DNA of 64,000 nucleotides from Ramlibacter lithotrophicus. GTDB taxonomy: Bacteria > Pseudomonadota > Gammaproteobacteria > Burkholderiales > Burkholderiaceae_C. Position numbers and translations under genes: made by a program. Below are positions 1 through 64,000 of the stretch, in pieces (the stretch's first letter is position 1; each line of letters opens with the position of its first letter). Location of the stretch: contig NZ_VTOX01000004.1 of assembly GCF_012184415.1 (NCBI RefSeq), positions 124,001 through 188,000 on the forward strand, read 5' to 3'. Below the pieces are notes generated by a model, which was not told where the DNA came from, did no database searches, and saw only the letters and a list, made by a program, of their open reading frames with translations.

Positions 1-1473
1 GAAGTAGGGGTCCGGCGCCGCCAGGTCGCGGATCCAGCCGATCCACGGCGCGTTGCGCATCTCCACGCTGGACAACAGCACCCAGTACAGCGCGATGAAC
101 ACCGGGATCTGGATCATGATGGGGAAGCAGCCGCCCATCGGGTTGACCTTCTCCTCGCGGTAGATGCGCATCATCTCCTGCTGCATCTGCTGCGGGTTGT
201 CCTTGTAGCGCTCGCGCATCGCCATGACCCTGGGGTTGATGGCCTTCATCTTGGCCATGCTCTCGTACCCCTTGGCCTGCAGCCAGTAGAAGGCGAGCTT
301 GATCACCAGCACCAGCGCCATGATCGACCAGCCCCAGTTGCCCAGCAGGCCGTGCAGCTTGTCGAGCAGCCAGTACAGCGGCTTGGCCAGGATGGTGAAG
401 ATGCCGTAGTCCTTCACCAGGTCGAGCCCCGGCGCGACGCTTTCCAGCATCTTCTCCTGCTGCGGACCCGTGAACAGCGTCGCTTCCAGCACCTGCGACT
501 GGCCGGGCGCGACCGCCGGCAGCGGCGCGATCATCCCGACGGAGTACAGGCTGTCGATCTTGCGCACGAAGTTCTCGCGCTTGACGCCGTCCGGCAGGAT
601 CCAGGCACTGGCGAAGTAGTGCTGCACCATCGCCACCCAGCCCTTGCTCGACTCCTTCTCGAATTCGGCCTTGTTCTTGTCGACGTCGCCGAACTCGACC
701 TTCTGGTATTTCTGCGCCTCCGTGTAGACCGCGGGCCCGGTGAAGGTGCCGGTGGGGTTGGTGAGGAAGGAGCCGCCGGACGTGGTCGCGCCGCGCACCA
801 GCTGCACGTACAGCTGCGGGGCGACGGGCGCGCTGCCGGCATTGACGACCTCGTGCCGGACCGGCATCGCGTACGAGCCGCGGCGCAGCGTATAGGTCTT
901 CACCAGCTTCACGCCGCCTTTTTCCGGGGACTCGAAGCGCACCACCAGTTCGTTGGCGCCGGGCTTGAGCTCGCGCTCGCCGCTCACGGTCATCACCGAC
1001 TTGTGGTTCGGGAAGTCGCCGCCGATCAGTCCCGAATGCGCGACATACGTGTCCTGCGGCGTCTCGTTCAGCAGGACGAAGTTTTCGGTGACCTTGTCGG
1101 CGGCCGAGTCGGCGCTGACCTTCAGCAGCTCCGTGCGCACGACCGAGCCGCCGGCGGTGTCGAACGTGATGAGCAGCAGGTCGGTGGTGACGGTGATCTT
1201 CTGGGAGGCCGGCGCCGGGGCGGTGCCGCCGGCGGGCACCGCGCCGGGCGAGGCGGCGGCGGGCGTGGCCGTTCCGGGCGGCGTCGCGGCCGCGCTCGTG
1301 CTGGCGGGCGGCACGCTGGACGCGCTGGCCGCTGGCGCCTGCGCCGTCGCCGGCGGCTTGGCGCTCGGGAAGAACGTCGCCTGCCGGCCGTTGTGGACCT
1401 GCCACTGGTCCCACAGCAGCACCATGGAAAAACCGAAGATCACCCACAGGATGGTGCGGCGAATGTCGTTCAT
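1..1473 (-). CDS. yidC: Membrane protein insertase YidC (3' end outside window)
   Basis: YidC inserts and folds inner-membrane proteins, alone or with SecYEG. The first 491 codons are present and the C-terminal end runs off the left edge; the family is usually about 550-570 residues. The start MNDIRRTILWVIFGFSMVLL is the typical N-terminal membrane anchor. It is followed by an Ala/Pro-rich linker and the large periplasmic domain, and the part nearest the edge encodes the first conserved membrane segments. The ATG overlaps the yidD stop as ATGA, so the two are translationally coupled in the rpmH-rnpA-yidD-yidC operon, the standard order beside dnaA in proteobacteria. Confidence 0.97.
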   Translation of the reverse strand, partial: MNDIRRTILWVIFGFSMVLLWDQWQVHNGRQATFFPSAKPPATAQAPAASASSVPPASTSAAATPPGTATPAAASPGAVPAGGTAPAPASQKITVTTDLLLITFDTAGGSVVRTELLKVSADSAADKVTENFVLLNETPQDTYVAHSGLIGGDFPNHKSVMTVSGERELKPGANELVVRFESPEKGGVKLVKTYTLRRGSYAMPVRHEVVNAGSAPVAPQLYVQLVRGATTSGGSFLTNPTGTFTGPAVYTEAQKYQKVEFGDVDKNKAEFEKESSKGWVAMVQHYFASAWILPDGVKRENFVRKIDSLYSVGMIAPLPAVAPGQSQVLEATLFTGPQQEKMLESVAPGLDLVKDYGIFTILAKPLYWLLDKLHGLLGNWGWSIMALVLVIKLAFYWLQAKGYESMAKMKAINPRVMAMRERYKDNPQQMQQEMMRIYREEKVNPMGGCFPIMIQIPVFIALYWVLLSSVEMRNAPWIGWIRDLAAPDPYF

Positions 1474-1748
1474 GAAGACTTTTTCTTGGAGAGGGGAGAG
1501 ACCAGCTGCGTGAGAAAGCGGGGCGGGCCGGCGCGGTCCGGCACCGGGTCGTGGCCGCCGGCGCACCACGGATGGCAGCGCACCAGGCGCGCCAGCGTCA
1601 GGTAGGTGCCCGCGCCGGCGCCGTGGCGCTCGAGCGCCTCCAGCGAATAGGCGGAACAGGTGGGCGTGAAGCGGCAGCTCGATCCCAGCCAGGGGCTGAG
1701 CAGGAGCCGGTAGCCCTTGACCAGGGCGATGAGCGTGGCGCGGATCAT
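1470..1748 (-). CDS. yidD: Membrane protein insertion efficiency factor YidD
   Basis: A small membrane-associated protein of 92 residues that helps YidC-dependent insertion. It shows the family signature: an amphipathic N-terminus followed by LLSPWLGSSCRFTPTCSAYS with its conserved cysteines, then EAL..HG and a CHPW motif. It overlaps rnpA upstream (ATGA at 1745-1748) and yidC downstream (ATGA at 1470-1473), so all three are likely made from one mRNA by coupled translation. The length matches the family (about 70-100 residues). The Lys/Ser-rich tail SPLSKKKSS is not conserved. Confidence 0.95.
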   Translation of the reverse strand: MIRATLIALVKGYRLLLSPWLGSSCRFTPTCSAYSLEALERHGAGAGTYLTLARLVRCHPWCAGGHDPVPDRAGPPRFLTQLVSPLSKKKSS

Positions 1749-2149
1749 GCGGCCGCCCGGGCGAACAGGTCCAGCAGCTCGCCGCGCACGGCGTGCTTCA
1801 GCGCGTCGGACGTGGCGCTCGAAAAATGCGCGCGGTCGAACCCGGCCCGCAGCCGCACCACGTGGGCGGCCGCCGGCAGGCGCGTCTCGAACTCGCGGCT
1901 CACGGCGTAGATCTGTCGCTTGATGGCGTTGCGCGTCACGGCCCGCTTCGCCCAGCGCTTGGGCACCAGCGCGCCGATCCAGGGCTCCCGGATGGCAAAC
2001 AGGGCTTGGGTCCGTTCGGTCCCAAGCCCTGCTGGGGCTGCCGTGGGCGCGTCGAGCTCCGTGCGATGCAGCGCGAAATGCCTGGTGCGGGAGACGGTGG
2101 TGCCCGCCATGACGGCCTCGAACTGTGCCCGGTTCTTCAGCCGCTGCAC
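1745..2149 (-). CDS. rnpA: Ribonuclease P protein component
   Basis: RnpA is the protein subunit of RNase P, which trims the 5' leader of pre-tRNAs together with the RNA subunit (rnpB is not in this window). It has 134 residues, and the RNR-type signature is visible as AKRAVTRNAIKRQI, followed by the basic helix. The start is a GTG at 2147-2149, reading MQRLKNRAQFEAVMAG; the N-terminal RLKxxxxFxxVxxxG pattern is typical. An Ala/Pro/Gly-rich stretch around residues 33-45 lengthens the protein slightly. It is second in the operon, 38 bp after rpmH. Confidence 0.95.
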   Translation of the reverse strand: MQRLKNRAQFEAVMAGTTVSRTRHFALHRTELDAPTAAPAGLGTERTQALFAIREPWIGALVPKRWAKRAVTRNAIKRQIYAVSREFETRLPAAAHVVRLRAGFDRAHFSSATSDALKHAVRGELLDLFARAAA

Positions 2150-2187
2150 TGCGGTGCGCGCATGGGCCGAGCCAGCGGAAAGCCGGC

Positions 2188-2322
2188 TCAGACCGCCAGG
2201 CGCTTGCGCCCCTTGGCGCGGCGGGCGTTGATCACGGCGCGGCCGCCACGGGTCTTCATGCGGACCAGGAAGCCGTGGGTGCGCGCGCGCCGCACTTTGG
2301 AGGGTTGGTAGGTGCGTTTCAT
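2188..2322 (-). CDS. rpmH: 50S ribosomal protein L34
   Basis: A 44-residue, highly basic large-subunit ribosomal protein. It begins [20 protein letters not shown] and ends [11 protein letters not shown], an almost invariant family sequence at the expected length. It is the first gene of the leftward rpmH-rnpA-yidD-yidC operon and is divergent from dnaA across a 226-bp region. The ATG at 2320-2322 is the only sensible start. Confidence 0.98.
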
Positions 2323-2474
2323 GGTTGGTTCTCAGGGAAACCCATGATTATCGCGGATTTCCCGCCGGCCGGCAACGAAAGGGCTCCCCGCCCGACCGGC
2401 GGATCGCACCCCGGCCGCGCACGAAGCGCTCACTTTCGTCCGGCGCGAGGCCGGGCCTGCGGGTCCGGCGGGCT

Positions 2475-2533
2475 TTGTGGATAAGGGCTTGATAAATTAG
2501 AATCACCGGCTCCCAGAATGAAAACTATCCACA
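2475..2533 (+). promoter_or_regulatory. dnaA promoter with DnaA boxes
   Basis: A perfect DnaA box (TTATCCACA on the minus strand) lies at 2476-2484 and a one-mismatch box, CTATCCACA, at 2525-2533. A plausible sigma-70 promoter reads TTGTGG (2475-2480), a 17-nt spacer, then TAGAAT (2498-2503), so the -35 overlaps the perfect box. DnaA binding there would occlude RNA polymerase, the usual autoregulation of dnaA. The AT-rich tract 2490-2507 could unwind, but I see no run of DnaA-trios beside these boxes. The -35/-10 assignment is inference. Confidence 0.6.
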
Positions 2534-2548
2534 GAGGCGGCAGCCACA

Positions 2549-3961
2549 ATGAGTGAGGGGCAGCACAACAATCTGGCGGCGCAAGCACGCCAGACCGCCG
2601 GGGACAGCCTGTGGCAGGCGTGCCTGGAACAGCTGGCACAGGAACTCCCCGAGCAGCAGTACAACACCTGGATCAAGCCCCTCGTGGCCCAGGTGTCCGA
2701 CGACCTCTCCAAGGTCACGATCTTCGTCGCCAACCGGTTCAAGCTGGACTGGGTGCGGGCCCAGTATTCGGGCCGCATCGGCGCGCTCCTGGAAAAGCTC
2801 TACGGTCAGCCGGTCCACCTTGAGTTAGCGCTCGCTCCGCGCGATCCCGTTGCCAGGACTTACGCTACGCCGGCCGCGGTGGACGTCATGCGGGCGCCGG
2901 AGCCGCCCGAGCTGAGCGAGGACCCGGGGGCCGCGGCCTTCAAGAACCGCCTGAACACGGCCCTGACCTTCGACACCCTGGTGGAGGGCTCGGCCAACCG
3001 GATGGCGCGGGCCGCGGCCATGCACGTGTCGGGCACGCCGGGGCACCTGTACAACCCGCTGTTCATCTATGGCGGGGTCGGGCTGGGCAAGACCCACCTG
3101 GTCCACGCGGTGGGCAACAAGCTGCTGGCCGACAAGCCGGGCAGCAAAGTTCTCTACATCCATGCCGAGCAGTTCGTGTCCGATGTGGTCAAGGCCTACC
3201 AGCGCAAGACCTTCGACGAGTTCAAGGAGCGCTACCACTCGCTGGACCTGCTGCTGATCGACGACGTCCAGTTCTTCGCCAACAAGGACCGCACCCAGGA
3301 GGAGTTCTTCAACGCCTTCGAGGCCCTGCTGGCCAAGAAGAGCCACATCGTGATGACCAGCGACACCTACCCCAAGGGGCTGGCGGACATCCACGAGCGG
3401 CTGATCTCGCGCTTCGATTCCGGCCTGACGGTGGCCATCGAGCCGCCCGAGCTGGAAATGCGGGTGGCGATCCTGATCAACAAGGCGCGGGCCGAAAGCG
3501 CCGAGATGCCCGAGGAAGTGGCCTTCTTCGTGGCCAAGAACGTCCGCTCGAACGTGCGCGAGCTCGAAGGCGCGCTGCGCAAGATCCTGGCCTATTCGCG
3601 CTTCAACCAGAAGGAGATCTCGATCCAGCTGGCGCGCGAGGCATTGCGCGACCTGCTGTCGATCCAGAACCGGCAGATCTCGGTGGAGAACATCCAGAAG
3701 ACGGTGGCCGACTACTACAAGATCAAGGTCGCCGACATGTACAGCAAGAAGCGCCCGGCCTCGATCGCCCGGCCGCGCCAGATCGCGATGTACCTGGCCA
3801 AGGAGCTGACCCAGAAAAGCCTGCCCGAGATCGGCGAGCTGTTCGGCGGCCGCGACCACACGACGGTGCTGCACGCCGTGCGCAAGATCGGCGGCGAGCG
3901 CCAGCAGATGACCGAGCTGAACCAGCAGCTGCACGTGCTGGAGCAGACGCTGAAGGGGTGA
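2549..3961 (+). CDS. dnaA: Chromosomal replication initiator DnaA
   Basis: AAA+ initiator that binds DnaA boxes and opens oriC. It has 470 residues. Domain I (about 1-85) carries [21 protein letters not shown], followed by a variable linker with many Pro and Ala. Domain III has Walker [10 protein letters not shown] and Walker [11 protein letters not shown]. Domain IV ends with the DNA-recognition signature [14 protein letters not shown]. The ATG at 2549 lies just after DnaA box 2525-2533 and gives the canonical N-terminus. dnaN follows after a 136-bp gap that itself holds a DnaA-box-like site. Expression is probably autoregulated through the upstream boxes. Confidence 0.98.
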
Positions 3962-3994
3962 GGGCAGGCGCCGCCGCGGGCCCGTTCCGCCGCG

Positions 3995-4037
3995 GCAAGT
4001 GCCTGATGAAAAAGGGGAAAATGGCGGTTGTCCACAG
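3995..4037 (+). repeat. dnaA-dnaN intergenic segment, copy A of an origin-like duplication
   Basis: This 43-nt segment begins GCAAGTGCCTGATG, continues through an A/G-rich run and ends in the DnaA-box-like TTGTCCACAG (box at 4028-4036, one mismatch to the consensus). About 34 of 43 positions match 32461-32502, with one gap, and similarity continues weakly downstream (AGTTTGAA and AAGAAAGAAG here, AATTTGAA and AAGAAGAAG there). Unlike the distant copy, it has no CTA-type DnaA-trio after the box. It probably has a DnaA-binding or dnaN-regulatory role. Confidence 0.6.
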
Positions 4038-4097
4038 TGGGCGCGGCCTGGCCCGGCGAATGCCAGTTTGAACCAAGAAAGAAGCAAAGAGGTTGAC

Positions 4098-8007
<3,910 letters not shown>

Positions 8008-8047
8008 CGTTCGCTCGCATTCGCGTACGACGCAGCGCAATCCTCCC

Positions 8048-8875
8048 CTAGCCGGCAGAAACTGCTGACGGGTCGTTGCCTCGCAGCAGTTGCCGGTGCA
8101 ACGCCTGGACGAGCGGGCCGGGGGACGCGCCGAGTTCCTCGCGCAGCACCACGCGCAACTGCTCGTACACCGACAGCGCCTCCGCGACGTCGCCCCGCGC
8201 CGCGGCGACCTGCATCAGCAGCCGGTATCCGGTCTCGCGCAGCGGCGCGAGTTCGACGAGCCTGGTGGCCGCGCGATCCGCCGTTGCGAGCTCCGATCCA
8301 CCGAGACCCAGGCTGCTGACCGCGACGCACTCATGGGCGCGCAGCAGGCAGTGCTGCAATTCGCGCCGCACGGGCTCGACCCACGGCGCCTGGCAACCGG
8401 GCAGGAAGGAGCGGGCAGCGATGTGCATGGTCACGCGCGCCGGGCCCCAGGCGCGGCCCCAATCGCGCACGCCGATGGCGGATTCCGCGCGATGAAGACT
8501 TTCGCGGGCCGCTTCCAGGTCCACCCACGCGTCGGCTGGCAGCACCAGCCGGAGGTCGTGTTTTCCTTCCAGGGCCCCTGCGCCGAGCACGCGACGCAAC
8601 TTGGCCAGCAGCGCAGCCAGGCCCGATTCGGCTGCGCCAGGCGCCTCGTCGGGCCAGAGCACATCGAGCAACTCGCCGCGGGCAACGAGGCGCTGCCGAT
8701 GGGCCGCCAGGTACGCGAACAGGACACGGCCCTGGCGACCGGGCAGGTCCTGTTCAAGCCGTGAGCCAAGGATGCGGACCGTCATGCGTCCGCACAGATG
8801 GATGCGTGTCTCCCCGCATGCTCGTGGGCTGTCCAAGGTTTCACCAAGGTTCGTCGCGACTACCGGGCGCATCAT
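8048..8875 (-). CDS. BTAD-type (SARP-like) transcriptional regulator
   Basis: 275 residues. The N-terminal half is an OmpR/SARP-like winged helix (IHLCGRMTVRILG, then GRQGRVLFAYLAAHRQRLV and the LLDVLWPDEAP signature). The C-terminal half is a bacterial transcriptional activation domain made of TPR-like helices. There is no AAA or sensor domain. Start ATG 8875 has a strong AAGGGG 6 nt upstream and keeps the beginning of the winged helix, which a start at 8785 would remove. It is divergent from the DUF1059 gene, with 34 bp between the starts, so it may control that gene. Target and signal are unknown. Confidence 0.75.
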   Translation of the reverse strand: MMRPVVATNLGETLDSPRACGETRIHLCGRMTVRILGSRLEQDLPGRQGRVLFAYLAAHRQRLVARGELLDVLWPDEAPGAAESGLAALLAKLRRVLGAGALEGKHDLRLVLPADAWVDLEAARESLHRAESAIGVRDWGRAWGPARVTMHIAARSFLPGCQAPWVEPVRRELQHCLLRAHECVAVSSLGLGGSELATADRAATRLVELAPLRETGYRLLMQVAAARGDVAEALSVYEQLRVVLREELGASPGPLVQALHRQLLRGNDPSAVSAG

Positions 8876-8909
8876 ACGCACCCCTTCATCGCGATCAACA
8901 GGAGACACC

Positions 8910-9089
8910 ATGGGCAAGCTGATCAATTGCGAGTGCGGCCAGGTCGTGCGCGGCCGCGATGACGACGAACTCGTCGCCGCAGCCAGCGACCACGTCAATC
9001 GCGACCATCCGGAGCTGGTGGGCAAGCTCACGCGCGAGGACATCCTCGCCATGGCGGAAGAAGACCTGACCCCCGCGACGCAAGGCTGA
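8910..9089 (+). CDS. DUF1059-like small protein
   Basis: 59 residues starting MGKLINCECGQVVRGRDDDE and containing AASDHVNRDHPE. The paired Cys near the N-terminus and the two His resemble DUF1059 proteins, which are small, soluble and of unknown function. A strong Shine-Dalgarno site (AGGAG) precedes ATG 8910. It sits back-to-back with the BTAD regulator and 21 bp before the convergent stop of the Ig-repeat gene. Function is not known. Confidence 0.75.
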   Translation: MGKLINCECGQVVRGRDDDELVAAASDHVNRDHPELVGKLTREDILAMAEEDLTPATQG

Positions 9090-9110
9090 GCCGTCACATG
9101 GGCGGCCGCG

Positions 9111-11750
9111 CTATGCCGCTTGTGCGATGTCGCCCGTGCCCACCAGTTCCACCAGCGTCGCGACCTGGCTGCCCGCCGTGGTGAAGCTGTAGCCGCTCTC
9201 GCCGGCGTACGGGTTGTCATCGAGGTCGCGCACCGCGTCGGGACTCGCGACCAGCTGGTACGTCGTTCCCGGCAGCAGGTCGGCCGCGGGGTTGATGATC
9301 AGGCTCGAGCCGGAGAACTGGATTCCCGGATCGCTCGCGGTGACGAACGTCTGAACCACCGCGCCGGCGGCCGTCTGCAGCGTGATGCTTCCCGAGCCTG
9401 CCTTGACCGCCTCGTTGAAGGTGATGCCGAGGCTCCAGTCCGGCGGCATCGTGCTGCTGCCCGGTACCGGGAAGAAGTCGATCGGCACCGGCGACGACGG
9501 GTTCGGCGCAGGCGCGGCGCCCGCCGTCGTGAAGCTGTAGCCGCTCTCGCCGGCGTACGGGTTGCCGTCGAGGTCGCGCACCGCATCGGGGCTCGCGACC
9601 AGCCGGTACGTCGTTCCCGGCAGCAGGTCGGCCGCCGGGTTGATCACCAGGCTCGCGCCGGAGAACTGGATGCCGGCGTCGCTGGCCGTGACGAACGTCT
9701 GCACCACGGCGCCGGTCGCCGTCTGCAGCGTGATGGTTCCGGAGCCTGCCTTGACCGCCTCGTTGAAGGTGATGCCGAGGCTCCAGTCCGGCGGCATCGT
9801 GCTGCTGCCCGGTACCGGGAAGAAGTCGATCGGCACCGGCGACGACGGGTTCGGCGCAGGTGCAGGGCCAGGCGCGGCGCCCGCCGTCGTGAAGCTGTAG
9901 CCACTCTCGCCGGCGTACGGGTTGCCGTCGAGGTCCCGCACCGCGTCGGCGCTCGCGACCAGCCGGTACGTCGTTCCCGGCAGCAGGTCGGCCGCGGGGT
10001 TGATGATCAGGCTCGCTCCACTGAACTGGATGCCGGCGTCGCTGGCCGTGACGAACGTCTGCACCACGGCGCCGGTCGCCGTCTGCAGCGTGATGGTTCC
10101 CGAGCCTGCCTTGACCGCCTCGCTGAAGGTGATGGCGAGGTTCCAGTCGGGCGGCATCGTGCTGCTGCCCGGTACCGGGAAGAAGTCGATCGGCGTCGGC
10201 GACGCCGGGTTCGGCGCAGGCGCGGCGCCCGTCGTCGTGAAGTTGTAGCTGGACGTGCCGGCGTACGGGTTGCCGGCGAGATCGATCACACTGCCGGATG
10301 CAAGAACGACGGCGTAGCCGGTGGCCGGTTGCAGGCTGGAACCGGGATCGATCGTGAGCGTCGCGCCCGAGATCCTGATGTTGGAACTGGTCGCGGCATC
10401 GTACGCGGCGAGCACGCGGCCGGCCGAGTCCTGCAGCACGATGGTGCCGGTGCCACGCTGGATCGCCTCGGAAAAGGTCGCCACGATGTTGGCGTCGACC
10501 GCGACGTCACGCGCCTCGTCGGCCGGGGAGAACGCCACTACCGTCGGGAGGACGTGGTCACCGCTGACCGACGGCGTGAACTTGCTGCTGAACACGTCGC
10601 CGCCATCGCCGCGCCCGTCATCCCAGGCGAACTCCACGCCGCCGTCCGCCGTCGCATTGACGGTGTAGTGGGTCAGGGTCGCCTGCGACGTGCCAACCAG
10701 GATCCGGGCGCCCACGAGCGCACCCGACGCATCGAGCAGTTGCGCGTACACCGTCTGCTGCTGCTTGAGGTCCGGCATGATGGCCGAGTCCATCCACGAC
10801 AGCACGAAGCCGTCGTCCGCCAGTGCCGTCACCTTCGAGTCAAGCACCGCCGCCGCGGACACCACGGCCTGGGGTCCGGAGAGTGCCTGGCCGTCGGCGT
10901 TGAATCGCTGCGCCGTCAGCTCGCTGCGGCCGTCCGGCAGCACGCCCCGCGCGGAGATCACCACGTCGCCGCTGCCGGGCAGCACCGTCGCCTGCACGCC
11001 GTCCACGCTCAGGACGGAACCCGGATGGGCGAACGCCTCGACCGGCCCGGCGAGCGCGCCGCCGCCGGCATCGAACCGCTGGAGGTACACGTGGTCGATG
11101 GTCCCGGCGCCGACCAGCACCTGGGTGGTGGCCCAGGCCACGACGAAGCCGCCGTCAGCGGTGGGGGCGACCGAGGCGTCGTGGATGTAGGTACCGGCGC
11201 CGAACGGCGTGCCGTCGCCTTCGTAGCCGAGCCGGAGGTTGCCGCCCCGGGGTGCGCCGGTGGCGTCGCAGACCTGGATGGACGGCCCCCAGGACGTCGC
11301 ACCGCCCGGGTCCTGCCACCACTGCACGACGAATCCGCCGCCCGCCAGCGCGGTGACGTCGACGGCCGCCGCGGGATCGAAGTTCGGCAGCGTGTTGGCC
11401 TGGACGCGGCCGCCGATCGGCGTCCCGCCGGCGTCGAAGCGTTGCGCGAGGTAACTAGTGGGCGCGAACGGGTCCAGGCGCGAATCCCACACCACCACGA
11501 AGCCGCCGTCGGCCACGCCGACCACGTCCGGGATGCCGGCGGCCGGACCCTGGCTGAGCAGCAGCCTGCCGCCGACTTTGTTACCAGCGGCATCCAGGCG
11601 CTGGCCGTGCACCTCGCCGTCACCGTTCGCATCGATCCAGACAACGATCGAGCCGCCGCCCGCCAGCGCCGCGGACGCCGGGGCCTGCTGCAGTCCTTCG
11701 CCGGTGATGCGCACGTCGCCAGCATCGATCCACGTGTTCGTCGCCGCCAT
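9111..11750 (-). CDS. Large repeat protein with four Ig-like (Big_5/SbsA-type) domains
   Basis: 879 residues. The N-terminal half has degenerate repeats of the form GGGFVVxWxD, each about 50 residues, as in large calcium-binding or adhesin-like proteins. The C-terminal half has four Ig-like domains of about 115 residues with VxFSPADEA/ITFNEAV, GTITLQ and LxPGTTYRL motifs; the last three are nearly identical. ATG 11750 follows GGAGG about 10 nt upstream. No signal peptide is visible, so export would need a C-terminal or other signal; the tail ends GDIAQAA without RTX nonapeptides. The product is probably a surface or secreted protein, with function inferred only from architecture. Confidence 0.7.
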   Translation of the reverse strand: MAATNTWIDAGDVRITGEGLQQAPASAALAGGGSIVVWIDANGDGEVHGQRLDAAGNKVGGRLLLSQGPAAGIPDVVGVADGGFVVVWDSRLDPFAPTSYLAQRFDAGGTPIGGRVQANTLPNFDPAAAVDVTALAGGGFVVQWWQDPGGATSWGPSIQVCDATGAPRGGNLRLGYEGDGTPFGAGTYIHDASVAPTADGGFVVAWATTQVLVGAGTIDHVYLQRFDAGGGALAGPVEAFAHPGSVLSVDGVQATVLPGSGDVVISARGVLPDGRSELTAQRFNADGQALSGPQAVVSAAAVLDSKVTALADDGFVLSWMDSAIMPDLKQQQTVYAQLLDASGALVGARILVGTSQATLTHYTVNATADGGVEFAWDDGRGDGGDVFSSKFTPSVSGDHVLPTVVAFSPADEARDVAVDANIVATFSEAIQRGTGTIVLQDSAGRVLAAYDAATSSNIRISGATLTIDPGSSLQPATGYAVVLASGSVIDLAGNPYAGTSSYNFTTTGAAPAPNPASPTPIDFFPVPGSSTMPPDWNLAITFSEAVKAGSGTITLQTATGAVVQTFVTASDAGIQFSGASLIINPAADLLPGTTYRLVASADAVRDLDGNPYAGESGYSFTTAGAAPGPAPAPNPSSPVPIDFFPVPGSSTMPPDWSLGITFNEAVKAGSGTITLQTATGAVVQTFVTASDAGIQFSGASLVINPAADLLPGTTYRLVASPDAVRDLDGNPYAGESGYSFTTAGAAPAPNPSSPVPIDFFPVPGSSTMPPDWSLGITFNEAVKAGSGSITLQTAAGAVVQTFVTASDPGIQFSGSSLIINPAADLLPGTTYQLVASPDAVRDLDDNPYAGESGYSFTTAGSQVATLVELVGTGDIAQAA
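9171..10226 (-). repeat. Three near-identical tandem Ig-domain repeats
   Basis: Three consecutive units (9171-9518, 9519-9878, 9879-10226; about 348-360 bp) are almost identical at DNA level, including long stretches without change such as the one encoding IDFFPVPGSSTMPPDW. The middle unit carries a 12-bp insertion adding Gly-Pro-Ala-Pro. The fourth domain (about 10227-10550) is clearly diverged. The pattern indicates recent tandem duplication or gene conversion within one gene. Confidence 0.9.
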
Positions 11751-11922
11751 GTTCGCATCGCCTCCATGTAAGCAGGATGACCCTACGTCTACTCTAGAAG
11801 TGCGTGCGTCGCGCGCGCAATAGTCCGTTCGGGCGGCTGACGGCTGTGCGGACGGCTTCCATACTGGGTCGGAAGCTGGCGCACGGGCCTGCAGCGCCGT
11901 GCGCGAGAGGAAAGGTCGATCC

Positions 11923-14409
11923 ATGCAGCGACGTGATTTCAACCTGGCGGTCGCCACCGGCGCGGCCGCGGCGCTGGGCGGATGCGGAGGTGGCGGGGAC
12001 GCCGCGGCACCGGCGGCGGGCGCACCGGCCGTCGATGCGAGCGGCAGCGCGCCGCCGCCGGCGGCTCCGACACCAGCCGCCGTGCCGGGCGGGGCGGTCG
12101 TGCCGCATTCGGCGCCGCTGGGCAACGGGTTCGTGATCGGGACGAACCTCGTCAGCATGGAAGGCGGCGTGATGGTGCGGCAGGGCGCGGGCACGCTGCC
12201 CAACGTGGACTTCACCGTGCCGCGCCGCGCCGACATCGACTGGCTGGCCGCCAACGGCTACCGCAGTTCGCGGCTGCCGATCCGCTGGGAACTGCTGCAG
12301 CCGATCCTGTTCGACACCAACGCGAACGCGGCCACCCGCGCGGTACTCGGCAATCCGGGCGACTTCCACCCCGGCTACGCGAACTACATCACGCAGGTGC
12401 TCGATTCGCACGCGGCCGCCGGCATCAAGTGCCTCATCGACGTGCACAACTACTGCCGGTACAAGGACTTCGTCTACCAGCCCGACGGCTCGGTCATCGG
12501 GCTGGCCAGGCCGTATCCGCTGGTGCATGCGTACACCACGGATCCCTCGCAGGTGCGCACGCGGATCATGTCGCTGGCGCCCGGGGCCACGCTGACGGTG
12601 GCGCACTACGTCGACTTCATGTCGCGCCTGGCGGCGCGGTGGAAGGGCCATCCGGGCCTGGGCGGCTACGGGATGATGAACGAGCCGTACTACATGCCCA
12701 AGCCGGGCCAGACCGTGGAAGCCTTCGAAGGCTGGGGCCAGGACCTCACGATCTGGCCGACCTACGCCAAGGCGGCGATCCGGGCGATCCGCGCCGTCGA
12801 TGCCGACACGCCGATCTACCTGGGCGGCAACGACTGGAATTCGGCGTGGACGCTGGGCACCAGCAACCCCGGCTGGCCGGTGGACGCTCCCAGGGTCATC
12901 TACGAGGTGCACGGCTACCTCGATTCGTTCAGCAGCGGCAACGGCGTCGACTGGGACCTGGAGGCCGCCAAGGGCTACCAGGCCGGCGTGGGCGCGGCGC
13001 CGATCGACGCCCAGACCGGCGTCAAGCGCCTGCAGCAGGGCGTGGCAGTGGCCCAGCCGCGCGCCCTGAAGCTGGCACTGACCGAGACCGGCATGCCGGC
13101 CGACGATCCGCGCTGGCAGCAGTCGTGGCTGAACCTGCTGGAGTACGCCCGCGCCAACGGCGTGGAGATCTACAGCTGGGCCGGCGGCAACCACTGGTCG
13201 TACCGCAACCGCCCGCTGCACCACGTGGTCGGCTGGCACCAGCACAAGACGCTGGAGCCGCAGCAGTCCGGGCCGATGAAGGCGGTGGCCGGTGTCGCCA
13301 AGGCCACCGTCTTCGACGACGGCGGCGGCTGGGCGCCTGCCGGCAGCAGCGTGACGATCACGGTGTACGCACGCGGCGCCCTGGCCGCACCGGCCACGAT
13401 CAACGTCGCCTCCAGCAACGGCGGCAGCTTCAGCAAGAGCACGCTCACGCTCCCGGCGGGCGCCAACGGCCAGGACAGCTACACGTTCACGCCGCCGCCC
13501 AACACCGTCGCCACGCTCACGTACGGCAGTTCGTCGGCGCCCAACGTGCCGCCGCCGCGCAAGGTGTTCTCGTTGGCCGATCCGGTGGCGTATGCGAGCA
13601 CGAACCTCGCGGATGCCGCGCTCGCGATCGTGGCGAAGTACGCCGCGTGCAAGTGGGGCATGGACGACGCGCACACCGACTTCGTGCAGGGCGTGCCGGC
13701 CGCGGAAGGACAGCCGGTGCGCGCGGTGGCCGACTCGGGCTACGGCTCCGGCGCCGGCAACGCCATGGAGATGCTCAACTGGTTCAACACGGACGGCGAC
13801 ATGAACACGTTCGCGCTGCCGGTCATGCGCACGCTGAACGGCCGCAAGTGCCTCGACGTCACGGCCTGGAACAGCTTCGGCCTGTGGTGCCGCAAGAGCT
13901 GGCGCGTGCCTGAAATGCAGCCGCGCGCGCGCAACGTCGTGCCGTACCACATCCACGAGCCCCACTTCGTGGTGGCCGCGGTCGCCGTGCCCGGCGCAAC
14001 GACCGGGCTCATCTTCCAGGCATCGAGCGGCGAGAACGCCTATGCGACGGAGCTCGGCATCTCCGCCGGCCGTCCGATGGCGCGCTGGATCGATTCAGCA
14101 GGCGAGTCCGTCGCGCTCACCGGCGCCGGCGCGCTCGCGCCCAACGTGCCCGCGGTGATCTCGTGCCTGTCCAGGCCGGGATCGCAGCAGTTGCGCGTGA
14201 ACTCCGCGACCCAGGGCAGCGGCAGCCGCACCTTCGTCGCGCACGAGTACGGCAACGACCAGATGCTGCTGGCCTCCGGCTTCCTGCAGTGGTTTCCCCG
14301 CGACGGGTTCGGCGGCTACCTGTTCTGCGTCATCACCGGCAAGGGGACGCCCACGGTGGCGGAACTGCAGGTGCTGGAACGGTACGTGGGGAGCATGGCG
14401 GGGATGTGA
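11923..14409 (+). CDS. Glycoside hydrolase family 5-like lipoprotein with C-terminal accessory domains
   Basis: 828 residues. The N-terminus MQRRDFNLAVATGAAAALGG is followed by Cys21: a Tat-like RRDFN motif with lipobox LGGC, so probably a Tat-exported lipoprotein. The catalytic domain shows RLPIRWELLQP, then the GH5-type acid/base in GMMNEPYY (Glu254) and a nucleophile candidate in LTETGMP (Glu388), as in endoglucanase-type enzymes. An Ig-like module (about 455-545) and a C-terminal LamG/concanavalin-like region follow. ATG 11923 is preferred over the upstream 11899 because it starts the signal peptide. It likely cleaves a beta-glucan or similar polysaccharide at the envelope; the substrate is unknown. 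Confidence 0.8.
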   Translation: MQRRDFNLAVATGAAAALGGCGGGGDAAAPAAGAPAVDASGSAPPPAAPTPAAVPGGAVVPHSAPLGNGFVIGTNLVSMEGGVMVRQGAGTLPNVDFTVPRRADIDWLAANGYRSSRLPIRWELLQPILFDTNANAATRAVLGNPGDFHPGYANYITQVLDSHAAAGIKCLIDVHNYCRYKDFVYQPDGSVIGLARPYPLVHAYTTDPSQVRTRIMSLAPGATLTVAHYVDFMSRLAARWKGHPGLGGYGMMNEPYYMPKPGQTVEAFEGWGQDLTIWPTYAKAAIRAIRAVDADTPIYLGGNDWNSAWTLGTSNPGWPVDAPRVIYEVHGYLDSFSSGNGVDWDLEAAKGYQAGVGAAPIDAQTGVKRLQQGVAVAQPRALKLALTETGMPADDPRWQQSWLNLLEYARANGVEIYSWAGGNHWSYRNRPLHHVVGWHQHKTLEPQQSGPMKAVAGVAKATVFDDGGGWAPAGSSVTITVYARGALAAPATINVASSNGGSFSKSTLTLPAGANGQDSYTFTPPPNTVATLTYGSSSAPNVPPPRKVFSLADPVAYASTNLADAALAIVAKYAACKWGMDDAHTDFVQGVPAAEGQPVRAVADSGYGSGAGNAMEMLNWFNTDGDMNTFALPVMRTLNGRKCLDVTAWNSFGLWCRKSWRVPEMQPRARNVVPYHIHEPHFVVAAVAVPGATTGLIFQASSGENAYATELGISAGRPMARWIDSAGESVALTGAGALAPNVPAVISCLSRPGSQQLRVNSATQGSGSRTFVAHEYGNDQMLLASGFLQWFPRDGFGGYLFCVITGKGTPTVAELQVLERYVGSMAGM

Positions 14410-14513
14410 ACCGAGGCGGTGCACCAGCAGTTCGCCCAGTCTGAACGTCTGCATCAATGCATGGGAAGCGCTGCGCAGCGCAGGAACCCCGCGGGCGTCG
14501 ACTCCACGCCAAG

Positions 14514-16892
14514 CTACTTGGGCAACTGGCCGTCGATATGCATCTCGAGCGGCAGCGGAGCGTTGCTGGCTGGGTCATCCACGATCGCCTGGAACCGTGG
14601 ATCGGAAAAGAGGGAAGCGAGCGCGAGATTCGTCTTCTGCTCGTGAACCCAGAACCCTGGCAGCCGCACTTGGCGCGCGAAATCCGCGATCGCGGCGTCC
14701 TTGTCGCCAAGGAGCGCGTGCAGATCCAACGCGCTGCGCCGCACGTATTCCTTCTCGTCCCTCTCGGGCGTCCGCTCGGCGATGGCCAGGGCTCGCCGAT
14801 GCGCGGCGAAGGCCGCATCGCGATCGCCCAATACGGCGTACATGAGTGCCTTTTCGAGCCACAACGATGATCTGTCCGGAAGCTCTGCCGAACGCGGCTC
14901 GACTTCCGCGAGCAGTTGCTTTGCGAGGCGATGAGCCTTTGCCAGATCGCCGGCTGCTTTCGAGGCGACCGCGAGCATGCTCAGCTTTTCGATCCGGCCT
15001 GAGACCGACCTCGATGGATCGAAATCGGCCGAGTCCTGTTCGAGCAGCCGCAGCGCTGTCGCGAAGTCGCCCTCCAACGCCGCGCGTCGGGTCTCCATCC
15101 AGCGGACTCCGGTCAGGCGCCGTTCGGCGCCTTCGGGTTGGCGCGCCAGCCACTGCTCGTAAGCGTCCCACCGACCGGTTCGCCAGTACTCGACCAAGGC
15201 GTAGCCGCTTTCGAGGACCGGATCACCTGGTCGCAACTCCACCAACCGGCGGCGATACGCCTGGCCTTTTTCATACTGGCGGTACTCGGCGTAGGTCCTG
15301 GCGAGAGCCCACAAGACCAGCGCATTGCGGCTGTCGAAAGCGATCGCGCGATCCAGCAGTTTCACCGTCTCGGCGCCATGGCCTCGGTCCCGCTCGACGA
15401 ACGCCAGCCCGTACAGGGCGTCGGCGTTGTTCGGTGCGATTGCGAGCACGGCCTTGTATGCGCGGGTTGCGCGCTCATGGTCATGAAACACCCGAAAGGC
15501 CACATAGCCTTCTTCCAGCTTCACCAGCGGCTCTGTCGGAGCGAGTGCCAGCGCGCGGCCGACCGCGTAGTGCGCGAGTTCACGGCGTGCTTCGCTCCAG
15601 TCGATGCCGTTCGAATATGCCCTCGCGTGCTCCGCTCCCAACCGGGCCCAGGCGAGCGCAAACGACGGATCGATCGACACGGCGCGCTGCAGGAGGTCGA
15701 GCCGCTCGGGATGCCCCGACACTGGCCGCAGCCCCCAGGCGGCCGCCAGCAGCGCCTGATGGCGCAGATAGAGGTCGTATGCCTCGGCGCTCCGGGTCGG
15801 CATCCGTGCGAGGCGCTCCCGTTCCTGCCCGCTCAACGATACCTGCAGGGCTCCCGCTATATCGGCGGCGAGTTCGCTCTGGACGGCAAAGATGTCCTTC
15901 AGCTCGCGGTCGTACCGGCGCGCCCACAAGTGGCGGTCGGCGCGTGCATCTATGAGCTGCGCCGTCACGCGGATGATGTTGCCGGCGCGACGGACGCTGC
16001 CTTCCACCAGGGCCGCGACGCCGAGTTCGCTTGCGATCTGGCGCATGCTCCTTGTGCGGCCCCGGTACTCCAGCACCGAAGTGCGCGACACCACCTTCAG
16101 GTCGCGCAGCATCGCCAGCTGCGTGAGCAGATCTTCGTGCACACCGTCCGCGAAATACGCCGCGTCCTTGTCGTCGCTGAGATTGGTAAACGGGAGCACG
16201 GCGAGCGTGCGATCCGGGGAGCTCCGAGCGGAGCGCCACTGCCACCACGCGAGACTCGAAGCGGCGACCATGGCGGCGGCCCCCGCGGCCACCAGCTTGC
16301 GTCGCTGCGCGCTGAAGTGCGACTGCAGGCGCCGTGCCAGTTTCGCGCGGCCGACAACGTGCACGTGCCACACGCGCACCGGCGTGGCGATGTTCTTGAA
16401 AGTTCGCTCCCCGGCAAAGGTCGCTCCCAACGCCAGCTTGCCCTTGACGATGTCATGCACCGCCTGGCTGATGCAGATGCCGCCCGGCGGCGCGGCAGTT
16501 TCCAGCCGCGCCGCGACGTTGACGCCGTCGCCTGCGAGTTGCCCGGACTCGAGACGGAACACGTCGCCCAGGTGCACGCCTATACGATGCTGCAGCGATG
16601 GGTGCCCGTTCGCTTGCGGGTCGCGGTGGGCAAACAGGTCTTGCACTTCCAGCGCAAATGCGACCGCGTCGGCGGCGCTGGTGAAGGCGAGCATCATTCC
16701 GTCACCCATGGTGTTCAGACAACGCCCGCCGTGCTTTGCACAACAGCGGCGCATCTCCTCGAAGTCCAACTGCACGAGCCGAATGGTGTCGGACTCGTCT
16801 TGCTGCATCCTCGCCGAATAGCCCACCACATCGGTGAACACCACCGCCATCAGCGTGGGCGCACCGGTAAGCGAAGAGGTCTCACGGTTCAT
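14514..16892 (-). CDS. Class III adenylate/guanylate cyclase with TolB-N-like and TPR domains
   Basis: 792 residues. The cyclase homology domain (about 1-190) has metal-binding Asp in VVFTDVVGYS and NTMGDGMML and the catalytic DGVNVAARLE, so it looks active. A membrane segment follows (about 205-225), then the TolB-N/FlgO-like domain typical of these cyclases (LAVLPFTNLSDDKD, ADGVHEDLLTQLA, VEGSVRRAGNIIRVTAQLID), then TPR helices to the end. ATG 16892 has GGAG about 9 nt upstream; longer in-frame starts add non-conserved sequence. It is divergent from the MBL gene. Nucleotide specificity is not settled by eye. Confidence 0.85.
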   Translation of the reverse strand: MNRETSSLTGAPTLMAVVFTDVVGYSARMQQDESDTIRLVQLDFEEMRRCCAKHGGRCLNTMGDGMMLAFTSAADAVAFALEVQDLFAHRDPQANGHPSLQHRIGVHLGDVFRLESGQLAGDGVNVAARLETAAPPGGICISQAVHDIVKGKLALGATFAGERTFKNIATPVRVWHVHVVGRAKLARRLQSHFSAQRRKLVAAGAAAMVAASSLAWWQWRSARSSPDRTLAVLPFTNLSDDKDAAYFADGVHEDLLTQLAMLRDLKVVSRTSVLEYRGRTRSMRQIASELGVAALVEGSVRRAGNIIRVTAQLIDARADRHLWARRYDRELKDIFAVQSELAADIAGALQVSLSGQERERLARMPTRSAEAYDLYLRHQALLAAAWGLRPVSGHPERLDLLQRAVSIDPSFALAWARLGAEHARAYSNGIDWSEARRELAHYAVGRALALAPTEPLVKLEEGYVAFRVFHDHERATRAYKAVLAIAPNNADALYGLAFVERDRGHGAETVKLLDRAIAFDSRNALVLWALARTYAEYRQYEKGQAYRRRLVELRPGDPVLESGYALVEYWRTGRWDAYEQWLARQPEGAERRLTGVRWMETRRAALEGDFATALRLLEQDSADFDPSRSVSGRIEKLSMLAVASKAAGDLAKAHRLAKQLLAEVEPRSAELPDRSSLWLEKALMYAVLGDRDAAFAAHRRALAIAERTPERDEKEYVRRSALDLHALLGDKDAAIADFARQVRLPGFWVHEQKTNLALASLFSDPRFQAIVDDPASNAPLPLEMHIDGQLPK

Positions 16893-17178
16893 GGCGGGCT
16901 CCACGCGGTTTGGGCGCATGTTTGCGCTTGGATTGGCTGGCGCGCATTGATGCCGGTCAAGAGCGGGCACACGCGCCATGGGCCGCCGCACCCACTTTCG
17001 TGCGGTCCCGATCTGGCAACGGTCAGTTCCTGGCCTACCAGGTGGCCGCAGAGCCCCCGGCACGATTCGTGGCGCGGACGCGAAATTGATCCCGCGCATG
17101 GAAATCATGCTTTCGCTTTTCTAGAGTTGACCGCTGGCTTGCGAACCTGCTGCCAGCCACTCACCTGGAGGTGACACC

Positions 17179-18309
17179 ATGTCCACGTACCTCGGCACCA
17201 TGCGGCGGCGCACCTTGCTTGCGAGCGCGGCGGGATTCGGCCTGGCCGGCGGGTTGTTCACCGGCCTGCGCGTTGCCAGCGCCCAACCCGTGTCCGGCAC
17301 CGTCCCGGTCGTCGACCGGCTTGCCGTGCGCGTGGTCACGGACTCCTACCAGCATGCGCTGCAACCCGCCAGCCGGACGGGCGACGTGACAGTGACGCCG
17401 GCGATGTTCGGCCTCGCGCCCGACCAGCCGCCGCGCACCCTCAAAAGCGAGTGGGCGCTGGCGCTGCACCTGGAGTCTGCACGCGGCACAGAGGTGCGGC
17501 AGGTGATGATGGACTTCGGCTGGACCGCCGAGACGCTGAACAACAACCTCGAGCTGCTGAAGATCGACCCGGCGCGGCTCGACGCGATGCTGCTCACGCA
17601 TGGCCATTACGACCACTTCGGCGGCCTCACCGGATTCCTGGCGGCACACCGCGCGAAGCTCAAACCCGACTTGCCGCTGGTGCTCGGTGGCGAAGAATGC
17701 TTCTGCACGCGCGAGGTCGGCCCCGAGCCGATGAAGCTGTCCTTCGGCGCCCTCGACCGGCAGGCGATTCTCGACGCCAAACTGCAAGTCCTGTTCGCCG
17801 AGCGTGCCTCCCTGCTGGCCGGGCACGGCTTCACCACCGGCGTCATCCCGCTCGTGTCGAAGGAGGCGCCGCTGCCCGCGTCGCGCATGCGGGTCGGGCT
17901 GCAGCCGAACGGCATGGGCTGCGCCCCGGAAGGACTGCCGCCCGCGAAGCGCACCGTCACCATGGTCGGCGACGACTTCCAGCACGAGCAGGCCACCTGC
18001 TATCACGTCAAGGACAAGGGCCTGGTCGTCATGACCTCGTGCGGGCACCGCGGGATCGTGAACTCCGTGCGCGCCGCCATGAAGGTCTCCGGCGTCGACC
18101 GCGTCCACGCCGTGCTGGGCGGGTTCCACCTGATGCCGGCGTCCGACGACGCCGTGCGTTCCACGATCGCCGAGCTGAAGGCGCTCGACGTGGCCTGGCT
18201 GATCCCGATGCACTGCACAGGCAGCCGCTTCTACGACCTCGCGCGCCAGGAGATGCCTTCACGGGTGTTGCTCAGTTCGACGGGGACGCGGTTTACGTTC
18301 GGGGCGTGA
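17179..18309 (+). CDS. Tat-exported metallo-beta-lactamase-fold hydrolase
   Basis: 376 residues. A twin-arginine-type leader (MRRRTLLASAAGFGLAGG, with VASAQ as likely cleavage site) precedes an MBL domain with the metal motif THGHYDHFGG (His141, His143, Asp145, His146). Later candidate ligands are in SCGHRG and MHCTGS. The overall form resembles the MBL proteins annotated as dihydropterin-aminobenzene phosphate synthase-like, but the substrate is not predictable. A good RBS (GGAGG) precedes ATG 17179. It is divergent from the cyclase gene across a 286-bp intergenic region. Confidence 0.82.
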   Translation: MSTYLGTMRRRTLLASAAGFGLAGGLFTGLRVASAQPVSGTVPVVDRLAVRVVTDSYQHALQPASRTGDVTVTPAMFGLAPDQPPRTLKSEWALALHLESARGTEVRQVMMDFGWTAETLNNNLELLKIDPARLDAMLLTHGHYDHFGGLTGFLAAHRAKLKPDLPLVLGGEECFCTREVGPEPMKLSFGALDRQAILDAKLQVLFAERASLLAGHGFTTGVIPLVSKEAPLPASRMRVGLQPNGMGCAPEGLPPAKRTVTMVGDDFQHEQATCYHVKDKGLVVMTSCGHRGIVNSVRAAMKVSGVDRVHAVLGGFHLMPASDDAVRSTIAELKALDVAWLIPMHCTGSRFYDLARQEMPSRVLLSSTGTRFTFGA

Positions 18310-18468
18310 GGGCGGCTCCGCCAGACCGCGCGTTCCTGGCGTTGCTCGCCGGGGCACTCTAAGGCACCGCGCGCTCATCTGCCGTCTTACGTCCCGCTGC
18401 GCCCGCTGGATTTTCGAAGGCGGCGGGCCGCTGATGCGCGCTCTGGGAGTAGATACACTCTGCTGCTC

Positions 18469-19302
18469 ATGGACTGGACTCGTGCCGAAGTAGAAGCGAT
18501 CGTTGCTGACTATCTGCAGATGCTTGCTCTGGAGCTTTCGGGCCAGGCTTACAACAAGGCCGCACATCGGGAACGACTGGGCGCGCTGCTTAAAAATCGG
18601 TCCAACGGGTCGATCGAGTTCAAGCACTGCAACATAAGCGCCGCATTGCTCGCCCTCGGCTTCCCGTACGTAGCTGGGTATAAGCCTCGAAGCAATTACC
18701 AGAGCCTCCTTCTTGAGGTGCTCGAACAGCAACTGAAGTCAAATCCACTCGTTGATCACGCCGCACTCGCAGCCGTACAACTGCCTGCCGTGGCACCACC
18801 GATGATCGACTTCTCACGCGTGCGCGACCAGGCGCCGCAGTTACAGCCGCGCACGGGCGAGCCGTCTGCCCCGATGGTGTTCAAGGCTGTGAAGAGGGAC
18901 TACCTTGAGCGCGAGGCTCTGAACCAATCACTTGGGCTGGCTGGCGAGAAGTTCGTCGTCGAGTACGAGCACTGGCGGTTGGTCAAGCTCGGGCACCAGA
19001 AACTCGCCGACAGCGTACAGCACATCTCTCAATCGCGCGGAGATGGGCTCGGTTTCGACATCCTCTCGTATGAGCAGGACGGACGCGAACGCTTCATCGA
19101 AGTGAAGACGACGAGTTTTGGGCGTGAGACGCCGTTCTTCGTGAGTCGAGGGGAACTGGCACTTTCAAAGCAGGCGGAAGATCAGTTTCATCTTTATCGC
19201 CTCTTCGAATTTCGCAAGGCGCCAAGGCTCTTCGAGCTAAGCGGCCCACTTGAGCGACATTGCTTGCTCGACCCGATTACTTATAGAGCCACCTTCTCTT
19301 AG
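18469..19302 (+). CDS. DUF3883 nuclease-like protein (low GC, possibly acquired)
   Basis: 277 residues. The C-terminal third matches the DUF3883 pattern: GLAGEKFVVEYEHWRL, then GLGFDILSYEQ and RFIEVKTTS. Asp197, Glu211 and Lys213 form a PD-(D/E)xK-like motif, suggesting a nuclease fold related to restriction enzymes. The N-terminal half is helical and unrecognised. GC is about 53-57% in sampled lines against about 70% around it, a sign of transfer. TACACT at 18454-18459 would place transcription start only 2-3 nt before the ATG, and no Shine-Dalgarno is seen, so it may be leaderless. A defence role is inference. Confidence 0.72.
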   Translation: MDWTRAEVEAIVADYLQMLALELSGQAYNKAAHRERLGALLKNRSNGSIEFKHCNISAALLALGFPYVAGYKPRSNYQSLLLEVLEQQLKSNPLVDHAALAAVQLPAVAPPMIDFSRVRDQAPQLQPRTGEPSAPMVFKAVKRDYLEREALNQSLGLAGEKFVVEYEHWRLVKLGHQKLADSVQHISQSRGDGLGFDILSYEQDGRERFIEVKTTSFGRETPFFVSRGELALSKQAEDQFHLYRLFEFRKAPRLFELSGPLERHCLLDPITYRATFS

Positions 19303-19364
19303 TCCGAGCAGCTGGCGAGGATCGCGACCGGTGGCCTCCCACTCACACGCCGAGAACCACTCCT

Positions 19365-20303
19365 TTGCCCCCCGCCCCCTACAACCTCGCCCGCTTCGAC
19401 TTCGTCTCCGTGCGCCTGGCCGTCGCGTGCGCGCAGACGGGCAGCCTCACGGCCGCGGCGCGCGACTGCAACATCGTGCTGGCGGCGGCCAGCCGGCGCA
19501 TCCGTGAGCTCGAATCCGCTCTTGGTGACACGCTGTTCGAGCGGCACTCGCGCGGGCTGGTGCCGACGCCGGCGGGTCGCGCCTTCGTGCGGCATGGGCT
19601 GGTGCTGCTGCGCGAGATGGACGACCTGGTCGCGGAGCTGGCCGACATCCGGCAGGGCGTCGCGCGGCACGTCCGCCTGTGCGCCAGCACGGCGGCCATC
19701 AACCAGTTCCTGCCGCCGCTGCTGGCGCGCTACGCCGAGCTGCATGCCGACGTCCGGGTCGACGTCGAGGAGCAGGTATCCGAGCTGGTGATCGTCGCCT
19801 TGCGCGAGGGCCGCGCCGACATCGGCGCCTTCGTGGCCGGGCCCGACACGCAGGACCTGCAGGTGACGGACTTCCGCACCGACGAACTGGTGCTGATCCT
19901 GCCCCGGCGCCACGCGCTGGCCGGGCGCACGCCGATCGCCTTCGTGGAGACGCTCGACGAGCAGTGGATCAGCCTCACTTCCGGCGCGGCCTTGCTGCAG
20001 CAGCAGCACCAGGCGGCGTTGGCCGCGGGGCGCAAGCTCAAGTTGCGGATGCAGGTGCGCAGCTTCGACGCGGTGGGCCACATGGTGGCGTCGGGGCTCG
20101 GCATCGCGGTGCTGCCGAAGCAGGCGTGCCTGCCGATCATTCGCGCGATGCAGCTTGCGTGGCGGCCGCTGTCGGATGCCTGGGCCAGGCGGCAGTTGCA
20201 GATCGCCATCCGCCCCGACGCCGACGCGGCGATCGTCGCCCTGCGCGACTTCCTGTGCGCCCCTTCGCAAAAAGCGAAGACTGCCTCGCCCAGGCGCAAA
20301 TAG
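19365..20303 (+). CDS. LysR-family transcriptional regulator
   Basis: 312 residues from a TTG at 19365. The N-terminal winged helix reads VACAQTGSLTAAARDCNIVL, then SRRIRELESALGDTLFERHSRG and PTPAGRAF. The effector domain continues with the LTTR substrate-binding fold (FLPPLLARYAELHADVRVDV, LREGRADIGAFVAG). It precedes, in the same direction, a CoA-transferase, an HMG-CoA-lyase-like gene and a Bug receptor, so it probably regulates that catabolic set. The exact start is uncertain, with no strong RBS. Confidence 0.85.
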   Translation: MPPAPYNLARFDFVSVRLAVACAQTGSLTAAARDCNIVLAAASRRIRELESALGDTLFERHSRGLVPTPAGRAFVRHGLVLLREMDDLVAELADIRQGVARHVRLCASTAAINQFLPPLLARYAELHADVRVDVEEQVSELVIVALREGRADIGAFVAGPDTQDLQVTDFRTDELVLILPRRHALAGRTPIAFVETLDEQWISLTSGAALLQQQHQAALAAGRKLKLRMQVRSFDAVGHMVASGLGIAVLPKQACLPIIRAMQLAWRPLSDAWARRQLQIAIRPDADAAIVALRDFLCAPSQKAKTASPRRK

Positions 20304-20429
20304 ACAGGCGCGGCCGGCCTCGGCAGACTGGCCGGCCATGACAAGCCGGTGCGCCGGTGCGCGCGCCCGGCGTCGGCAATGGCCGCCGCCCTGGACGCCG
20401 CGGCAGCGCCCGGCACCGACCTTCCAGCA

Positions 20430-21668
20430 ATGCAAGACGACTCCATCAATCCTGGCCAGGCCGTGCCGCCCGGCGCCCTCTCCGGGCTCAAGGTGCTCGA
20501 ACTGGGGCAGCTCATCGCCGGGCCGTTCGCGGCCAAGACGCTGGCCGACTTCGGCGCCGAGGTGATCAAGATCGAGCCGCCCGGCGCGGGCGATCCGCTG
20601 CGCAAGTGGCGGATGCTCAAGGACGGCACCTCCGTCTGGTGGCAGGTGCAGTCGCGCAACAAGCGCTCGCTGGCCGTCGACCTGCGCCAGGCGCAGGGGC
20701 AGGACATCGTGCGCCGGCTCGCCACCGAGGCGGACGTGCTGATCGAGAACTTCCGCCCCGGCGCGATGGAGGGCTGGGGCCTGGCCCCGGACGACCTGCT
20801 GAAAGCCAATCCGCGGCTCGTCGTGCTGCGCATCAGCGGCTACGGCCAGACCGGCCCGTACCGCAACCGGCCCGGCTTCGGCGTCGTGGCCGAGGCGATG
20901 GGCGGCCTGCGCCACCTCACCGCCGAACCCGGCCGAGTGCCGGTGCGCGTGGGCGTGAGCATCGGCGACACGCTGGCGGCGCTGCACGGCGTCATCGGCA
21001 TCCTGGTGGCGCTGCAGCATCGCAACGCGACCGGGCAGGGTCAGGTGATCGACGTCGCGCTCTACGAGGCGGTGTTCAACTGCATGGAGAGCCTGCTGCC
21101 CGAATACAGCGCGTTCGGCGCCGTGCGCGAGCCGGCCGGCAGCGCTTTGCCGGGGATCGCGCCGACCAATGCCTATCGCTGCAGCGACGGCGGCTATGCG
21201 CTGGTCGCCGGCAACGGCGACAGCATCTTCCGCCGACTGATGGTCCTGGTCGGCCGTCCCGACCTGGCCGAAGATCCCGCGCTGGGCGACAACGCGGGGC
21301 GGGTGGCGCGAGTCGAGGAACTGGACCGCGTGATCGGCGAATGGACCGCCACGCGCACGGTGGACGAGGTGCTGACTGCCCTCGATTCGGCCTCGGTGCC
21401 GGCGGGCCGCATTTACACCATCGCCGACATCGCCGCCGATCCGCACTACGCGGCACGCGGCATGTTGCAGGAGGTGCGGATGGCGGACGGCAGCACCGTC
21501 GCCGTGCCTGGCATCGTGCCCAAGCTGTCGCTTACGCCGGGCAGCCATCGTCGCAACGCGCCGGCGCTGGGCGGCGACTCGGACGCCGTGTTGCGCGAGA
21601 TCGGCCTCACGCCGCAGCAGATCCAGGCCCTGAAGGACAAGGGCATCGTCGCCGGAGCCAGCGCATGA
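20430..21668 (+). CDS. CaiB/BaiF (family III) CoA-transferase
   Basis: About 412 residues. It moves CoA between an acyl-CoA and a carboxylic acid. Typical motifs are LSGLKVLELGQLIAGPF, AKTLADFGAEVIKIE, the RNKRSLAVDLR block, NFRPGAMEGWGL and a later GNGDSIFRRLM. The frame is open from 20349 (GTG), and ATG 20379 or ATG 20430 are alternatives; 20430 lies closest to the conserved N-terminus but has a weak RBS. Its stop overlaps the lyase ATG (ATGA at 21665-21668), so the two are coupled. It probably activates the acid cleaved by the lyase. Confidence 0.88.
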   Translation: MQDDSINPGQAVPPGALSGLKVLELGQLIAGPFAAKTLADFGAEVIKIEPPGAGDPLRKWRMLKDGTSVWWQVQSRNKRSLAVDLRQAQGQDIVRRLATEADVLIENFRPGAMEGWGLAPDDLLKANPRLVVLRISGYGQTGPYRNRPGFGVVAEAMGGLRHLTAEPGRVPVRVGVSIGDTLAALHGVIGILVALQHRNATGQGQVIDVALYEAVFNCMESLLPEYSAFGAVREPAGSALPGIAPTNAYRCSDGGYALVAGNGDSIFRRLMVLVGRPDLAEDPALGDNAGRVARVEELDRVIGEWTATRTVDEVLTALDSASVPAGRIYTIADIAADPHYAARGMLQEVRMADGSTVAVPGIVPKLSLTPGSHRRNAPALGGDSDAVLREIGLTPQQIQALKDKGIVAGASA

Positions 21669-22615
21669 ACCACACCTTGCCCCGCATCTTCTTCAACGAA
21701 GTTGTCACGCGCGACGGCTTCCAGATCGAGCCGCAGTTCGTTCCCACCGATGCCAAGGTGGCACTGATCGACGAGCTGTCGCAGTGCGGCTACGCGAAGA
21801 TCGAGGTCACCTCCTTTACTTCGGCCAAGGCGATCCCGATGCTGCGCGACGCCGAGGAGGTGATGGGCCGCATCGTCCGCGTGCCGGGCGTCGAATACAC
21901 GGTGCTGGTGCCCAACGTGCGCGGCGCCGAGCGGGCGCTGGAGTCGCGCGCCGACGAGCTGAACCTCGTCATGTCGACGTCCGAGACGCACAACCTGGCC
22001 AACCTGCGCATGCCGCGCGAGAAGAGCTTCGCCGGCCTCGCCGACGTGATCGCACTGGTCGGCAAGCGCGCGGCGGTGAACGTTTCGCTGTCCACCTGCT
22101 TCGGCTGCCCGATGGAAGGCGAGGTGCCGCAGGACGAGGTGCTGCGCTGGGCGCACCGCTTCGCGGAGCAGGGCGTGCGCGGCCTGACCATCTGCGACAC
22201 CACCGGCATGGCGCATCCGGCGCAGGTCGCGCGCATGGCGCAGGCGCTGCGCGAGCGCTTCGGCGGGCTGCAACTGACCTTCCACTTCCACAATACGCGC
22301 GGCATGGGGCTGGCGAACCTGCTGGCCGCGGTGCAGGCCGGCATCACGCGCTTCGACGGCTCGCTCGGCGGGCTGGGAGGCTGCCCGTACGCGCCGGGCG
22401 CCAGCGGCAACATCTGCAGCGAAGACGCCATCCACATGTTGCAGGCGATGGGCTACGACACCGGCATCGATCTGCCGCGCCTGCTGGCTGCGGCGCGGCG
22501 CCTGCCGGAACTGGTCGGCCATGCGGTACCGGGTCAGGTCGCCAAGGCCGGCCGCACGTGCGATCTGCACCCGGCGCCGGCCGGGGTCGACGAGCTGCGC
22601 CGGTCTTTCGCGTGA
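21665..22615 (+). CDS. Hydroxymethylglutaryl-CoA lyase-like enzyme
   Basis: 316 residues of the DRE-TIM metallolyase family (HMG-CoA, citramalate and related aldol-type cleavage). It shows NEVVTRDGFQIE (metal Asp and catalytic Arg-Asp), KIEVTSFTSAKAIP, LSTCFGCPMEGEV, CDTTGMAHP, HFHNTRGMGLAN and the GGLGGCPYAPGASGN loop with the catalytic Cys. It is translationally coupled to the CoA-transferase upstream and followed after 31 bp by a Bug receptor. The set suggests uptake and CoA-activated cleavage of a branched dicarboxylic acid. The exact substrate is not determinable. Confidence 0.88.
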   Translation: MNHTLPRIFFNEVVTRDGFQIEPQFVPTDAKVALIDELSQCGYAKIEVTSFTSAKAIPMLRDAEEVMGRIVRVPGVEYTVLVPNVRGAERALESRADELNLVMSTSETHNLANLRMPREKSFAGLADVIALVGKRAAVNVSLSTCFGCPMEGEVPQDEVLRWAHRFAEQGVRGLTICDTTGMAHPAQVARMAQALRERFGGLQLTFHFHNTRGMGLANLLAAVQAGITRFDGSLGGLGGCPYAPGASGNICSEDAIHMLQAMGYDTGIDLPRLLAAARRLPELVGHAVPGQVAKAGRTCDLHPAPAGVDELRRSFA

Positions 22616-22646
22616 ACGCAATCTTTCGACAACGACGAGGAAACAC

Positions 22647-23639
22647 ATGATCTCCAATCACTTCATCTCGCGCCGGCTGGTGCTGGCCGGTATCGCCGCG
22701 GCAGCGGCCGGCGTCGGTGGCATAGCCCACGCGCAGTCCACGTTCCCCAGCCGGCCGGTCACGATGGTCGTGCCGGCCGCGACCGGCGGCACCACGGATC
22801 TCGCGGCCCGCATGCTGTCGCAGCCGCTGGGCGCCGCGCTGGGCCAGTCAGTCGTCGTCGACAACAAGGGCGGGGCCAACGGCGCGCTGGGCGCCGTCGC
22901 CGTGAAGCGGGCAGAGGGTGACGGCCACACGCTGCTGATGCAGTATTCCGGCTACCACGTCATCACGCCGCTGGTCAGCAAGGCGCCGCTCGGCTGGGAA
23001 CTGAAGGACCTGCAGCCGGTGGCCAACGTGCTGTCGGCGCCGCAGGTGATCGTGGTGCGCGCCGGCCTGCCGGTGAAGACGCTGGCGGAGCTGGTGGCCT
23101 ATGCCAAGGCCAACCCCGGCAAGCTCAATTACGCGTCGTCGGGCAACGGATCGCTGCAGCACGTCACCGGCGCCATGCTGGAACAGCAGGCGGGCGTGAA
23201 CATGGTGCACGTGCCGTACAAGGGCACCGGCCCCGCGCTGCAGGACCTGCTGGGCGGCCAGGTGGACCTGACGTTCGGCACCCCGCCGCCGTTCGTTCCG
23301 CACATTCAGTCGGGCAAGCTGCGCGCCATTGCCGTCACCAGCAAGAAGCGCCTGCCGAGCATGCCCGACGTGCCGACGACGGCCGAGGCCGGCATAGCCA
23401 AGCTCGATCCGACCTCGTGGTTCGGCGTCTTCGCGCCGGCCAGCACGCCCAAGCCGGTGATCGACCGGCTGGCAGCCGATATTGCGAAGGTGATGTCGGC
23501 GCCGGCGTTCAAGCAGAAGGCGCAGGAACTAGGCGCCGAGGCCGACTACCTCGGGCCGGCGCAGTTCGCCGCCGCCGTGAAGGAAGAACAGGCCCGCTGG
23601 GCCGCCGTCGTCAAGGCGGCGAACATCCACGGGGACTGA
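22647..23639 (+). CDS. Bug/TctC-family periplasmic substrate-binding protein
   Basis: 330 residues with a signal peptide (SRRLVLAGIAAAAAGVGG, cleavage near AHAQS) and the tripartite tricarboxylate receptor fold: PSRPVTMVVPAATGGTTDLA, NKGGANGALG, YASSGNGS, VPYKGTGPALQDLLGGQVDL. A RBS (GAGGAAA) precedes ATG 22647. There is no TctA/TctB permease nearby, which is common for Burkholderiales Bug proteins. The likely ligand is the acid processed by the adjacent CoA-transferase and lyase. A partial palindrome lies in the 70 bp downstream. Confidence 0.92.
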   Translation: MISNHFISRRLVLAGIAAAAAGVGGIAHAQSTFPSRPVTMVVPAATGGTTDLAARMLSQPLGAALGQSVVVDNKGGANGALGAVAVKRAEGDGHTLLMQYSGYHVITPLVSKAPLGWELKDLQPVANVLSAPQVIVVRAGLPVKTLAELVAYAKANPGKLNYASSGNGSLQHVTGAMLEQQAGVNMVHVPYKGTGPALQDLLGGQVDLTFGTPPPFVPHIQSGKLRAIAVTSKKRLPSMPDVPTTAEAGIAKLDPTSWFGVFAPASTPKPVIDRLAADIAKVMSAPAFKQKAQELGAEADYLGPAQFAAAVKEEQARWAAVVKAANIHGD

Positions 23640-23710
23640 GCCGGCGCGGGCAGAGGCGCTCTTGCTTCCTCTTCCGCAAGCGGGAGAGGGAGAAACACCG
23701 CTGACCGCGA

Positions 23711-24160
23711 TCACGGCCCTGCCAGGTGCTCCCGCGCCGCCTTCGCCAGCTTCGCATCGAAAGTGGCGAGCGGGGCCTGGAGGACGTCGGCGAGCCACAG
23801 GTACGCAGCGTCGTAGGTCGAGATGCCGTACCGCAGCGCCAAGGCGTATTGCGCCTCGACGTCGGGTCGATGGAATTCGATTTGCTGCTGGACGTACTGC
23901 GCCAGCGCCCGCGTGATCACCGCGGCCGGCACACCGGCGCGATTCTTCTTCGCCGCGACGCTCACGATCTCGCTGTCCAGGAGCAGTGGCGCATGCAGCG
24001 TCTTGCCGGACAGGGTCTGCCAGGCCGCTTCGCGCGACTCCTCCTCGAACAGCACCGCGCTCAGCGCGCTGCAATCCACCACCAAGGGCGGCCGGGCCAG
24101 GAAGGCGGGAGGCGGTTCGGCCACGTGCAGCACGGGGCGCGACGCTGTCTGCGCCTTCAC
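23711..24160 (-). CDS. PIN-domain toxin of the FitB/VapC type
   Basis: 149 residues. The PIN-fold RNase motifs are visible: VVDCSALSAVLFEEE (Asp29), a central Glu region, and GISTYDAAYLWLADVLQAPL followed by ATFDAKLAKAA. The start is a GTG at 24158-24160 that overlaps the antitoxin stop (GTGA), giving coupled translation after the antitoxin, the usual arrangement. It would cleave tRNA or mRNA when unbound. It is convergent with the Bug receptor gene. Confidence 0.85.
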   Translation of the reverse strand: MKAQTASRPVLHVAEPPPAFLARPPLVVDCSALSAVLFEEESREAAWQTLSGKTLHAPLLLDSEIVSVAAKKNRAGVPAAVITRALAQYVQQQIEFHRPDVEAQYALALRYGISTYDAAYLWLADVLQAPLATFDAKLAKAAREHLAGP

Positions 24161-24447
24161 CGGCTGTCCCGGTCGGCGCGGATGATATCCACTGCGAGCG
24201 GTCCCCCGCGCACAGGCTCCGGATACAACAAGCGCGACTCGCGAGCGATGTCCTCGATGGTCCGTGTGCCCCTGCGCCCGTCGAACTTCCTTTCGTCCGC
24301 TGCCGGCGGGCTCGCGGGCGGCGGGGAGACGGCCGCGTGCAGGATGGCCATCAACTCGCCCTGCAGAGAGCGGTGATTGCGCGCTGCCCTTTGCCGCAGC
24401 GCTTCGGCGACGTCCTCGGGAACATCCTTGATCGAAAGATTGGGCAT
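24157..24447 (-). CDS. FitA-like ribbon-helix-helix antitoxin
   Basis: 96 residues. The N-terminus MPNLSIKDVPEDVAEALRQR, followed by RNHRSLQGELMAIL, is the FitA-type RHH DNA-binding domain. The Pro-rich middle and the Arg/Asp-rich C-terminus would wrap the PIN toxin. A perfect AAAGGAGG precedes ATG 24447. It probably represses its own promoter with the toxin as co-repressor. Confidence 0.87.
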   Translation of the reverse strand: MPNLSIKDVPEDVAEALRQRAARNHRSLQGELMAILHAAVSPPPASPPAADERKFDGRRGTRTIEDIARESRLLYPEPVRGGPLAVDIIRADRDSR

Positions 24448-24621
24448 GGTGCGGCCTCCTTTGCCTTGGTTCCATTATGGATCCGGATCGGCTCCGTCTG
24501 GCGGCGGGTGCCGCGTTCTCCATTTTCGTTTTTTCCTGAACTAATCTCATCCTTCATCTGCTTTTTTCGGATCTCTCCTGCCGCTACCCTGGCCCGCTCA
24601 CCTACCAACGAAGGAGATCTC

Positions 24622-25563
24622 ATGAGAAAGACATTGGCCCTGTTCGCCGTGGTGCTCACGCTGGGCCTGACGGCCGGTTTCGACGCCGAGGCCAAGCGCC
24701 TGGGCGGCGGCAAGTCCAGCGGCATGCAGCGCCAGAGCACGACGGCACCCGCCGCGGCGCCCGGCGCGCCCGGCCAGACAGCGCCGGCTGCTGGCGCGAC
24801 TGCTGCAGCGGCAGCGCCCGCGGCCGCCGCGGCCGCCACCAAGCGCAGCTGGATGGGACCGCTGGCCGGCATCGCCGCCGGCCTGGGCATCGCGGCGCTG
24901 GCGTCGCACTTCGGCTTCGGCGAGGCGCTGGCCAACATCCTCACCATCGCGCTGCTGGCGATGGCGGTGCTCTTCGTGATCGGCTTCGTGATGCGCAAGC
25001 GCGCGGCGGCGCAAGGCGGCGCGCTGGCCGGCGCCGGGGCCGGGGCTGCGGGCAACGTGCTGCGGCAGCCGCAGCAGGCCATGTACCGCACCGGCAACGA
25101 GTCGGCGCCCGCGCAAGGCGGATCGCTGATCGGCTCGCGCCTGGCCGGCGGCGCTGCGGTCGCGGCGAGCGACGGGACGGTCGGCGTCATCCCGGCCGGC
25201 TTCGACACCGCTGCCTTCGAGCGCGCGGCACGCGACCAGTTCATGGCGCTGCAGGCGGCCAACGACGCGCGCGACCTCGAGCGCCTGCGCGACTACCTCA
25301 CTCCCGAGATGTTCGAAGTGGTGCGCGAGGAAGTGGCCGGGCGCGGTGACGCGGCGCAGAAGACCGAGGTGTTCGGCCTGCAGCCGCGGGTGCTGAACGT
25401 CGCCGAGGAGAACGGGCAGTACATCGTCAGCGTGCGCTTCAGCGGCAGCGTGCGCACCGAAGCCGGCGCGGCACCGGACGACCTGGACGAGATCTGGCAC
25501 CTGACCAAGCCGCTGGCAGGCATCGGCGGGTGGGTCGTCGCCGGCATCCAGCAAGCCGTCTGA
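24622..25563 (+). CDS. Tim44-like domain membrane protein
   Basis: 313 residues. An N-terminal hydrophobic segment (LALFAVVLTLGLTAG) leads to KRLGGGKSSGMQRQS and an Ala-rich linker. Two membrane segments (LAGIAAGLGIAALASHFGFG and LTIALLAMAVLFVIGFVM) follow, then a C-terminal Tim44-like domain from about 215 (FDTAAFERAARDQFMALQAA, VRFSGSVRTE). A good RBS (AAGGAG) precedes ATG 24622, although the frame is open far upstream. These bacterial Tim44-like proteins are inner-membrane proteins of unclear function. Confidence 0.87.
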   Translation: MRKTLALFAVVLTLGLTAGFDAEAKRLGGGKSSGMQRQSTTAPAAAPGAPGQTAPAAGATAAAAAPAAAAAATKRSWMGPLAGIAAGLGIAALASHFGFGEALANILTIALLAMAVLFVIGFVMRKRAAAQGGALAGAGAGAAGNVLRQPQQAMYRTGNESAPAQGGSLIGSRLAGGAAVAASDGTVGVIPAGFDTAAFERAARDQFMALQAANDARDLERLRDYLTPEMFEVVREEVAGRGDAAQKTEVFGLQPRVLNVAEENGQYIVSVRFSGSVRTEAGAAPDDLDEIWHLTKPLAGIGGWVVAGIQQAV

Positions 25564-25584
25564 CGGCGGGCGCGGCGCGCGCGC

Positions 25585-25615
25585 CTGCACCGATTGATGA
25601 AAGTCAACGGTGCAG
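25585..25615. promoter_or_regulatory. Palindrome containing an FNR/ANR-like box
   Basis: Arms CTGCACCG and CGGTGCAG flank TTGATGAAAGTCAA (25594-25607), one mismatch from the FNR/ANR consensus TTGAT-N4-ATCAA. It lies 22 bp after the Tim44-like stop and about 100 bp before the hypothetical gene at 25715. It could be an anaerobic-regulator site, a terminator-type hairpin, or both; there is no T-run. Confidence 0.4.
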
Positions 25616-25714
25616 GACCCTCCTCTGCGCAAGATGGCTTCACGACACCGCGCGCCGCGCGGGGCGATCGACGAAGACCACAACTTGCGCCTAGCCGACA
25701 GGCCGGAGGAAGAA

Positions 25715-26176
25715 ATGAGGATCAAGGGGCACGAGCCGCACTACACGCACCTGGCGTTCTACGACGGTGGACTGGCGCCGCAGGGCGCGCCCAGCGTGCT
25801 GGCCAAGGGCTGCGCCCGCTTCGGCGGCTACAACCCGAAGACGGGCAGGCTGGCGCCGTTCAGGAACATCGTCGGCTGCGAAGCCGCGACCGGGGAATAC
25901 CTCGACAACCTGACGGCGGCGATCGAAGCCGGGCTGGCCGATTCGCAGACGTTCTTCACCGACTTCTTCGCGGACTACGTCGAGGTTGTCGCCTTCGCCT
26001 CGCGCGTGCGGGCGCTCGCCGGGTGGGTGAACGAGCGTCACTACCATGCGTTGCGGCAGGCGCTGTGCGCGCGCGACGAGGACTGCGCCACCTACGCCGG
26101 TATCGCCAACCGGCTGCACGAGCGCTACGAGGAGCTGACCCTCAAGGCGGCGCGACGCGGCCGGCAGAAGGCGTGA
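25715..26176 (+). CDS. Hypothetical protein (153 aa)
   Basis: I do not recognise the family. The protein is soluble, with no signal peptide. It starts MRIKGHEPHYTHLAFYDGG, has a Gly/Lys-rich N-terminal half and a helical, Ala-rich C-terminal half ending in basic residues. A clear GGAGGA precedes ATG 25715, though the frame is open from 25610. An FNR-like palindrome lies about 100 bp upstream. Confidence 0.6.
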   Translation: MRIKGHEPHYTHLAFYDGGLAPQGAPSVLAKGCARFGGYNPKTGRLAPFRNIVGCEAATGEYLDNLTAAIEAGLADSQTFFTDFFADYVEVVAFASRVRALAGWVNERHYHALRQALCARDEDCATYAGIANRLHERYEELTLKAARRGRQKA

Positions 26177-26241
26177 TCAGCAGCCGCTGAAACACGCCGC
26201 ACGGCGGGAGCCTCGAGGGCGCGGCGGCGGGCAGCGCGGCG

Positions 26242-26481
26242 TCACTTGTTCGCGTGCTTGCGATCGTGCTCCACGCCTTCGGTCTGCCCGCTCGGCCCGG
26301 CGGCCGCCCCCGAGCCGGGCTTCTCCACCTTGCGCCCCAGCGTGCTGGTGCGGCCCGAGGACGGCCGCTGGAAGAAGCCGCGCAGCTTGTCCCTGGCCTT
26401 CTGCAGGCTGAGCTTGTCGTCCCCGCCCTGGTCGTTGGCGGCGGACGGGCGGGGCGAACGGATGATGGCGGCGTGTTCCAT
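26242..26481 (-). CDS. Small hypothetical protein (79 aa)
   Basis: A small, hydrophilic, charged protein (LSLQKARDKLRGFFQRPSS, then a Gly/Glu/Lys-rich tail ending HDRKHANK), without membrane segments. AGGGAG precedes the ATG at 26479-26481. It is probably disordered and the function is unknown. It is convergent with the gene at 25715. Confidence 0.5.
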   Translation of the reverse strand: MEHAAIIRSPRPSAANDQGGDDKLSLQKARDKLRGFFQRPSSGRTSTLGRKVEKPGSGAAAGPSGQTEGVEHDRKHANK

Positions 26482-26639
26482 GGTGGCTCCCTGCGAGTCC
26501 CAGCGGGACCATGCGAGCCAGTCTGGGGTCCGCCGGCACGCTCGTCTGTAGGCGCTCTTCCTGTCGCGCCATCGGCGCCGGACTGCGCACCGGCACGGCG
26601 GGCCATAATGCCAGCCCGACTCGACAAGAAGGCACTGCG

Positions 26640-27218
26640 ATGGCGATCCTGATTCTCGGCCTGGTGCTGTTCCTCGGCGTGCACTCCACGCGCATCGTGG
26701 CGGACGGCTGGCGCAGCGCCACCATCGCCCGCATCGGCGAAATGCCCTGGAAAGGGATCTACTCGCTGCTCTCGATCGCCGGCTTCGCGCTGGTGATCTG
26801 GGGCTTCCGCGCCGCCCGGGCCGACACGCTGGTGCTGTACACGCCGCCGGTCTGGGCCCGCCACCTGGCGGCGCTGCTGCTGGTGGCGTCGTTCATCCTG
26901 CTGGTGGCCGCCTACGTGCCACGCAACGCGATCAAGGCGAAGCTGCACCACCCGATGGTGCTGGGCGTCAAGGTCTGGGCCCTGGCGCACCTGCTCGCCA
27001 ACGGCGTCGCCGCCGACGTGGTGCTGTTCGGCGCCTTCCTGGCGTGGGCGGTCCTGAGCTATCGCGCGGCGCGCCAGCGCGACCGCGCCAACAACACGGT
27101 CTATCCGGCCGGCACCGCGTCGATGACGGCGCTGACGGTGGTCATCGGCCTCGTCGCGTGGGCGGCGTTCGCGTTCATGCTGCACGGGCCGCTGATCGGC
27201 GTGCGGCCGTTCGGCTAG
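26640..27218 (+). CDS. NnrU-family integral membrane protein
   Basis: 192 residues with about five membrane segments (MAILILGLVLFLGVHSTRIV, GIYSLLSIAGFALVIWGF, LAALLLVASFILLVAAYV and others) and the NnrU pattern HSxRI plus the loop HHPMVLGVKVWALAHLLANG. NnrU proteins are linked to nitric-oxide or nitrite metabolism in some denitrifiers, but many copies occur without denitrification genes, as here. GAAGG lies upstream of ATG 26640. Confidence 0.85.
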   Translation: MAILILGLVLFLGVHSTRIVADGWRSATIARIGEMPWKGIYSLLSIAGFALVIWGFRAARADTLVLYTPPVWARHLAALLLVASFILLVAAYVPRNAIKAKLHHPMVLGVKVWALAHLLANGVAADVVLFGAFLAWAVLSYRAARQRDRANNTVYPAGTASMTALTVVIGLVAWAAFAFMLHGPLIGVRPFG

Positions 27219-27235
27219 TCGTTCCTGTCGCTGGC

Positions 27236-27275
27236 ACCATGAAAGATCGAAAGTGCCGCTTTCGATTTTCATGGT
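27236..27275. repeat. Strong hairpin between the NnrU-like and exonuclease genes
   Basis: The left arm ACCATGAAAGATCGAAAG (27236-27253) pairs with CTTTCGATTTTCATGGT (27259-27275) across a 5-nt loop, with one bulged base. The stem is 17 bp and AT-rich for this genome, without a downstream T-run. It could act as a terminator, an attenuator or an mRNA-processing signal. Confidence 0.6.
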
Positions 27276-27297
27276 CTTTCGGACCCTGCCCACAACC

Positions 27298-27915
27298 ATG
27301 ACCACCGTCGCCGTCATCGACTTCGAGACCACCGGCCTGTCGCCGGCGATGGGCGACCGCGCCACCGAAATCGCGATCGTGCTGCTGGAGGGCGACCGGG
27401 TGGTCGACCGCTACCAGAGCCTGATGAACGCCGGCGTGCGGATCTCCGCGTTCATCGAGGCCTATACCGGCATCAGCAACGAGATGATCGCGACGGCGCC
27501 TCCAGCCGCGCAGGTGATGGACGAGGCCAACCGCTTCGTCGGCGGGCGGCCGATGGTGGCGCACAACGCGTCGTTCGACCGCCGCTTCTGGACCGCCGAA
27601 CTCCAGCGGCTGGGACAGGCGGCGGAGCAGCCCTTTGCCTGCACGCTGCTGCTGTCGCGCCGGCTGTGGCCCGAGGTGCGCAGCTACCGGTTGGGGTCGC
27701 TGGCTGCGTACCACGGGCTGCCAGATGCCGGGCGCGCGCACCGGGCGATGGCCGACGCCGAAACGGCGGCCGCGCTGTGGTGCCGCATCCGCACCGACCT
27801 GCACTCGCGCTACGGTGTGGCGCAGGCGCGGCATGCGCTGCTGATGCACTTGCAGGCCTGCAGCCGCAAGGCCCTGCCGCGCGCCATCGAACGGCACCGC
27901 GCGGCCGTGCATTGA
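27298..27915 (+). CDS. DEDDh 3'-5' exonuclease (DnaQ/epsilon-like)
   Basis: 205 residues. Exo I is VIDFETTGLSP (Asp and Glu). Exo II lies around VAHNASFDRRFW. Exo III is AHRAMADAETAAALW (His and Asp), so this is the DEDDh subclass. It resembles the RNase T/DnaQ-like proteins used in proofreading or nucleic-acid trimming rather than a full epsilon subunit. The ATG at 27298 immediately precedes the catalytic core; the upstream in-frame ATG at 27253 lies inside the hairpin region. Confidence 0.87.
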   Translation: MTTVAVIDFETTGLSPAMGDRATEIAIVLLEGDRVVDRYQSLMNAGVRISAFIEAYTGISNEMIATAPPAAQVMDEANRFVGGRPMVAHNASFDRRFWTAELQRLGQAAEQPFACTLLLSRRLWPEVRSYRLGSLAAYHGLPDAGRAHRAMADAETAAALWCRIRTDLHSRYGVAQARHALLMHLQACSRKALPRAIERHRAAVH

Positions 27916-28024
27916 ACGCGCCGTGCCCGCCGGCGCCGCGGCGGTGATGCGGTGCCGTCCGACAGCAGCGGCCGCGCAACGGCTTCCAGAATGGGTTCAT
28001 CGCTTCAGATGACAGGAGTACCCC

Positions 28025-28252
28025 ATGAGCAGGAAGCAGAACGCGCGCGACAAGCAGGCCGCGCGCAGCGGCAAGGTGGAGAACGACGCCAACAAGATGG
28101 GCGAGACGGCGCCGACGCAGAAGAACGAGGGCCGCCGCACGCCCGAGAGCCGGCACGACCGGGAGAGCCACATCGGCGGCGAGAACCAGTCGATGACGCG
28201 CAAGGGCGGGCCCAGCAGCGGCATCGCGCCCAAGAGCGGACACCGGCCGTAG
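28025..28252 (+). CDS. Small basic hydrophilic protein (75 aa)
   Basis: A Lys/Arg/Asn/Gly-rich protein starting MSRKQNARDKQAARSGKVEN and containing SRHDRESHIGGENQS, with no hydrophobic segment, so probably disordered. A strong AGGAG precedes the ATG. It lies alone between the exonuclease and a hydrolase gene. The family is not recognised. Confidence 0.55.
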   Translation: MSRKQNARDKQAARSGKVENDANKMGETAPTQKNEGRRTPESRHDRESHIGGENQSMTRKGGPSSGIAPKSGHRP

Positions 28253-28342
28253 GGTCCGGCGGGGCGAGGGACACCCCCACCGCGGCACTCCCCCGGAGGG
28301 GAGGGAGTCCGCAGCCGTGACACGCGCGGTTACAGTCGAGGC

Positions 28343-29305
28343 ATGAACAGCCTGTGGCTGCGATCGCTCTGGCTGGTGCTGGCGGGCGCCGTCTTCTTCG
28401 CCTCGGTCGGCCTCGTCGCCGTCTGGGCGCCGGATCTCCCGCCCGACGAGCTCAAGGCGCGCTGGGCGCCGCCGCCTTCCACCTTCATCGAGATCAACGG
28501 CCAGCAGGTCCACCTGCGCGACGAAGGGCCGCGCCACGACCCGGTGCCGATCCTGCTGGTGCACGGCACGTCGGCCAGCCTCCACACCTGGCAGGGCTGG
28601 GCCGAGGGCCTGCGCGGCGAGCGCCGCGTGGTCCGCTTCGACCTGCCGGGCTTCGGCCTCACCGGCCCCAATCGCCAGGACGACTACTCGATCGAGCGCT
28701 ACGTGCTGTTCGTGCGGTCGATCGCGGCGCGGCTTGGCATCGACCGCTTCGTGATTGCCGGCAACTCGCTGGGCGGTCAGGTGGCGTGGGCCACCGCGGT
28801 GGCGCTGCCGGGACGGGTGCAAGGCCTGGTCCTGGTGGACGCGGCCGGGTACGGCGCCGGCCTGGCGGGCACGGGCAACGACGTCCCCCTGGCATTCAAG
28901 GTCGCCCGGATGCCGGTGCTGCGCACCGTGGCGCAACATGCCTTGCCGCGCGGCCTGGTCGAAAGCAGCCTGCGCCGGCTCTATGGCGAGCCGGGCAAGG
29001 TGACGCCGCAGCTGGTCGACCTCTACATGGACATGGCCAGGCGCGAAGGCAACCGCGCCGCGCTCGGCCACCGCCTCGCGCAACTGGGTACCGGGCCGGA
29101 CCCGGCCTTGCTGCGCAAGCTGGAAGTGCCCACGCTGATCCTGTGGGGCGAGCGTGACCGGCTGCTGCCGCCCGCGCTGGGCGAACGGTTCGCCCGGGAC
29201 ATTCCCGGCGCGAAGCTGGTGATCCTCGAGGGAATCGGCCACATGCCCCAGGAGGAAGACCCCGGGCGCACGCTGGCGGAGGTCAGGCGGTTCCTGGGGT
29301 CCTGA
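28343..29305 (+). CDS. Alpha/beta hydrolase
   Basis: 320 residues. An N-terminal hydrophobic segment (LVLAGAVFFASVGLVAVWA) suggests membrane anchoring or export. The fold shows the oxyanion motif HGTSASLHTW, FDLPGFGLTGP, the nucleophile elbow GNSLGGQVAW, LWGERDRLLPP (Asp) and GIGHMPQEEDP (His), so the triad is complete. The substrate is unknown. The 3' end overlaps the convergent SRPBCC gene by 23 bp. Confidence 0.88.
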   Translation: MNSLWLRSLWLVLAGAVFFASVGLVAVWAPDLPPDELKARWAPPPSTFIEINGQQVHLRDEGPRHDPVPILLVHGTSASLHTWQGWAEGLRGERRVVRFDLPGFGLTGPNRQDDYSIERYVLFVRSIAARLGIDRFVIAGNSLGGQVAWATAVALPGRVQGLVLVDAAGYGAGLAGTGNDVPLAFKVARMPVLRTVAQHALPRGLVESSLRRLYGEPGKVTPQLVDLYMDMARREGNRAALGHRLAQLGTGPDPALLRKLEVPTLILWGERDRLLPPALGERFARDIPGAKLVILEGIGHMPQEEDPGRTLAEVRRFLGS

Positions 29306-29786
29306 GGCCGAAGCTCCACAGGCGCGTGCCCACCACTTTCTCGAGCTGGCGCAGCATGGCGCTCCAGCCGCGGCGGGTGCGGTCGACGTAGTGGATCGCA
29401 TCCTCGGCTTCGCCGAGGTCGTGGGTCAGCATCAGCTCGCAGCCCCCGGGGCCGGCCGGCACGATGTCGATGGTGACGCGGGTGGTGGACGTCGAGAACG
29501 GCTCCACGCTGAAGTCGAAGACCAGGCGGCGCGGCCGGTCGATCTCGACGTAGCAGCCGCGATGCTGGGCGACGAAGAAGCTCTCGTCGCCGTCCGGGTT
29601 GGGCCGGCGGTCCGTCACCGTGAACGTGCCGCCCACGTGCGGGTCGATCTCGCAGTGCATGACGTTCCCGGTGCGGCTGGCGAACAGGAAGCGGGCGGCC
29701 TGCCCCGGGTTGAGCCAGGCGTCGAACACGCGCTCGGCCGGCACGTTGAACGTGTGCGTCTCGTGCACGAAGATGGGTCTGGCCAT
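29283..29786 (-). CDS. SRPBCC/AHSA1-type ligand-binding protein
   Basis: 167 residues with the START-like fold signature: HTFNVPAERVFDAWLNPGQA, GGTFTVTDRRPN, DFSVEPFSTSTTRVTIDIVP, LMLTHDLGEAEDA and a C-terminal helix GWSAMLRQLEKVV. Such Aha1-like proteins bind hydrophobic ligands or assist export and repair; no specific role can be read here. The start ATG 29786 gives the usual MARPIFVHE N-terminus. It follows minE in the same direction after a 44-bp gap. Confidence 0.83.
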   Translation of the reverse strand: MARPIFVHETHTFNVPAERVFDAWLNPGQAARFLFASRTGNVMHCEIDPHVGGTFTVTDRRPNPDGDESFFVAQHRGCYVEIDRPRRLVFDFSVEPFSTSTTRVTIDIVPAGPGGCELMLTHDLGEAEDAIHYVDRTRRGWSAMLRQLEKVVGTRLWSFGLRTPGTA

Positions 29787-29830
29787 CCTGCGTTTATCTT
29801 CTGGCGGCCCGGCAGTGTCAAGTCCCGCGC

Positions 29831-30106
29831 TCAAGCGGGCGCTGACTTCTGCTCCGGAAGCTCGATTTTGACCTCCAGCACCTCCAGGTTGTCCCGGCGT
29901 TCCAGGTGCACCTTGAGGTCCTGCTGGTCGATCTTGATGTACTTGGAGATCACCGCCACCAGTTCGCGCTGCAGCGCCGGCAGGTAGTCGGGCTGGCCGG
30001 CGTTGCGGCCGCTGCGCTCGTGCGCCAGGATGATCTGCAGCCGCTCCTTGGCGACGCTGGCCGTCTTCTTCTTCTCGCCGAGCAGGAAGGACAGGAAGGA
30101 GGCCAT
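29831..30106 (-). CDS. minE: Cell division topological specificity factor MinE
   Basis: 91 residues, family-typical. The N-terminal membrane/MinD-binding region reads [20 protein letters not shown] and [17 protein letters not shown]; the topological domain ends with [13 protein letters not shown]. MinE displaces MinC and stimulates MinD ATPase, producing pole-to-pole oscillation. It is the last gene of minC-minD-minE, 3 bp after minD. Confidence 0.96.
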
Positions 30107-30109
30107 GGG

Positions 30110-30925
30110 TCACTTGCTCCCGAACAGGCGCTTGAGGAAACCGGCCTTCTGGGGATCGATGAAGCGCAGCGGCCGGTCCTGGCCCAGGAAGCGATCCACC
30201 ACGTCCCGGTAGGCCTCCGAGACGTCGGTGCCCTTCAGGTGGACGGCGGGCGTGCCCTGGTTCGAGGCCTGCAGCACGGCGTCGCTTTCGGGGATGACGC
30301 CGATCAGCTCGATGCGCAGGATGTCCTTGATGTCTTCCAGCGACAGCATCTGGCCCTGGTCGACGCGGTTCGGGTTGTAACGGGTGATCAGGAGGTGTTC
30401 CTTGACCGGCTCCTTGCCCTCGATCGCCCGCTTGGTCTTGCTGGCCAGCATGCCCAGGATGCGGTCGGAGTCGCGCACCGACGAGACCTCCGGGTTGGTC
30501 ACGACCAGCGCCTCATCGGCGAAGTGCATCGCCAGCAGCGCGCCGGTCTCGATGCCGGCCGGCGAGTCGCAGACGATGTACTCGAAGCCCATGCCGGCCA
30601 GGTCGTTCAGCACCCGCTCGACGCCTTCCCTGGAGAGGGCTTCCTTGTCGCGGGTCTGCGAGGCCGCCAGCACGAACAGGTTGTCGCACTGCTTGTCCTT
30701 GATCAGCGCCTGGTGCAGGTTGGCCTCGCCGTGGATCACGTTGATCAGGTCGTAGACCACGCGCCGCTCGCAGCCCATGATCAGGTCCAGGTTGCGCAGG
30801 CCGACGTCGAAGTCGATCACGGCGGTCTTGTGGCCGGCCAGCGCGAGGCCGGAGGCGAAGCTGGCGCTGGTGGTGGTCTTGCCGACCCCGCCCTTGCCGG
30901 AAGTCACGACGATGATTCTTGCCAT
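30110..30925 (-). CDS. minD: Septum site-determining ATPase MinD
   Basis: 271 residues. It has the deviant Walker A in SGKGGVGKTTTSA, switch motifs (VIDFDVGLRNLD, CDSPAGIE) and a C-terminal amphipathic membrane-targeting helix (GFLKRLFGSK). It recruits MinC to the membrane and is regulated by MinE. Unusually, the gap to minC is 115 bp and carries two palindromic repeats. Confidence 0.97.
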   Translation of the reverse strand: MARIIVVTSGKGGVGKTTTSASFASGLALAGHKTAVIDFDVGLRNLDLIMGCERRVVYDLINVIHGEANLHQALIKDKQCDNLFVLAASQTRDKEALSREGVERVLNDLAGMGFEYIVCDSPAGIETGALLAMHFADEALVVTNPEVSSVRDSDRILGMLASKTKRAIEGKEPVKEHLLITRYNPNRVDQGQMLSLEDIKDILRIELIGVIPESDAVLQASNQGTPAVHLKGTDVSEAYRDVVDRFLGQDRPLRFIDPQKAGFLKRLFGSK

Positions 30926-30944
30926 GGGTTCTCGGTTCCTTGTT

Positions 30945-31023
30945 GCTCCCTCTCCCCGTGGGAGAGGGCCGGAGTGAGGGGTTTCGCCTCCCTCTCCCCC
31001 CGGGAGAGGGTTGGGGTGAGGGC
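30945..31023. repeat. Two tandem palindromic repeats between minC and minD
   Basis: Two copies of CCCTCTCCC...GGGAGAGGG followed by a (C/T)(C/T)GG(A/G)GTGAGGG tail lie head-to-tail (about 30946-30980 and 30990-31022). Each forms a GC-rich hairpin. A related half-copy (CTCTTCCGCAAGCGGGAGAGGG) is at 23668-23692. They look like a dispersed REP-type intergenic element. Here they interrupt an operon and could modulate minD/minE expression relative to minC. Confidence 0.75.
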
Positions 31024-31040
31024 GGCGCGCGCGAGCGCGT

Positions 31041-31784
31041 TCATGCCAGCGGGTCCATCACCAGCTTGCCTTCGACGCCGCCGACCAGCCGCACCTGGGT
31101 CGGCCTGGACAGCACCTCGGGCGGCAGCGGCACTTCGCTGGTGCGGTAGACGCCGGCGATCGAGATCAGCTCCGGCTCGAGGCACAGCGAGATGATCCGC
31201 GCCTCGGTGTTGCCGCGGGCGCCGGCGATGGCCTTGCCGCGCAGCGGTGCGTAGACGTGGATGTTGCCGTCGGCGATGACTTCGGCGCCGGGATTGACCA
31301 TGCTGAAGACGATCAGGTCGCGGCCGCGCGCATAGACCTGCTGGCCCGAACGCAGCGGCTTGTCGACGACGAGCGCACCGGCCGGCGGCGCTTCCGCCAC
31401 GGGCGCGGGAGCGGGCGCCTGCGCCGCCCGCGGCGGCGGCGGCTGGACGACGAGTTCGGGCGCCGCGGCGAGGCCCGCGGCGAGGGCCGCGCTCATCTGG
31501 CCGACGCTGCCGCCGCGTGCCGCCACCGGCAACACGCGATAGCGGTGCAGCAGGTCCAGCAGGGCCGGGAAATCGACGGCGGCTTCGCCCTGCGACTGCA
31601 GCGGCGTGAGATCCAGCACCAGCGGGTCGTGGTCGAAGAAATCGGGATGGTCGCCGAAGCGGGCGGACAGTTCGGTGGCGAGGGCGTCGAGGTCGGCCGT
31701 CTTCAGGAGGAGCGAGACCAGCGGCAGGGTGGCGCTCTTGATCTCGAACGTGGCAGGCGCGCGTCCTGCAAGGGCAACGGTCAT
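31041..31784 (-). CDS. minC: Septum site-determining protein MinC
   Basis: 247 residues. The N-terminal FtsZ-inhibitory domain (ATFEIKSATLPLVSLLLKTA) is followed by a Pro/Ala-rich linker (about 105-145). The C-terminal beta-helix binds MinD (GQQVYARGRDLIVFSMVNPG, ADGNIHVYAPLRGKAIAGAR, RTSEVPLPPEVLSRP). It prevents FtsZ assembly away from midcell. It is the first gene of the leftward min cluster. Confidence 0.95.
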   Translation of the reverse strand: MTVALAGRAPATFEIKSATLPLVSLLLKTADLDALATELSARFGDHPDFFDHDPLVLDLTPLQSQGEAAVDFPALLDLLHRYRVLPVAARGGSVGQMSAALAAGLAAAPELVVQPPPPRAAQAPAPAPVAEAPPAGALVVDKPLRSGQQVYARGRDLIVFSMVNPGAEVIADGNIHVYAPLRGKAIAGARGNTEARIISLCLEPELISIAGVYRTSEVPLPPEVLSRPTQVRLVGGVEGKLVMDPLA

Positions 31785-31943
31785 GAAAAAGCGGAGAGGC
31801 CGGTTCGCGAAAGCGGCGAATCTTAACAGTGCGGTGCCAGCGCCGTCCTACGCATTCTGTTGCCAAATGCACCTGCTCCCCGCGCGGCCCGTGGGATCAG
31901 ACTGGCTGCAATGACCATGTCCCATTTGCAGCGAGGAATCGCC

Positions 31944-32327
31944 ATGAAGATCCATCACCGCCCGTCGCACTGGGTCGCCGTGGCCCTGGTGCTCGCCGCG
32001 CTCATGCTCGCCCTGAACGAGGCACACGGCCAGGGCGCCGGCGCCGCCGCGGTCTTCGAGGGCCGGCCCGCCATGGCGGGCGCCCAGGCCGGCCTCGGCG
32101 CGCAGGCCGGGCCGCCGCAAGGCGGCGTGGGCGTGCAAGGCCCCGAAGCGGCGCAGCGCAACCTGAACCTGCGCCGCCCGAGCCGACTGGGGCAGTTGCC
32201 CCCGGTGCCGGGCAAGGCCGACGACGACGTGCTCGCCGCGCGCGCCGAGGCCCGCGCACCGGCCGATCGCAACGAACTCGCACCACCCGCCGACCGGCGC
32301 GCGACCGAGCCCGCCGCGACGAAGTGA
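31944..32327 (+). CDS. Small secreted Ala/Gly/Pro-rich protein
   Basis: 127 residues. The signal peptide WVAVALVLAALMLALNEAHG has likely cleavage after AHG or GQG. The mature part is low-complexity, rich in Ala, Gly, Pro and Arg, and ends with a charged tail. A GAGGA site precedes ATG 31944. The frame opens earlier at 31860, but the signal peptide fixes the start. The family is not recognised. It is the last gene before the origin-like region. Confidence 0.55.
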   Translation: MKIHHRPSHWVAVALVLAALMLALNEAHGQGAGAAAVFEGRPAMAGAQAGLGAQAGPPQGGVGVQGPEAAQRNLNLRRPSRLGQLPPVPGKADDDVLAARAEARAPADRNELAPPADRRATEPAATK

Positions 32328-32373
32328 CCGCCGCCTGAACAACCCTGGGGACAGTTCCCTGGTAACCCGGCCG

Positions 32374-32558
32374 TTATCCACAGGCGCGGGCGCCGCGGCA
32401 AGGTTGTCCCTGTTCCCGATACACCACGCGACCGCGGTGGCCCACAGCCGCAGCGGTGCCGCAAGTGCTTGATGCGAAAGGGTAAAAGCGCCTTGTCCAC
32501 AGCGCGGGCCGCCCTCTACTAGCTACTACTAATTTGAAATAGAGATAACAAGAAGAAG
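32374..32558 (+). other. Origin-like region: DnaA boxes, GC spacer, DnaA-trios, AT-rich tract (candidate oriC)
   Basis: A perfect DnaA box TTATCCACA lies at 32374-32382 and TTGTCCACA at 32493-32501; TGGCCCACA at 32438-32446 is weaker. After the second box comes a GC-rich 14-bp spacer, then CTACTAGCTACTACTAAT (32516-32533), whose complement read 3'-5' is a GAT series, the DnaA-trio pattern described for Bacillus subtilis. An A-rich tract (32531-32558) follows. This is the box-spacer-trio order of the basal unwinding system. The 42 nt at 32461-32502 are a diverged copy of the dnaA-dnaN intergenic segment. There is no ORF inside. Function as the origin is inference. Confidence 0.65.
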
Positions 32559-32599
32559 AGGGCGGCGAGCCCCGGAGGGCCGTTGCGGCCCGCGCGGCG

Positions 32600-33277
32600 T
32601 CAGTCGGCGCGGCGGTCGAACAGCTTGCTGGCCCGCGCCAGGTCGCCAGTGAACGCCGCGAACGCCGGCTCGCGATCCTCCGGTGCGCCGCGCAGCAGCG
32701 ACGACGGATGCACCGTGACCAGCACCTGGCGGCCGTCGGGTCGCGGCAGCCACTGGCCGCGGTTGGCCAGCACCGGCACCGCCCGTCCGAGCAGCGACCG
32801 CGCCGCCGTTGCGCCCAGTGCCACCAGTGCTTTCGGCCGCACCAGCGCGATCTCGTCCTCCAGCCAGTGCAGGCACGCGGCGGCCTCGCGCTGGGTCGGC
32901 GTCTTGTGGAGGCGGCGCTTGCCGCGCAGTTCGTACTTGAAATGCTTCACCGCGTTGGACACGAATACCTGCTCGCGCGGGATGCCGGCCTGTTCCAGCG
33001 CCTTCGCCAGCAGCCGCCCGGCGGGACCGACGAAGGGGTGGCCCTGCAGGTCCTCCTGGTCGCCGGGTTGTTCGCCCACCAGCATCAGCCTGGCCCTGGC
33101 CGGGCCTTCGCCGATCACCGACTGGGTGGCGAACTCGCCGATCGGGCATTCGCGGCAGCGCATCGTCGCCGCCCTGAGCTCCTCCAGCGAGGCGATCCCG
33201 TCCTGCGCCGGCGCCTGCAGCGGCTGCCCCGGGCGCACGGCGCGCACTGGGGAGGCGCTCCCGGCGGCGGGCTTCAT
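32600..33277 (-). CDS. UdgX-type uracil-DNA glycosylase
   Basis: 225 residues. Motif A is GEQPGDQED (68-76), then HPFVGPAGRLL, NAVKHFKYELRGKRRLHKTP and the C-terminal HPSSLLRG. The KRRLH loop (120-124) corresponds to the KRRIH loop of UdgX, whose His forms a covalent bond with uracil-bearing DNA; here it would be His124. Cys41, Cys44 and Cys135, with His112 in place of the third family-4 Cys, are probable Fe-S ligands (inference). Start ATG 33277 overlaps the upstream DUF4130 stop (ATGA). The origin-like region lies just downstream of its 3' end. Confidence 0.88.
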   Translation of the reverse strand: MKPAAGSASPVRAVRPGQPLQAPAQDGIASLEELRAATMRCRECPIGEFATQSVIGEGPARARLMLVGEQPGDQEDLQGHPFVGPAGRLLAKALEQAGIPREQVFVSNAVKHFKYELRGKRRLHKTPTQREAAACLHWLEDEIALVRPKALVALGATAARSLLGRAVPVLANRGQWLPRPDGRQVLVTVHPSSLLRGAPEDREPAFAAFTGDLARASKLFDRRAD

Positions 33278-33954
33278 GGCCCTTCCGGCTCCGGTTCCTG
33301 CCGGGGCTCGAAGACGCTGCGATGCAGCGCGAGCCACGCTTCGTCGCCGTCTTCAGGGGCCGGCGCGCGCGAGCGCGGCACGCCGAGGGCATAGTGCAGC
33401 TTGCGGCCGTCCCATTCGACGGAGCGCTCGGGCGTGAAGATCGCCCAGCGCGGCTGCGGATTGCGCTTGGCGAACCACGGTGCGGCGGTCTCGAGGATGT
33501 GGTGGGCCGGGGCGTACCACGCGAGTTGCAGCGGCGGTGCATCGCCCTCGGCCAAAAGCCGGAAGCGCACGAACGCCTTCATCTTGTGGATGTCGCGCCG
33601 CACCGACTGCGCCATCTGGTGCGCGTGCAGCATGTCCGGGTCCATCGGGTCGTTGCGCAGGCCGGGCTCGTGCACCAGCCGCCACAGCAGCCGGTACAGC
33701 AGCGCGAAGCGGTCCGGGTCGTGGTGCAGCACGACCACCTCGCACAGCCGCAGGAACGAAGCAGGGACGATGGCGGACGCGGCCCTGGCGATCTCGCGCG
33801 GCCGGTCGAGGCCGGGGTCGCTGAAGTGATCGCTGTTCTGCGCTTCGGCGGTATGCCAGCGGACGGCTTCGGGCGGCACCTGCTGGCGCAGCAGCAGCCG
33901 CGCCTCTTCGCGGAACCCGGCGAGGTCGGTTTCGCTGGCCAGCCGTGCTTCCAT
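33274..33954 (-). CDS. DUF4130 protein, UdgX partner
   Basis: 226 residues with the DUF4130 pattern: LRLCEVVVLHHDPDRFALLY, MAQSVRRDIHKMKAFVRFR, WYAPAHHILETAAPWFAKRN and IFTPERSVEWDG. In many bacteria this domain is fused to UdgX or encoded with a radical-SAM DNA-repair protein; here it is a separate gene whose stop overlaps the udgX start. A role in uracil-DNA handling is inferred from this linkage. No radical-SAM gene is seen nearby. Confidence 0.83.
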   Translation of the reverse strand: MEARLASETDLAGFREEARLLLRQQVPPEAVRWHTAEAQNSDHFSDPGLDRPREIARAASAIVPASFLRLCEVVVLHHDPDRFALLYRLLWRLVHEPGLRNDPMDPDMLHAHQMAQSVRRDIHKMKAFVRFRLLAEGDAPPLQLAWYAPAHHILETAAPWFAKRNPQPRWAIFTPERSVEWDGRKLHYALGVPRSRAPAPEDGDEAWLALHRSVFEPRQEPEPEGP

Positions 33955-33955
33955 G

Positions 33956-35050
33956 TCAACCGCCGCCTTCCCGCGCGTTGGCGGACTTCATGCTGCCACG
34001 CGTGCCGGGGCCCTGCTCCGAGCGCGGGTGCTGCGACTCGCGGCGGCCGCGCAGTTCCATGGCCAGGTACAGCAGGGCGGCCACGGCGAGCGGGCCGATG
34101 TAGTAGATGGCGCGGTATCCGAGCAGCGCGCCGATCAGGCGGCTTTCCGGGACCACGTGCGACAGCAGCGCGACGAAGACGAACTCGAACACGCCGAGTC
34201 CGGCCGGCACGTGCGTGATCACCCCGGCCACGGCCGCGATCAGCAGCACCGCCAGCACGTCCGAGTACGGGATGCGCTGGCCGAGCAGCACGTAGACCAC
34301 CCCGGCCATGAGGCTCCAGTTGGTGCAGGCCATCGCGAACTGCAGCAGCGCCATGCGCCATGGCGGCAGGTAGAGTTCGTGGCCGCGCACGGTCCACGAC
34401 CGGTCGCCGGCCATCGCGCAGGCGGCGAGGTAGCCCAGGGCGACGGCGACCAGGCCGGCGCCCAGCCATTGCAGGCCGTAGTTGCTCATCTTCCAGGTCG
34501 GCGGCAGTTCCGGGGTGTGCACCAGGAAGACGAAGCCGCCGAGGAGCATGTAGCCGATCCAGTTCGTGAGCATGCTCATCGAGACGATGCGCGTGATGAC
34601 GCCGGTCTTGAGACCCAGTTTCGAGTACAGCCGGTAGCGGAACGCGACGCCGCCGACCAGCGATCCCAGGCACAGGTTGAAGGCGTAGCTGATGAAGTTC
34701 ACGGCCATCACGGTGCGGGTGCGCAAGGCATGCCCGGTGTAGTGCCGTCCCAGCAGGTCGAAGCAGCTATAGAGAAGATGACTGGCGGCGGCGAGCGCGA
34801 CGGCCAGCCCCAACGCCGGCGCCGGCAGCGCGCGCACCGAATCGAACACGTCCTTCCAGTCGAGCGTGCGCGCGTAGCGCACCAGCAGCACCGCCACGGC
34901 GACGAAGAACAGCAGCGTCAGGCCGCGCTTGAACCACGGCCACCACGAGCGGTCGCGCAGGCGCCGGTGCACCGCCTGCGGCGCCTGGGCACGGCCGGCC
35001 ATCGTGTTGCGTGGCATGGCGCGCGAACCCATGTCAGTGCTTCGGTTCAT
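33956..35050 (-). CDS. ybhN: UPF0104 (LPG-synthase transmembrane type) protein YbhN
   Basis: 364 residues with about eight membrane segments: LTLLFFVAVAVLLVRYA, ALGLAVALAAASHLLYSCFD, FNLCLGSLVGGVAFRYRLYS, ITHVPAGLGVFEFVFVAL and others. The VPAGLGVFE and GVAFRYRL motifs are typical. ATG 35050 overlaps the clsB stop by 17 nt; ATG 35032, 1 nt after that stop, or ATG 35002 are possible. The order ybhP-clsB-ybhN is that of the E. coli operon, suggesting a role linked to phospholipid handling. Confidence 0.85.
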   Translation of the reverse strand: MNRSTDMGSRAMPRNTMAGRAQAPQAVHRRLRDRSWWPWFKRGLTLLFFVAVAVLLVRYARTLDWKDVFDSVRALPAPALGLAVALAAASHLLYSCFDLLGRHYTGHALRTRTVMAVNFISYAFNLCLGSLVGGVAFRYRLYSKLGLKTGVITRIVSMSMLTNWIGYMLLGGFVFLVHTPELPPTWKMSNYGLQWLGAGLVAVALGYLAACAMAGDRSWTVRGHELYLPPWRMALLQFAMACTNWSLMAGVVYVLLGQRIPYSDVLAVLLIAAVAGVITHVPAGLGVFEFVFVALLSHVVPESRLIGALLGYRAIYYIGPLAVAALLYLAMELRGRRESQHPRSEQGPGTRGSMKSANAREGGG

Positions 35051-36269
35051 GCCAGACCGGATGCAGGCGTTCCGACAACGCCGGCAACAGCCGCGGCACG
35101 TGGCGCGGCAGCCAGGAGACCCAGGCGGGATACCAGCGCGTGAAGTGGTAGGCCGCGTAGCTGCGAACCAGTTCCCAGCCGCGCAGTTCGCCGATCGCTT
35201 CGCGCTCGATCCGGTGGCAGCTGTTGCGCATCAGGAAATCCAGCCGCTCGTGCAGATGCGCGTTGAACGCCCGGTCGCGGATGATCACATTGGCCTCGAG
35301 GTTCAGCGCCAGGCTGAGCGGGTCGAGGTTGCTGGAGCCCACGGTGGCCCATTCGTCGTCCATCAGGGCGACCTTGCCGTGCAGCGGCCGGTCCTTGTAC
35401 TCGTAGATGCGCACGCCGGCGGCCAGCAGGTGGTGGTACAGCATGCTGGCGGCGGTCTTGACGATCGGCATGTCCGGCTCGCCCTGCAGGATCAGGCTCA
35501 CCTCGACGCCGCGCCGCGCCGCGCGGCGCAGCTCGCGGATGAACCGGTAGCCCGGGAAGAAGTAGGCATTGGCGATCACGACGCGGCGCCGCGCTGCGCG
35601 GATCGCGATGCGGTAGTGCCGCTCGATGTCGCTCATGTGCTCGGTGTTGTCGCGCACGACGAACATGGCCGCGGCCGTGCCGGCGCGCGGCTGGTCGTCG
35701 GGTGTGGAGCGAACGTGCTTGCGGCTGCGCCACCACAGCCGCTTGCGCTGGTAGCGCTGTCCCTGCACCAGCGCGGCGTGGGTGAAGCGGTGGATTTCGG
35801 CCACCAGCGGCCCGCGGATCTCCACCGCGTAGTCCTGCTTGGCTTCCGGTCCGAAGTCCGCGAGGTGGTCGGCCGAATAGTTGATCCCGCCGACGAAGGC
35901 GACCGTGCCGTCGACGACGACGATCTTGCGGTGCATGCGGCGCAGCACGTTCAGGCGCTTGCCGAGGAGCCGCTTGCCGGGGTCGAACACGTGCATCCGC
36001 ACCCCGGCCCCGGCGAGCGAATCGATGAAGCGGCCGGACAGGTCGGGCGAGCCGAAACCGTCGACGGTGACGTCCACCTGCACGCCGCGGCGGGCGGCGG
36101 CGATCAACGCCTGGTGCAGTTGCAGCCCGACCTTGTCCTCGAACAGGATGAAGGTCTCCAGCACCACCTCGCGCTGCGCGTTCGCGATGCATGCGAACAC
36201 GCGCGGAAAGAACTCCTCGCCGTTTTCGAGCAGGCGGATGTCGTTGCCTTCGATCCAGCGTCCGTGCAT
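35034..36269 (-). CDS. clsB: Cardiolipin synthase ClsB
   Basis: 411 residues of the phospholipase D superfamily. Two HKD motifs are intact: MHRKIVVVDGTVAFVGG and LHGKVALMDDEWATVGSSNL. The N-terminus MHGRWIEGNDIRLLENGEEF is typical of ClsB/YbhO. It makes cardiolipin from phosphatidylglycerol, possibly with phosphatidylethanolamine. It starts 11 bp after ybhP, and its stop overlaps the ybhN start region, so the three genes form one transcription unit. Confidence 0.93.
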   Translation of the reverse strand: MHGRWIEGNDIRLLENGEEFFPRVFACIANAQREVVLETFILFEDKVGLQLHQALIAAARRGVQVDVTVDGFGSPDLSGRFIDSLAGAGVRMHVFDPGKRLLGKRLNVLRRMHRKIVVVDGTVAFVGGINYSADHLADFGPEAKQDYAVEIRGPLVAEIHRFTHAALVQGQRYQRKRLWWRSRKHVRSTPDDQPRAGTAAAMFVVRDNTEHMSDIERHYRIAIRAARRRVVIANAYFFPGYRFIRELRRAARRGVEVSLILQGEPDMPIVKTAASMLYHHLLAAGVRIYEYKDRPLHGKVALMDDEWATVGSSNLDPLSLALNLEANVIIRDRAFNAHLHERLDFLMRNSCHRIEREAIGELRGWELVRSYAAYHFTRWYPAWVSWLPRHVPRLLPALSERLHPVWHEPKH

Positions 36270-36280
36270 GGCCGTGTTCC

Positions 36281-37033
36281 TCAGAGGTGGATCTCGGCGA
36301 CCAGCGGTGCGTGGTCGGACAGGTGCGACCAGGGCCGGCGCGGCAGCACCACCGGCAGGTGCACCGAGGCGTTGCGAACGTAGATGCGGTCCAGCGACAG
36401 CAGCGGAAAGCGCGCCGGGAACGTCTTGGCCGCTTCGCCGTACGCCGTCACGAACACTTCTCGCAAGCCGACCTCGCGCCACAGCATGTCGTGCGCGCGG
36501 CGCCTCCAGTCGTTGAAGTCGCCGGCCACGATCAGCGGCGCGCCCTCGGGCACCTCGCAGCGGACGATCTCGCACAGGAGGTCGAGCTGCTGCTGGCGGT
36601 GCGATTCGGCCAGCCCGAGGTGGACGCAGATCGCATGCACCTCGAGCTGGTGGGTGGGCACGTTCAGCACGCAGTGCAACAGGCCGCGCTTTTCCGGGCC
36701 GGCGATCGACACGTCGTGGTTCTGGTAGCGCACGATCGGAAACTTGGACATCACGGCGTTGCCGTGGTGGGATCTGGGCGAAACGGCGTTGCGGCCATAG
36801 GCGAACTGCGGCCAGATCTCCTCGGCCAGGAACTCGTAGTGCGGCGCGCCGTTGACGGTGCGCCCGTCATCCTCGTGTTCGCCCAGCACTTCCTGCAGGA
36901 ACACGATGTCGGCGCCGACCTTGCGCACGGCGTCGCGCAGCTCGGGCAGGATGAACTTGCGGTTGAAGGTGGTGAAGCCCTTGTGGATGTTGACCGTCAT
37001 CACGGTCAACGCCGGGGCCACGGTCTCTGTCAT
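36281..37033 (-). CDS. ybhP: Endonuclease/exonuclease/phosphatase-family protein YbhP
   Basis: 250 residues. Motifs of the EEP fold are [59 protein letters not shown] and [10 protein letters not shown]. These include the Asn, Glu, Asp-Asn and Asp-His catalytic positions. It lies first in the ybhP-clsB-ybhN operon, which suggests a lipid phosphodiesterase role, but nuclease activity cannot be excluded by sequence alone. Confidence 0.88.
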
Positions 37034-37078
37034 GTGGTGCGGGTGTTCTCGGGGAAGGCACTTTTTGTACTGCCGGGC

Positions 37079-37183
37079 TCATGGCGGGGGTGTAGGACGG
37101 CAGGCAGTCTTCTTGTGCTCGCCGTTGCGCACCACGTCGAGGCCTTCCTTGATCGGCCGCGGCCCACGCTCGCGCGAAATCAA
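37079..37183 (-). CDS. Possible short ORF (34 aa) upstream of ybhP
   Basis: A short minus-strand frame from a TTG at 37183 reads ISRERGPRPIKEGLDVVRNG, then EHKKTACRPTPPP and a stop. The composition looks protein-like rather than random GC-rich translation, but there is no clear RBS and the start codon is weak. It could be a small protein or the remnant of a longer gene. Confidence 0.25.
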   Translation of the reverse strand: MISRERGPRPIKEGLDVVRNGEHKKTACRPTPPP

Positions 37184-37242
37184 TGTAGATTCCAAAGGCT
37201 CAGCGGCGCACGCCACCTGGGCCCTTCCACGAGATCTCACGG

Positions 37243-37803
37243 ATGCCTGCGATGTTCCTCACGATGCACACACGACGGATCACGATGCTGCTGGCCGCTG
37301 CGTTGCTGGCGACGGGCGCCCGCGCCGACCTGCGGCCCCAGGGCATGTTCGTGCAGGCCGGCGCGGGCGAGGACTCTGCGCGTGCGCTGTCCGTCGGCGC
37401 CGTGTGGCCCTGGTCGTGGCAGCGCCAGGTGCGGGGCGGCCGGCTCGAGGGCATCACGGAAGCCTATGTCAGCCGCTGGAGCGTGAAGGACGGCGGCCGG
37501 CGCGCCGGCTTCACGCACGTCGGCGTCGTGCCCCTGCTGCGCTACCGCTTCGAGAAGGGACGCTCGCCGTGGTTCGTCGAGGCCGGCATCGGGCTGACGT
37601 ACATGGACCGCACCTACCGCACCAGCGAGAAGCAGTTCAGCACCCACTTCAACTTTGCCGACGTGCTCGGCGCCGGCCGCAACTTCGGCGAAGGGCAGCG
37701 GCAGGAAGTGAGCCTGCGGCTGACGCACTTCTCGAACGGCGGGTTGAAGCACCCCAACCCCGGCATGAACCTGGTGCGGCTGCGCTACGGCGTCATGTTC
37801 TGA
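37243..37803 (+). CDS. pagL: Lipid A 3-O-deacylase PagL
   Basis: 186 residues. A signal peptide (ITMLLAAALLATGARA) precedes an outer-membrane beta-barrel with alternating hydrophobic strands. The PagL active-site region LTHFSNGGLKHPNPG with conserved His and Ser is present near the C-terminus, which ends in Phe (RLRYGVMF), typical for outer-membrane barrels. It removes the 3-linked acyl chain from lipid A in the outer membrane. ATG 37264 is an alternative start. Confidence 0.9.
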   Translation: MPAMFLTMHTRRITMLLAAALLATGARADLRPQGMFVQAGAGEDSARALSVGAVWPWSWQRQVRGGRLEGITEAYVSRWSVKDGGRRAGFTHVGVVPLLRYRFEKGRSPWFVEAGIGLTYMDRTYRTSEKQFSTHFNFADVLGAGRNFGEGQRQEVSLRLTHFSNGGLKHPNPGMNLVRLRYGVMF

Positions 37804-37939
37804 GGCCCCCGGCCCCGCCACCTTCCTACAGCCGGCGTCGTGCCTGTCCGATAACGTCGCGCAGGCGCGGGTCCTAAGGTTCCTGCACACCCTCCAGGCG
37901 AGGGCCAGTCTCAGCTGTACCGAAAGCAAAGGAATCCGC

Positions 37940-38380
37940 ATGAACAAGTCCACCGCCCATCTGTCGATCCTGCTGGCCGGCCTGCTGGCCGTCGCCGGCG
38001 TGCACGCCCAGAGCGCTCCGGCCAGCGGCAGCTCCGACCTGCCGCCCAAGGCCGGCGAAGCGAGCACGCAGACCCGTGGCGTGCCGAACGCGGCCACCAC
38101 CAACTCGCCGGTGACCGAAGCGCCGGTCGTCGGCAAGGACCAGGTGCGCCAGGATGCGCACGGCCAGAGCAATGCGAGCGTGACCACGCCGGTGCCGGGC
38201 AAGGCCGGTGAAGCCTCGACCATGGTGCAGGGCCGGCCGAACGCCATGCTCGACCAGCACGACGTGGCGCGCAGCCGGGCCGACGTCGTGAACGAGCTGA
38301 TGCAGCGTCGCGGCATGTACGAAGCGGCCCGCCGCAACGCGCAGGCGATGGGCTACACCGGCGCCGTCAGCCCGCAATAA
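37940..38380 (+). CDS. Small secreted protein with an internal repeat
   Basis: 146 residues. A signal peptide (HLSILLAGLLAVAGVHAQ) leads to a hydrophilic mature protein. KAGEASTQTRGVPNA and KAGEASTMVQGRPNA form an imperfect internal repeat about 50 residues apart, followed by a helical, Arg-rich end. A good RBS (AAAGGA) precedes ATG 37940 and a hairpin terminator follows. The family is not recognised. Confidence 0.6.
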   Translation: MNKSTAHLSILLAGLLAVAGVHAQSAPASGSSDLPPKAGEASTQTRGVPNAATTNSPVTEAPVVGKDQVRQDAHGQSNASVTTPVPGKAGEASTMVQGRPNAMLDQHDVARSRADVVNELMQRRGMYEAARRNAQAMGYTGAVSPQ

Positions 38381-38403
38381 GCAGCGTCGCCCCCGAAGAA
38401 GCG

Positions 38404-38431
38404 AAAGCCCGTGCCGCAAGGCACGGGCTTT
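38404..38431 (+). terminator. Hairpin terminator after the small secreted-protein gene
   Basis: A perfect 12-bp stem (AAAGCCCGTGCC / GGCACGGGCTTT) with a GCAA tetraloop lies 24 bp after the stop at 38380. The terminal TTT is short, but the shape is that of an intrinsic terminator. It may work in both directions, as the minus-strand gene ends at 38452. Confidence 0.8.
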
Positions 38432-38451
38432 CCTGCGTGGCGCCGCGGCGA

Positions 38452-38949
38452 TCAGCCGCGATGGTGGCCGCGATGGCCGGCGCCGCGTCCGAAGCCGCGC
38501 TCGGCCTGCAGCGCATCGAAGGCCTTCTGCTGCGCGGGCGTCAGGGCGGCATAGAACGTCTTGGTCGCCTCGCCGCGCCGGTCGGCCTCGGCGGCGCGCG
38601 CGGCCCGCAGGGCCCGCATGCGATCGATCCGCTCCGGCGTCGTGAGCCGGGCCAACTCGGCCCGCTGGCCGCGCTGCAACGGCTTGCCGGCCTGGCGTGA
38701 AGCGATCCACGTGCTCCAGGCGCCTTCCTGGGCCGGGGTGATCTGGAGGATCTGCTTGAGCCGCTCCTGCCGCTGGGCCACGCGTTGCTGCCGGCGCTCC
38801 AGGTGGTGCTGCATCATCGGGTGCTGGCCCTGCAGCGCCGGGGCCGGGCCGGGCGCCACGACGGCCGGTTGTGGTGCCTGGGCGGCGGCGGTGAGGCCGA
38901 GGAGCGCCAGGGCGGTCGCGGCCACAAGGTGCTTGTACGCTGGTTTCAT
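38452..38949 (-). CDS. Spy/CpxP-like LTxxQ periplasmic protein
   Basis: 165 residues. A signal peptide (LVAATALALLGLTAAAQA) leads to a helical, charged protein with the LTxxQ-type pattern: LQITPAQEGAWSTWI, TTPERIDRMRALRAAR and the near-terminal FYAALTPAQQKAFDAL. It ends Gly/His-rich (GAGHRGHHRG), which may bind metal. It probably acts as an envelope-stress or metal-related chaperone, as Spy does. Confidence 0.8.
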   Translation of the reverse strand: MKPAYKHLVAATALALLGLTAAAQAPQPAVVAPGPAPALQGQHPMMQHHLERRQQRVAQRQERLKQILQITPAQEGAWSTWIASRQAGKPLQRGQRAELARLTTPERIDRMRALRAARAAEADRRGEATKTFYAALTPAQQKAFDALQAERGFGRGAGHRGHHRG

Positions 38950-39186
38950 CGAGCTTTCCTTTCTGCTGTCGGTGCGCACGAGGCAGGGCCTTGCGCACGT
39001 GATCAGTGTCGGCACCTTCTGTGTCTCTGCGGTGCCCGCGCGGTCGCCGTCCTGTAAAGCTCTGCCCGGCGCGAGGTGCGGCGCTGTGGGAAGCTTCCTA
39101 CCGCAATTCGCCCGCCTTGGACCACAGCCGGCCCTGCCCGACGGGTGCAGGATGGCTCCTGAAACTTCCCGAGCAAGGAGCACCCC

Positions 39187-39558
39187 ATGAACCACCCGAT
39201 TCTGCTGCGCGCCGCCCTGGTCGTGGCGACGCTGGGAGCGGGCAGCGTGCTCGCCCAGACCGTTCCCAGCCCCAGCCCGGTCGCGACCAGCGCCAGCCCC
39301 GTGGTGAGCGACGTCGGCCCGCGTCCGGCCGAAGACCGCTCCAGCGTCGGGGCCGTGGTGCTGGAAAACTCGATGGTGCGGGCGCAGCGCGAACACGCGT
39401 TCGAGCAGGCGGCCAGCCGCACCGGCGTGGCCACGATCGGTCGCGGCGTGCTGCGCGCCACCCGGCAGAAGCAGACCGAGGCCGACCTGGCCGCGCTGCG
39501 CCTGAACGAGGCGATCGAATTCCGCGGCCGCGGCGCGGCCAGCCTCGACGATCGCTGA
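39187..39558 (+). CDS. Small secreted hypothetical protein (123 aa)
   Basis: A signal peptide (LLRAALVVATLGAGSVLAQ) precedes a Pro/Ser/Ala-rich segment, then a hydrophilic helical part (VRAQREHAFEQAA, ADLAALRLNEAIEF). A Shine-Dalgarno (AAGGAG) lies just upstream. It is divergent from the Spy-like gene across a 237-bp gap. The family is not recognised. Confidence 0.55.
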   Translation: MNHPILLRAALVVATLGAGSVLAQTVPSPSPVATSASPVVSDVGPRPAEDRSSVGAVVLENSMVRAQREHAFEQAASRTGVATIGRGVLRATRQKQTEADLAALRLNEAIEFRGRGAASLDDR

Positions 39559-39564
39559 GCGCCG

Positions 39565-40437
39565 TCAGCGCAGGCGGCCGCCCTGGAAGTCCTGGACCGC
39601 CTGCAACAGCTGCTCGCGCGTGTTCATGACGAACGGCCCGTATTGCGCGATCGGTTCGCGCAGCGGTTTCCCGGCGATGAGCAGCGCCCGTGCCGGCTCG
39701 CTTCCGGCCGTCCCTTGCAGCAGCACGCCGTCGCCCTCGCGGCCCAGGATCGCCATGCGGCCGCGAGCGACCGGCGTGGCCTGGCCCGCCTCGTCCGGCA
39801 CCGCCACCTCGCCCCGATAGACGCACAGGAACGCGTTGTGGCCGGCCGGCAGGGCCTGGTGGAACAGCGCCCCGCCGGCCCGGAAATGAAGGTCGAGGTA
39901 GATCGGCTGCGTCGCCTCGCGCTGCACGGCGCCGGCCACGCCGTGGCTCTCGCCGGCGATGACGCGCACCGCCACCCCTTCGGGCGTGGTGAAACGCGGG
40001 ATCTCGTCGCTGGCGATGTCGCGGTACCAGGGCTCGCACAGCTTGTCGCGGGCCGGCAGGTTCAGCCACAGCTGGAAGCCCTCCATGCGGCCGTGCTCCT
40101 GCTGCGGCATCTCGCTGTGCACCAGCCCGCGGCCGGCCGTCATCCACTGCACGCCGCCGTTGCCGAGCAGGCCTTCGTTGCCGGCGCTGTCGCGATGCCG
40201 CATGCGGCCCTCGATCATGTAGGTCACGGTCTCGAAGCCGCGATGCGGATGATCGGGAAAGCCGGCGCCGTAGTCGTCGGGGTCGTCGCTGGCGAAGTTG
40301 TCCAGCATCAGGAAGGGATCGAGCCGCTGCTGCAGGTCCTGCGTCAGCAGGCGGGTGAGCTTCACGCCGGCGCCGTCGCTGGCGGGCTGCCCGGTGGCGA
40401 GCCGCTCGACGCGGCGGGGATGCTGGAGATCGGCCAT
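39565..40437 (-). CDS. Pirin-family protein
   Basis: 290 residues of the bicupin pirin fold. The metal-binding motif DHPHRGFETVTYMIEG is clear, with QWMTAGRGLVHSEMP and a matching C-terminal half. Bacterial pirins may have quercetinase or regulatory activity. ATG 40437 has AGGAG upstream. A 21-bp palindrome (40453-40473) lies just upstream of the start and may be its operator. It is last in a leftward group starting at copZ. Confidence 0.9.
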   Translation of the reverse strand: MADLQHPRRVERLATGQPASDGAGVKLTRLLTQDLQQRLDPFLMLDNFASDDPDDYGAGFPDHPHRGFETVTYMIEGRMRHRDSAGNEGLLGNGGVQWMTAGRGLVHSEMPQQEHGRMEGFQLWLNLPARDKLCEPWYRDIASDEIPRFTTPEGVAVRVIAGESHGVAGAVQREATQPIYLDLHFRAGGALFHQALPAGHNAFLCVYRGEVAVPDEAGQATPVARGRMAILGREGDGVLLQGTAGSEPARALLIAGKPLREPIAQYGPFVMNTREQLLQAVQDFQGGRLR

Positions 40438-40452
40438 GGCATGGCTCCTGGT

Positions 40453-40473
40453 TGGAATGGATTCATCATTCCA
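40453..40473. promoter_or_regulatory. Palindromic operator candidate upstream of pirin
   Basis: TGGAATG-N7-CATTCCA, a perfect 7-bp inverted repeat, begins 16 bp before the pirin start on the minus strand. The spacing fits a dimeric regulator. No specific factor is recognisable. Confidence 0.4.
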
Positions 40474-40538
40474 CAGCCGTCCCCCTGCTGCGCGCCGGCC
40501 GCGGCAAGACGCCACGGCGTGTCGGGCTTGGGCGGCGC

Positions 40539-40736
40539 TCAGGCTTTCGGTCGCATCCGGCAGGTACTGAGGCCCAGCATCGCGTACGGCGGGCACCAGC
40601 CGGCGAGGCCGGTCGCCAGCGGCACGATGCCCAGCCAGCCCCACCAGCCGACGGTGCCGGTGGCGGCCAGGCCGATCAGCACGAGGCCGATGATGATGCG
40701 CAGGATGCGGTCGATGCCGCCGACGTTGGCTTTCAT
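40539..40736 (-). CDS. DUF2892 (YgaP-type) small membrane protein
   Basis: 65 residues: MKANVGGIDRILRIIIGLVL, then a second hydrophobic segment and GWCPPYAMLGLSTCRM. These two-helix domains occur alone or fused to rhodanese, and the two Cys are conserved. It lies between the Crp/Fnr gene and pirin in the same direction, so it is probably co-transcribed with the copper/redox group. Confidence 0.85.
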   Translation of the reverse strand: MKANVGGIDRILRIIIGLVLIGLAATGTVGWWGWLGIVPLATGLAGWCPPYAMLGLSTCRMRPKA

Positions 40737-40766
40737 GGAGGAACTCCCCGAAGTGGTGGTGGGGCC

Positions 40767-41432
40767 CTATTGCACCGGCGGGACCCGGCCGGTGTCGGTG
40801 ACCTGGGTCACCGAGGCATGCCGGCGCAGGGCGGCGCTGTCGAGGATGCGGATCTGCTCGCGCGACAGTGCGACCCAGCCTTCGCGCTCGAAGCGGCGCA
40901 GCACCCGGGTGACGATCTCGCGTACCGTGCCCAGCTCCTGCGCCAGTGCCTGGTGCGTCACGGCCAGCGTCGGGCCGTGGCCGAGCAGGGCGGCGGCGAG
41001 CCGCTCGTCCAGCCGCTGGAAGGCAATCGCGTCGACCAGCGCGGCGAGGTCGGCCATGCGCTCGGCGAAGGCGCCGAGCACCATGTCGCGAAAGCTGCGG
41101 TGGTCCAGCCATTCGTGGAACGTGCCGGGCGGTATCAGCAGGAGCCTGCCCGGCCGGGTCGCCACGGCTTCGGCCATCAGGGGCGTGCCGTGGAACAGGC
41201 AGGCGCTGGAGACGAGGCAGAGGTCGCCCGGCCCCACCCGGTACAGCTCCAGCGTCCGCCCTTCCGGCGAACGCTTGCTCACGCGCACTTCGCCTTCGAG
41301 CACCAGCGGGAAGCCGAGGCAGGGCTGCTGCTGCGTGAACAGCACGGTCCCGGCCGCCACCTCGAGCGGCGCGCCGAGCGCGGCGGGCGTGAGCGCCGCC
41401 AGCGCCGGATACAGCGCCAGCAGCTCAGGCAT
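40767..41432 (-). CDS. Crp/Fnr-family transcriptional regulator
   Basis: 221 residues. An N-terminal cyclic-nucleotide-type sensor domain (LEGEVRVSKRSPEGRTLELY) contains Cys38, Cys72 and Cys78, but lacks the N-terminal Cys cluster of FNR. The C-terminal HTH has LAQELGTVREIVTRVLRRFE. Its recognition helix E-I-V-T-R resembles FNR (E-xx-S-R), so it may bind TTGAT-N4-ATCAA; such a box lies between copZ and copA. It overlaps cueR by 8 bp. Confidence 0.9.
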   Translation of the reverse strand: MPELLALYPALAALTPAALGAPLEVAAGTVLFTQQQPCLGFPLVLEGEVRVSKRSPEGRTLELYRVGPGDLCLVSSACLFHGTPLMAEAVATRPGRLLLIPPGTFHEWLDHRSFRDMVLGAFAERMADLAALVDAIAFQRLDERLAAALLGHGPTLAVTHQALAQELGTVREIVTRVLRRFEREGWVALSREQIRILDSAALRRHASVTQVTDTGRVPPVQ

Positions 41433-41862
41433 GGGCCGGCGTGTCGTGCAGCCCGGCCAGGTCGTCGAGGATCGGACAGTCGGGCCGCTCGTTGCCCTGG
41501 CAACAGTAGATCAGTTCGTCGAGCGTTCGCTGCATCGCCTGCATCGCCGCGATGCGCTGCGCCAGGTCGCCGGCGTGCCGCTGCGCGATGCGCTTGACGC
41601 TGCCGCTGGCCCGGCGCCGGTTGCGCCACAGGCCCACCAGCTCGTCGATGTCGGCCATCGGAAAGCCGAGCTCGCGGCAGCGCTTGATGAAGCGCAGCGT
41701 GTGGACGTCGGCCTCGCTGTACTGGCGGTAGCCGCTGTCGGTGCGGCCCACCGCGTGCAGCAGGCCCAGCGATTCGTAGTGGCGGATCATCTTCGGCGTG
41801 ACGCCCGACATGCGGGACGCCATGCCGATGTTGACGGGCCAGGCCAGGGCGGCGGCGTTCAT
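41425..41862 (-). CDS. cueR: Copper-responsive MerR-family regulator CueR
   Basis: 145 residues. The MerR HTH reads NIGMASRMSGVTPKMIRHYE. The copper loop has Cys121-x7-Cys129 in YCCQGNERPDCPIL, matching the Cu(I)-binding pair of CueR. It senses Cu(I)/Ag(I) and activates promoters with 19-bp spacers, two of which lie at 42118-42148 and 42198-42228. It follows copZ and overlaps the Crp/Fnr gene. Confidence 0.93.
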   Translation of the reverse strand: MNAAALAWPVNIGMASRMSGVTPKMIRHYESLGLLHAVGRTDSGYRQYSEADVHTLRFIKRCRELGFPMADIDELVGLWRNRRRASGSVKRIAQRHAGDLAQRIAAMQAMQRTLDELIYCCQGNERPDCPILDDLAGLHDTPAHA

Positions 41863-41887
41863 GGGGTGGGTCTCCGCGGGGTTGCCG

Positions 41888-42085
41888 TCAGCCGACGACC
41901 TCGTAGCCTTCCTCGGCGATCGCCTTGGCGATGGCGTCGCGCGGCTGCGTCGACTGCACGTCCACCTTGCCGGCGGGGCGGTCGATCCTGACCTGCGCCT
42001 GCGGGTCGAGGGACTGCACGGCCTGGGTCACGGCCTTTTCGCAATGGCCGCAGGTCATGCCCTGCACGTTGAAAGTCTGGTTCAT
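41888..42085 (-). CDS. copZ: Copper chaperone CopZ (HMA domain)
   Basis: 65 residues, a single heavy-metal-associated domain with GMTCGHCEKAV (Cys pair) and the ferredoxin-like fold. It delivers Cu(I) to CopA. Its promoter is the CueR-type site at 42118-42148, with AGGAG before the ATG and a leader of about 26 nt. Confidence 0.95.
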   Translation of the reverse strand: MNQTFNVQGMTCGHCEKAVTQAVQSLDPQAQVRIDRPAGKVDVQSTQPRDAIAKAIAEEGYEVVG

Positions 42086-42117
42086 GATGAGCTCCTGGTT
42101 CGGGTTGGGGACAGCAT

Positions 42118-42148
42118 AGCCTGAACCTTGTCATGGTGGGAAGGTCAA
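42118..42148 (-). promoter_or_regulatory. CueR promoter of copZ
   Basis: On the minus strand TTGACC (42143-42148), a 19-nt spacer containing the dyad ACCTT...AAGGT (42125-42145), then CAGGCT (42118-42123). The long 19-bp spacer with the dyad between -35 and -10 is the hallmark of MerR/CueR activation. Confidence 0.8.
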
Positions 42149-42180
42149 CCCTCCGCCGGACACCCGACCGCGGCGCAAGG

Positions 42181-42194
42181 TTGATTCAGATCAA
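42181..42194. promoter_or_regulatory. Perfect FNR/ANR-type box between copZ and copA
   Basis: TTGATTCAGATCAA matches TTGAT-N4-ATCAA exactly. It is centred about 47 bp upstream of the predicted copA start point and 77 bp from that of copZ. The Crp/Fnr gene of the same cluster is the obvious candidate to bind it. Confidence 0.65.
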
Positions 42195-42197
42195 GAC

Positions 42198-42228
42198 TTG
42201 ACCTTCCCATCATGACAAGGTGAATGCT
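42198..42228 (+). promoter_or_regulatory. CueR promoter of copA
   Basis: TTGACC (42198-42203), a 19-nt spacer with the dyad ACCTTCCC...AAGGT (42201-42221), and -10 AATGCT (42223-42228). Transcription would start near 42235, so the ATG at 42224 lies inside the -10 and cannot be the start codon. Confidence 0.8.
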
Positions 42229-42235
42229 ACAGGCC

Positions 42236-44431
42236 ATGAACTCCGCCACCAGCTCTCCCTCCCTGGACCTGCCCATCGGCGGGATGACCTGCGCCTCGTG
42301 CGTGGCCCGCGTCGAGCGCGCCCTGCGCAAGGTGCCCGGCGTGCAGGAGGCCAGCGTCAACCTGGCCACCGAATCGGCGCGGATCACCTACGCCCCTTCG
42401 GAAGAGATCGAGGCCCGGCTGCGCCGCGCCGTGCGCGACGCCGGCTACGAGCCGCGCACCGTGGCGGCGGCCGACGCCGAGGATCTGTCGCCCTGGGCCG
42501 GCTTCGCGCCGGTCGCCGCCGGCCTCGCGCTCTCCCTGCCGCTGCTGGCGCCGATGCTGGGCCAGCCGTTCGGCGCCCACTGGATGCTGCCGGCGTGGCT
42601 GCAGTTCCTGCTGGCGACGCCGGTGCAGTTCATCCTCGGCGCGCGCTTCTACAAGGCCGGCTGGCACGCGCTCAAGGCGCTCAGCGGGAACATGGACCTG
42701 CTGGTGGCGATCGGCACGACGGCCGGCTGGGGCCTGTCGGTGTGGTTGTGGCTGAGCGCCGGCACCGACAACCTGTATTTCGAGGCGTCGGCCGTCGTGG
42801 TGACCCTGGTGCTGCTGGGCAAGTGGCTCGAGGCGCGCGCCAAGCGCCAGACGACGGCGGCGATCCGGGCCCTGCATGCCTTGCGGCCGGAAATCGCCCA
42901 CGTGCTGGGCCGCGGCGGAGCCGAGAGCGACGTCCCGGTGGCCGAGGTGCTGACCGGCGACCGGCTGGTGGTGCGTCCTGGCGAGCGCATCCCGGCCGAC
43001 GGCGTGGTCGAGCAGGGCGAGACCCAGGTCGACGAGTCCATGCTGACCGGCGAGCCACTGCCGGTCGCGAAGGGCGAGGGCGCGAAACTGACGGGGGGCA
43101 GCATCAACGGCGAAGGACGGGTGGTAATGGCGGTGACCGCCGTCGGCCAGGAGACGGTCCTGTCGCAGATCATCCGGCTGGTCGAGGACGCGCAGGCCGC
43201 CAAGGCGCCGATCCAGCGGCTGGTGGACCAGGTGTCCGCGGTGTTCGTGCCGGTGGTGCTGGCGATCGGGCTCGCCACCTTGCTCGGCTGGCTGTGGGCC
43301 GGCGCCGGCATCGAAGCCGCCCTGATCCACGCGGTGGCGGTGCTGGTGATCGCCTGTCCCTGTGCCCTGGGCCTGGCGACGCCGGCGGCGATCATGGCCG
43401 GCACCGGCGTGGCGGCCAGGCACGGCATCCTGATCAAGGACGCGCAGTCGCTGGAGATCGCGCACCGGATCGACACGGTGGCCTTCGACAAGACCGGCAC
43501 GCTGACGGTGGGGCAGCCGCGGCTGGCCGCGTTCGTGGCAGCGGCCGGCGTCGACGAGGCCGATGCGCTGGCCGCCGCCGCCACCTTGCAGACCGGCAGC
43601 GAACACCCGCTCGCGCGGGCAGTGGTCCGGGCGGCGCGCGAGCGCGGCCTGTCGACCGGCCAGCCGGACGCGGTGCGCGCTGTGCCTGGCCGCGGCAGCG
43701 AGGGCGAGGTTGGGCCGCGCAGCTTCCTGCTGGGCAGCCTGCGCTGGATGGAGGAACTGGGCGTCGGGCCCGGCTCGCTGGCGGCCGAGGTGCCCCGGTT
43801 GCAGGCGGACGGCGCCACCTTGTCGCTGCTGGTCGAGCGCCGCACCGAAGGCCTGGTGCCGCTGGCACTGCTGGCCTTTGCCGACGAGCCCAAGCCGGGC
43901 GCGCGCGAGGCCCTGGCCGCGCTGCGCGCGCGCGGGCTGCGGGTGGTGCTGATTTCCGGCGACAACCGCCCGGCGGCGCTGGCCATGGCGCAGCGCCTGG
44001 GGCTGGGCGAGGACGAGGTGCTCGCCGAGGTGCTGCCGGGCGAGAAGGCGGCCAAGGTGGCCGCCCTGAAGGCGGGCGGGCACCTCGTCTGCATGGTGGG
44101 CGACGGCGTCAACGACGCGCCGGCGCTGGCGGCGGCCGACGTCGGGATGGCGATGGCCACCGGAACCGACGTCGCCATGCACGCGGCCGGCATCACGCTC
44201 ATGCGCGGCGACGTTTCGCTGGTCGGCGGGGCGCTGGACATTTCGCACCGCACGGTGCGCAAGATCCGGCAGAACCTGTTCTGGGCGTTCGCCTACAACG
44301 TGGCCGGGATCCCGCTCGCGGCGCTGGGCTTCCTGAGCCCGGTGGTGGCCGGCGCGGCAATGGCGCTGTCGAGCGTCAGCGTGGTGACCAATGCCCTGCT
44401 GCTCAAGCGCTGGCGTGCGCCGGGCGCCTGA
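42236..44431 (+). CDS. copA: Copper-exporting P1B-type ATPase CopA
   Basis: 731 residues. One N-terminal HMA domain ([11 protein letters not shown], Cys19 and Cys22) precedes eight membrane segments. The ion-path motif is CPC in [13 protein letters not shown], the phosphorylation site is DKTGTLTVG, and ATP-binding shows [28 protein letters not shown] and the HP motif. It exports Cu(I) from the cytoplasm. ATG 42236 is 0-2 nt from the predicted transcript start, so translation is probably leaderless. It is divergent from copZ-cueR. Confidence 0.96.
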
Positions 44432-44446
44432 GGGCGGGCCGGCCGC

Positions 44447-45559
44447 TCAGGCCGCTTGCAGCGCCGGGTAGTCGATGTAGCCCTTGGCGCCGCCGCCGTA
44501 GAAGGTGGTCTTGTCCCACTCGTTGAGCGCGGCGCCGCGCCGCAAGCGCTCCACCAGGTCCGGATTGGAGATGAACGGCTTGCCGAAGGCCACGAGGTCC
44601 GCCGCCCCGGCGGCGAGCGCCTGCTCGGCCATGGCCTTGTCGTAGCCGTTGTTGACCATCCAGGCGCCCTTGCCGCCGGCGGAGCGATAGGCGTCGCGCA
44701 AGGCCTTGTAGTCGAACGGGCGATCCGGGATCTCGCGCGGGCCGCCGGTGGCGCCCTCGATGATGTGCAGGTAGGCGAGGCCCAGCGGCGCGAGTTCGCG
44801 CACCACGTATTCGAACAGCGGCTGCGGATCGTCGTCCTGGACGTCGTTGGCCGGCGTCACCGGCGACAGGCGCACGCCGGTGCGGCCGCCGCCGACTTCA
44901 CCGACCACCGCCCGCATCACCTCCAGCAGCAGCCGGGCGCGGTTCTCGATCGTGCCGCCATAGTCGTCACGCCGCCGGTTCGAACTGGTCTTGAGAAACT
45001 GGTCCAGCAGGTAGCCGTTGGCGCCGTGCACCTCGACGCCGTCGAAGCCGCAGGTGCTCATCGCGTGCCGCGCGGCATGGCGATAGTCATGCACGATCCG
45101 CGGCAACTCGGTCGCCTCGAGGGCGCGGGGCTCCGACGTCGGCACGAACTTGCCGACGCCGTCCTTGATCACGTAGGTCTTGGTGTGGGCCGCGACGGCC
45201 GAGGGTGCGACCGGCAACTGGCCGTCGGGCTGCAGGTCCACGTGCGACACCCGGCCCACGTGCCACAGTTGCACCGCGATGCGGCCCTGGCGCTCGTGCA
45301 CGGCCGCGGTCACGGCTCGCCAGCCGTCGAGCTGTTCGGTTCCATAGAGCCCGGGCACGTCGGCGTAGCCCTGCCCTTCGGCGGTGATCGCCGTCGCCTC
45401 GGTGATCAGCAGGCCGGCGCTGGCGCGCTGCGCGTAGTACTCGGCCATCATCGGCGTCGGGATCGCCTCCGGCGCCCGGTTGCGGGTGAGCGGCGCCATC
45501 ACGATGCGGTTGGGAAGGTGCAGTTTCCCCACCTGGAGGGGATCGAACAGGCTCGTCAT
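44447..45559 (-). CDS. Old Yellow Enzyme-family alkene reductase (NemA-like)
   Basis: 370 residues with the FMN TIM barrel: MTSLFDPLQVGKLHLPNRIV, MAPLTRNRAPE, GLLITEATAI, QLWHVGRVSH, GFDGVEVHGANGYLLDQFL and FGKPFISNPDL. It reduces activated alkenes with NAD(P)H. AAGGAG precedes ATG 45559. It is divergent from an MFS gene with a palindrome between, and convergent with copA. Confidence 0.92.
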   Translation of the reverse strand: MTSLFDPLQVGKLHLPNRIVMAPLTRNRAPEAIPTPMMAEYYAQRASAGLLITEATAITAEGQGYADVPGLYGTEQLDGWRAVTAAVHERQGRIAVQLWHVGRVSHVDLQPDGQLPVAPSAVAAHTKTYVIKDGVGKFVPTSEPRALEATELPRIVHDYRHAARHAMSTCGFDGVEVHGANGYLLDQFLKTSSNRRRDDYGGTIENRARLLLEVMRAVVGEVGGGRTGVRLSPVTPANDVQDDDPQPLFEYVVRELAPLGLAYLHIIEGATGGPREIPDRPFDYKALRDAYRSAGGKGAWMVNNGYDKAMAEQALAAGAADLVAFGKPFISNPDLVERLRRGAALNEWDKTTFYGGGAKGYIDYPALQAA

Positions 45560-45637
45560 TCGCAGCTCCTTGTTGCTCTTCACGCTGATCGAGGGTATTG
45601 CGCTTCGTGAGTTCTCGCCCATTGCAGGTGGTTGCAG

Positions 45638-45653
45638 TTTGCGCCAGCGCAAA
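45638..45653. promoter_or_regulatory. Palindrome in the OYE/MFS divergent promoter
   Basis: TTTGCGCCAGCGCAAA is a perfect 7-bp inverted repeat with a 2-bp centre, located between the two divergent starts (45559 and 45674). It is likely an operator for a shared regulator, which is not identified in the window. Confidence 0.45.
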
Positions 45654-45673
45654 TTCGTCACGCAGAATGCCTC

Positions 45674-46915
45674 ATGCACACCTTGCCGGCATCGGAACGC
45701 TCCCTGCTCGGACTGGCGCTGGCGCTGTCGCTGGCCGCCGCCGTTTCGCTTGGCATCACGCGCTTCGCGTATGGCCTGCTGCTGCCTCCGATGCGCTCCG
45801 ACCTGCAATGGTCCTACGCCCTGGCCGGCGCGATGAACACCGCGAACGCGCTGGGCTACCTGGCCGGCGCGCTGCTGACGCCGCGGCTGCTGCGCCTGGC
45901 CCAGCCGCCGCTGCTGCTGCTGGGCGGTGCCGTGCTGGCCGGCGTGTTCATGGCCGTCACCGGCTTCTTCACCGGTGCCGCGCCGCTCCTGCTGCAACGT
46001 GTCCTGGCCGGGGTTGCGAGCGCGTTCCTGTTCATCGCCGGCAGCCTGCTGGCCGCACGGCTGGGTTCGCTGCGGCCGGGGCGCGGCGGCCTGCTGCTCG
46101 GGATCTACTACGGCGGCACCGGGCTGGGCATCGTGCTGTCGGCGCTGCTCGTGCCGGCGGTGCTGGAAGCAGCCGCCGGACGCGCGCACGGCTGGGCCTG
46201 GGCGTGGTGGCTGCTCGGGCTGGCGTGCATCGCCGCGACGGCGGTGCTGGTGTGGCCGGCGCGGGTGCTCGGCCGCGTGCCGCTGCCGAGCGGTGCCGCG
46301 GGCGCGGCCGCGCGCGGCTTCCGCTGGCCGCAGTTCGCCCCGGCGCTGGCCGCCTACTTCATGTTCGGCGTCGGCTACATCGGCTACATGACGTTCGTCA
46401 TTGCCCTGCTGCGCGAGCACGGCCAGGGTCCGGGCCGGATCACGTTCTTCTACGCGCTGCTGGGGGTGGCGGTGATGGCTTCGGCGCGGATCTGGGCCGG
46501 CCTGCTGGATCGCTACCACGGTGGCCAGCCGCTGGCGATCCTGTCGGCACTGCTGGGCGTCGCGACGGTCCTGCCGGCGCTCACGGCCGCCTGGCCTGCG
46601 GTGCTGGTTTCGGGGCTGCTGTTCGGCGGCGTGTTCCTGTCGCTGGTGGCGTCGACCACGGCACTGGTGCGCCACAACCTGCCGGCGGTGGACTGGGCCG
46701 CCGGGATCAGCGCTTTCACCATCGTGTTCGCCGCCGGCCAGATCGTCGGACCGACGGTGGTGGGGTGGATCGCCGACGGGCCAGGCGGGCTCGCCCGCGG
46801 GCTGCTGTTCTCGGCTGCGGCCCTGGGCGTCGGAGCGTTGCTGGCGTGGCGGCAGCGGCCGTTGCAGGCGGCCGCCACGGCGCCAGCCGCTACTTCAACA
46901 GGCCTTCGGCCTTGA
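45674..46915 (+). CDS. MFS transporter of the YbfB/YjiJ type
   Basis: 413 residues with 12 predicted membrane segments. The N-terminal ALSLAAAVSLGITRFAYGLL and LPPMRSDLQWSYALAGAMNT are characteristic of this family. The substrate is unknown. ATG 45674 is chosen; a TTG at 45632 would extend it across the palindrome. The 3' end overlaps the convergent GST gene by 26 bp. Confidence 0.87.
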   Translation: MHTLPASERSLLGLALALSLAAAVSLGITRFAYGLLLPPMRSDLQWSYALAGAMNTANALGYLAGALLTPRLLRLAQPPLLLLGGAVLAGVFMAVTGFFTGAAPLLLQRVLAGVASAFLFIAGSLLAARLGSLRPGRGGLLLGIYYGGTGLGIVLSALLVPAVLEAAAGRAHGWAWAWWLLGLACIAATAVLVWPARVLGRVPLPSGAAGAAARGFRWPQFAPALAAYFMFGVGYIGYMTFVIALLREHGQGPGRITFFYALLGVAVMASARIWAGLLDRYHGGQPLAILSALLGVATVLPALTAAWPAVLVSGLLFGGVFLSLVASTTALVRHNLPAVDWAAGISAFTIVFAAGQIVGPTVVGWIADGPGGLARGLLFSAAALGVGALLAWRQRPLQAAATAPAATSTGLRP

Positions 46916-47498
46916 GCGCTTCCTGCACCGCCGGGCGCGCGTCGACGCGTTGGTGGTGGGCGAGCAGGTTGGGAAAGCCGGTCAGGTCGATGTTCATCGG
47001 CTTGGCCCAGCGCGTGACCACATACAGATAGCCGTCGGCCACCGTGAAGTGGTCGCCCATCAGGTATTCCTTGCCCGCCAGCTGGCCGTCGACCCAGCCG
47101 AAGCGCGCGGCCAGCTTGTCGCGGAAGATCTGCTTGCCTTCCTCGGGCATGGCGGGATTGAACAGCGGCGAGAAGGTCTTGTGGATCTCGGTGCCGATGA
47201 AGGTCAGCCACTCCTGCAGCCGGTAGCGCGGCAGCGTGCCGCTGGCCGGCGCGAGGTTCTTCATGGGCGCCTGGTCGGCGATGTACTGCACGATGGCCGG
47301 GCCCTCGCGCAGCCGGGTGCCGTCGTCGAGCTCCAGCAGCGGAACGTAGCCGAGCGGATTGACGCTGTAGTAGTCCGTGCCGTCCTGCAGCTTGTGGCTC
47401 TTGGTGCTCGCCAGGACCGGCTCGAATGCCAGGCCCGCTTCGCGCAGGGCGATGTGCGGGGACAGCGAGCAGGCGCCCGGCGAGTAGTACAGCTTCAT
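46890..47498 (-). CDS. Beta-class glutathione S-transferase
   Basis: 202 residues. It begins MKLYYSPGACSLSPHIALRE with the catalytic Cys10. The GSH site VNPLGYVPLLELDDGT, with REGPAIVQYIAD, follows, and the C-terminal helical domain shows YLMGDHFTVADGYLYVV. It conjugates or reduces electrophiles with glutathione; the physiological substrate is not clear. Confidence 0.92.
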   Translation of the reverse strand: MKLYYSPGACSLSPHIALREAGLAFEPVLASTKSHKLQDGTDYYSVNPLGYVPLLELDDGTRLREGPAIVQYIADQAPMKNLAPASGTLPRYRLQEWLTFIGTEIHKTFSPLFNPAMPEEGKQIFRDKLAARFGWVDGQLAGKEYLMGDHFTVADGYLYVVTRWAKPMNIDLTGFPNLLAHHQRVDARPAVQEALKAEGLLK

Positions 47499-47579
47499 GT
47501 CTTGACCTTTCGTTGCAGTGGGAGGGCAACGATGCTAGCCGCTGGCTGTTTTCCCTGCCCGCGCGGCCACAATGGCGGA

Positions 47580-48848
47580 ATGAGGCGGGTTGCAAAGTGG
47601 TTGGTCGCGGCCCTGGTGCTGCTGGTGCTGTTGTTCGCCGGCGTCGCGGTCGCGCTGCAGCAGTGGGTCGGCAGCGCGGATTTCCGCGGCCGCGCGGCGC
47701 AGCAGGCGTCGGCGGCGCTGGGCGTGCCGGTGGAGTTCGGCGCCTTGACGGTGGACGTATGGCCGGTGCCGGCGGTGGCCGTGGATCGCCTGCAGGCGCG
47801 GACCAGGCCGGCCATCACGCTCGAGCGCGTCGAGGCGCGGCCGCGCTGGCAGGCGCTGCTGCAGGGCCGGCTGGAGATCGCCACCCTCGTGGTGCGCAAT
47901 GCCGTGGTCCCCGAGCAGACGCTGGCGCTGCTGGCGGCCGGCACCCGGAACAAGGGCGACAAGCCGCCGCCGGCGGACCCGGCGCGCACGCTGGCCATGC
48001 TGCCGCGGCGCGCGATCCTCGACGGCGTCACCTGGGTCTGGGCCAAGGGCGGCCGCAGCACCATCGACGCGCAGTTCGGCCTGGGGGCGGACGGCCTGCC
48101 CCAGGATGGACGCATCGAAGTGCGCGAGGGACGCTTCCAGGGCTGGAAGGCCGCGCTGGACCGGGCGCCGGAGGGGCACTGGCAGCTCCGCGCCGACCTC
48201 GGCGGCGGCAGCGTCAAGGGCCGCCTGGAGTTGCAGCCGCGGCCCAAGGGCTCGCCGCTGCTGGTGGCGCAACTGGCCACCGCCGGCGTCGAGGTGGCCG
48301 CGCTGACGGCGCCGAGCCGCACGCTGACCGGCCGCCTCGACGCCAGCACCAGCTTGCGAGCCGACCTGGGCGCGGCCGGCAGCCTGGTCGATGGCGTGCA
48401 CAGCGAGACCCGTTTCACCGTCCGCAACGCCGTCGTGCACGGCCTCGACCTGGTGCGTGCGGTGCAGACGATCGGACTGAGCCGCGGCGGCGAAACGGCA
48501 CTCGACACGCTGGCCGGACAGGTGGTCACGCGCGGGCGCTCGGTGCAGCTGAGCAACCTGGTCGCCACTTCGGGCCTGCTGTCCGCCACCGGCACTGTGG
48601 CGATCGCCCCCAGTCGCGCCTTGAGCGGCCGGGTGACCGTCGACCTGGCCGCGTCCGCCGCGGGCGGCGCCATCGGGGTGCCGCTGGCGGTCGGCGGCAC
48701 GCTGGACGCCCCCTCGGCGACACTGACCCGCGGCGCGCTGCTGGGGGCGGCCATCGGCACGGCCGTGGCGCCTGGCGTGGGCACCGGCGCGGGCGCCAAG
48801 CTGGGCGATCGCATCGGCGAGGGCCTGCGCGGGCTGTTCGGCAAATAG
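47580..48848 (+). CDS. AsmA-family envelope protein
   Basis: 422 residues. An N-terminal membrane anchor (WLVAALVLLVLLFAGVAVAL) precedes a repetitive beta-rich periplasmic domain with LGVPVEFGALTVDVWPVPAV, and a C-terminal AsmA-like block (DTLAGQVVTRGRSVQLSNLV). It ends with a Gly/Ala-rich hydrophobic stretch and GLRGLFGK. AsmA-like proteins act in lipid transport or outer-membrane homeostasis. The start is ATG 47580. Confidence 0.83.
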   Translation: MRRVAKWLVAALVLLVLLFAGVAVALQQWVGSADFRGRAAQQASAALGVPVEFGALTVDVWPVPAVAVDRLQARTRPAITLERVEARPRWQALLQGRLEIATLVVRNAVVPEQTLALLAAGTRNKGDKPPPADPARTLAMLPRRAILDGVTWVWAKGGRSTIDAQFGLGADGLPQDGRIEVREGRFQGWKAALDRAPEGHWQLRADLGGGSVKGRLELQPRPKGSPLLVAQLATAGVEVAALTAPSRTLTGRLDASTSLRADLGAAGSLVDGVHSETRFTVRNAVVHGLDLVRAVQTIGLSRGGETALDTLAGQVVTRGRSVQLSNLVATSGLLSATGTVAIAPSRALSGRVTVDLAASAAGGAIGVPLAVGGTLDAPSATLTRGALLGAAIGTAVAPGVGTGAGAKLGDRIGEGLRGLFGK

Positions 48849-48969
48849 CAGCCCGGTCCCACGGCAGTCCGCGTCCTACAGCTGGGCGCGCGGGCGGCTG
48901 ATCCTTGCCGCGCCGTTCCCGGGCGAGCATTGGCAGGCGGGCACGGTGCCTGCAACCCGACCGCCAACC

Positions 48970-49815
48970 ATGCATCTGTCCACCGTCGAAACCGTGCTCG
49001 AGTACCAGGTGAAGGTACCGACCCATTTCTGCTTCAACATCGAGGCGGCCCACTGGCCGACGCAGACCGTCGTGAGCGAGCGGCTGGCAGTGTCATCGGG
49101 CGTGGACCTGCGCAAGTTCACCGACGAAGGCAGCGGCAACCGCTTCTTCCGCTTCGATGCGGCGCCCGGCCCGCTGCTGGTGAACTACAAGGCCGACGTG
49201 GAAGTGCATTCCCAGCACATCGACGAGCACCTGCCGGAGGTGCCGGTGGGCCAGTTGCCCGACGCCATCTTCCACTACCTGATGCCGACGCGCTACTGCG
49301 AATCGGACCTGATGGGGCCGGTGGCGCAGCAGCTGTTCGGCAACGCGCCGCCCGGCATCTCGCGGGTGCGGACGGTGGTCAAGTGGATCCACGAAAACAT
49401 CGCCTATCGTCCGGGCAGCACGAAGTCGACGACCACGGCGCACGAGGTGTTCGAGCAGCGCGCCGGCGTCTGCCGCGACTTCGCGCACCTGGGCATCACC
49501 ATGTGCCGGGCGCTGAACATCCCGGCCCGGATCGTGGTCGGCTACGTGTGGTTCGACGAGCCGCCGCAGGATTTCCACGCGATCTTCGAGGCCTGGATCG
49601 GCGGCCGCTGGGTGCTGTTCGATCCGACCGGCATGGCGCCGGTGGACCGGTTGGTGCGCATAGGCACCGGACGCGACGCGAAGGACGTGGCGTTCAGCAC
49701 CTTCTTCGGCGCGGTGGAGATGACGCGCATGGAAGTCAGGGTGCTGGAGCACGAGCCGCGCACCACGCCCAACAGCGGCGAGGCGGTGGTGGAGCTGGCG
49801 GCGGCGGGCGCCTGA
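48970..49815 (+). CDS. Transglutaminase-like protease-fold protein
   Basis: 281 residues. The transglutaminase core has Cys in RAGVCRDFAHLGITMCRAL, His in QDFHAIFEAWIGGRW and Asp in VLFDPTGMAP, so the catalytic triad is complete. The N-terminal half is beta-rich (LEYQVKVPTHFCFNIEAAHW). Bacterial members are predicted to cut peptide or isopeptide bonds. The ATG at 48970 gives a better N-terminus than the GTG at 48946. Confidence 0.88.
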   Translation: MHLSTVETVLEYQVKVPTHFCFNIEAAHWPTQTVVSERLAVSSGVDLRKFTDEGSGNRFFRFDAAPGPLLVNYKADVEVHSQHIDEHLPEVPVGQLPDAIFHYLMPTRYCESDLMGPVAQQLFGNAPPGISRVRTVVKWIHENIAYRPGSTKSTTTAHEVFEQRAGVCRDFAHLGITMCRALNIPARIVVGYVWFDEPPQDFHAIFEAWIGGRWVLFDPTGMAPVDRLVRIGTGRDAKDVAFSTFFGAVEMTRMEVRVLEHEPRTTPNSGEAVVELAAAGA

Positions 49816-49930
49816 GACGGCGCGGGAACCTGGCCGGGGCGTGGGCGGCGCCCGCGCTTTGGCGCACACTACGCGGCCGCTACCGGGCGCGAACGTCGCC
49901 CGGCGCACTCACCTCGACAGGAGCCCCACG

Positions 49931-51385
49931 ATGTCCGATCTCTCGATGCTGATCAACGGCCTGGCAGCCAGCGCCGAACGCGACGCCACCTTCGAGCGCC
50001 GCAATCCCCTGGACGGCACCGTCGCGACGCGCGCGCCCGCCGCCTCGCCGGCGGATGCGGTGCGGGCGGTCGAAGCCGCGTCGCAGGCTTTCCGCGCCTG
50101 GAGCGAAACCGGTCCCGGCCAGCGCCGCATGCTGCTGCTCAAGGCGGCCGACAAGCTGGAAGCGAAACTGCCGCAGTTTGCGCAGGCCGTCGCGGCGGAG
50201 ACCGGCGCCACCGGCATGTGGGCCGGCTTCAACGTGATGCTGGCGGCGGGCATGATCCGCGAAGCCGCTTCGCTGACCACCCAGATCAGCGGCGAGGTGA
50301 TCCCCTCCGACGTGCCGGGTTCGCTGTCGATGGGCGTGCGCCAGCCGGCTGGCGTGGTCGTCGGCATCGCGCCGTGGAACGCCCCGATCATCCTCGGGGT
50401 GCGGGCGATCGCGACGCCGCTCGCCTGCGGCAACACGGTGGTGTTGAAGGGGTCGGAGAACTGCCCGCGCACCCACCAGCTGATCGCCGAGGCGTTCCAG
50501 GAGGCCGATTTCCCGCCGGGCGTCGTCAACTACATCACCAACGCACCGGCCGATGCGGCCGCGGTGGTGGAAGCGATGGTCGCGCACCCGGCGGTGCGCC
50601 GGGTCAACTTCACCGGCTCCACCAGGGTCGGGCGGATCATCGCGCAGACGTGCGCGAAGTACCTGAAGCCGGCGGTGCTGGAACTGGGCGGCAAGGCGCC
50701 GCTGGTGGTGCTGGATGACGCCGACGTCGACGACGCGGTCAACGGCGCCGCGTTCGGCTGCTTCGCCAACAGCGGCCAGATCTGCATGTCGACCGAGCGC
50801 ATCATCGTCGACGCGAAGATCGCCGACGAGTTCGTGCGCAAGTTCGTGGCCAAGGCCGGCGCGCTGCCGCTGGGCGATCCGCGCGAGCCGGCCCCGGTGG
50901 TGCTGGGCAGCGTGATCGGCATGAACACCGTGCACCACTGCAACGAACTGATCGACGACGCGATCGGCAAGGGCGCCCAGCTGCTGTGCGGCGGCAAGGC
51001 GGACAACACGCTGATGCCGGCGACCGTGCTCGATCGGGTGACGCCGCAGATGCGCATCTACCACGAGGAGACGTTCGGCCCGGTGAAGGCGGTCGTGCGC
51101 GTGCAGGACACCGAGGAGGCGATCGCGTGCGCCAACGACAACGAGTACGGGCTGTCGGCGGCGGTCTACGGGCGCGACATCGCGCGGGCGTTCAACGTGG
51201 CGCGCCGGATCGACTCGGGCATCTGCCACGTGAACGCGCCGACCGTGCACGACGAGGCGCAGATGCCGTTCGGCGGCGTGAAGGGCAGCGGGATGGGCCG
51301 CTTCGGCGGCAAGGCGGGCATCGCGGAATTCACCGACCTGCGGTGGATCACGGTGCAGACGACGCCGCGGCACTATCCGTTCTGA
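49931..51385 (+). CDS. NAD(P)-dependent aldehyde dehydrogenase (aromatic-aldehyde type)
   Basis: 484 residues. The ALDH fold is complete: GIAPWNAPIILGVRAIATPL, NFTGSTRVGRIIAQ, LELGGKAPLVVL (Glu) and FANSGQICMSTERI (Cys). The C-terminal MPFGGVKGSGMGRFGG is typical of salicylaldehyde/vanillin dehydrogenase relatives. AGGAG precedes ATG 49931. The substrate class is inference; there is no aromatic-degradation cluster in the window. Confidence 0.9.
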   Translation: MSDLSMLINGLAASAERDATFERRNPLDGTVATRAPAASPADAVRAVEAASQAFRAWSETGPGQRRMLLLKAADKLEAKLPQFAQAVAAETGATGMWAGFNVMLAAGMIREAASLTTQISGEVIPSDVPGSLSMGVRQPAGVVVGIAPWNAPIILGVRAIATPLACGNTVVLKGSENCPRTHQLIAEAFQEADFPPGVVNYITNAPADAAAVVEAMVAHPAVRRVNFTGSTRVGRIIAQTCAKYLKPAVLELGGKAPLVVLDDADVDDAVNGAAFGCFANSGQICMSTERIIVDAKIADEFVRKFVAKAGALPLGDPREPAPVVLGSVIGMNTVHHCNELIDDAIGKGAQLLCGGKADNTLMPATVLDRVTPQMRIYHEETFGPVKAVVRVQDTEEAIACANDNEYGLSAAVYGRDIARAFNVARRIDSGICHVNAPTVHDEAQMPFGGVKGSGMGRFGGKAGIAEFTDLRWITVQTTPRHYPF

Positions 51386-51404
51386 TTGCGGGAGCAGTCC
51401 GCAT

Positions 51405-51659
51405 TCAAGGTTGCGTCAGCAGCTCCAGGCGCGTGAGATACCGCACGGCCGCGCCGGCGTCGGCGCCGCACATCTCGGACGAGGGCCGCAGCTGCGAGCA
51501 CACGGCGGGACGCTCGGGCCGGCCGAAGATGCGACAGCGGTTCTGGTCATCGAGCTGCACGCAGCGCACGCCGGCCGGCTTGCCGCCTTCCATTCCGGGG
51601 ATGGGGCTGGTGATCGAGGGGGCGATGCAGCAGGCGCCGCAGCCTGGCCGGCAGTTCAT
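51405..51659 (-). CDS. YkgJ-family cysteine-cluster protein
   Basis: 84 residues starting [16 protein letters not shown], with further Cys at CVQL, CRIF and [14 protein letters not shown]. The CxxxCxxCC pattern is typical of the zinc/iron-chelating UPF0153/YkgJ domain. Its ATG at 51659 overlaps the upstream ATPase stop (ATGA), so it is co-translated with it. The function is unknown. Confidence 0.82.
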
Positions 51660-52876
51660 GTCCGGCCTGTTTCGCTCGGCGCCCCGGCGTCGGCGGCCGG
51701 GGCCGCAGGCATGATGCGCTTCATGAATTCGTCGAACATCGGCACGGTGAACGCGGTGTCGCCGAAGTTCGGGCTCCAGATCATGCCCTTGGCAATGAGC
51801 GAGCTGCGGGTGGGCGCCAGCGACGAGACCTTCTCGCGCATGCACGCGGCAATGTCGCCCGAGCGGTGCGGGCCCGGTCCAAGCTCGGCCATGGCGCGCA
51901 GGTAGGTCCTTTCCCTGGGCGTGCAGCGGTCGAACCGCACGCGGAAGAAGCCTTCGTCCATGGCCGCCACCGCTGCGGCCGACGCCCTGCGCACGTCGTC
52001 GAGGGTGAGCGGCGATTCGCGCGCGGCGAGCCAGGTGTGGCTGCCCCAGACCTGCAGGAAATACGCGTAGCCCCTGGCGACCCGCAGGATCTCTTCCAGT
52101 GGGTCGGCGGTGATCCCGGCGCCTTCATGCTGCAGCGGCTTGACGATCGCCTGCCGCGCGGCCTCCGGCGGCAGGGGCCCGATCTCGGGGAAATCGAAGA
52201 GCCGCTCGGCGTAGGACTTCGCGTTGCCCATCTGGCCGCGCAGCTGGGGCAGGCCGGCGCCGACCAGCACGATGGGAAGCTGACGCTGTTCCGTGCGGTG
52301 CAGCGCCGTGATGAGGGCGGCGAGCTGGGGTTCGGGAACGTACTGCAATTCGTCGACGAAGATGGCCAGCGCCGTGCCGGCAGCCCGCGCCGCGACACCG
52401 ACCTGCTCGACGAGCGCCTGCAGGTCGTGTTCCAGGTCCCCGTTGTCGGCGAGTCCCGGCTCGGGCTCGTAGTCGATCCCGACTTCGATGTCGCCATAGG
52501 TGACCTTGAGCTTGCGGGCGAACCCCGCGAGTGCCCGCAGGCCCCGGATGGCCATGGCCTTGGCGGCTTCGGTCTGGCTCAGCCGCAGCAGGGCCTGTCG
52601 CAGTTGCGGTGCCAACAGTGCCGGCAGCGAACGTCCTTCGGGCGCCTCGACCCGCACGGTGTGGATTCCCGCCGCTTCGGCGTCCATCCGGACGCGGTCC
52701 AGCAGCACGGTCTTGCCGGCACCGCGCAAGCCGACGAGCATCGCGCTCTTGGCCGGACGGCCGATCCTGGAGCGTTGCAGTGCGACGCGAAGACTCTCGC
52801 GCAGCTCGTCCCGGCCGGCGAGCTCCAGCGGAGGCGTTCCTGCGCCTGGGGCAAAGGGGTTGCGGATCGGGTCCAC
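51656..52876 (-). CDS. AAA ATPase with C-terminal winged helix (Orc1-like)
   Basis: 406 residues from a GTG at 52876. Walker A is GLRGAGKT (49-56), Walker [13 protein letters not shown], and sensor 1 lies in [13 protein letters not shown]. The C-terminus has a winged-helix-like part ([34 protein letters not shown]). Such Orc1/Cdc6-like bacterial ATPases often regulate themselves. The gene is preceded by an AT-rich nested palindrome and is coupled to a cysteine-cluster protein. The function is not known. Confidence 0.8.
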
Positions 52877-52892
52877 GGCGTCATTCTATTGA

Positions 52893-52931
52893 GTTTAGGA
52901 ACGTTATTGCAAGACAATAAACTATCTAAAC
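52893..52931. promoter_or_regulatory. Nested four-half-site palindrome upstream of the AAA ATPase
   Basis: GTTTAG (52893-52898), 5 nt, TTATTG (52904-52909), 5 nt, CAATAA (52915-52920), 5 nt, CTAAAC (52926-52931). All spacings are equal, and the element is AT-rich within a GC-rich genome. The last arm contains the stop codon of the FMN reductase gene. A regulator bound here would sit at the ATPase promoter. Confidence 0.8.
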
Positions 52932-53525
52932 TTCCTTGACGCGGTGTTGGTCCTGCAGCCGGCCGGCTGCCCACAGGACCTGGTCGAGCACGGCCTGCAC
53001 TGAATTCCGCGCCGCCTCGTTCACGAGCCCGCCTCCGGCGTCGAACCCATCGGGGGCGCGCGCCAGCGCGAAGGTCTTCGGCGCCACCCAGCACTGCAGG
53101 TTGAACAGCAGCGGCACCAGATGGCTCTGCGAGCGCAGGCCGCCCAGCGCGCCCGGGGACGCGCTCAGCACGCCGACCACCTTGCCGCGCGTGGACCGGA
53201 AGCCGTCGCTCCAGGCCGGGTCGCCCTTCACCGGGCTGGAAATCCAGTCCAGGGTGTTCTTCAGGAGCGCCGGGTAACTGGCGTTGTACTCGGGCGTGCA
53301 GATGATCCACGCCGGATGCGCGGCCGTGATCTCCTTGAGCCGCATCACGTCGCCCGGCGTGCCCTGCGCCTCGAGGTCGGCGTTGTACATGGGCACGTCG
53401 AAATCGCCCAGCTCCAGGTGGGTGACGTCGGCGCCCGCCGCGCGGGCCATCCCGGCGGTGACGGTCGCGAGCTTGCGGTTCCAGGAGCCCGTGCGGGTGC
53501 TGCCGGCAAAGACGAGAAGCTTCAT
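52926..53525 (-). CDS. NAD(P)H-dependent FMN reductase
   Basis: 199 residues of the flavodoxin-like fold: [54 protein letters not shown] and [16 protein letters not shown]. It reduces FMN or quinones using NAD(P)H. The stop TAG (52926-52928) overlaps the palindrome in front of the AAA ATPase. It is divergent from mnmG. Confidence 0.92.
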
Positions 53526-53661
53526 TGCCGGATTGCACCACAGCGCGGATGGACCGGCGCCCGCAGGTGCTTTGAGCGGCCGCGGGCGCAAGGGCAGGGC
53601 GGCCGGTAAAATTGGCGCCCCTCTCCAGCGCCGCTGCCCGCGTGTGGCCCGGCCCTTCCCC

Positions 53662-55614
<1,953 letters not shown>

Positions 55615-55636
55615 GGCGCGGGGGACGAGGCGGCCG

Positions 55637-56284
55637 ATGAGCAGGGCGGACCTGGAGCGCGGTCTCGAGGGCGGCCTTGCCGCGCTGGGGCTCGACCTCG
55701 CGGCCGGGCGGCGCGCGCAACTGCTCGACTACCTCGAGCTGATCCAGAAATGGAACCGGGTCTACAACCTCACGGCCGTGCGCGACCCGCGGGAGATGCT
55801 GACCCAGCATCTGCTCGACAGCCTGGCGGTGGTCGCGCCGCTGCGCCGGCATACGGGCGGCGCGCCGTGCTCGCTGCTGGACGTCGGCGCGGGCGCCGGC
55901 TTGCCCGGCGTCGTGATCGCCATCGCGTGTCCCGAGATCCGGGTCGACTGCGTCGACACGGTTGCCAAGAAGGCCGCCTTCCTGCAACAGGTCGCCGTCA
56001 CCCTGAAGCTGCCCAACCTGCGCGGCCTGCACGACCGGGTCGAACGGCTGGCCGGGCCGTACGACGTGATCGCTTCCCGGGCGTTCGCCTCGCTGGCCGA
56101 TTTCGTCGGATGGTCAGGCGCGGCGCTGGCCCCGCAGGGCGTGTGGATGGCAATGAAGGGGCGGCATCCCGAGGAAGAACTCGCCGCGCTGCCGCCCGAG
56201 GTGGCGATGTTTCACGTGGAACAGTTGCGCGTCCCCAACTTCGAGGGTGAACGCTGCCTCGTGTGGATGAGGCGCCGCAGTTAA
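55637..56284 (+). CDS. rsmG: 16S rRNA m7G527 methyltransferase RsmG (GidB)
   Basis: 215 residues. The SAM-binding motif is LLDVGAGAGLPGVVIAIACP, with VDCVDTVAKKAAFLQQVA and ASRAFASLADFV. It methylates G527 of 16S rRNA. It follows mnmG by 22 bp in the conserved gidA-gidB order. A parS variant lies near its 3' end. Confidence 0.96.
   Translation: MSRADLERGLEGGLAALGLDLAAGRRAQLLDYLELIQKWNRVYNLTAVRDPREMLTQHLLDSLAVVAPLRRHTGGAPCSLLDVGAGAGLPGVVIAIACPEIRVDCVDTVAKKAAFLQQVAVTLKLPNLRGLHDRVERLAGPYDVIASRAFASLADFVGWSGAALAPQGVWMAMKGRHPEEELAALPPEVAMFHVEQLRVPNFEGERCLVWMRRRS
56208..56223. promoter_or_regulatory. parS site 2 (one mismatch) inside rsmG
   Basis: TGTTTCACGTGGAACA differs from the consensus at one base. 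It is in the codons for MFHVEQ of rsmG, 1.1 kb from parS site 1. Confidence 0.85.
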
Positions 56285-56313
56285 ACTCGGCCTTCCACTC
56301 CGGGGGGTTCTCA

Positions 56314-56928
56314 GTGTTCGGCGTAGCAGACTACGGCGCCTTCGTGGCCGCGGTCATCATCTTTCTGGCGATCCCGGGACCCGGGAACCTCGCGCTGATC
56401 ACCTCCACCGGCAAGGGCGGAATTGCCGGCGGACTGGCCGCCACCCTGGGCATCATCGCCGGCGACCAGGTCCTGATGTGGGCCGCCGTGGCCGGCGTGG
56501 CCGCGCTGCTGCTGGCGTGGCCGCTTGCCTTCCATGCCGTCCAGTGGCTCGGGGCCGCCTATCTTGCCTGGCTCGGCGTCCGCATGCTGCTGGCCAGGCC
56601 GGGCGCCAAGCCGATCCTGCACATCGAGCCGCGCCACTACCTGCGGCAGGCATTCCTGATCACGCTGCTCAACCCGAAGGCGATCGTCTTCTACATGGCG
56701 TTCTTCCCGCTGTTCGTCGACCCGGCCCGGCACCAGGGGGTGCTGACGTTCGGCGTGATGGCCGCGACCATCGCCGCCCTGACGTTCGCGTACGGCCTCG
56801 CCGCCGTCCTGCTCACGCACTTCCTGGCGTCGCGCCTGCGCGCCAGCCCCTTCATCGGCCGTGCGCTTGAGAAGATCGCCGGCCTGTGCCTGCTGGGCTT
56901 CGGCATCAAGCTGGCCATTTCGCGCTGA
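56314..56928 (+). CDS. LysE/RhtB-family exporter
   Basis: 204 residues with about six membrane segments and the family N-terminus VFGVADYGAFVAAVIIFLAI, then PGPGNLALITSTGKGG. The C-terminus includes LNPKAIVFYMAFFPLFVDP. It probably exports an amino acid or derivative. GTG 56314 has a G-rich RBS upstream; a GTG at 56263 inside rsmG is the longer alternative. parA starts 2 bp after its stop. Confidence 0.87.
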   Translation: MFGVADYGAFVAAVIIFLAIPGPGNLALITSTGKGGIAGGLAATLGIIAGDQVLMWAAVAGVAALLLAWPLAFHAVQWLGAAYLAWLGVRMLLARPGAKPILHIEPRHYLRQAFLITLLNPKAIVFYMAFFPLFVDPARHQGVLTFGVMAATIAALTFAYGLAAVLLTHFLASRLRASPFIGRALEKIAGLCLLGFGIKLAISR

Positions 56929-56930
56929 CC

Positions 56931-57701
56931 ATGGCCAAGATCTTTTGTGTCGCCAACCAGAAGGGCGGGGTCGGCAAGACCACCACCACCGTCAACCTCG
57001 CCGCCGGCCTGGCCAAGGTCGGGCAGCGCGTGCTGATGGTCGACCTGGATCCGCAGGGCAACGCGACCATGGGGTCCGGCATCGACAAGCGCCAGCTCAA
57101 GCTGACCGTGTACGACGTGCTGCTCGAATCCGCCTCGGTCGCCGAGGCGAAGGTGCGCAGCGACAAGGGCGGCTTCGACGTCCTCGGCGCGAACCGCGAG
57201 CTGGCGGGCGCCGAAGTCGAGCTGGTGGACGTGGAGCGGCGCGAACAGCGCCTCAAGACCGCGCTGGCGGCCGCCGGCAGCGACTACGACTTCGTGCTGG
57301 TCGACTGCCCGCCGTCGCTGTCGATGCTGACGCTCAACGGCCTGTGCGCCGCGCACGGCGTGATCGTCCCCATGCAGTGCGAGTACTTCGCGCTGGAGGG
57401 GCTCACCGACCTGGTCAACACCATCAAGCAGGTGCACGCCAACCTGAACCGCGACCTGAAGATCATCGGGCTGCTGCGCGTCATGTTCGATCCGCGCATC
57501 ACGCTGCAGCAGCAGGTGAGCGAGCAGCTCAAGGCTCATTTCAAGGACAAGGTGTTCAACACCGTGATCCCGCGGAACGTGCGGCTGGCGGAAGCGCCGA
57601 GCTACGGACTGCCCGGCGTCGTCTTCGATCCGGCGGCCCGCGGCAGCACGGCCTACGTCGACTTCGCGGCCGAGATGGTCGAGCGCATCAAGACCATGTA
57701 A
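56931..57701 (+). CDS. parA: Chromosome-partitioning ATPase ParA
   Basis: 256 residues. Deviant Walker A is NQKGGVGKTTTTVNLAAG, Walker A' is MVDLDPQGNATMGSG, and Walker B is VLVDCPPSLSMLTLNGL. The C-terminus holds NVRLAEAPSYGLPG. The absence of an N-terminal HTH marks it as chromosomal. It segregates origins with ParB-parS. Confidence 0.97.
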   Translation: MAKIFCVANQKGGVGKTTTTVNLAAGLAKVGQRVLMVDLDPQGNATMGSGIDKRQLKLTVYDVLLESASVAEAKVRSDKGGFDVLGANRELAGAEVELVDVERREQRLKTALAAAGSDYDFVLVDCPPSLSMLTLNGLCAAHGVIVPMQCEYFALEGLTDLVNTIKQVHANLNRDLKIIGLLRVMFDPRITLQQQVSEQLKAHFKDKVFNTVIPRNVRLAEAPSYGLPGVVFDPAARGSTAYVDFAAEMVERIKTM

Positions 57702-57707
57702 GCGCGC

Positions 57708-58247
57708 ATGAAGCCATGCAATGTCCTGGTGCTGCCCGGCTGGCACGGTAGCGGCCCCACCCACTGGCAGAGCCGCTGGGAGCAGCGGCACGGCTACCGG
57801 CGGGTCGAGCAGCACGACTGGGATCGGCCCTTGCGCGGCGACTGGCTGGCCCGCCTCGAGGACCTCGTGCTGGCATGCGACGAGGCGCCGGTGCTGGTGG
57901 CGCACGGCCTCGGCTGCATCCAGGCGGCGGCCTGGGCCGCCACCTCGCGCAACGCGGCCCGGGTCAAGGCAGCCCTGCTGGTGGCGCCGCTCGACGTCGA
58001 GCGCGACGAGCTGCGGCCGCAACTGCCGACGTGGTCGCCGATCGCGCTGGACGCCTTGCCGTTCACGAGCGTGGTCGTCGCCGGCGCGGACGATCCGCTG
58101 TGCGACCCGCAGCGGGCCCGGATGCTCGCCGCCGCCTGGAGCGCGCAACTGGTGAACCAGCCCGCGGGCCAGCACCTCAATGCGGATTCCGGCCTCGGCA
58201 GCTGGCCCGAGGGCCACGTCCTGCTGCAGGACCTCATGAAAGACTGA
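57708..58247 (+). CDS. RBBP9/YdeN-type alpha/beta hydrolase lacking the Ser nucleophile
   Basis: 179 residues. The start NVLVLPGWHGSGPTHWQSRW and the RVEQHDW motif are typical. The nucleophile elbow reads VLVAHGLGC: Gly67 replaces the usual Ser of AHSLGC. The acid (AGADDPLC) and His (GQHLNADSGLG) remain. Without Ser it cannot be a conventional serine hydrolase. The gene sits between parA and parB, 6 bp after parA, as in other Burkholderiales. Confidence 0.87.
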   Translation: MKPCNVLVLPGWHGSGPTHWQSRWEQRHGYRRVEQHDWDRPLRGDWLARLEDLVLACDEAPVLVAHGLGCIQAAAWAATSRNAARVKAALLVAPLDVERDELRPQLPTWSPIALDALPFTSVVVAGADDPLCDPQRARMLAAAWSAQLVNQPAGQHLNADSGLGSWPEGHVLLQDLMKD

Positions 58248-58302
58248 CGATGAAATTTCGAGATCGCGCCACCGCCGCGAAGGCGTGGCGCAAGGAGCTG
58301 GC

Positions 58303-59220
58303 ATGGTGACGAAGAAACCGAAGGGTCTCGGACGCGGGCTCGAAGCCCTGCTCGGGCCGACGGCGGGCGAGGGCGGCGCCGACTCCTCCGCGACCAACCC
58401 CGGCCAGCCGGCCACCCTGCTGCTGGGGGACATGGTGCCCGGCATGTACCAGCCGCGCACCCGGATGGACGAGGGCGCGCTGTACGAACTGGCCGAGAGC
58501 ATCAAGGCCCAGGGGATCATGCAGCCGATCCTGGTCCGCCGCCTGAACGACGGCGCGAACGCCGGCAAATACGAGATCATCGCGGGCGAGCGGCGCTTCC
58601 GGGCCGCGAAGCTGGCGGGCCTCGACAGCGTGCCGGTGCTGGTGCGCGACGTGCCCAACGAGGCTGCGGCGGCCATGTCGCTGATCGAGAACATCCAGCG
58701 CGAGGACCTCAACCCGCTGGAGGAGGCCCACGGCCTGCAACGGCTGGTGAAGGAGTTCGGGCTTACTCACGAACAGGCGGCGCAGGCCGTGGGGCGGTCC
58801 CGCAGCGCCGCCAGCAACCTGCTGCGCCTGCTGAACCTGGCCGAGCCGGTGCAGACCATGTTGATGGCCGGCGACCTCGACATGGGTCACGCGCGGGCGC
58901 TGCTGGCGCTGGAACGGGCGGCGCAGATCACGGCGGCCAACCAGATCACGGCGAAGAAGCTCAACGTGCGGCAGGCCGAAAGCCTGGTCAAGAAGATCGG
59001 CGCCGAGTTCAACCTGGTCTCGCCCAAGCCAAAGAAGGAGAAGTCGCGCGACCTGCGCCGGGTCGAGGAGGAGCTCTCCGACCTGCTGACGGCGGAAGTG
59101 GAAGTGCGGGTGAAACGGCGCGTCAAGCGCAACGGCCGCATCGAGGACATGGGCGAGCTGGCGATCCAGTTCGGCTCGCTCGAGGAACTCAACGGCCTGA
59201 TCGACAAGCTGCGCGGCTAG
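58303..59220 (+). CDS. parB: Chromosome-partitioning protein ParB
   Basis: 305 residues. It starts MVTKKPKGLGRGLEALLGPT. The CTP-binding box is GERRFRAAKLAG, with SLIENIQREDLNPLEEAHGL, then the HTH LTHEQAAQAVGRSRSAASNLL, and a C-terminal dimerisation domain ending LNGLIDKLRG. GGAG precedes ATG 58303. It binds parS and spreads as a CTP-dependent clamp. The stop codon is part of a 20-bp inverted repeat. Confidence 0.97.
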   Translation: MVTKKPKGLGRGLEALLGPTAGEGGADSSATNPGQPATLLLGDMVPGMYQPRTRMDEGALYELAESIKAQGIMQPILVRRLNDGANAGKYEIIAGERRFRAAKLAGLDSVPVLVRDVPNEAAAAMSLIENIQREDLNPLEEAHGLQRLVKEFGLTHEQAAQAVGRSRSAASNLLRLLNLAEPVQTMLMAGDLDMGHARALLALERAAQITAANQITAKKLNVRQAESLVKKIGAEFNLVSPKPKKEKSRDLRRVEEELSDLLTAEVEVRVKRRVKRNGRIEDMGELAIQFGSLEELNGLIDKLRG

Positions 59221-59274
59221 GAGCCTGGGCGGCAGAGGGACGCCGTGCCCGTCTCTCTGCCGCCCAGGCTCCTA
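59218..59274. terminator. Bidirectional terminator formed by both stop codons
   Basis: The arms TAGGAGCCTGGGCGGCAGAG (59218-59237) and its exact complement (59255-59274) form a 20-bp perfect stem with a 17-nt loop. The left arm starts with the parB stop TAG and the right arm, read on the minus strand, with the LysR stop TAG. Converging transcripts would both end here. Confidence 0.82.
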
Positions 59275-60201
59275 GGCCGCTGTTGCGATCTGCCGCCGGA
59301 ACTCCTCGGCCGCCGGCGACAGGCTCCGGTCGCGCCGGGTGATGAGGTGGATGGCGGGGAACCGCAGCGGCAGTTCGATCGGCAGCACCGCCAGCACCCC
59401 CAGCCGTGCATAGTGCTTGGCCAGCGCGGCCGGCATCACCGCCACCGCGTCCGTGATCTCCAGCAGGGCCGTGGTGAGGATGGTCGAAGGCGTTTCGAGA
59501 ATGTCCAGGCGCGCGTGGACGCCGGCCTCGTGCAACGCGGCTTCGAGGCGATGGCGCTGCGGCGAGCCCGGTGGCTGCAGGACCCAGGGCCATTCCGCGA
59601 GTGCGGCCAGCGAGAGCGGCTCGCGCCCGAGCAGCGCATGGCCGGCGCGGACCACCGCCACATGGCGATCATTGAGGAGTTCCAGCGCCAGGTAGTCCTG
59701 GTCGTCGCTGCCGGGCGTGAGGCGCCCCAGCATCACGTCCACCTCGCCCGCCGCCAGCAGCGAGAGCATGACGTCGCTGGTTTCCACCACCACGGACACG
59801 GCCACCCGGGGATGCAGCCGCCGGTATTGCGCCAGTGCCGGCGCGAGGAGTTCGGGCACGGCTCCCGGAACACTGCCCAGCCGAACGACGCCGCTCAGGC
59901 CGGAGGCCAGTGCCTGCATTTCGCGGCGTGCCCGGCTGAAGTCGTTGCGCAGCTGGCGCGCATAGCGGATCAGCACCTCGCCGGTGGCGGTCGGCTCCAT
60001 GCCGCGCGCCCGCCGTGTGAAAAGCGGTGCACCGAGGGCATCCTCCGCCTGTTGCAGCAATTTGCTCGCGGCCGGCTGGCTGATGTTCATCGCCGCGGCG
60101 GCACGTCCGAGATTGCCCTCCGAGCCGAGCTCCGCCAGCAGCATCAGTTGCCGGGTCCGCAACCGCAGGAACATCGGTGCATCGCGCGACGTGAAACTCA
60201 C
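59272..60201 (-). CDS. LysR-family transcriptional regulator
   Basis: 309 residues from GTG 60201 (AGAGG at about -8); ATG 60174 is an alternative. The HTH reads LMLLAELGSEGNLGRAAAAM, then NISQPAASKLLQQAEDALGA, with PLFTRRARGMEPTATGEVLI. The effector-binding domain follows (GVVRLGSVPGAVPELLAPAL, LAAGEVDVMLGRL). It is divergent from the Bug-PdxA cluster and probably its regulator. Confidence 0.9.
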   Translation of the reverse strand: MSFTSRDAPMFLRLRTRQLMLLAELGSEGNLGRAAAAMNISQPAASKLLQQAEDALGAPLFTRRARGMEPTATGEVLIRYARQLRNDFSRARREMQALASGLSGVVRLGSVPGAVPELLAPALAQYRRLHPRVAVSVVVETSDVMLSLLAAGEVDVMLGRLTPGSDDQDYLALELLNDRHVAVVRAGHALLGREPLSLAALAEWPWVLQPPGSPQRHRLEAALHEAGVHARLDILETPSTILTTALLEITDAVAVMPAALAKHYARLGVLAVLPIELPLRFPAIHLITRRDRSLSPAAEEFRRQIATAA

Positions 60202-60319
60202 AGGGCCTCTGCCATAGCTCTTTCGATATGGATTCTCTCGATAAATCGATTGGCGATGAATGACGAAGACCCTTAGTCTGCGGTGACGCGGCCCGCCGCC
60301 CATTACGAGGAGACGCCCA

Positions 60320-61306
60320 GTGACCACGACTTTCCCGCTCATGCGCCGCGCGCTGGTGCTCGGCACCGCCTCCTGCGCCTTGCTCGCCCCCGCGCTGGCG
60401 GTGGCGCAGACCTGGCCCGACAAACCGCTGCGCATCATGGTCGGCGCGTCGCCGGGCGGCGGCACCGACATCCTGGCCCGGATGCTGGCGGACAAGTTCG
60501 CGCCCAGCCTGAAGCAGTCCGTCGTCGTCGAGAACCGGCCCGGTGCGTCCAACACGATTGCGGCGGACATGACGGCGCACGCCGTGCCCGACGGCACGAC
60601 GCTGCTGCTGGCGACCAACACCGGGCAGGCGGTGGCCCCGCACCTGCTCAAGCTCAAGTACGACCCGCTCAAGGACCTCCAGCCGATCGGCCTCGTCGCC
60701 GTGATGCCCAACGTCCTGGTGGTGCCGACGACTTCGCCCTACCGCACGCTGAAGGAGCTGACGGCGGCGATGGCGGCGAAGCCGGGCACGTTCAAGTACG
60801 CCTCGTCGGGGATCGGCAGCACCCAGCACGTGGGCGGCGAGGCGTTCAACCTGAGCACCGGGCTCAAGAGCATCCACATCCCGTACAAGGGCAGCTCGCA
60901 GGCCCACATGGACATCCTGTCGGGCCAGGTCGAGATGATGTTCGACAGCACCTCGTCCGCGATGTCGCAGATCAAGGCCGGCAAGTTCCGGCCGCTGGCG
61001 ATCGCCTGGGACAAGCGCTCACCCGAGCTGCCCGACGTGGCCACGCTCGCGGAACAAGGCATCAAGGGCGCCGACGTGCAGACCTGGTATGGCCTGTACG
61101 TGACGGCCGGCACGCCGCGTCCGGTGGTCGAGCGGCTCGGTGCCGAACTGGCGCGGGTGCTGAAGCTGCCGGACGTGCAGGAGCGGATCAAGGGACTCGG
61201 TGGCGAGATCAACCCGCTTTCGCTCGAGCAGTTCGCGGCGATGAACCGCGCCGAGTACGAGCGCTACGGCAAGCTGGTGCGCGACGCCAACATCAAGGCG
61301 GAATAG
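60320..61306 (+). CDS. Bug/TctC-family periplasmic substrate-binding protein
   Basis: 328 residues from a GTG at 60320 with AGGAG upstream. The signal peptide MRRALVLGTASCALLAPALA (cleavage after AVAQ) leads to WPDKPLRIMVGASPGGGTDI, ENRPGASNTIAADM, YASSGIGSTQHVGG and IPYKGSSQAHMDILSGQVEM. It probably collects the substrate of the downstream PdxA-like enzyme. There is no permease in the cluster. Confidence 0.92.
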   Translation: MTTTFPLMRRALVLGTASCALLAPALAVAQTWPDKPLRIMVGASPGGGTDILARMLADKFAPSLKQSVVVENRPGASNTIAADMTAHAVPDGTTLLLATNTGQAVAPHLLKLKYDPLKDLQPIGLVAVMPNVLVVPTTSPYRTLKELTAAMAAKPGTFKYASSGIGSTQHVGGEAFNLSTGLKSIHIPYKGSSQAHMDILSGQVEMMFDSTSSAMSQIKAGKFRPLAIAWDKRSPELPDVATLAEQGIKGADVQTWYGLYVTAGTPRPVVERLGAELARVLKLPDVQERIKGLGGEINPLSLEQFAAMNRAEYERYGKLVRDANIKAE

Positions 61307-61316
61307 GGAGAACCGA

Positions 61317-62351
61317 TTGAACAGCAACGACGCCCTCCGCGGCGCGCGGCGGCCGCGCATCGCCGTCCTGCCCGGAGACCCGAGCGGCATCGGTCCCGAA
61401 ATGACCGTGAAGCTGCTGGCGCGGCCGGCCAATGTCGCGGCCGCCGACGTGCTGCTGATCGCCGACAGGGCGGCACTGGCCTCGGGCGAGCAGATCGCGG
61501 CGACGCGGCTCGGACTGCGTCGAGTGGACACCCTGGACCAGGTCCGGTTCGAGCCCGGGCGACCGGCCCTGGTGGCGCTGGATACGTTGCGCGGCGATCC
61601 GCCGATGCTGGGGGAATGCCGGGAAGCCTCCGGACGCGCCGCGCTGGAAGCGCTGGCCCTGGCCACCGACGCGGTGCAGCGCGGCCTGGCCGACGCCATC
61701 GTGTTCGCGCCGCTGAACAAGCACGCGCTGCGCCTGGCCGGCATGCAGCACGAGGACGAACTGCGCTACCTGCAGGAGCGCTTTGGCGTAGCGGGATTCG
61801 TCTGCGAGTTCAACATCACGGGCGGCCTGTGGACCTCGCGTGTCACGTCGCACGTGCCGCTGCGCGATGTCGCCGGCCTGATCACCCGCGAGCGGGTGGC
61901 GGACGCGGTGTCGATCGTCGACCGGGTGCTGCGGCAGTCGGGCGTCGCCGGCCCGCGCATCGCCGTGTCGGGACTCAATCCACACGCCGGCGACGGCGGC
62001 TCGATCGGCAGCGAGGAGATCGACGTCATCGCACCGGCGGTGCAGGCGCTGCGCGGCAGCGGCATCGACGCGCGGGGACCGTTCTCGCCGGACACCATCT
62101 TCCTGGCCGCGCGCCGCGGCGACTTCGACGCCGTGGTGTCGATGTACCACGACCAGGGACAGATCGCCATGAAGCTGATGGGGTTCGACGTCGGCGTGAC
62201 CCTGCACGGCGGACTCCCGGTGCCTGTGGCGACGTGCGCCAGCGGCAGCGCCTTCGACATCGCGGGGCAGGGCGTGGCCAACGTCGAAGGGCTGCAGGCG
62301 GCGTTCGACCTCTGCGTCAGGATGGCTGCCAGCCGGCCGGCAGCGGCGTGA
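61317..62351 (+). CDS. PdxA-family dehydrogenase (PdxA2-like)
   Basis: 344 residues from a TTG at 61317 preceded by AGGGAG. The family motifs are AVLPGDPSGIGPEMTVKLLA, the metal-site His residues in VTSHVPLRD, LNPHAGDGG and SMYHDQGQIAMK, and VTLHGGLPVPVATCASGSAF. PdxA oxidises 4-phosphohydroxy-L-threonine. Paralogues (PdxA2) act on related phosphorylated hydroxy acids; the Bug/LysR context favours a catabolic PdxA2 rather than vitamin B6 synthesis. Confidence 0.87.
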   Translation: MNSNDALRGARRPRIAVLPGDPSGIGPEMTVKLLARPANVAAADVLLIADRAALASGEQIAATRLGLRRVDTLDQVRFEPGRPALVALDTLRGDPPMLGECREASGRAALEALALATDAVQRGLADAIVFAPLNKHALRLAGMQHEDELRYLQERFGVAGFVCEFNITGGLWTSRVTSHVPLRDVAGLITRERVADAVSIVDRVLRQSGVAGPRIAVSGLNPHAGDGGSIGSEEIDVIAPAVQALRGSGIDARGPFSPDTIFLAARRGDFDAVVSMYHDQGQIAMKLMGFDVGVTLHGGLPVPVATCASGSAFDIAGQGVANVEGLQAAFDLCVRMAASRPAAA

Positions 62352-62369
62352 GGGCGGCCGCCGTCGGCG

Positions 62370-62921
62370 TCAGCGCGAGCGGCTGATGCCCGGGCGCGGC
62401 GGCTGCGCGTCCAGCTCCAGCCCGCCGAAATAGATTCGCTTGGGCATGGCCGTGCGGTCCGAGGCATAGGCCGCCGCCGGCTCGCCACCGGCCGCTGCCG
62501 GCAGCGGCCGCACCCAGACTTCCACGCTGTCCTGGCCGTAGACGATCTCGAGGACCGACTGCGCCATCCGCACGTTCTCCCGGCGAAAGACGGCGTCCAG
62601 CGGGATCTCGTAGCGCCGCGGCTCGCCCTTGTGATTGCGGAAGCCGATCGTCAGCAGCCCGGTGGGCAGCGGTTCCGGATACATGCGCACCGCGGTGGAG
62701 CCGCACAGCGACTGCGGCGCATGGCCGCCCAGCGCGCCCGCGGCCTGGAACTCCAGCGTCACGGCCTCGACGCAGCCGCGCGCCGCGCGCTCCTCGATGC
62801 CCCAGGCGAGGCCGGATTGCGCGGCGGCGCTGCCGCACGCGACCAGCGCCCAGGCGGCGGCCAGCGGCACCAGCCTGCTGGCGGCCCATGCCGAACGGTG
62901 CGGGATCGGTTGCTGGCGCAT
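62370..62921 (-). CDS. Secreted hypothetical protein (183 aa)
   Basis: An N-terminal signal-like region (RLVPLAAAWALVACGSAAAQ; VACG could be a lipobox) precedes a beta-rich mature protein with Cys in ARGCVEAV and QSLCGSTAV that could pair. I do not recognise the family. It is convergent with the PdxA-like gene, 18 bp between stops, and 72 bp downstream of the FAD oxidase stop. Confidence 0.6.
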   Translation of the reverse strand: MRQQPIPHRSAWAASRLVPLAAAWALVACGSAAAQSGLAWGIEERAARGCVEAVTLEFQAAGALGGHAPQSLCGSTAVRMYPEPLPTGLLTIGFRNHKGEPRRYEIPLDAVFRRENVRMAQSVLEIVYGQDSVEVWVRPLPAAAGGEPAAAYASDRTAMPKRIYFGGLELDAQPPRPGISRSR

Positions 62922-62993
62922 GGCGTGAGGGCCTGGCGGCCGCTGATGGAGCTTCGCCCGACTGTAGGGCCTGCGGTGGATCCGGGCAACACG

Positions 62994-64000
62994 CTAGAGC
63001 GTGAAGATCTTTCCCGGGTTCATGATGTTCTTCGGGTCCAGCGCGCGCTTGATGGTGCGCATCATCTCCACCGCGCCGGCGCCCGCTTCGGTGACCAGGA
63101 AGTCCATCTTGTGCAGCCCCACGCCGTGCTCGCCGCTGCACGTGCCGCCCATTTCGAGCGCGCGCGACACCAGCGCATGATTGAGCCGCTCCGCCACCTC
63201 GCGCTCCTGCGGCTTGGCCGGATCGAGCAGGTAGCCGAAGTGGAAGTTGCCGTCGCCCACGTGGCCGACGATGAAGTACGGCAGCCCGCTCTCGTCGGCC
63301 TCGCGCACCGAATCCAGCAGGCAGTCGGCCAGCCGCGAGATCGGCACGCAGGTGTCCGTGGAGATGGCGCGGCAGCCCGGCTTCGACTGGATCGCGGCGA
63401 AGTAGGCGTTGTGCCGCGCCGTCCAGAGGCGGGTGCGCTCCTCGGGGGTGGTTGCCCATTCGAAGGCCTTGCCGCCGTGGTCGGCCGCGATCTCCTGCAC
63501 CACCTCGGCCTGCTCCTTCACGCCGGCCGGCGAGCCGTGGAATTCCATCAGCAGCATCGGCTCCTCGCGCAGCGCGAGCTTGCTGTGCGCGTTGACCATG
63601 CGCACCGCGTTCTGGTCGATCAGTTCGACGCGGGCGATCGGCACCCCCAGCTGGATGACCTGGATGACGGTGTGGACGGCGTCGGCGATGCTGGGGAACG
63701 AGCACACCGCGGCGGAGATCGCCTCGGGCAGCGGGTACAGGCGCAGCGTGACCTCGGTGATGACGCCCAGCGTGCCTTCGCTGCCGATGAAGAGGCGCGT
63801 CAGGTCATAGCCGGCGCTGGATTTCTTGGCGCGGGTGCCGGTGCGGATCACCTCGCCGCTGGCGGTGACCACCTCCAGGCTCAGGACGTTGTCGCGCATC
63901 GTGCCGTAGCGCACGGCGTTGGTGCCGCTGGCGCGCGTCGCGCTCATCCCGCCGATGGTCGCATCCGCGCCGGGATCGATCGGGAAGAACAGGCCCGTGC
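62994..64000 (-). CDS. FAD-binding oxidase of the GlcD/D-lactate dehydrogenase type (5' end outside window)
   Basis: The N-terminal part runs off the right edge; about 335 codons are present. The FAD_binding_4 motif PIDPGADATIGGMSATRASG, then KSSAGYDLTRLFIGSEGTLG is clear, and the C-terminal FAD-oxidase domain includes FIVGHVGDGNFHFGYLLD and GTCSGEHGVGLHKM. It oxidises a 2-hydroxy acid (glycolate or D-lactate type) and passes electrons to quinone or cytochrome. The ATG at 63947 is internal, not the real start. Confidence 0.92.
   Translation of the reverse strand, partial: TGLFFPIDPGADATIGGMSATRASGTNAVRYGTMRDNVLSLEVVTASGEVIRTGTRAKKSSAGYDLTRLFIGSEGTLGVITEVTLRLYPLPEAISAAVCSFPSIADAVHTVIQVIQLGVPIARVELIDQNAVRMVNAHSKLALREEPMLLMEFHGSPAGVKEQAEVVQEIAADHGGKAFEWATTPEERTRLWTARHNAYFAAIQSKPGCRAISTDTCVPISRLADCLLDSVREADESGLPYFIVGHVGDGNFHFGYLLDPAKPQEREVAERLNHALVSRALEMGGTCSGEHGVGLHKMDFLVTEAGAGAVEMMRTIKRALDPKNIMNPGKIFTL

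Follow-up and report, generated by a model that had tools for sequence, protein, structure and literature searches.

The window is a 64,000-nt stretch of a Ramlibacter genome (G000:C4:124001-188000; the genome comprises 5.26 Mb in 24 contigs). It carries dnaA (2549-3961, + strand; Pfam Bac_DnaA, 1.1e-60), dnaN (4098-5204, +; Pfam) and gyrB (5302-8007, +; Pfam). Further along, a 272-bp gap (32328-32599) holds the element described here. Directly left of this element lie minE, minD and minC (29846-31784; minC itself at 31041-31784, -, Pfam MinC_C and MinC_N), and its right neighbor is a gene for a udgX-like uracil-DNA glycosylase (32600-33337, -; Pfam UDG, 5.2e-36, tested over 32603-33277). Open reading frames that cover the gap (177-181 aa on the minus strand, and 337 aa from 32529) were rejected as genes, being overlapping frames of a kind common at 70% GC.

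The whole conserved unit spans 32338-32560 (+) and is colinear with the element that relatives carry in the dnaA-dnaN gap. It was matched over 32397-32541 (E 1.1e-25) by R1, a model of the element made from sequence only. The window copy opens with a 5' conserved block (AACAACCCTGGGGACAGTTCC, 32338-32358, +), and a similar block (AACAACCCTGTGGAgcgTTCC) opens the element of relatives. This is followed by a perfect, distal DnaA box (TTATCCACA, 32374-32382, +; relatives have a box at the matching place), a conserved, weakly box-like GTTGTCCC stretch (32403-32410, +; alignment A1), a conserved GCAAGTGCTTGATG..AAAGGGTAAAA block that is shared with the dnaN upstream region (32461-32487, +), and a second, trio-side DnaA box identified by a box search of the window (TTGTCCACA, 32493-32501, +). 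A GC-rich spacer of 14 nt with 7% A+T (GCGCGGGCCGCCCT, 32502-32515, +) separates this box from the DnaA-trios 3'-GAT-GAT-C-GAT-GAT-GAT-5' on the minus strand (32516-32531; CTACTAGCTACTACTA on the plus strand), a block also conserved in A1. Adjoining the trios is an A-rich tract (32533-32560, +), the presumed unwinding region, whose 71% A+T stands against about 70% GC in the window as a whole; no 45-mer of the window is richer in A+T than the one from 32515, which shares the top value. When the sequence was re-read, the perfect box, the second box, the spacer, the trios and the A-rich tract were all found where an earlier, sequence-only reading of the window had placed them. The 5' extension to about 32338 goes beyond that reading.

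Six box sites with ≤ 1 mismatch to TTATCCACA were found in the window versus 1.83 expected from shuffling, so single boxes do arise by chance. That boxes and CTA repeats came together by chance between two genes has next to no probability as an account of the element, given that five CTA trios follow the box at 32493 within 16 nt, that none follows any of the other five window boxes, and that 60 resamplings of the window under a first-order Markov model produced not one box with even three CTA in 16 nt. Chance is ruled out by conservation, the element being present in 55 of 60 Ramlibacter genomes and in 131 of 141 genera across the family.

Origins with a basal unwinding system (BUS) are widespread, according to the accessible text of PMC8287927, which describes a rule by which three or more trios lie no further than 16 bp from a box, a spacer length that peaks at 10-13 bp, and a requirement of boxes and trios for unwinding by six further DnaA homologues. 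In the window, the box at 32493-32501 is followed after 14 nt, within that 16-bp limit, by five GAT trios, as in the criterion applied to Bacillus (PMC8287927). The arrangement resembles the BUS of the Bacillus subtilis oriC (DnaA-boxes 6/7, GC-rich spacer and DnaA-trios), in which a box and a short spacer are followed by 3'-GAT-5' trios that lead away from the box, as set out in the same text (PMC8287927). Unlike the tandem box pair of B. subtilis, Ramlibacter has one good proximal box, and it also differs in that its element lies far from dnaA, with a dnaA operon that would be copied head-on.

Placement of the element within Ramlibacter

A first search with the 311-bp region as a DNA query gave matches in 29 of 36 congeners (32 of 61 over all genomes, own included), many of them in the dnaA-dnaN gap and others elsewhere. 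The 29 aligned copies (A1) have in common the boxes, the GCAAGTGCTTGATG..AAAA block and the trios, and the dnaA-dnaN copies carry the full unit, opening with AACAACCCTGTGGA..TTCCGGCACAAC. With R1, a copy was recovered from 55 of 60 Ramlibacter genomes and from all 45 of good quality; the five genomes without an R1 match are all outside the good-quality set. The sequence-only reading had named a lack of conservation in relatives among the findings that would refute it, and boxes and trios are kept there as a unit with differing flanks.

The copy lies in the dnaA-dnaN gap in 23 of these 55 genomes (that of G032 is cut by a contig end, and G081 has a second copy 28.5 kb away), and in the other 32, the window's included, it is displaced only. 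Half of the displaced copies (16) are elsewhere on the dnaA contig, 12 are on a contig other than that of dnaA, and four are in genomes where dnaA was not found and have other genes as neighbors. All 16 same-contig displaced copies are downstream of dnaA, at distances from 5.5 kb (G018) to 79 kb (G011), with 28.4 kb in the window; for G073, the contig was treated as circular and the position counted over its end. Judged from coordinates, 14 of these 16 copies run the same way as dnaA, and those of G009 and G077 are inverted.

A box with ≤ 1 mismatch followed by at least three CTA is kept in 49 of the 63 elements examined. Among the other 14, 12 have at least three CTA after a 2-mismatch box, G016 has two CTA, and the dnaA-side copy of G214, a genome of another genus, has a box with three mismatches and two CTA.

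The element stays while its neighbors vary. Outside the 23 genomes with dnaA and dnaN as flanks, it was found beside minC/udgX (shared by the window and G077), SDR/VOC genes (several genomes of one clade), queC (G064, G007, and G035), aldolase and mnmG (G009 and G025), AraC/TIM44 genes (G018), and others. The min-gene setting recurs beside the element in Rhodoferax, Polaromonas and contigs of other Burkholderiales, Comamonadaceae among them.

The dnaA-dnaN region and its remnants

Two DnaA boxes lie upstream of dnaA in the window (2476-2484, -, and 2525-2533, +; box search). A pair at about -75 and -25 of dnaA, with fixed spacing whatever the place of the element, is present in 29 of the 30 Ramlibacter genomes examined (window included), and the truncated 30th has one box. 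The earlier statement that no trios follow the boxes beside dnaA was borne out by the window, with no CTA there, and by all 30 genomes. This pair probably serves dnaA autoregulation, a role that was also considered for the element and rejected, as it fits only the pair upstream of dnaA.

These boxes bear on the view that the working origin is beside dnaA (rpmH-dnaA or dnaA-dnaN) and that the element at 32.4 kb binds or titrates DnaA in the manner of datA and carries trios by chance. We consider this unlikely. In its favor are the two upstream boxes (2476 and 2525), the A+T-rich stretch between them at 2489, and a box still present at 4028 beside dnaN, but trios are lacking at these places, and the upstream pair is present wherever the element is and therefore does not track it. 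Trios, a spacer and an A-rich tract are not required of a titration site, which would also not take the place of the dnaA-dnaN copy; a datA-like site is a cluster of boxes without an unwinding module. The element, by contrast, has a full unwinding module, and only two sites within two mismatches of the box occur across 32320-32620.

Between dnaA and dnaN, the window retains a degenerate homologue of the element that the sequence-only reading did not include (3995-4037, +; R1 match 3983-4049, E 2.6e-10). This remnant of about 43 bp upstream of dnaN matches R1 model positions 57-124 and keeps a box (TTGTCCACA, 4028-4036) and the GCAAGTGCCTGATG..AAAA block, without trios. The block may have been retained as part of the dnaN promoter.

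The dnaA-dnaN gaps of displaced genomes that were read (stop codon counted) measure 39 bp (G064) and 48 bp (G008) to 270 bp (G023), and no trios were found in them; element-bearing gaps measure 237-271 bp, with 414 bp in G031. A dnaA-side remnant was recognized by R1 in 6 of the 32 displaced genomes (G000, G007, G009, G018, G025, and G035). The four read besides that of the window differ in decay: the box is kept in G018 (no CTA) and in G007 (two CTA), and it is broken in G009 and G025, with two or one CTA. This graded decay speaks for the dnaA-dnaN place having come first.

A further alternative is that both sites fire, either as two origins or with the remnant at 3995-4037 assisting initiation as part of a bipartite origin. 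The box and block retained in the remnant would suit this, as would the copies of G081, which have boxes and trios at both places. We nevertheless regard it as very improbable for the window, where the remnant is without trios and the retained block is explicable by the dnaN promoter; in some displaced genomes, such as G064 and G008 above, almost nothing is left of the gap, and the dnaA-side copy of G214 is decayed.

Local skew, parS-like sites and the proposed origin

GC skew was compared over 160-240 kb joined around the site in eight displaced and four non-displaced Ramlibacter genomes, the latter as controls. Pooled over the displaced genomes, mean skew was -0.0054 from gyrB to the element (interval -0.0111 to 0.0004; 302 one-kb blocks) and +0.0241 in the 40 kb beyond the element (0.0197 to 0.0287; 320 blocks). 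The difference was significant in seven of the eight (p 0.0002-0.0038), including the window's genome (G000, p = 0.0038), and no shift was seen in G009 (p 0.83), whose element is inverted. In the controls, skew from +6 to +30 kb of dnaA was +0.015 to +0.047, the lowest value being that of G081 with an interval that includes zero.

A one-step model was likelier at the element than at dnaA in all eight displaced genomes (log-likelihood gain 0.24-5.97), and the free optimum within 60 kb fell ≤ 10 kb from the element in six, the exceptions being G009 and G016; the best single skew step in G016 is at +75 kb. Counting against the element, mean skew in the 40 kb upstream of dnaA was also positive in all 12 genomes. 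When a single change point was fitted freely over the whole stretch, it fell on the upstream side of dnaA in three displaced genomes (G000, by 29 kb; G009; G016) and, by 20-29 kb, in each of the four controls. Since this happens even in controls, the free fit is biased, pulled by local gene content, and zones were compared instead. The GC-skew transition at the element is accordingly a weak one that appears in the local test and differs from the free change point of G000. The sequence-only reading had held that a skew minimum at dnaA would speak against the candidate; the local shift lies at the element and not at dnaA in the seven genomes above, which also weighs against a working origin beside dnaA.

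With regard to coding strand, the outcome was mixed: more co-directional genes were found beyond the element in G011, G016, G028, G030, and G070, and slightly so in G009. Coding strand does not favor the element in G014 or in G000, where the co-directional fraction is 0.75 from gyrB to the element and 0.48 beyond.

Also beyond the earlier reading, gidB and two parS-like sites were found at 55-56 kb. Compared with the parS consensus, the site at 55080-55095 is perfect and that at 56208-56223 has one mismatch; they lie around the start and end of gidB (55637-56284). Together with an mnmG (gidA)-like match, gidB occupies 53335-56284, about 50 kb from dnaA, and the element sits between two classical origin landmarks, dnaA and this mnmG/gidB-parS region. 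Across the eight displaced genomes, parS-like sites lie 2-37 kb beyond the element and 43-118 kb from dnaA; in the four controls they lie 23-52 kb beyond the element.

The proposal of a candidate oriC away from dnaA was largely right, as the conserved unit and the local skew shift favor the element. With its anatomy, conservation and displacement, the remnant and the skew shift observed as described, the element at about 32338-32560 is very probably the chromosomal oriC, a DnaA-trio (BUS) origin that lies between minC and udgX, 28 kb downstream of dnaA, and not between dnaA and dnaN. DnaA would bind the boxes at 32374 and 32493, and the oligomer would be guided from the proximal box over the 14-nt GC-rich spacer onto the bottom-strand trios, after which the A-rich tract would melt and the helicase would be loaded. 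At the dnaA-dnaN site, only the remnant upstream of dnaN is left. Because relatives carry the same sequence of about 200 bases next to dnaA, the start site would have changed places within one genus.

Forks leaving both ways would copy dnaA-dnaN-gyrB head-on. This orientation had been pointed out earlier as counter-evidence; it would follow from displacement of the element. The same would hold in the 15 other same-contig displaced Ramlibacter, in all of which the element is downstream of dnaA.

Copy number, relocation and the wider family

The closed Ramlibacter genome G081 carries two copies with boxes and trios, one between dnaA and dnaN and the other 28.5 kb downstream (L248:515-655 (+); L086), and is a natural candidate for a two-origin chromosome. 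In G214, a decayed copy beside dnaA and a full-trio copy 24.6 kb away were found (C3:280115-280256 and 304608-304744; L300 and L319). The two copies are 73% identical in G081 and 70% identical in G214, and in both genomes each copy groups with different relatives. Tandem element pairs, 331-482 bp start to start and 77-81% identical, are present in G002 (L025/L075), G025 (L008/L088), and G070 (L074/L200).

On a dnaA+dnaN tree of 47 Ramlibacter with a single, very distant outgroup, the place of the element requires at least five changes, three of them forced by well-supported branches, and 16 displaced species form one clade (100/100). In the element tree (63 elements, 242 columns, many weak branches), dnaA-side copies are set apart from displaced ones more strongly than in 500 shuffles, and this holds between genera as well. 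Exceptions are the displaced copies of G207 and G018, which fall beside the dnaA-side copies of G085 and G137, respectively, and the dnaA-side copies of G031 and G027, which are near G000 and G077. An old duplication with differential loss would fit the element tree at least as well as repeated jumps. One plausible though tentative picture is that the oriC of this family is a small movable unit that is copied to new places, mostly in the dnaA-to-par region, passes through a two-copy phase, decays on the dnaA side and has relocated repeatedly, so that some living species may operate two copies of oriC on a single chromosome.

As a rule, oriC is regarded as a fixed point of the chromosome and is often called by nearness to dnaA. 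In Escherichia coli it lies by mnmG/gidA, about 44 kb from dnaA. Ramlibacter is similar in having its proposed oriC tens of kb from dnaA, whereas the box array and 13-mers of E. coli differ from the Ramlibacter element, and we know of no movement of an E. coli-type oriC inside a genus. Cupriavidus metallidurans and Burkholderia cenocepacia belong to the same order as Ramlibacter. On chromosome 1 of C. metallidurans CH34, a GC-skew switch lies some 90 kb away from dnaA-dnaN-gyrB and adjoins a 213-nt stretch that contains three perfect DnaA boxes (PMC2864759). That switch lies upstream in the one genome for which it was noted, whereas the Ramlibacter element is downstream, and the accessible part of that account describes no trios, element family or evolutionary movement (PMC2864759). 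For B. cenocepacia J2315 oriC1, the available portion of the paper reports dispersed origin features, with the exact origin place called unclear by its authors, and describes no BUS-type element (PMC4948915).

A literature search in which few subscription papers were covered gave, among the matches listed, no Ramlibacter oriC and no oriC moving within Comamonadaceae. An oriC displaced from dnaA was already known; no published account was found of an origin moving inside a genus, with decayed remnants and a genome that has both copies. One genus having both placements, decayed dnaA-dnaN remnants and a two-copy species offers a natural series on how bacterial origins move, and it bears on the cost of head-on dnaA-dnaN-gyrB and on whether two copies can fire together. 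The finding would exceed a single displaced oriC and describe a genus and a family in which oriC changes place.

Within the GTDB family, R1 was detected in 272 of 299 genomes (251 of 267 good ones; 131 of 141 genera). dnaA was located for 80 family genomes taken from the best-scoring matches listed and good assemblies. The copy lies ≤ 700 bp from dnaA in 28 of these (18 genera), elsewhere on the same contig in 41 (24 genera; 7.6 to 259 kb, median 55 kb, eight upstream), and on another contig in 11; the 259-kb distance is that of G155, a genome of another genus. Displaced copies were inverted in 40 of 53. No genus with both placements was seen among those 80 from the matches listed; Ramlibacter, analyzed apart, has both.

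R1 provides a direct way to look for oriC in the family. It is weaker in other Burkholderiales, where the exact place is uncertain, as the accessible parts of two accounts indicate (PMC4948915, PMC2864759). Order-wide, 25 of 150 genomes matched, four of them in the family. Eight loci were fetched from other families: three (G421, G057, and G457; two families) have a match between dnaA and dnaN, and no dnaA lies within 1.5 kb of the match in the other five. The weak match on a Polynucleobacter contig also falls between dnaA and dnaN. The decayed remnants and the dnaA-dnaN matches of other families suggest, rather than prove, that the dnaA-dnaN place is ancestral.

Massilia and Pseudoduganella loci (L114, L119, L121, and L138; Oxalobacteraceae) have at least two weak R1 matches about 3-4 kb apart; these pairs, on 8-kb loci without dnaA, are perhaps split origins. 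One complete chromosome, that of Desulfopila IMCC35008, has three widely separated occurrences of the box-plus-trio pattern (L134, L142, and L156), which is perhaps a repeat unrelated to an origin.
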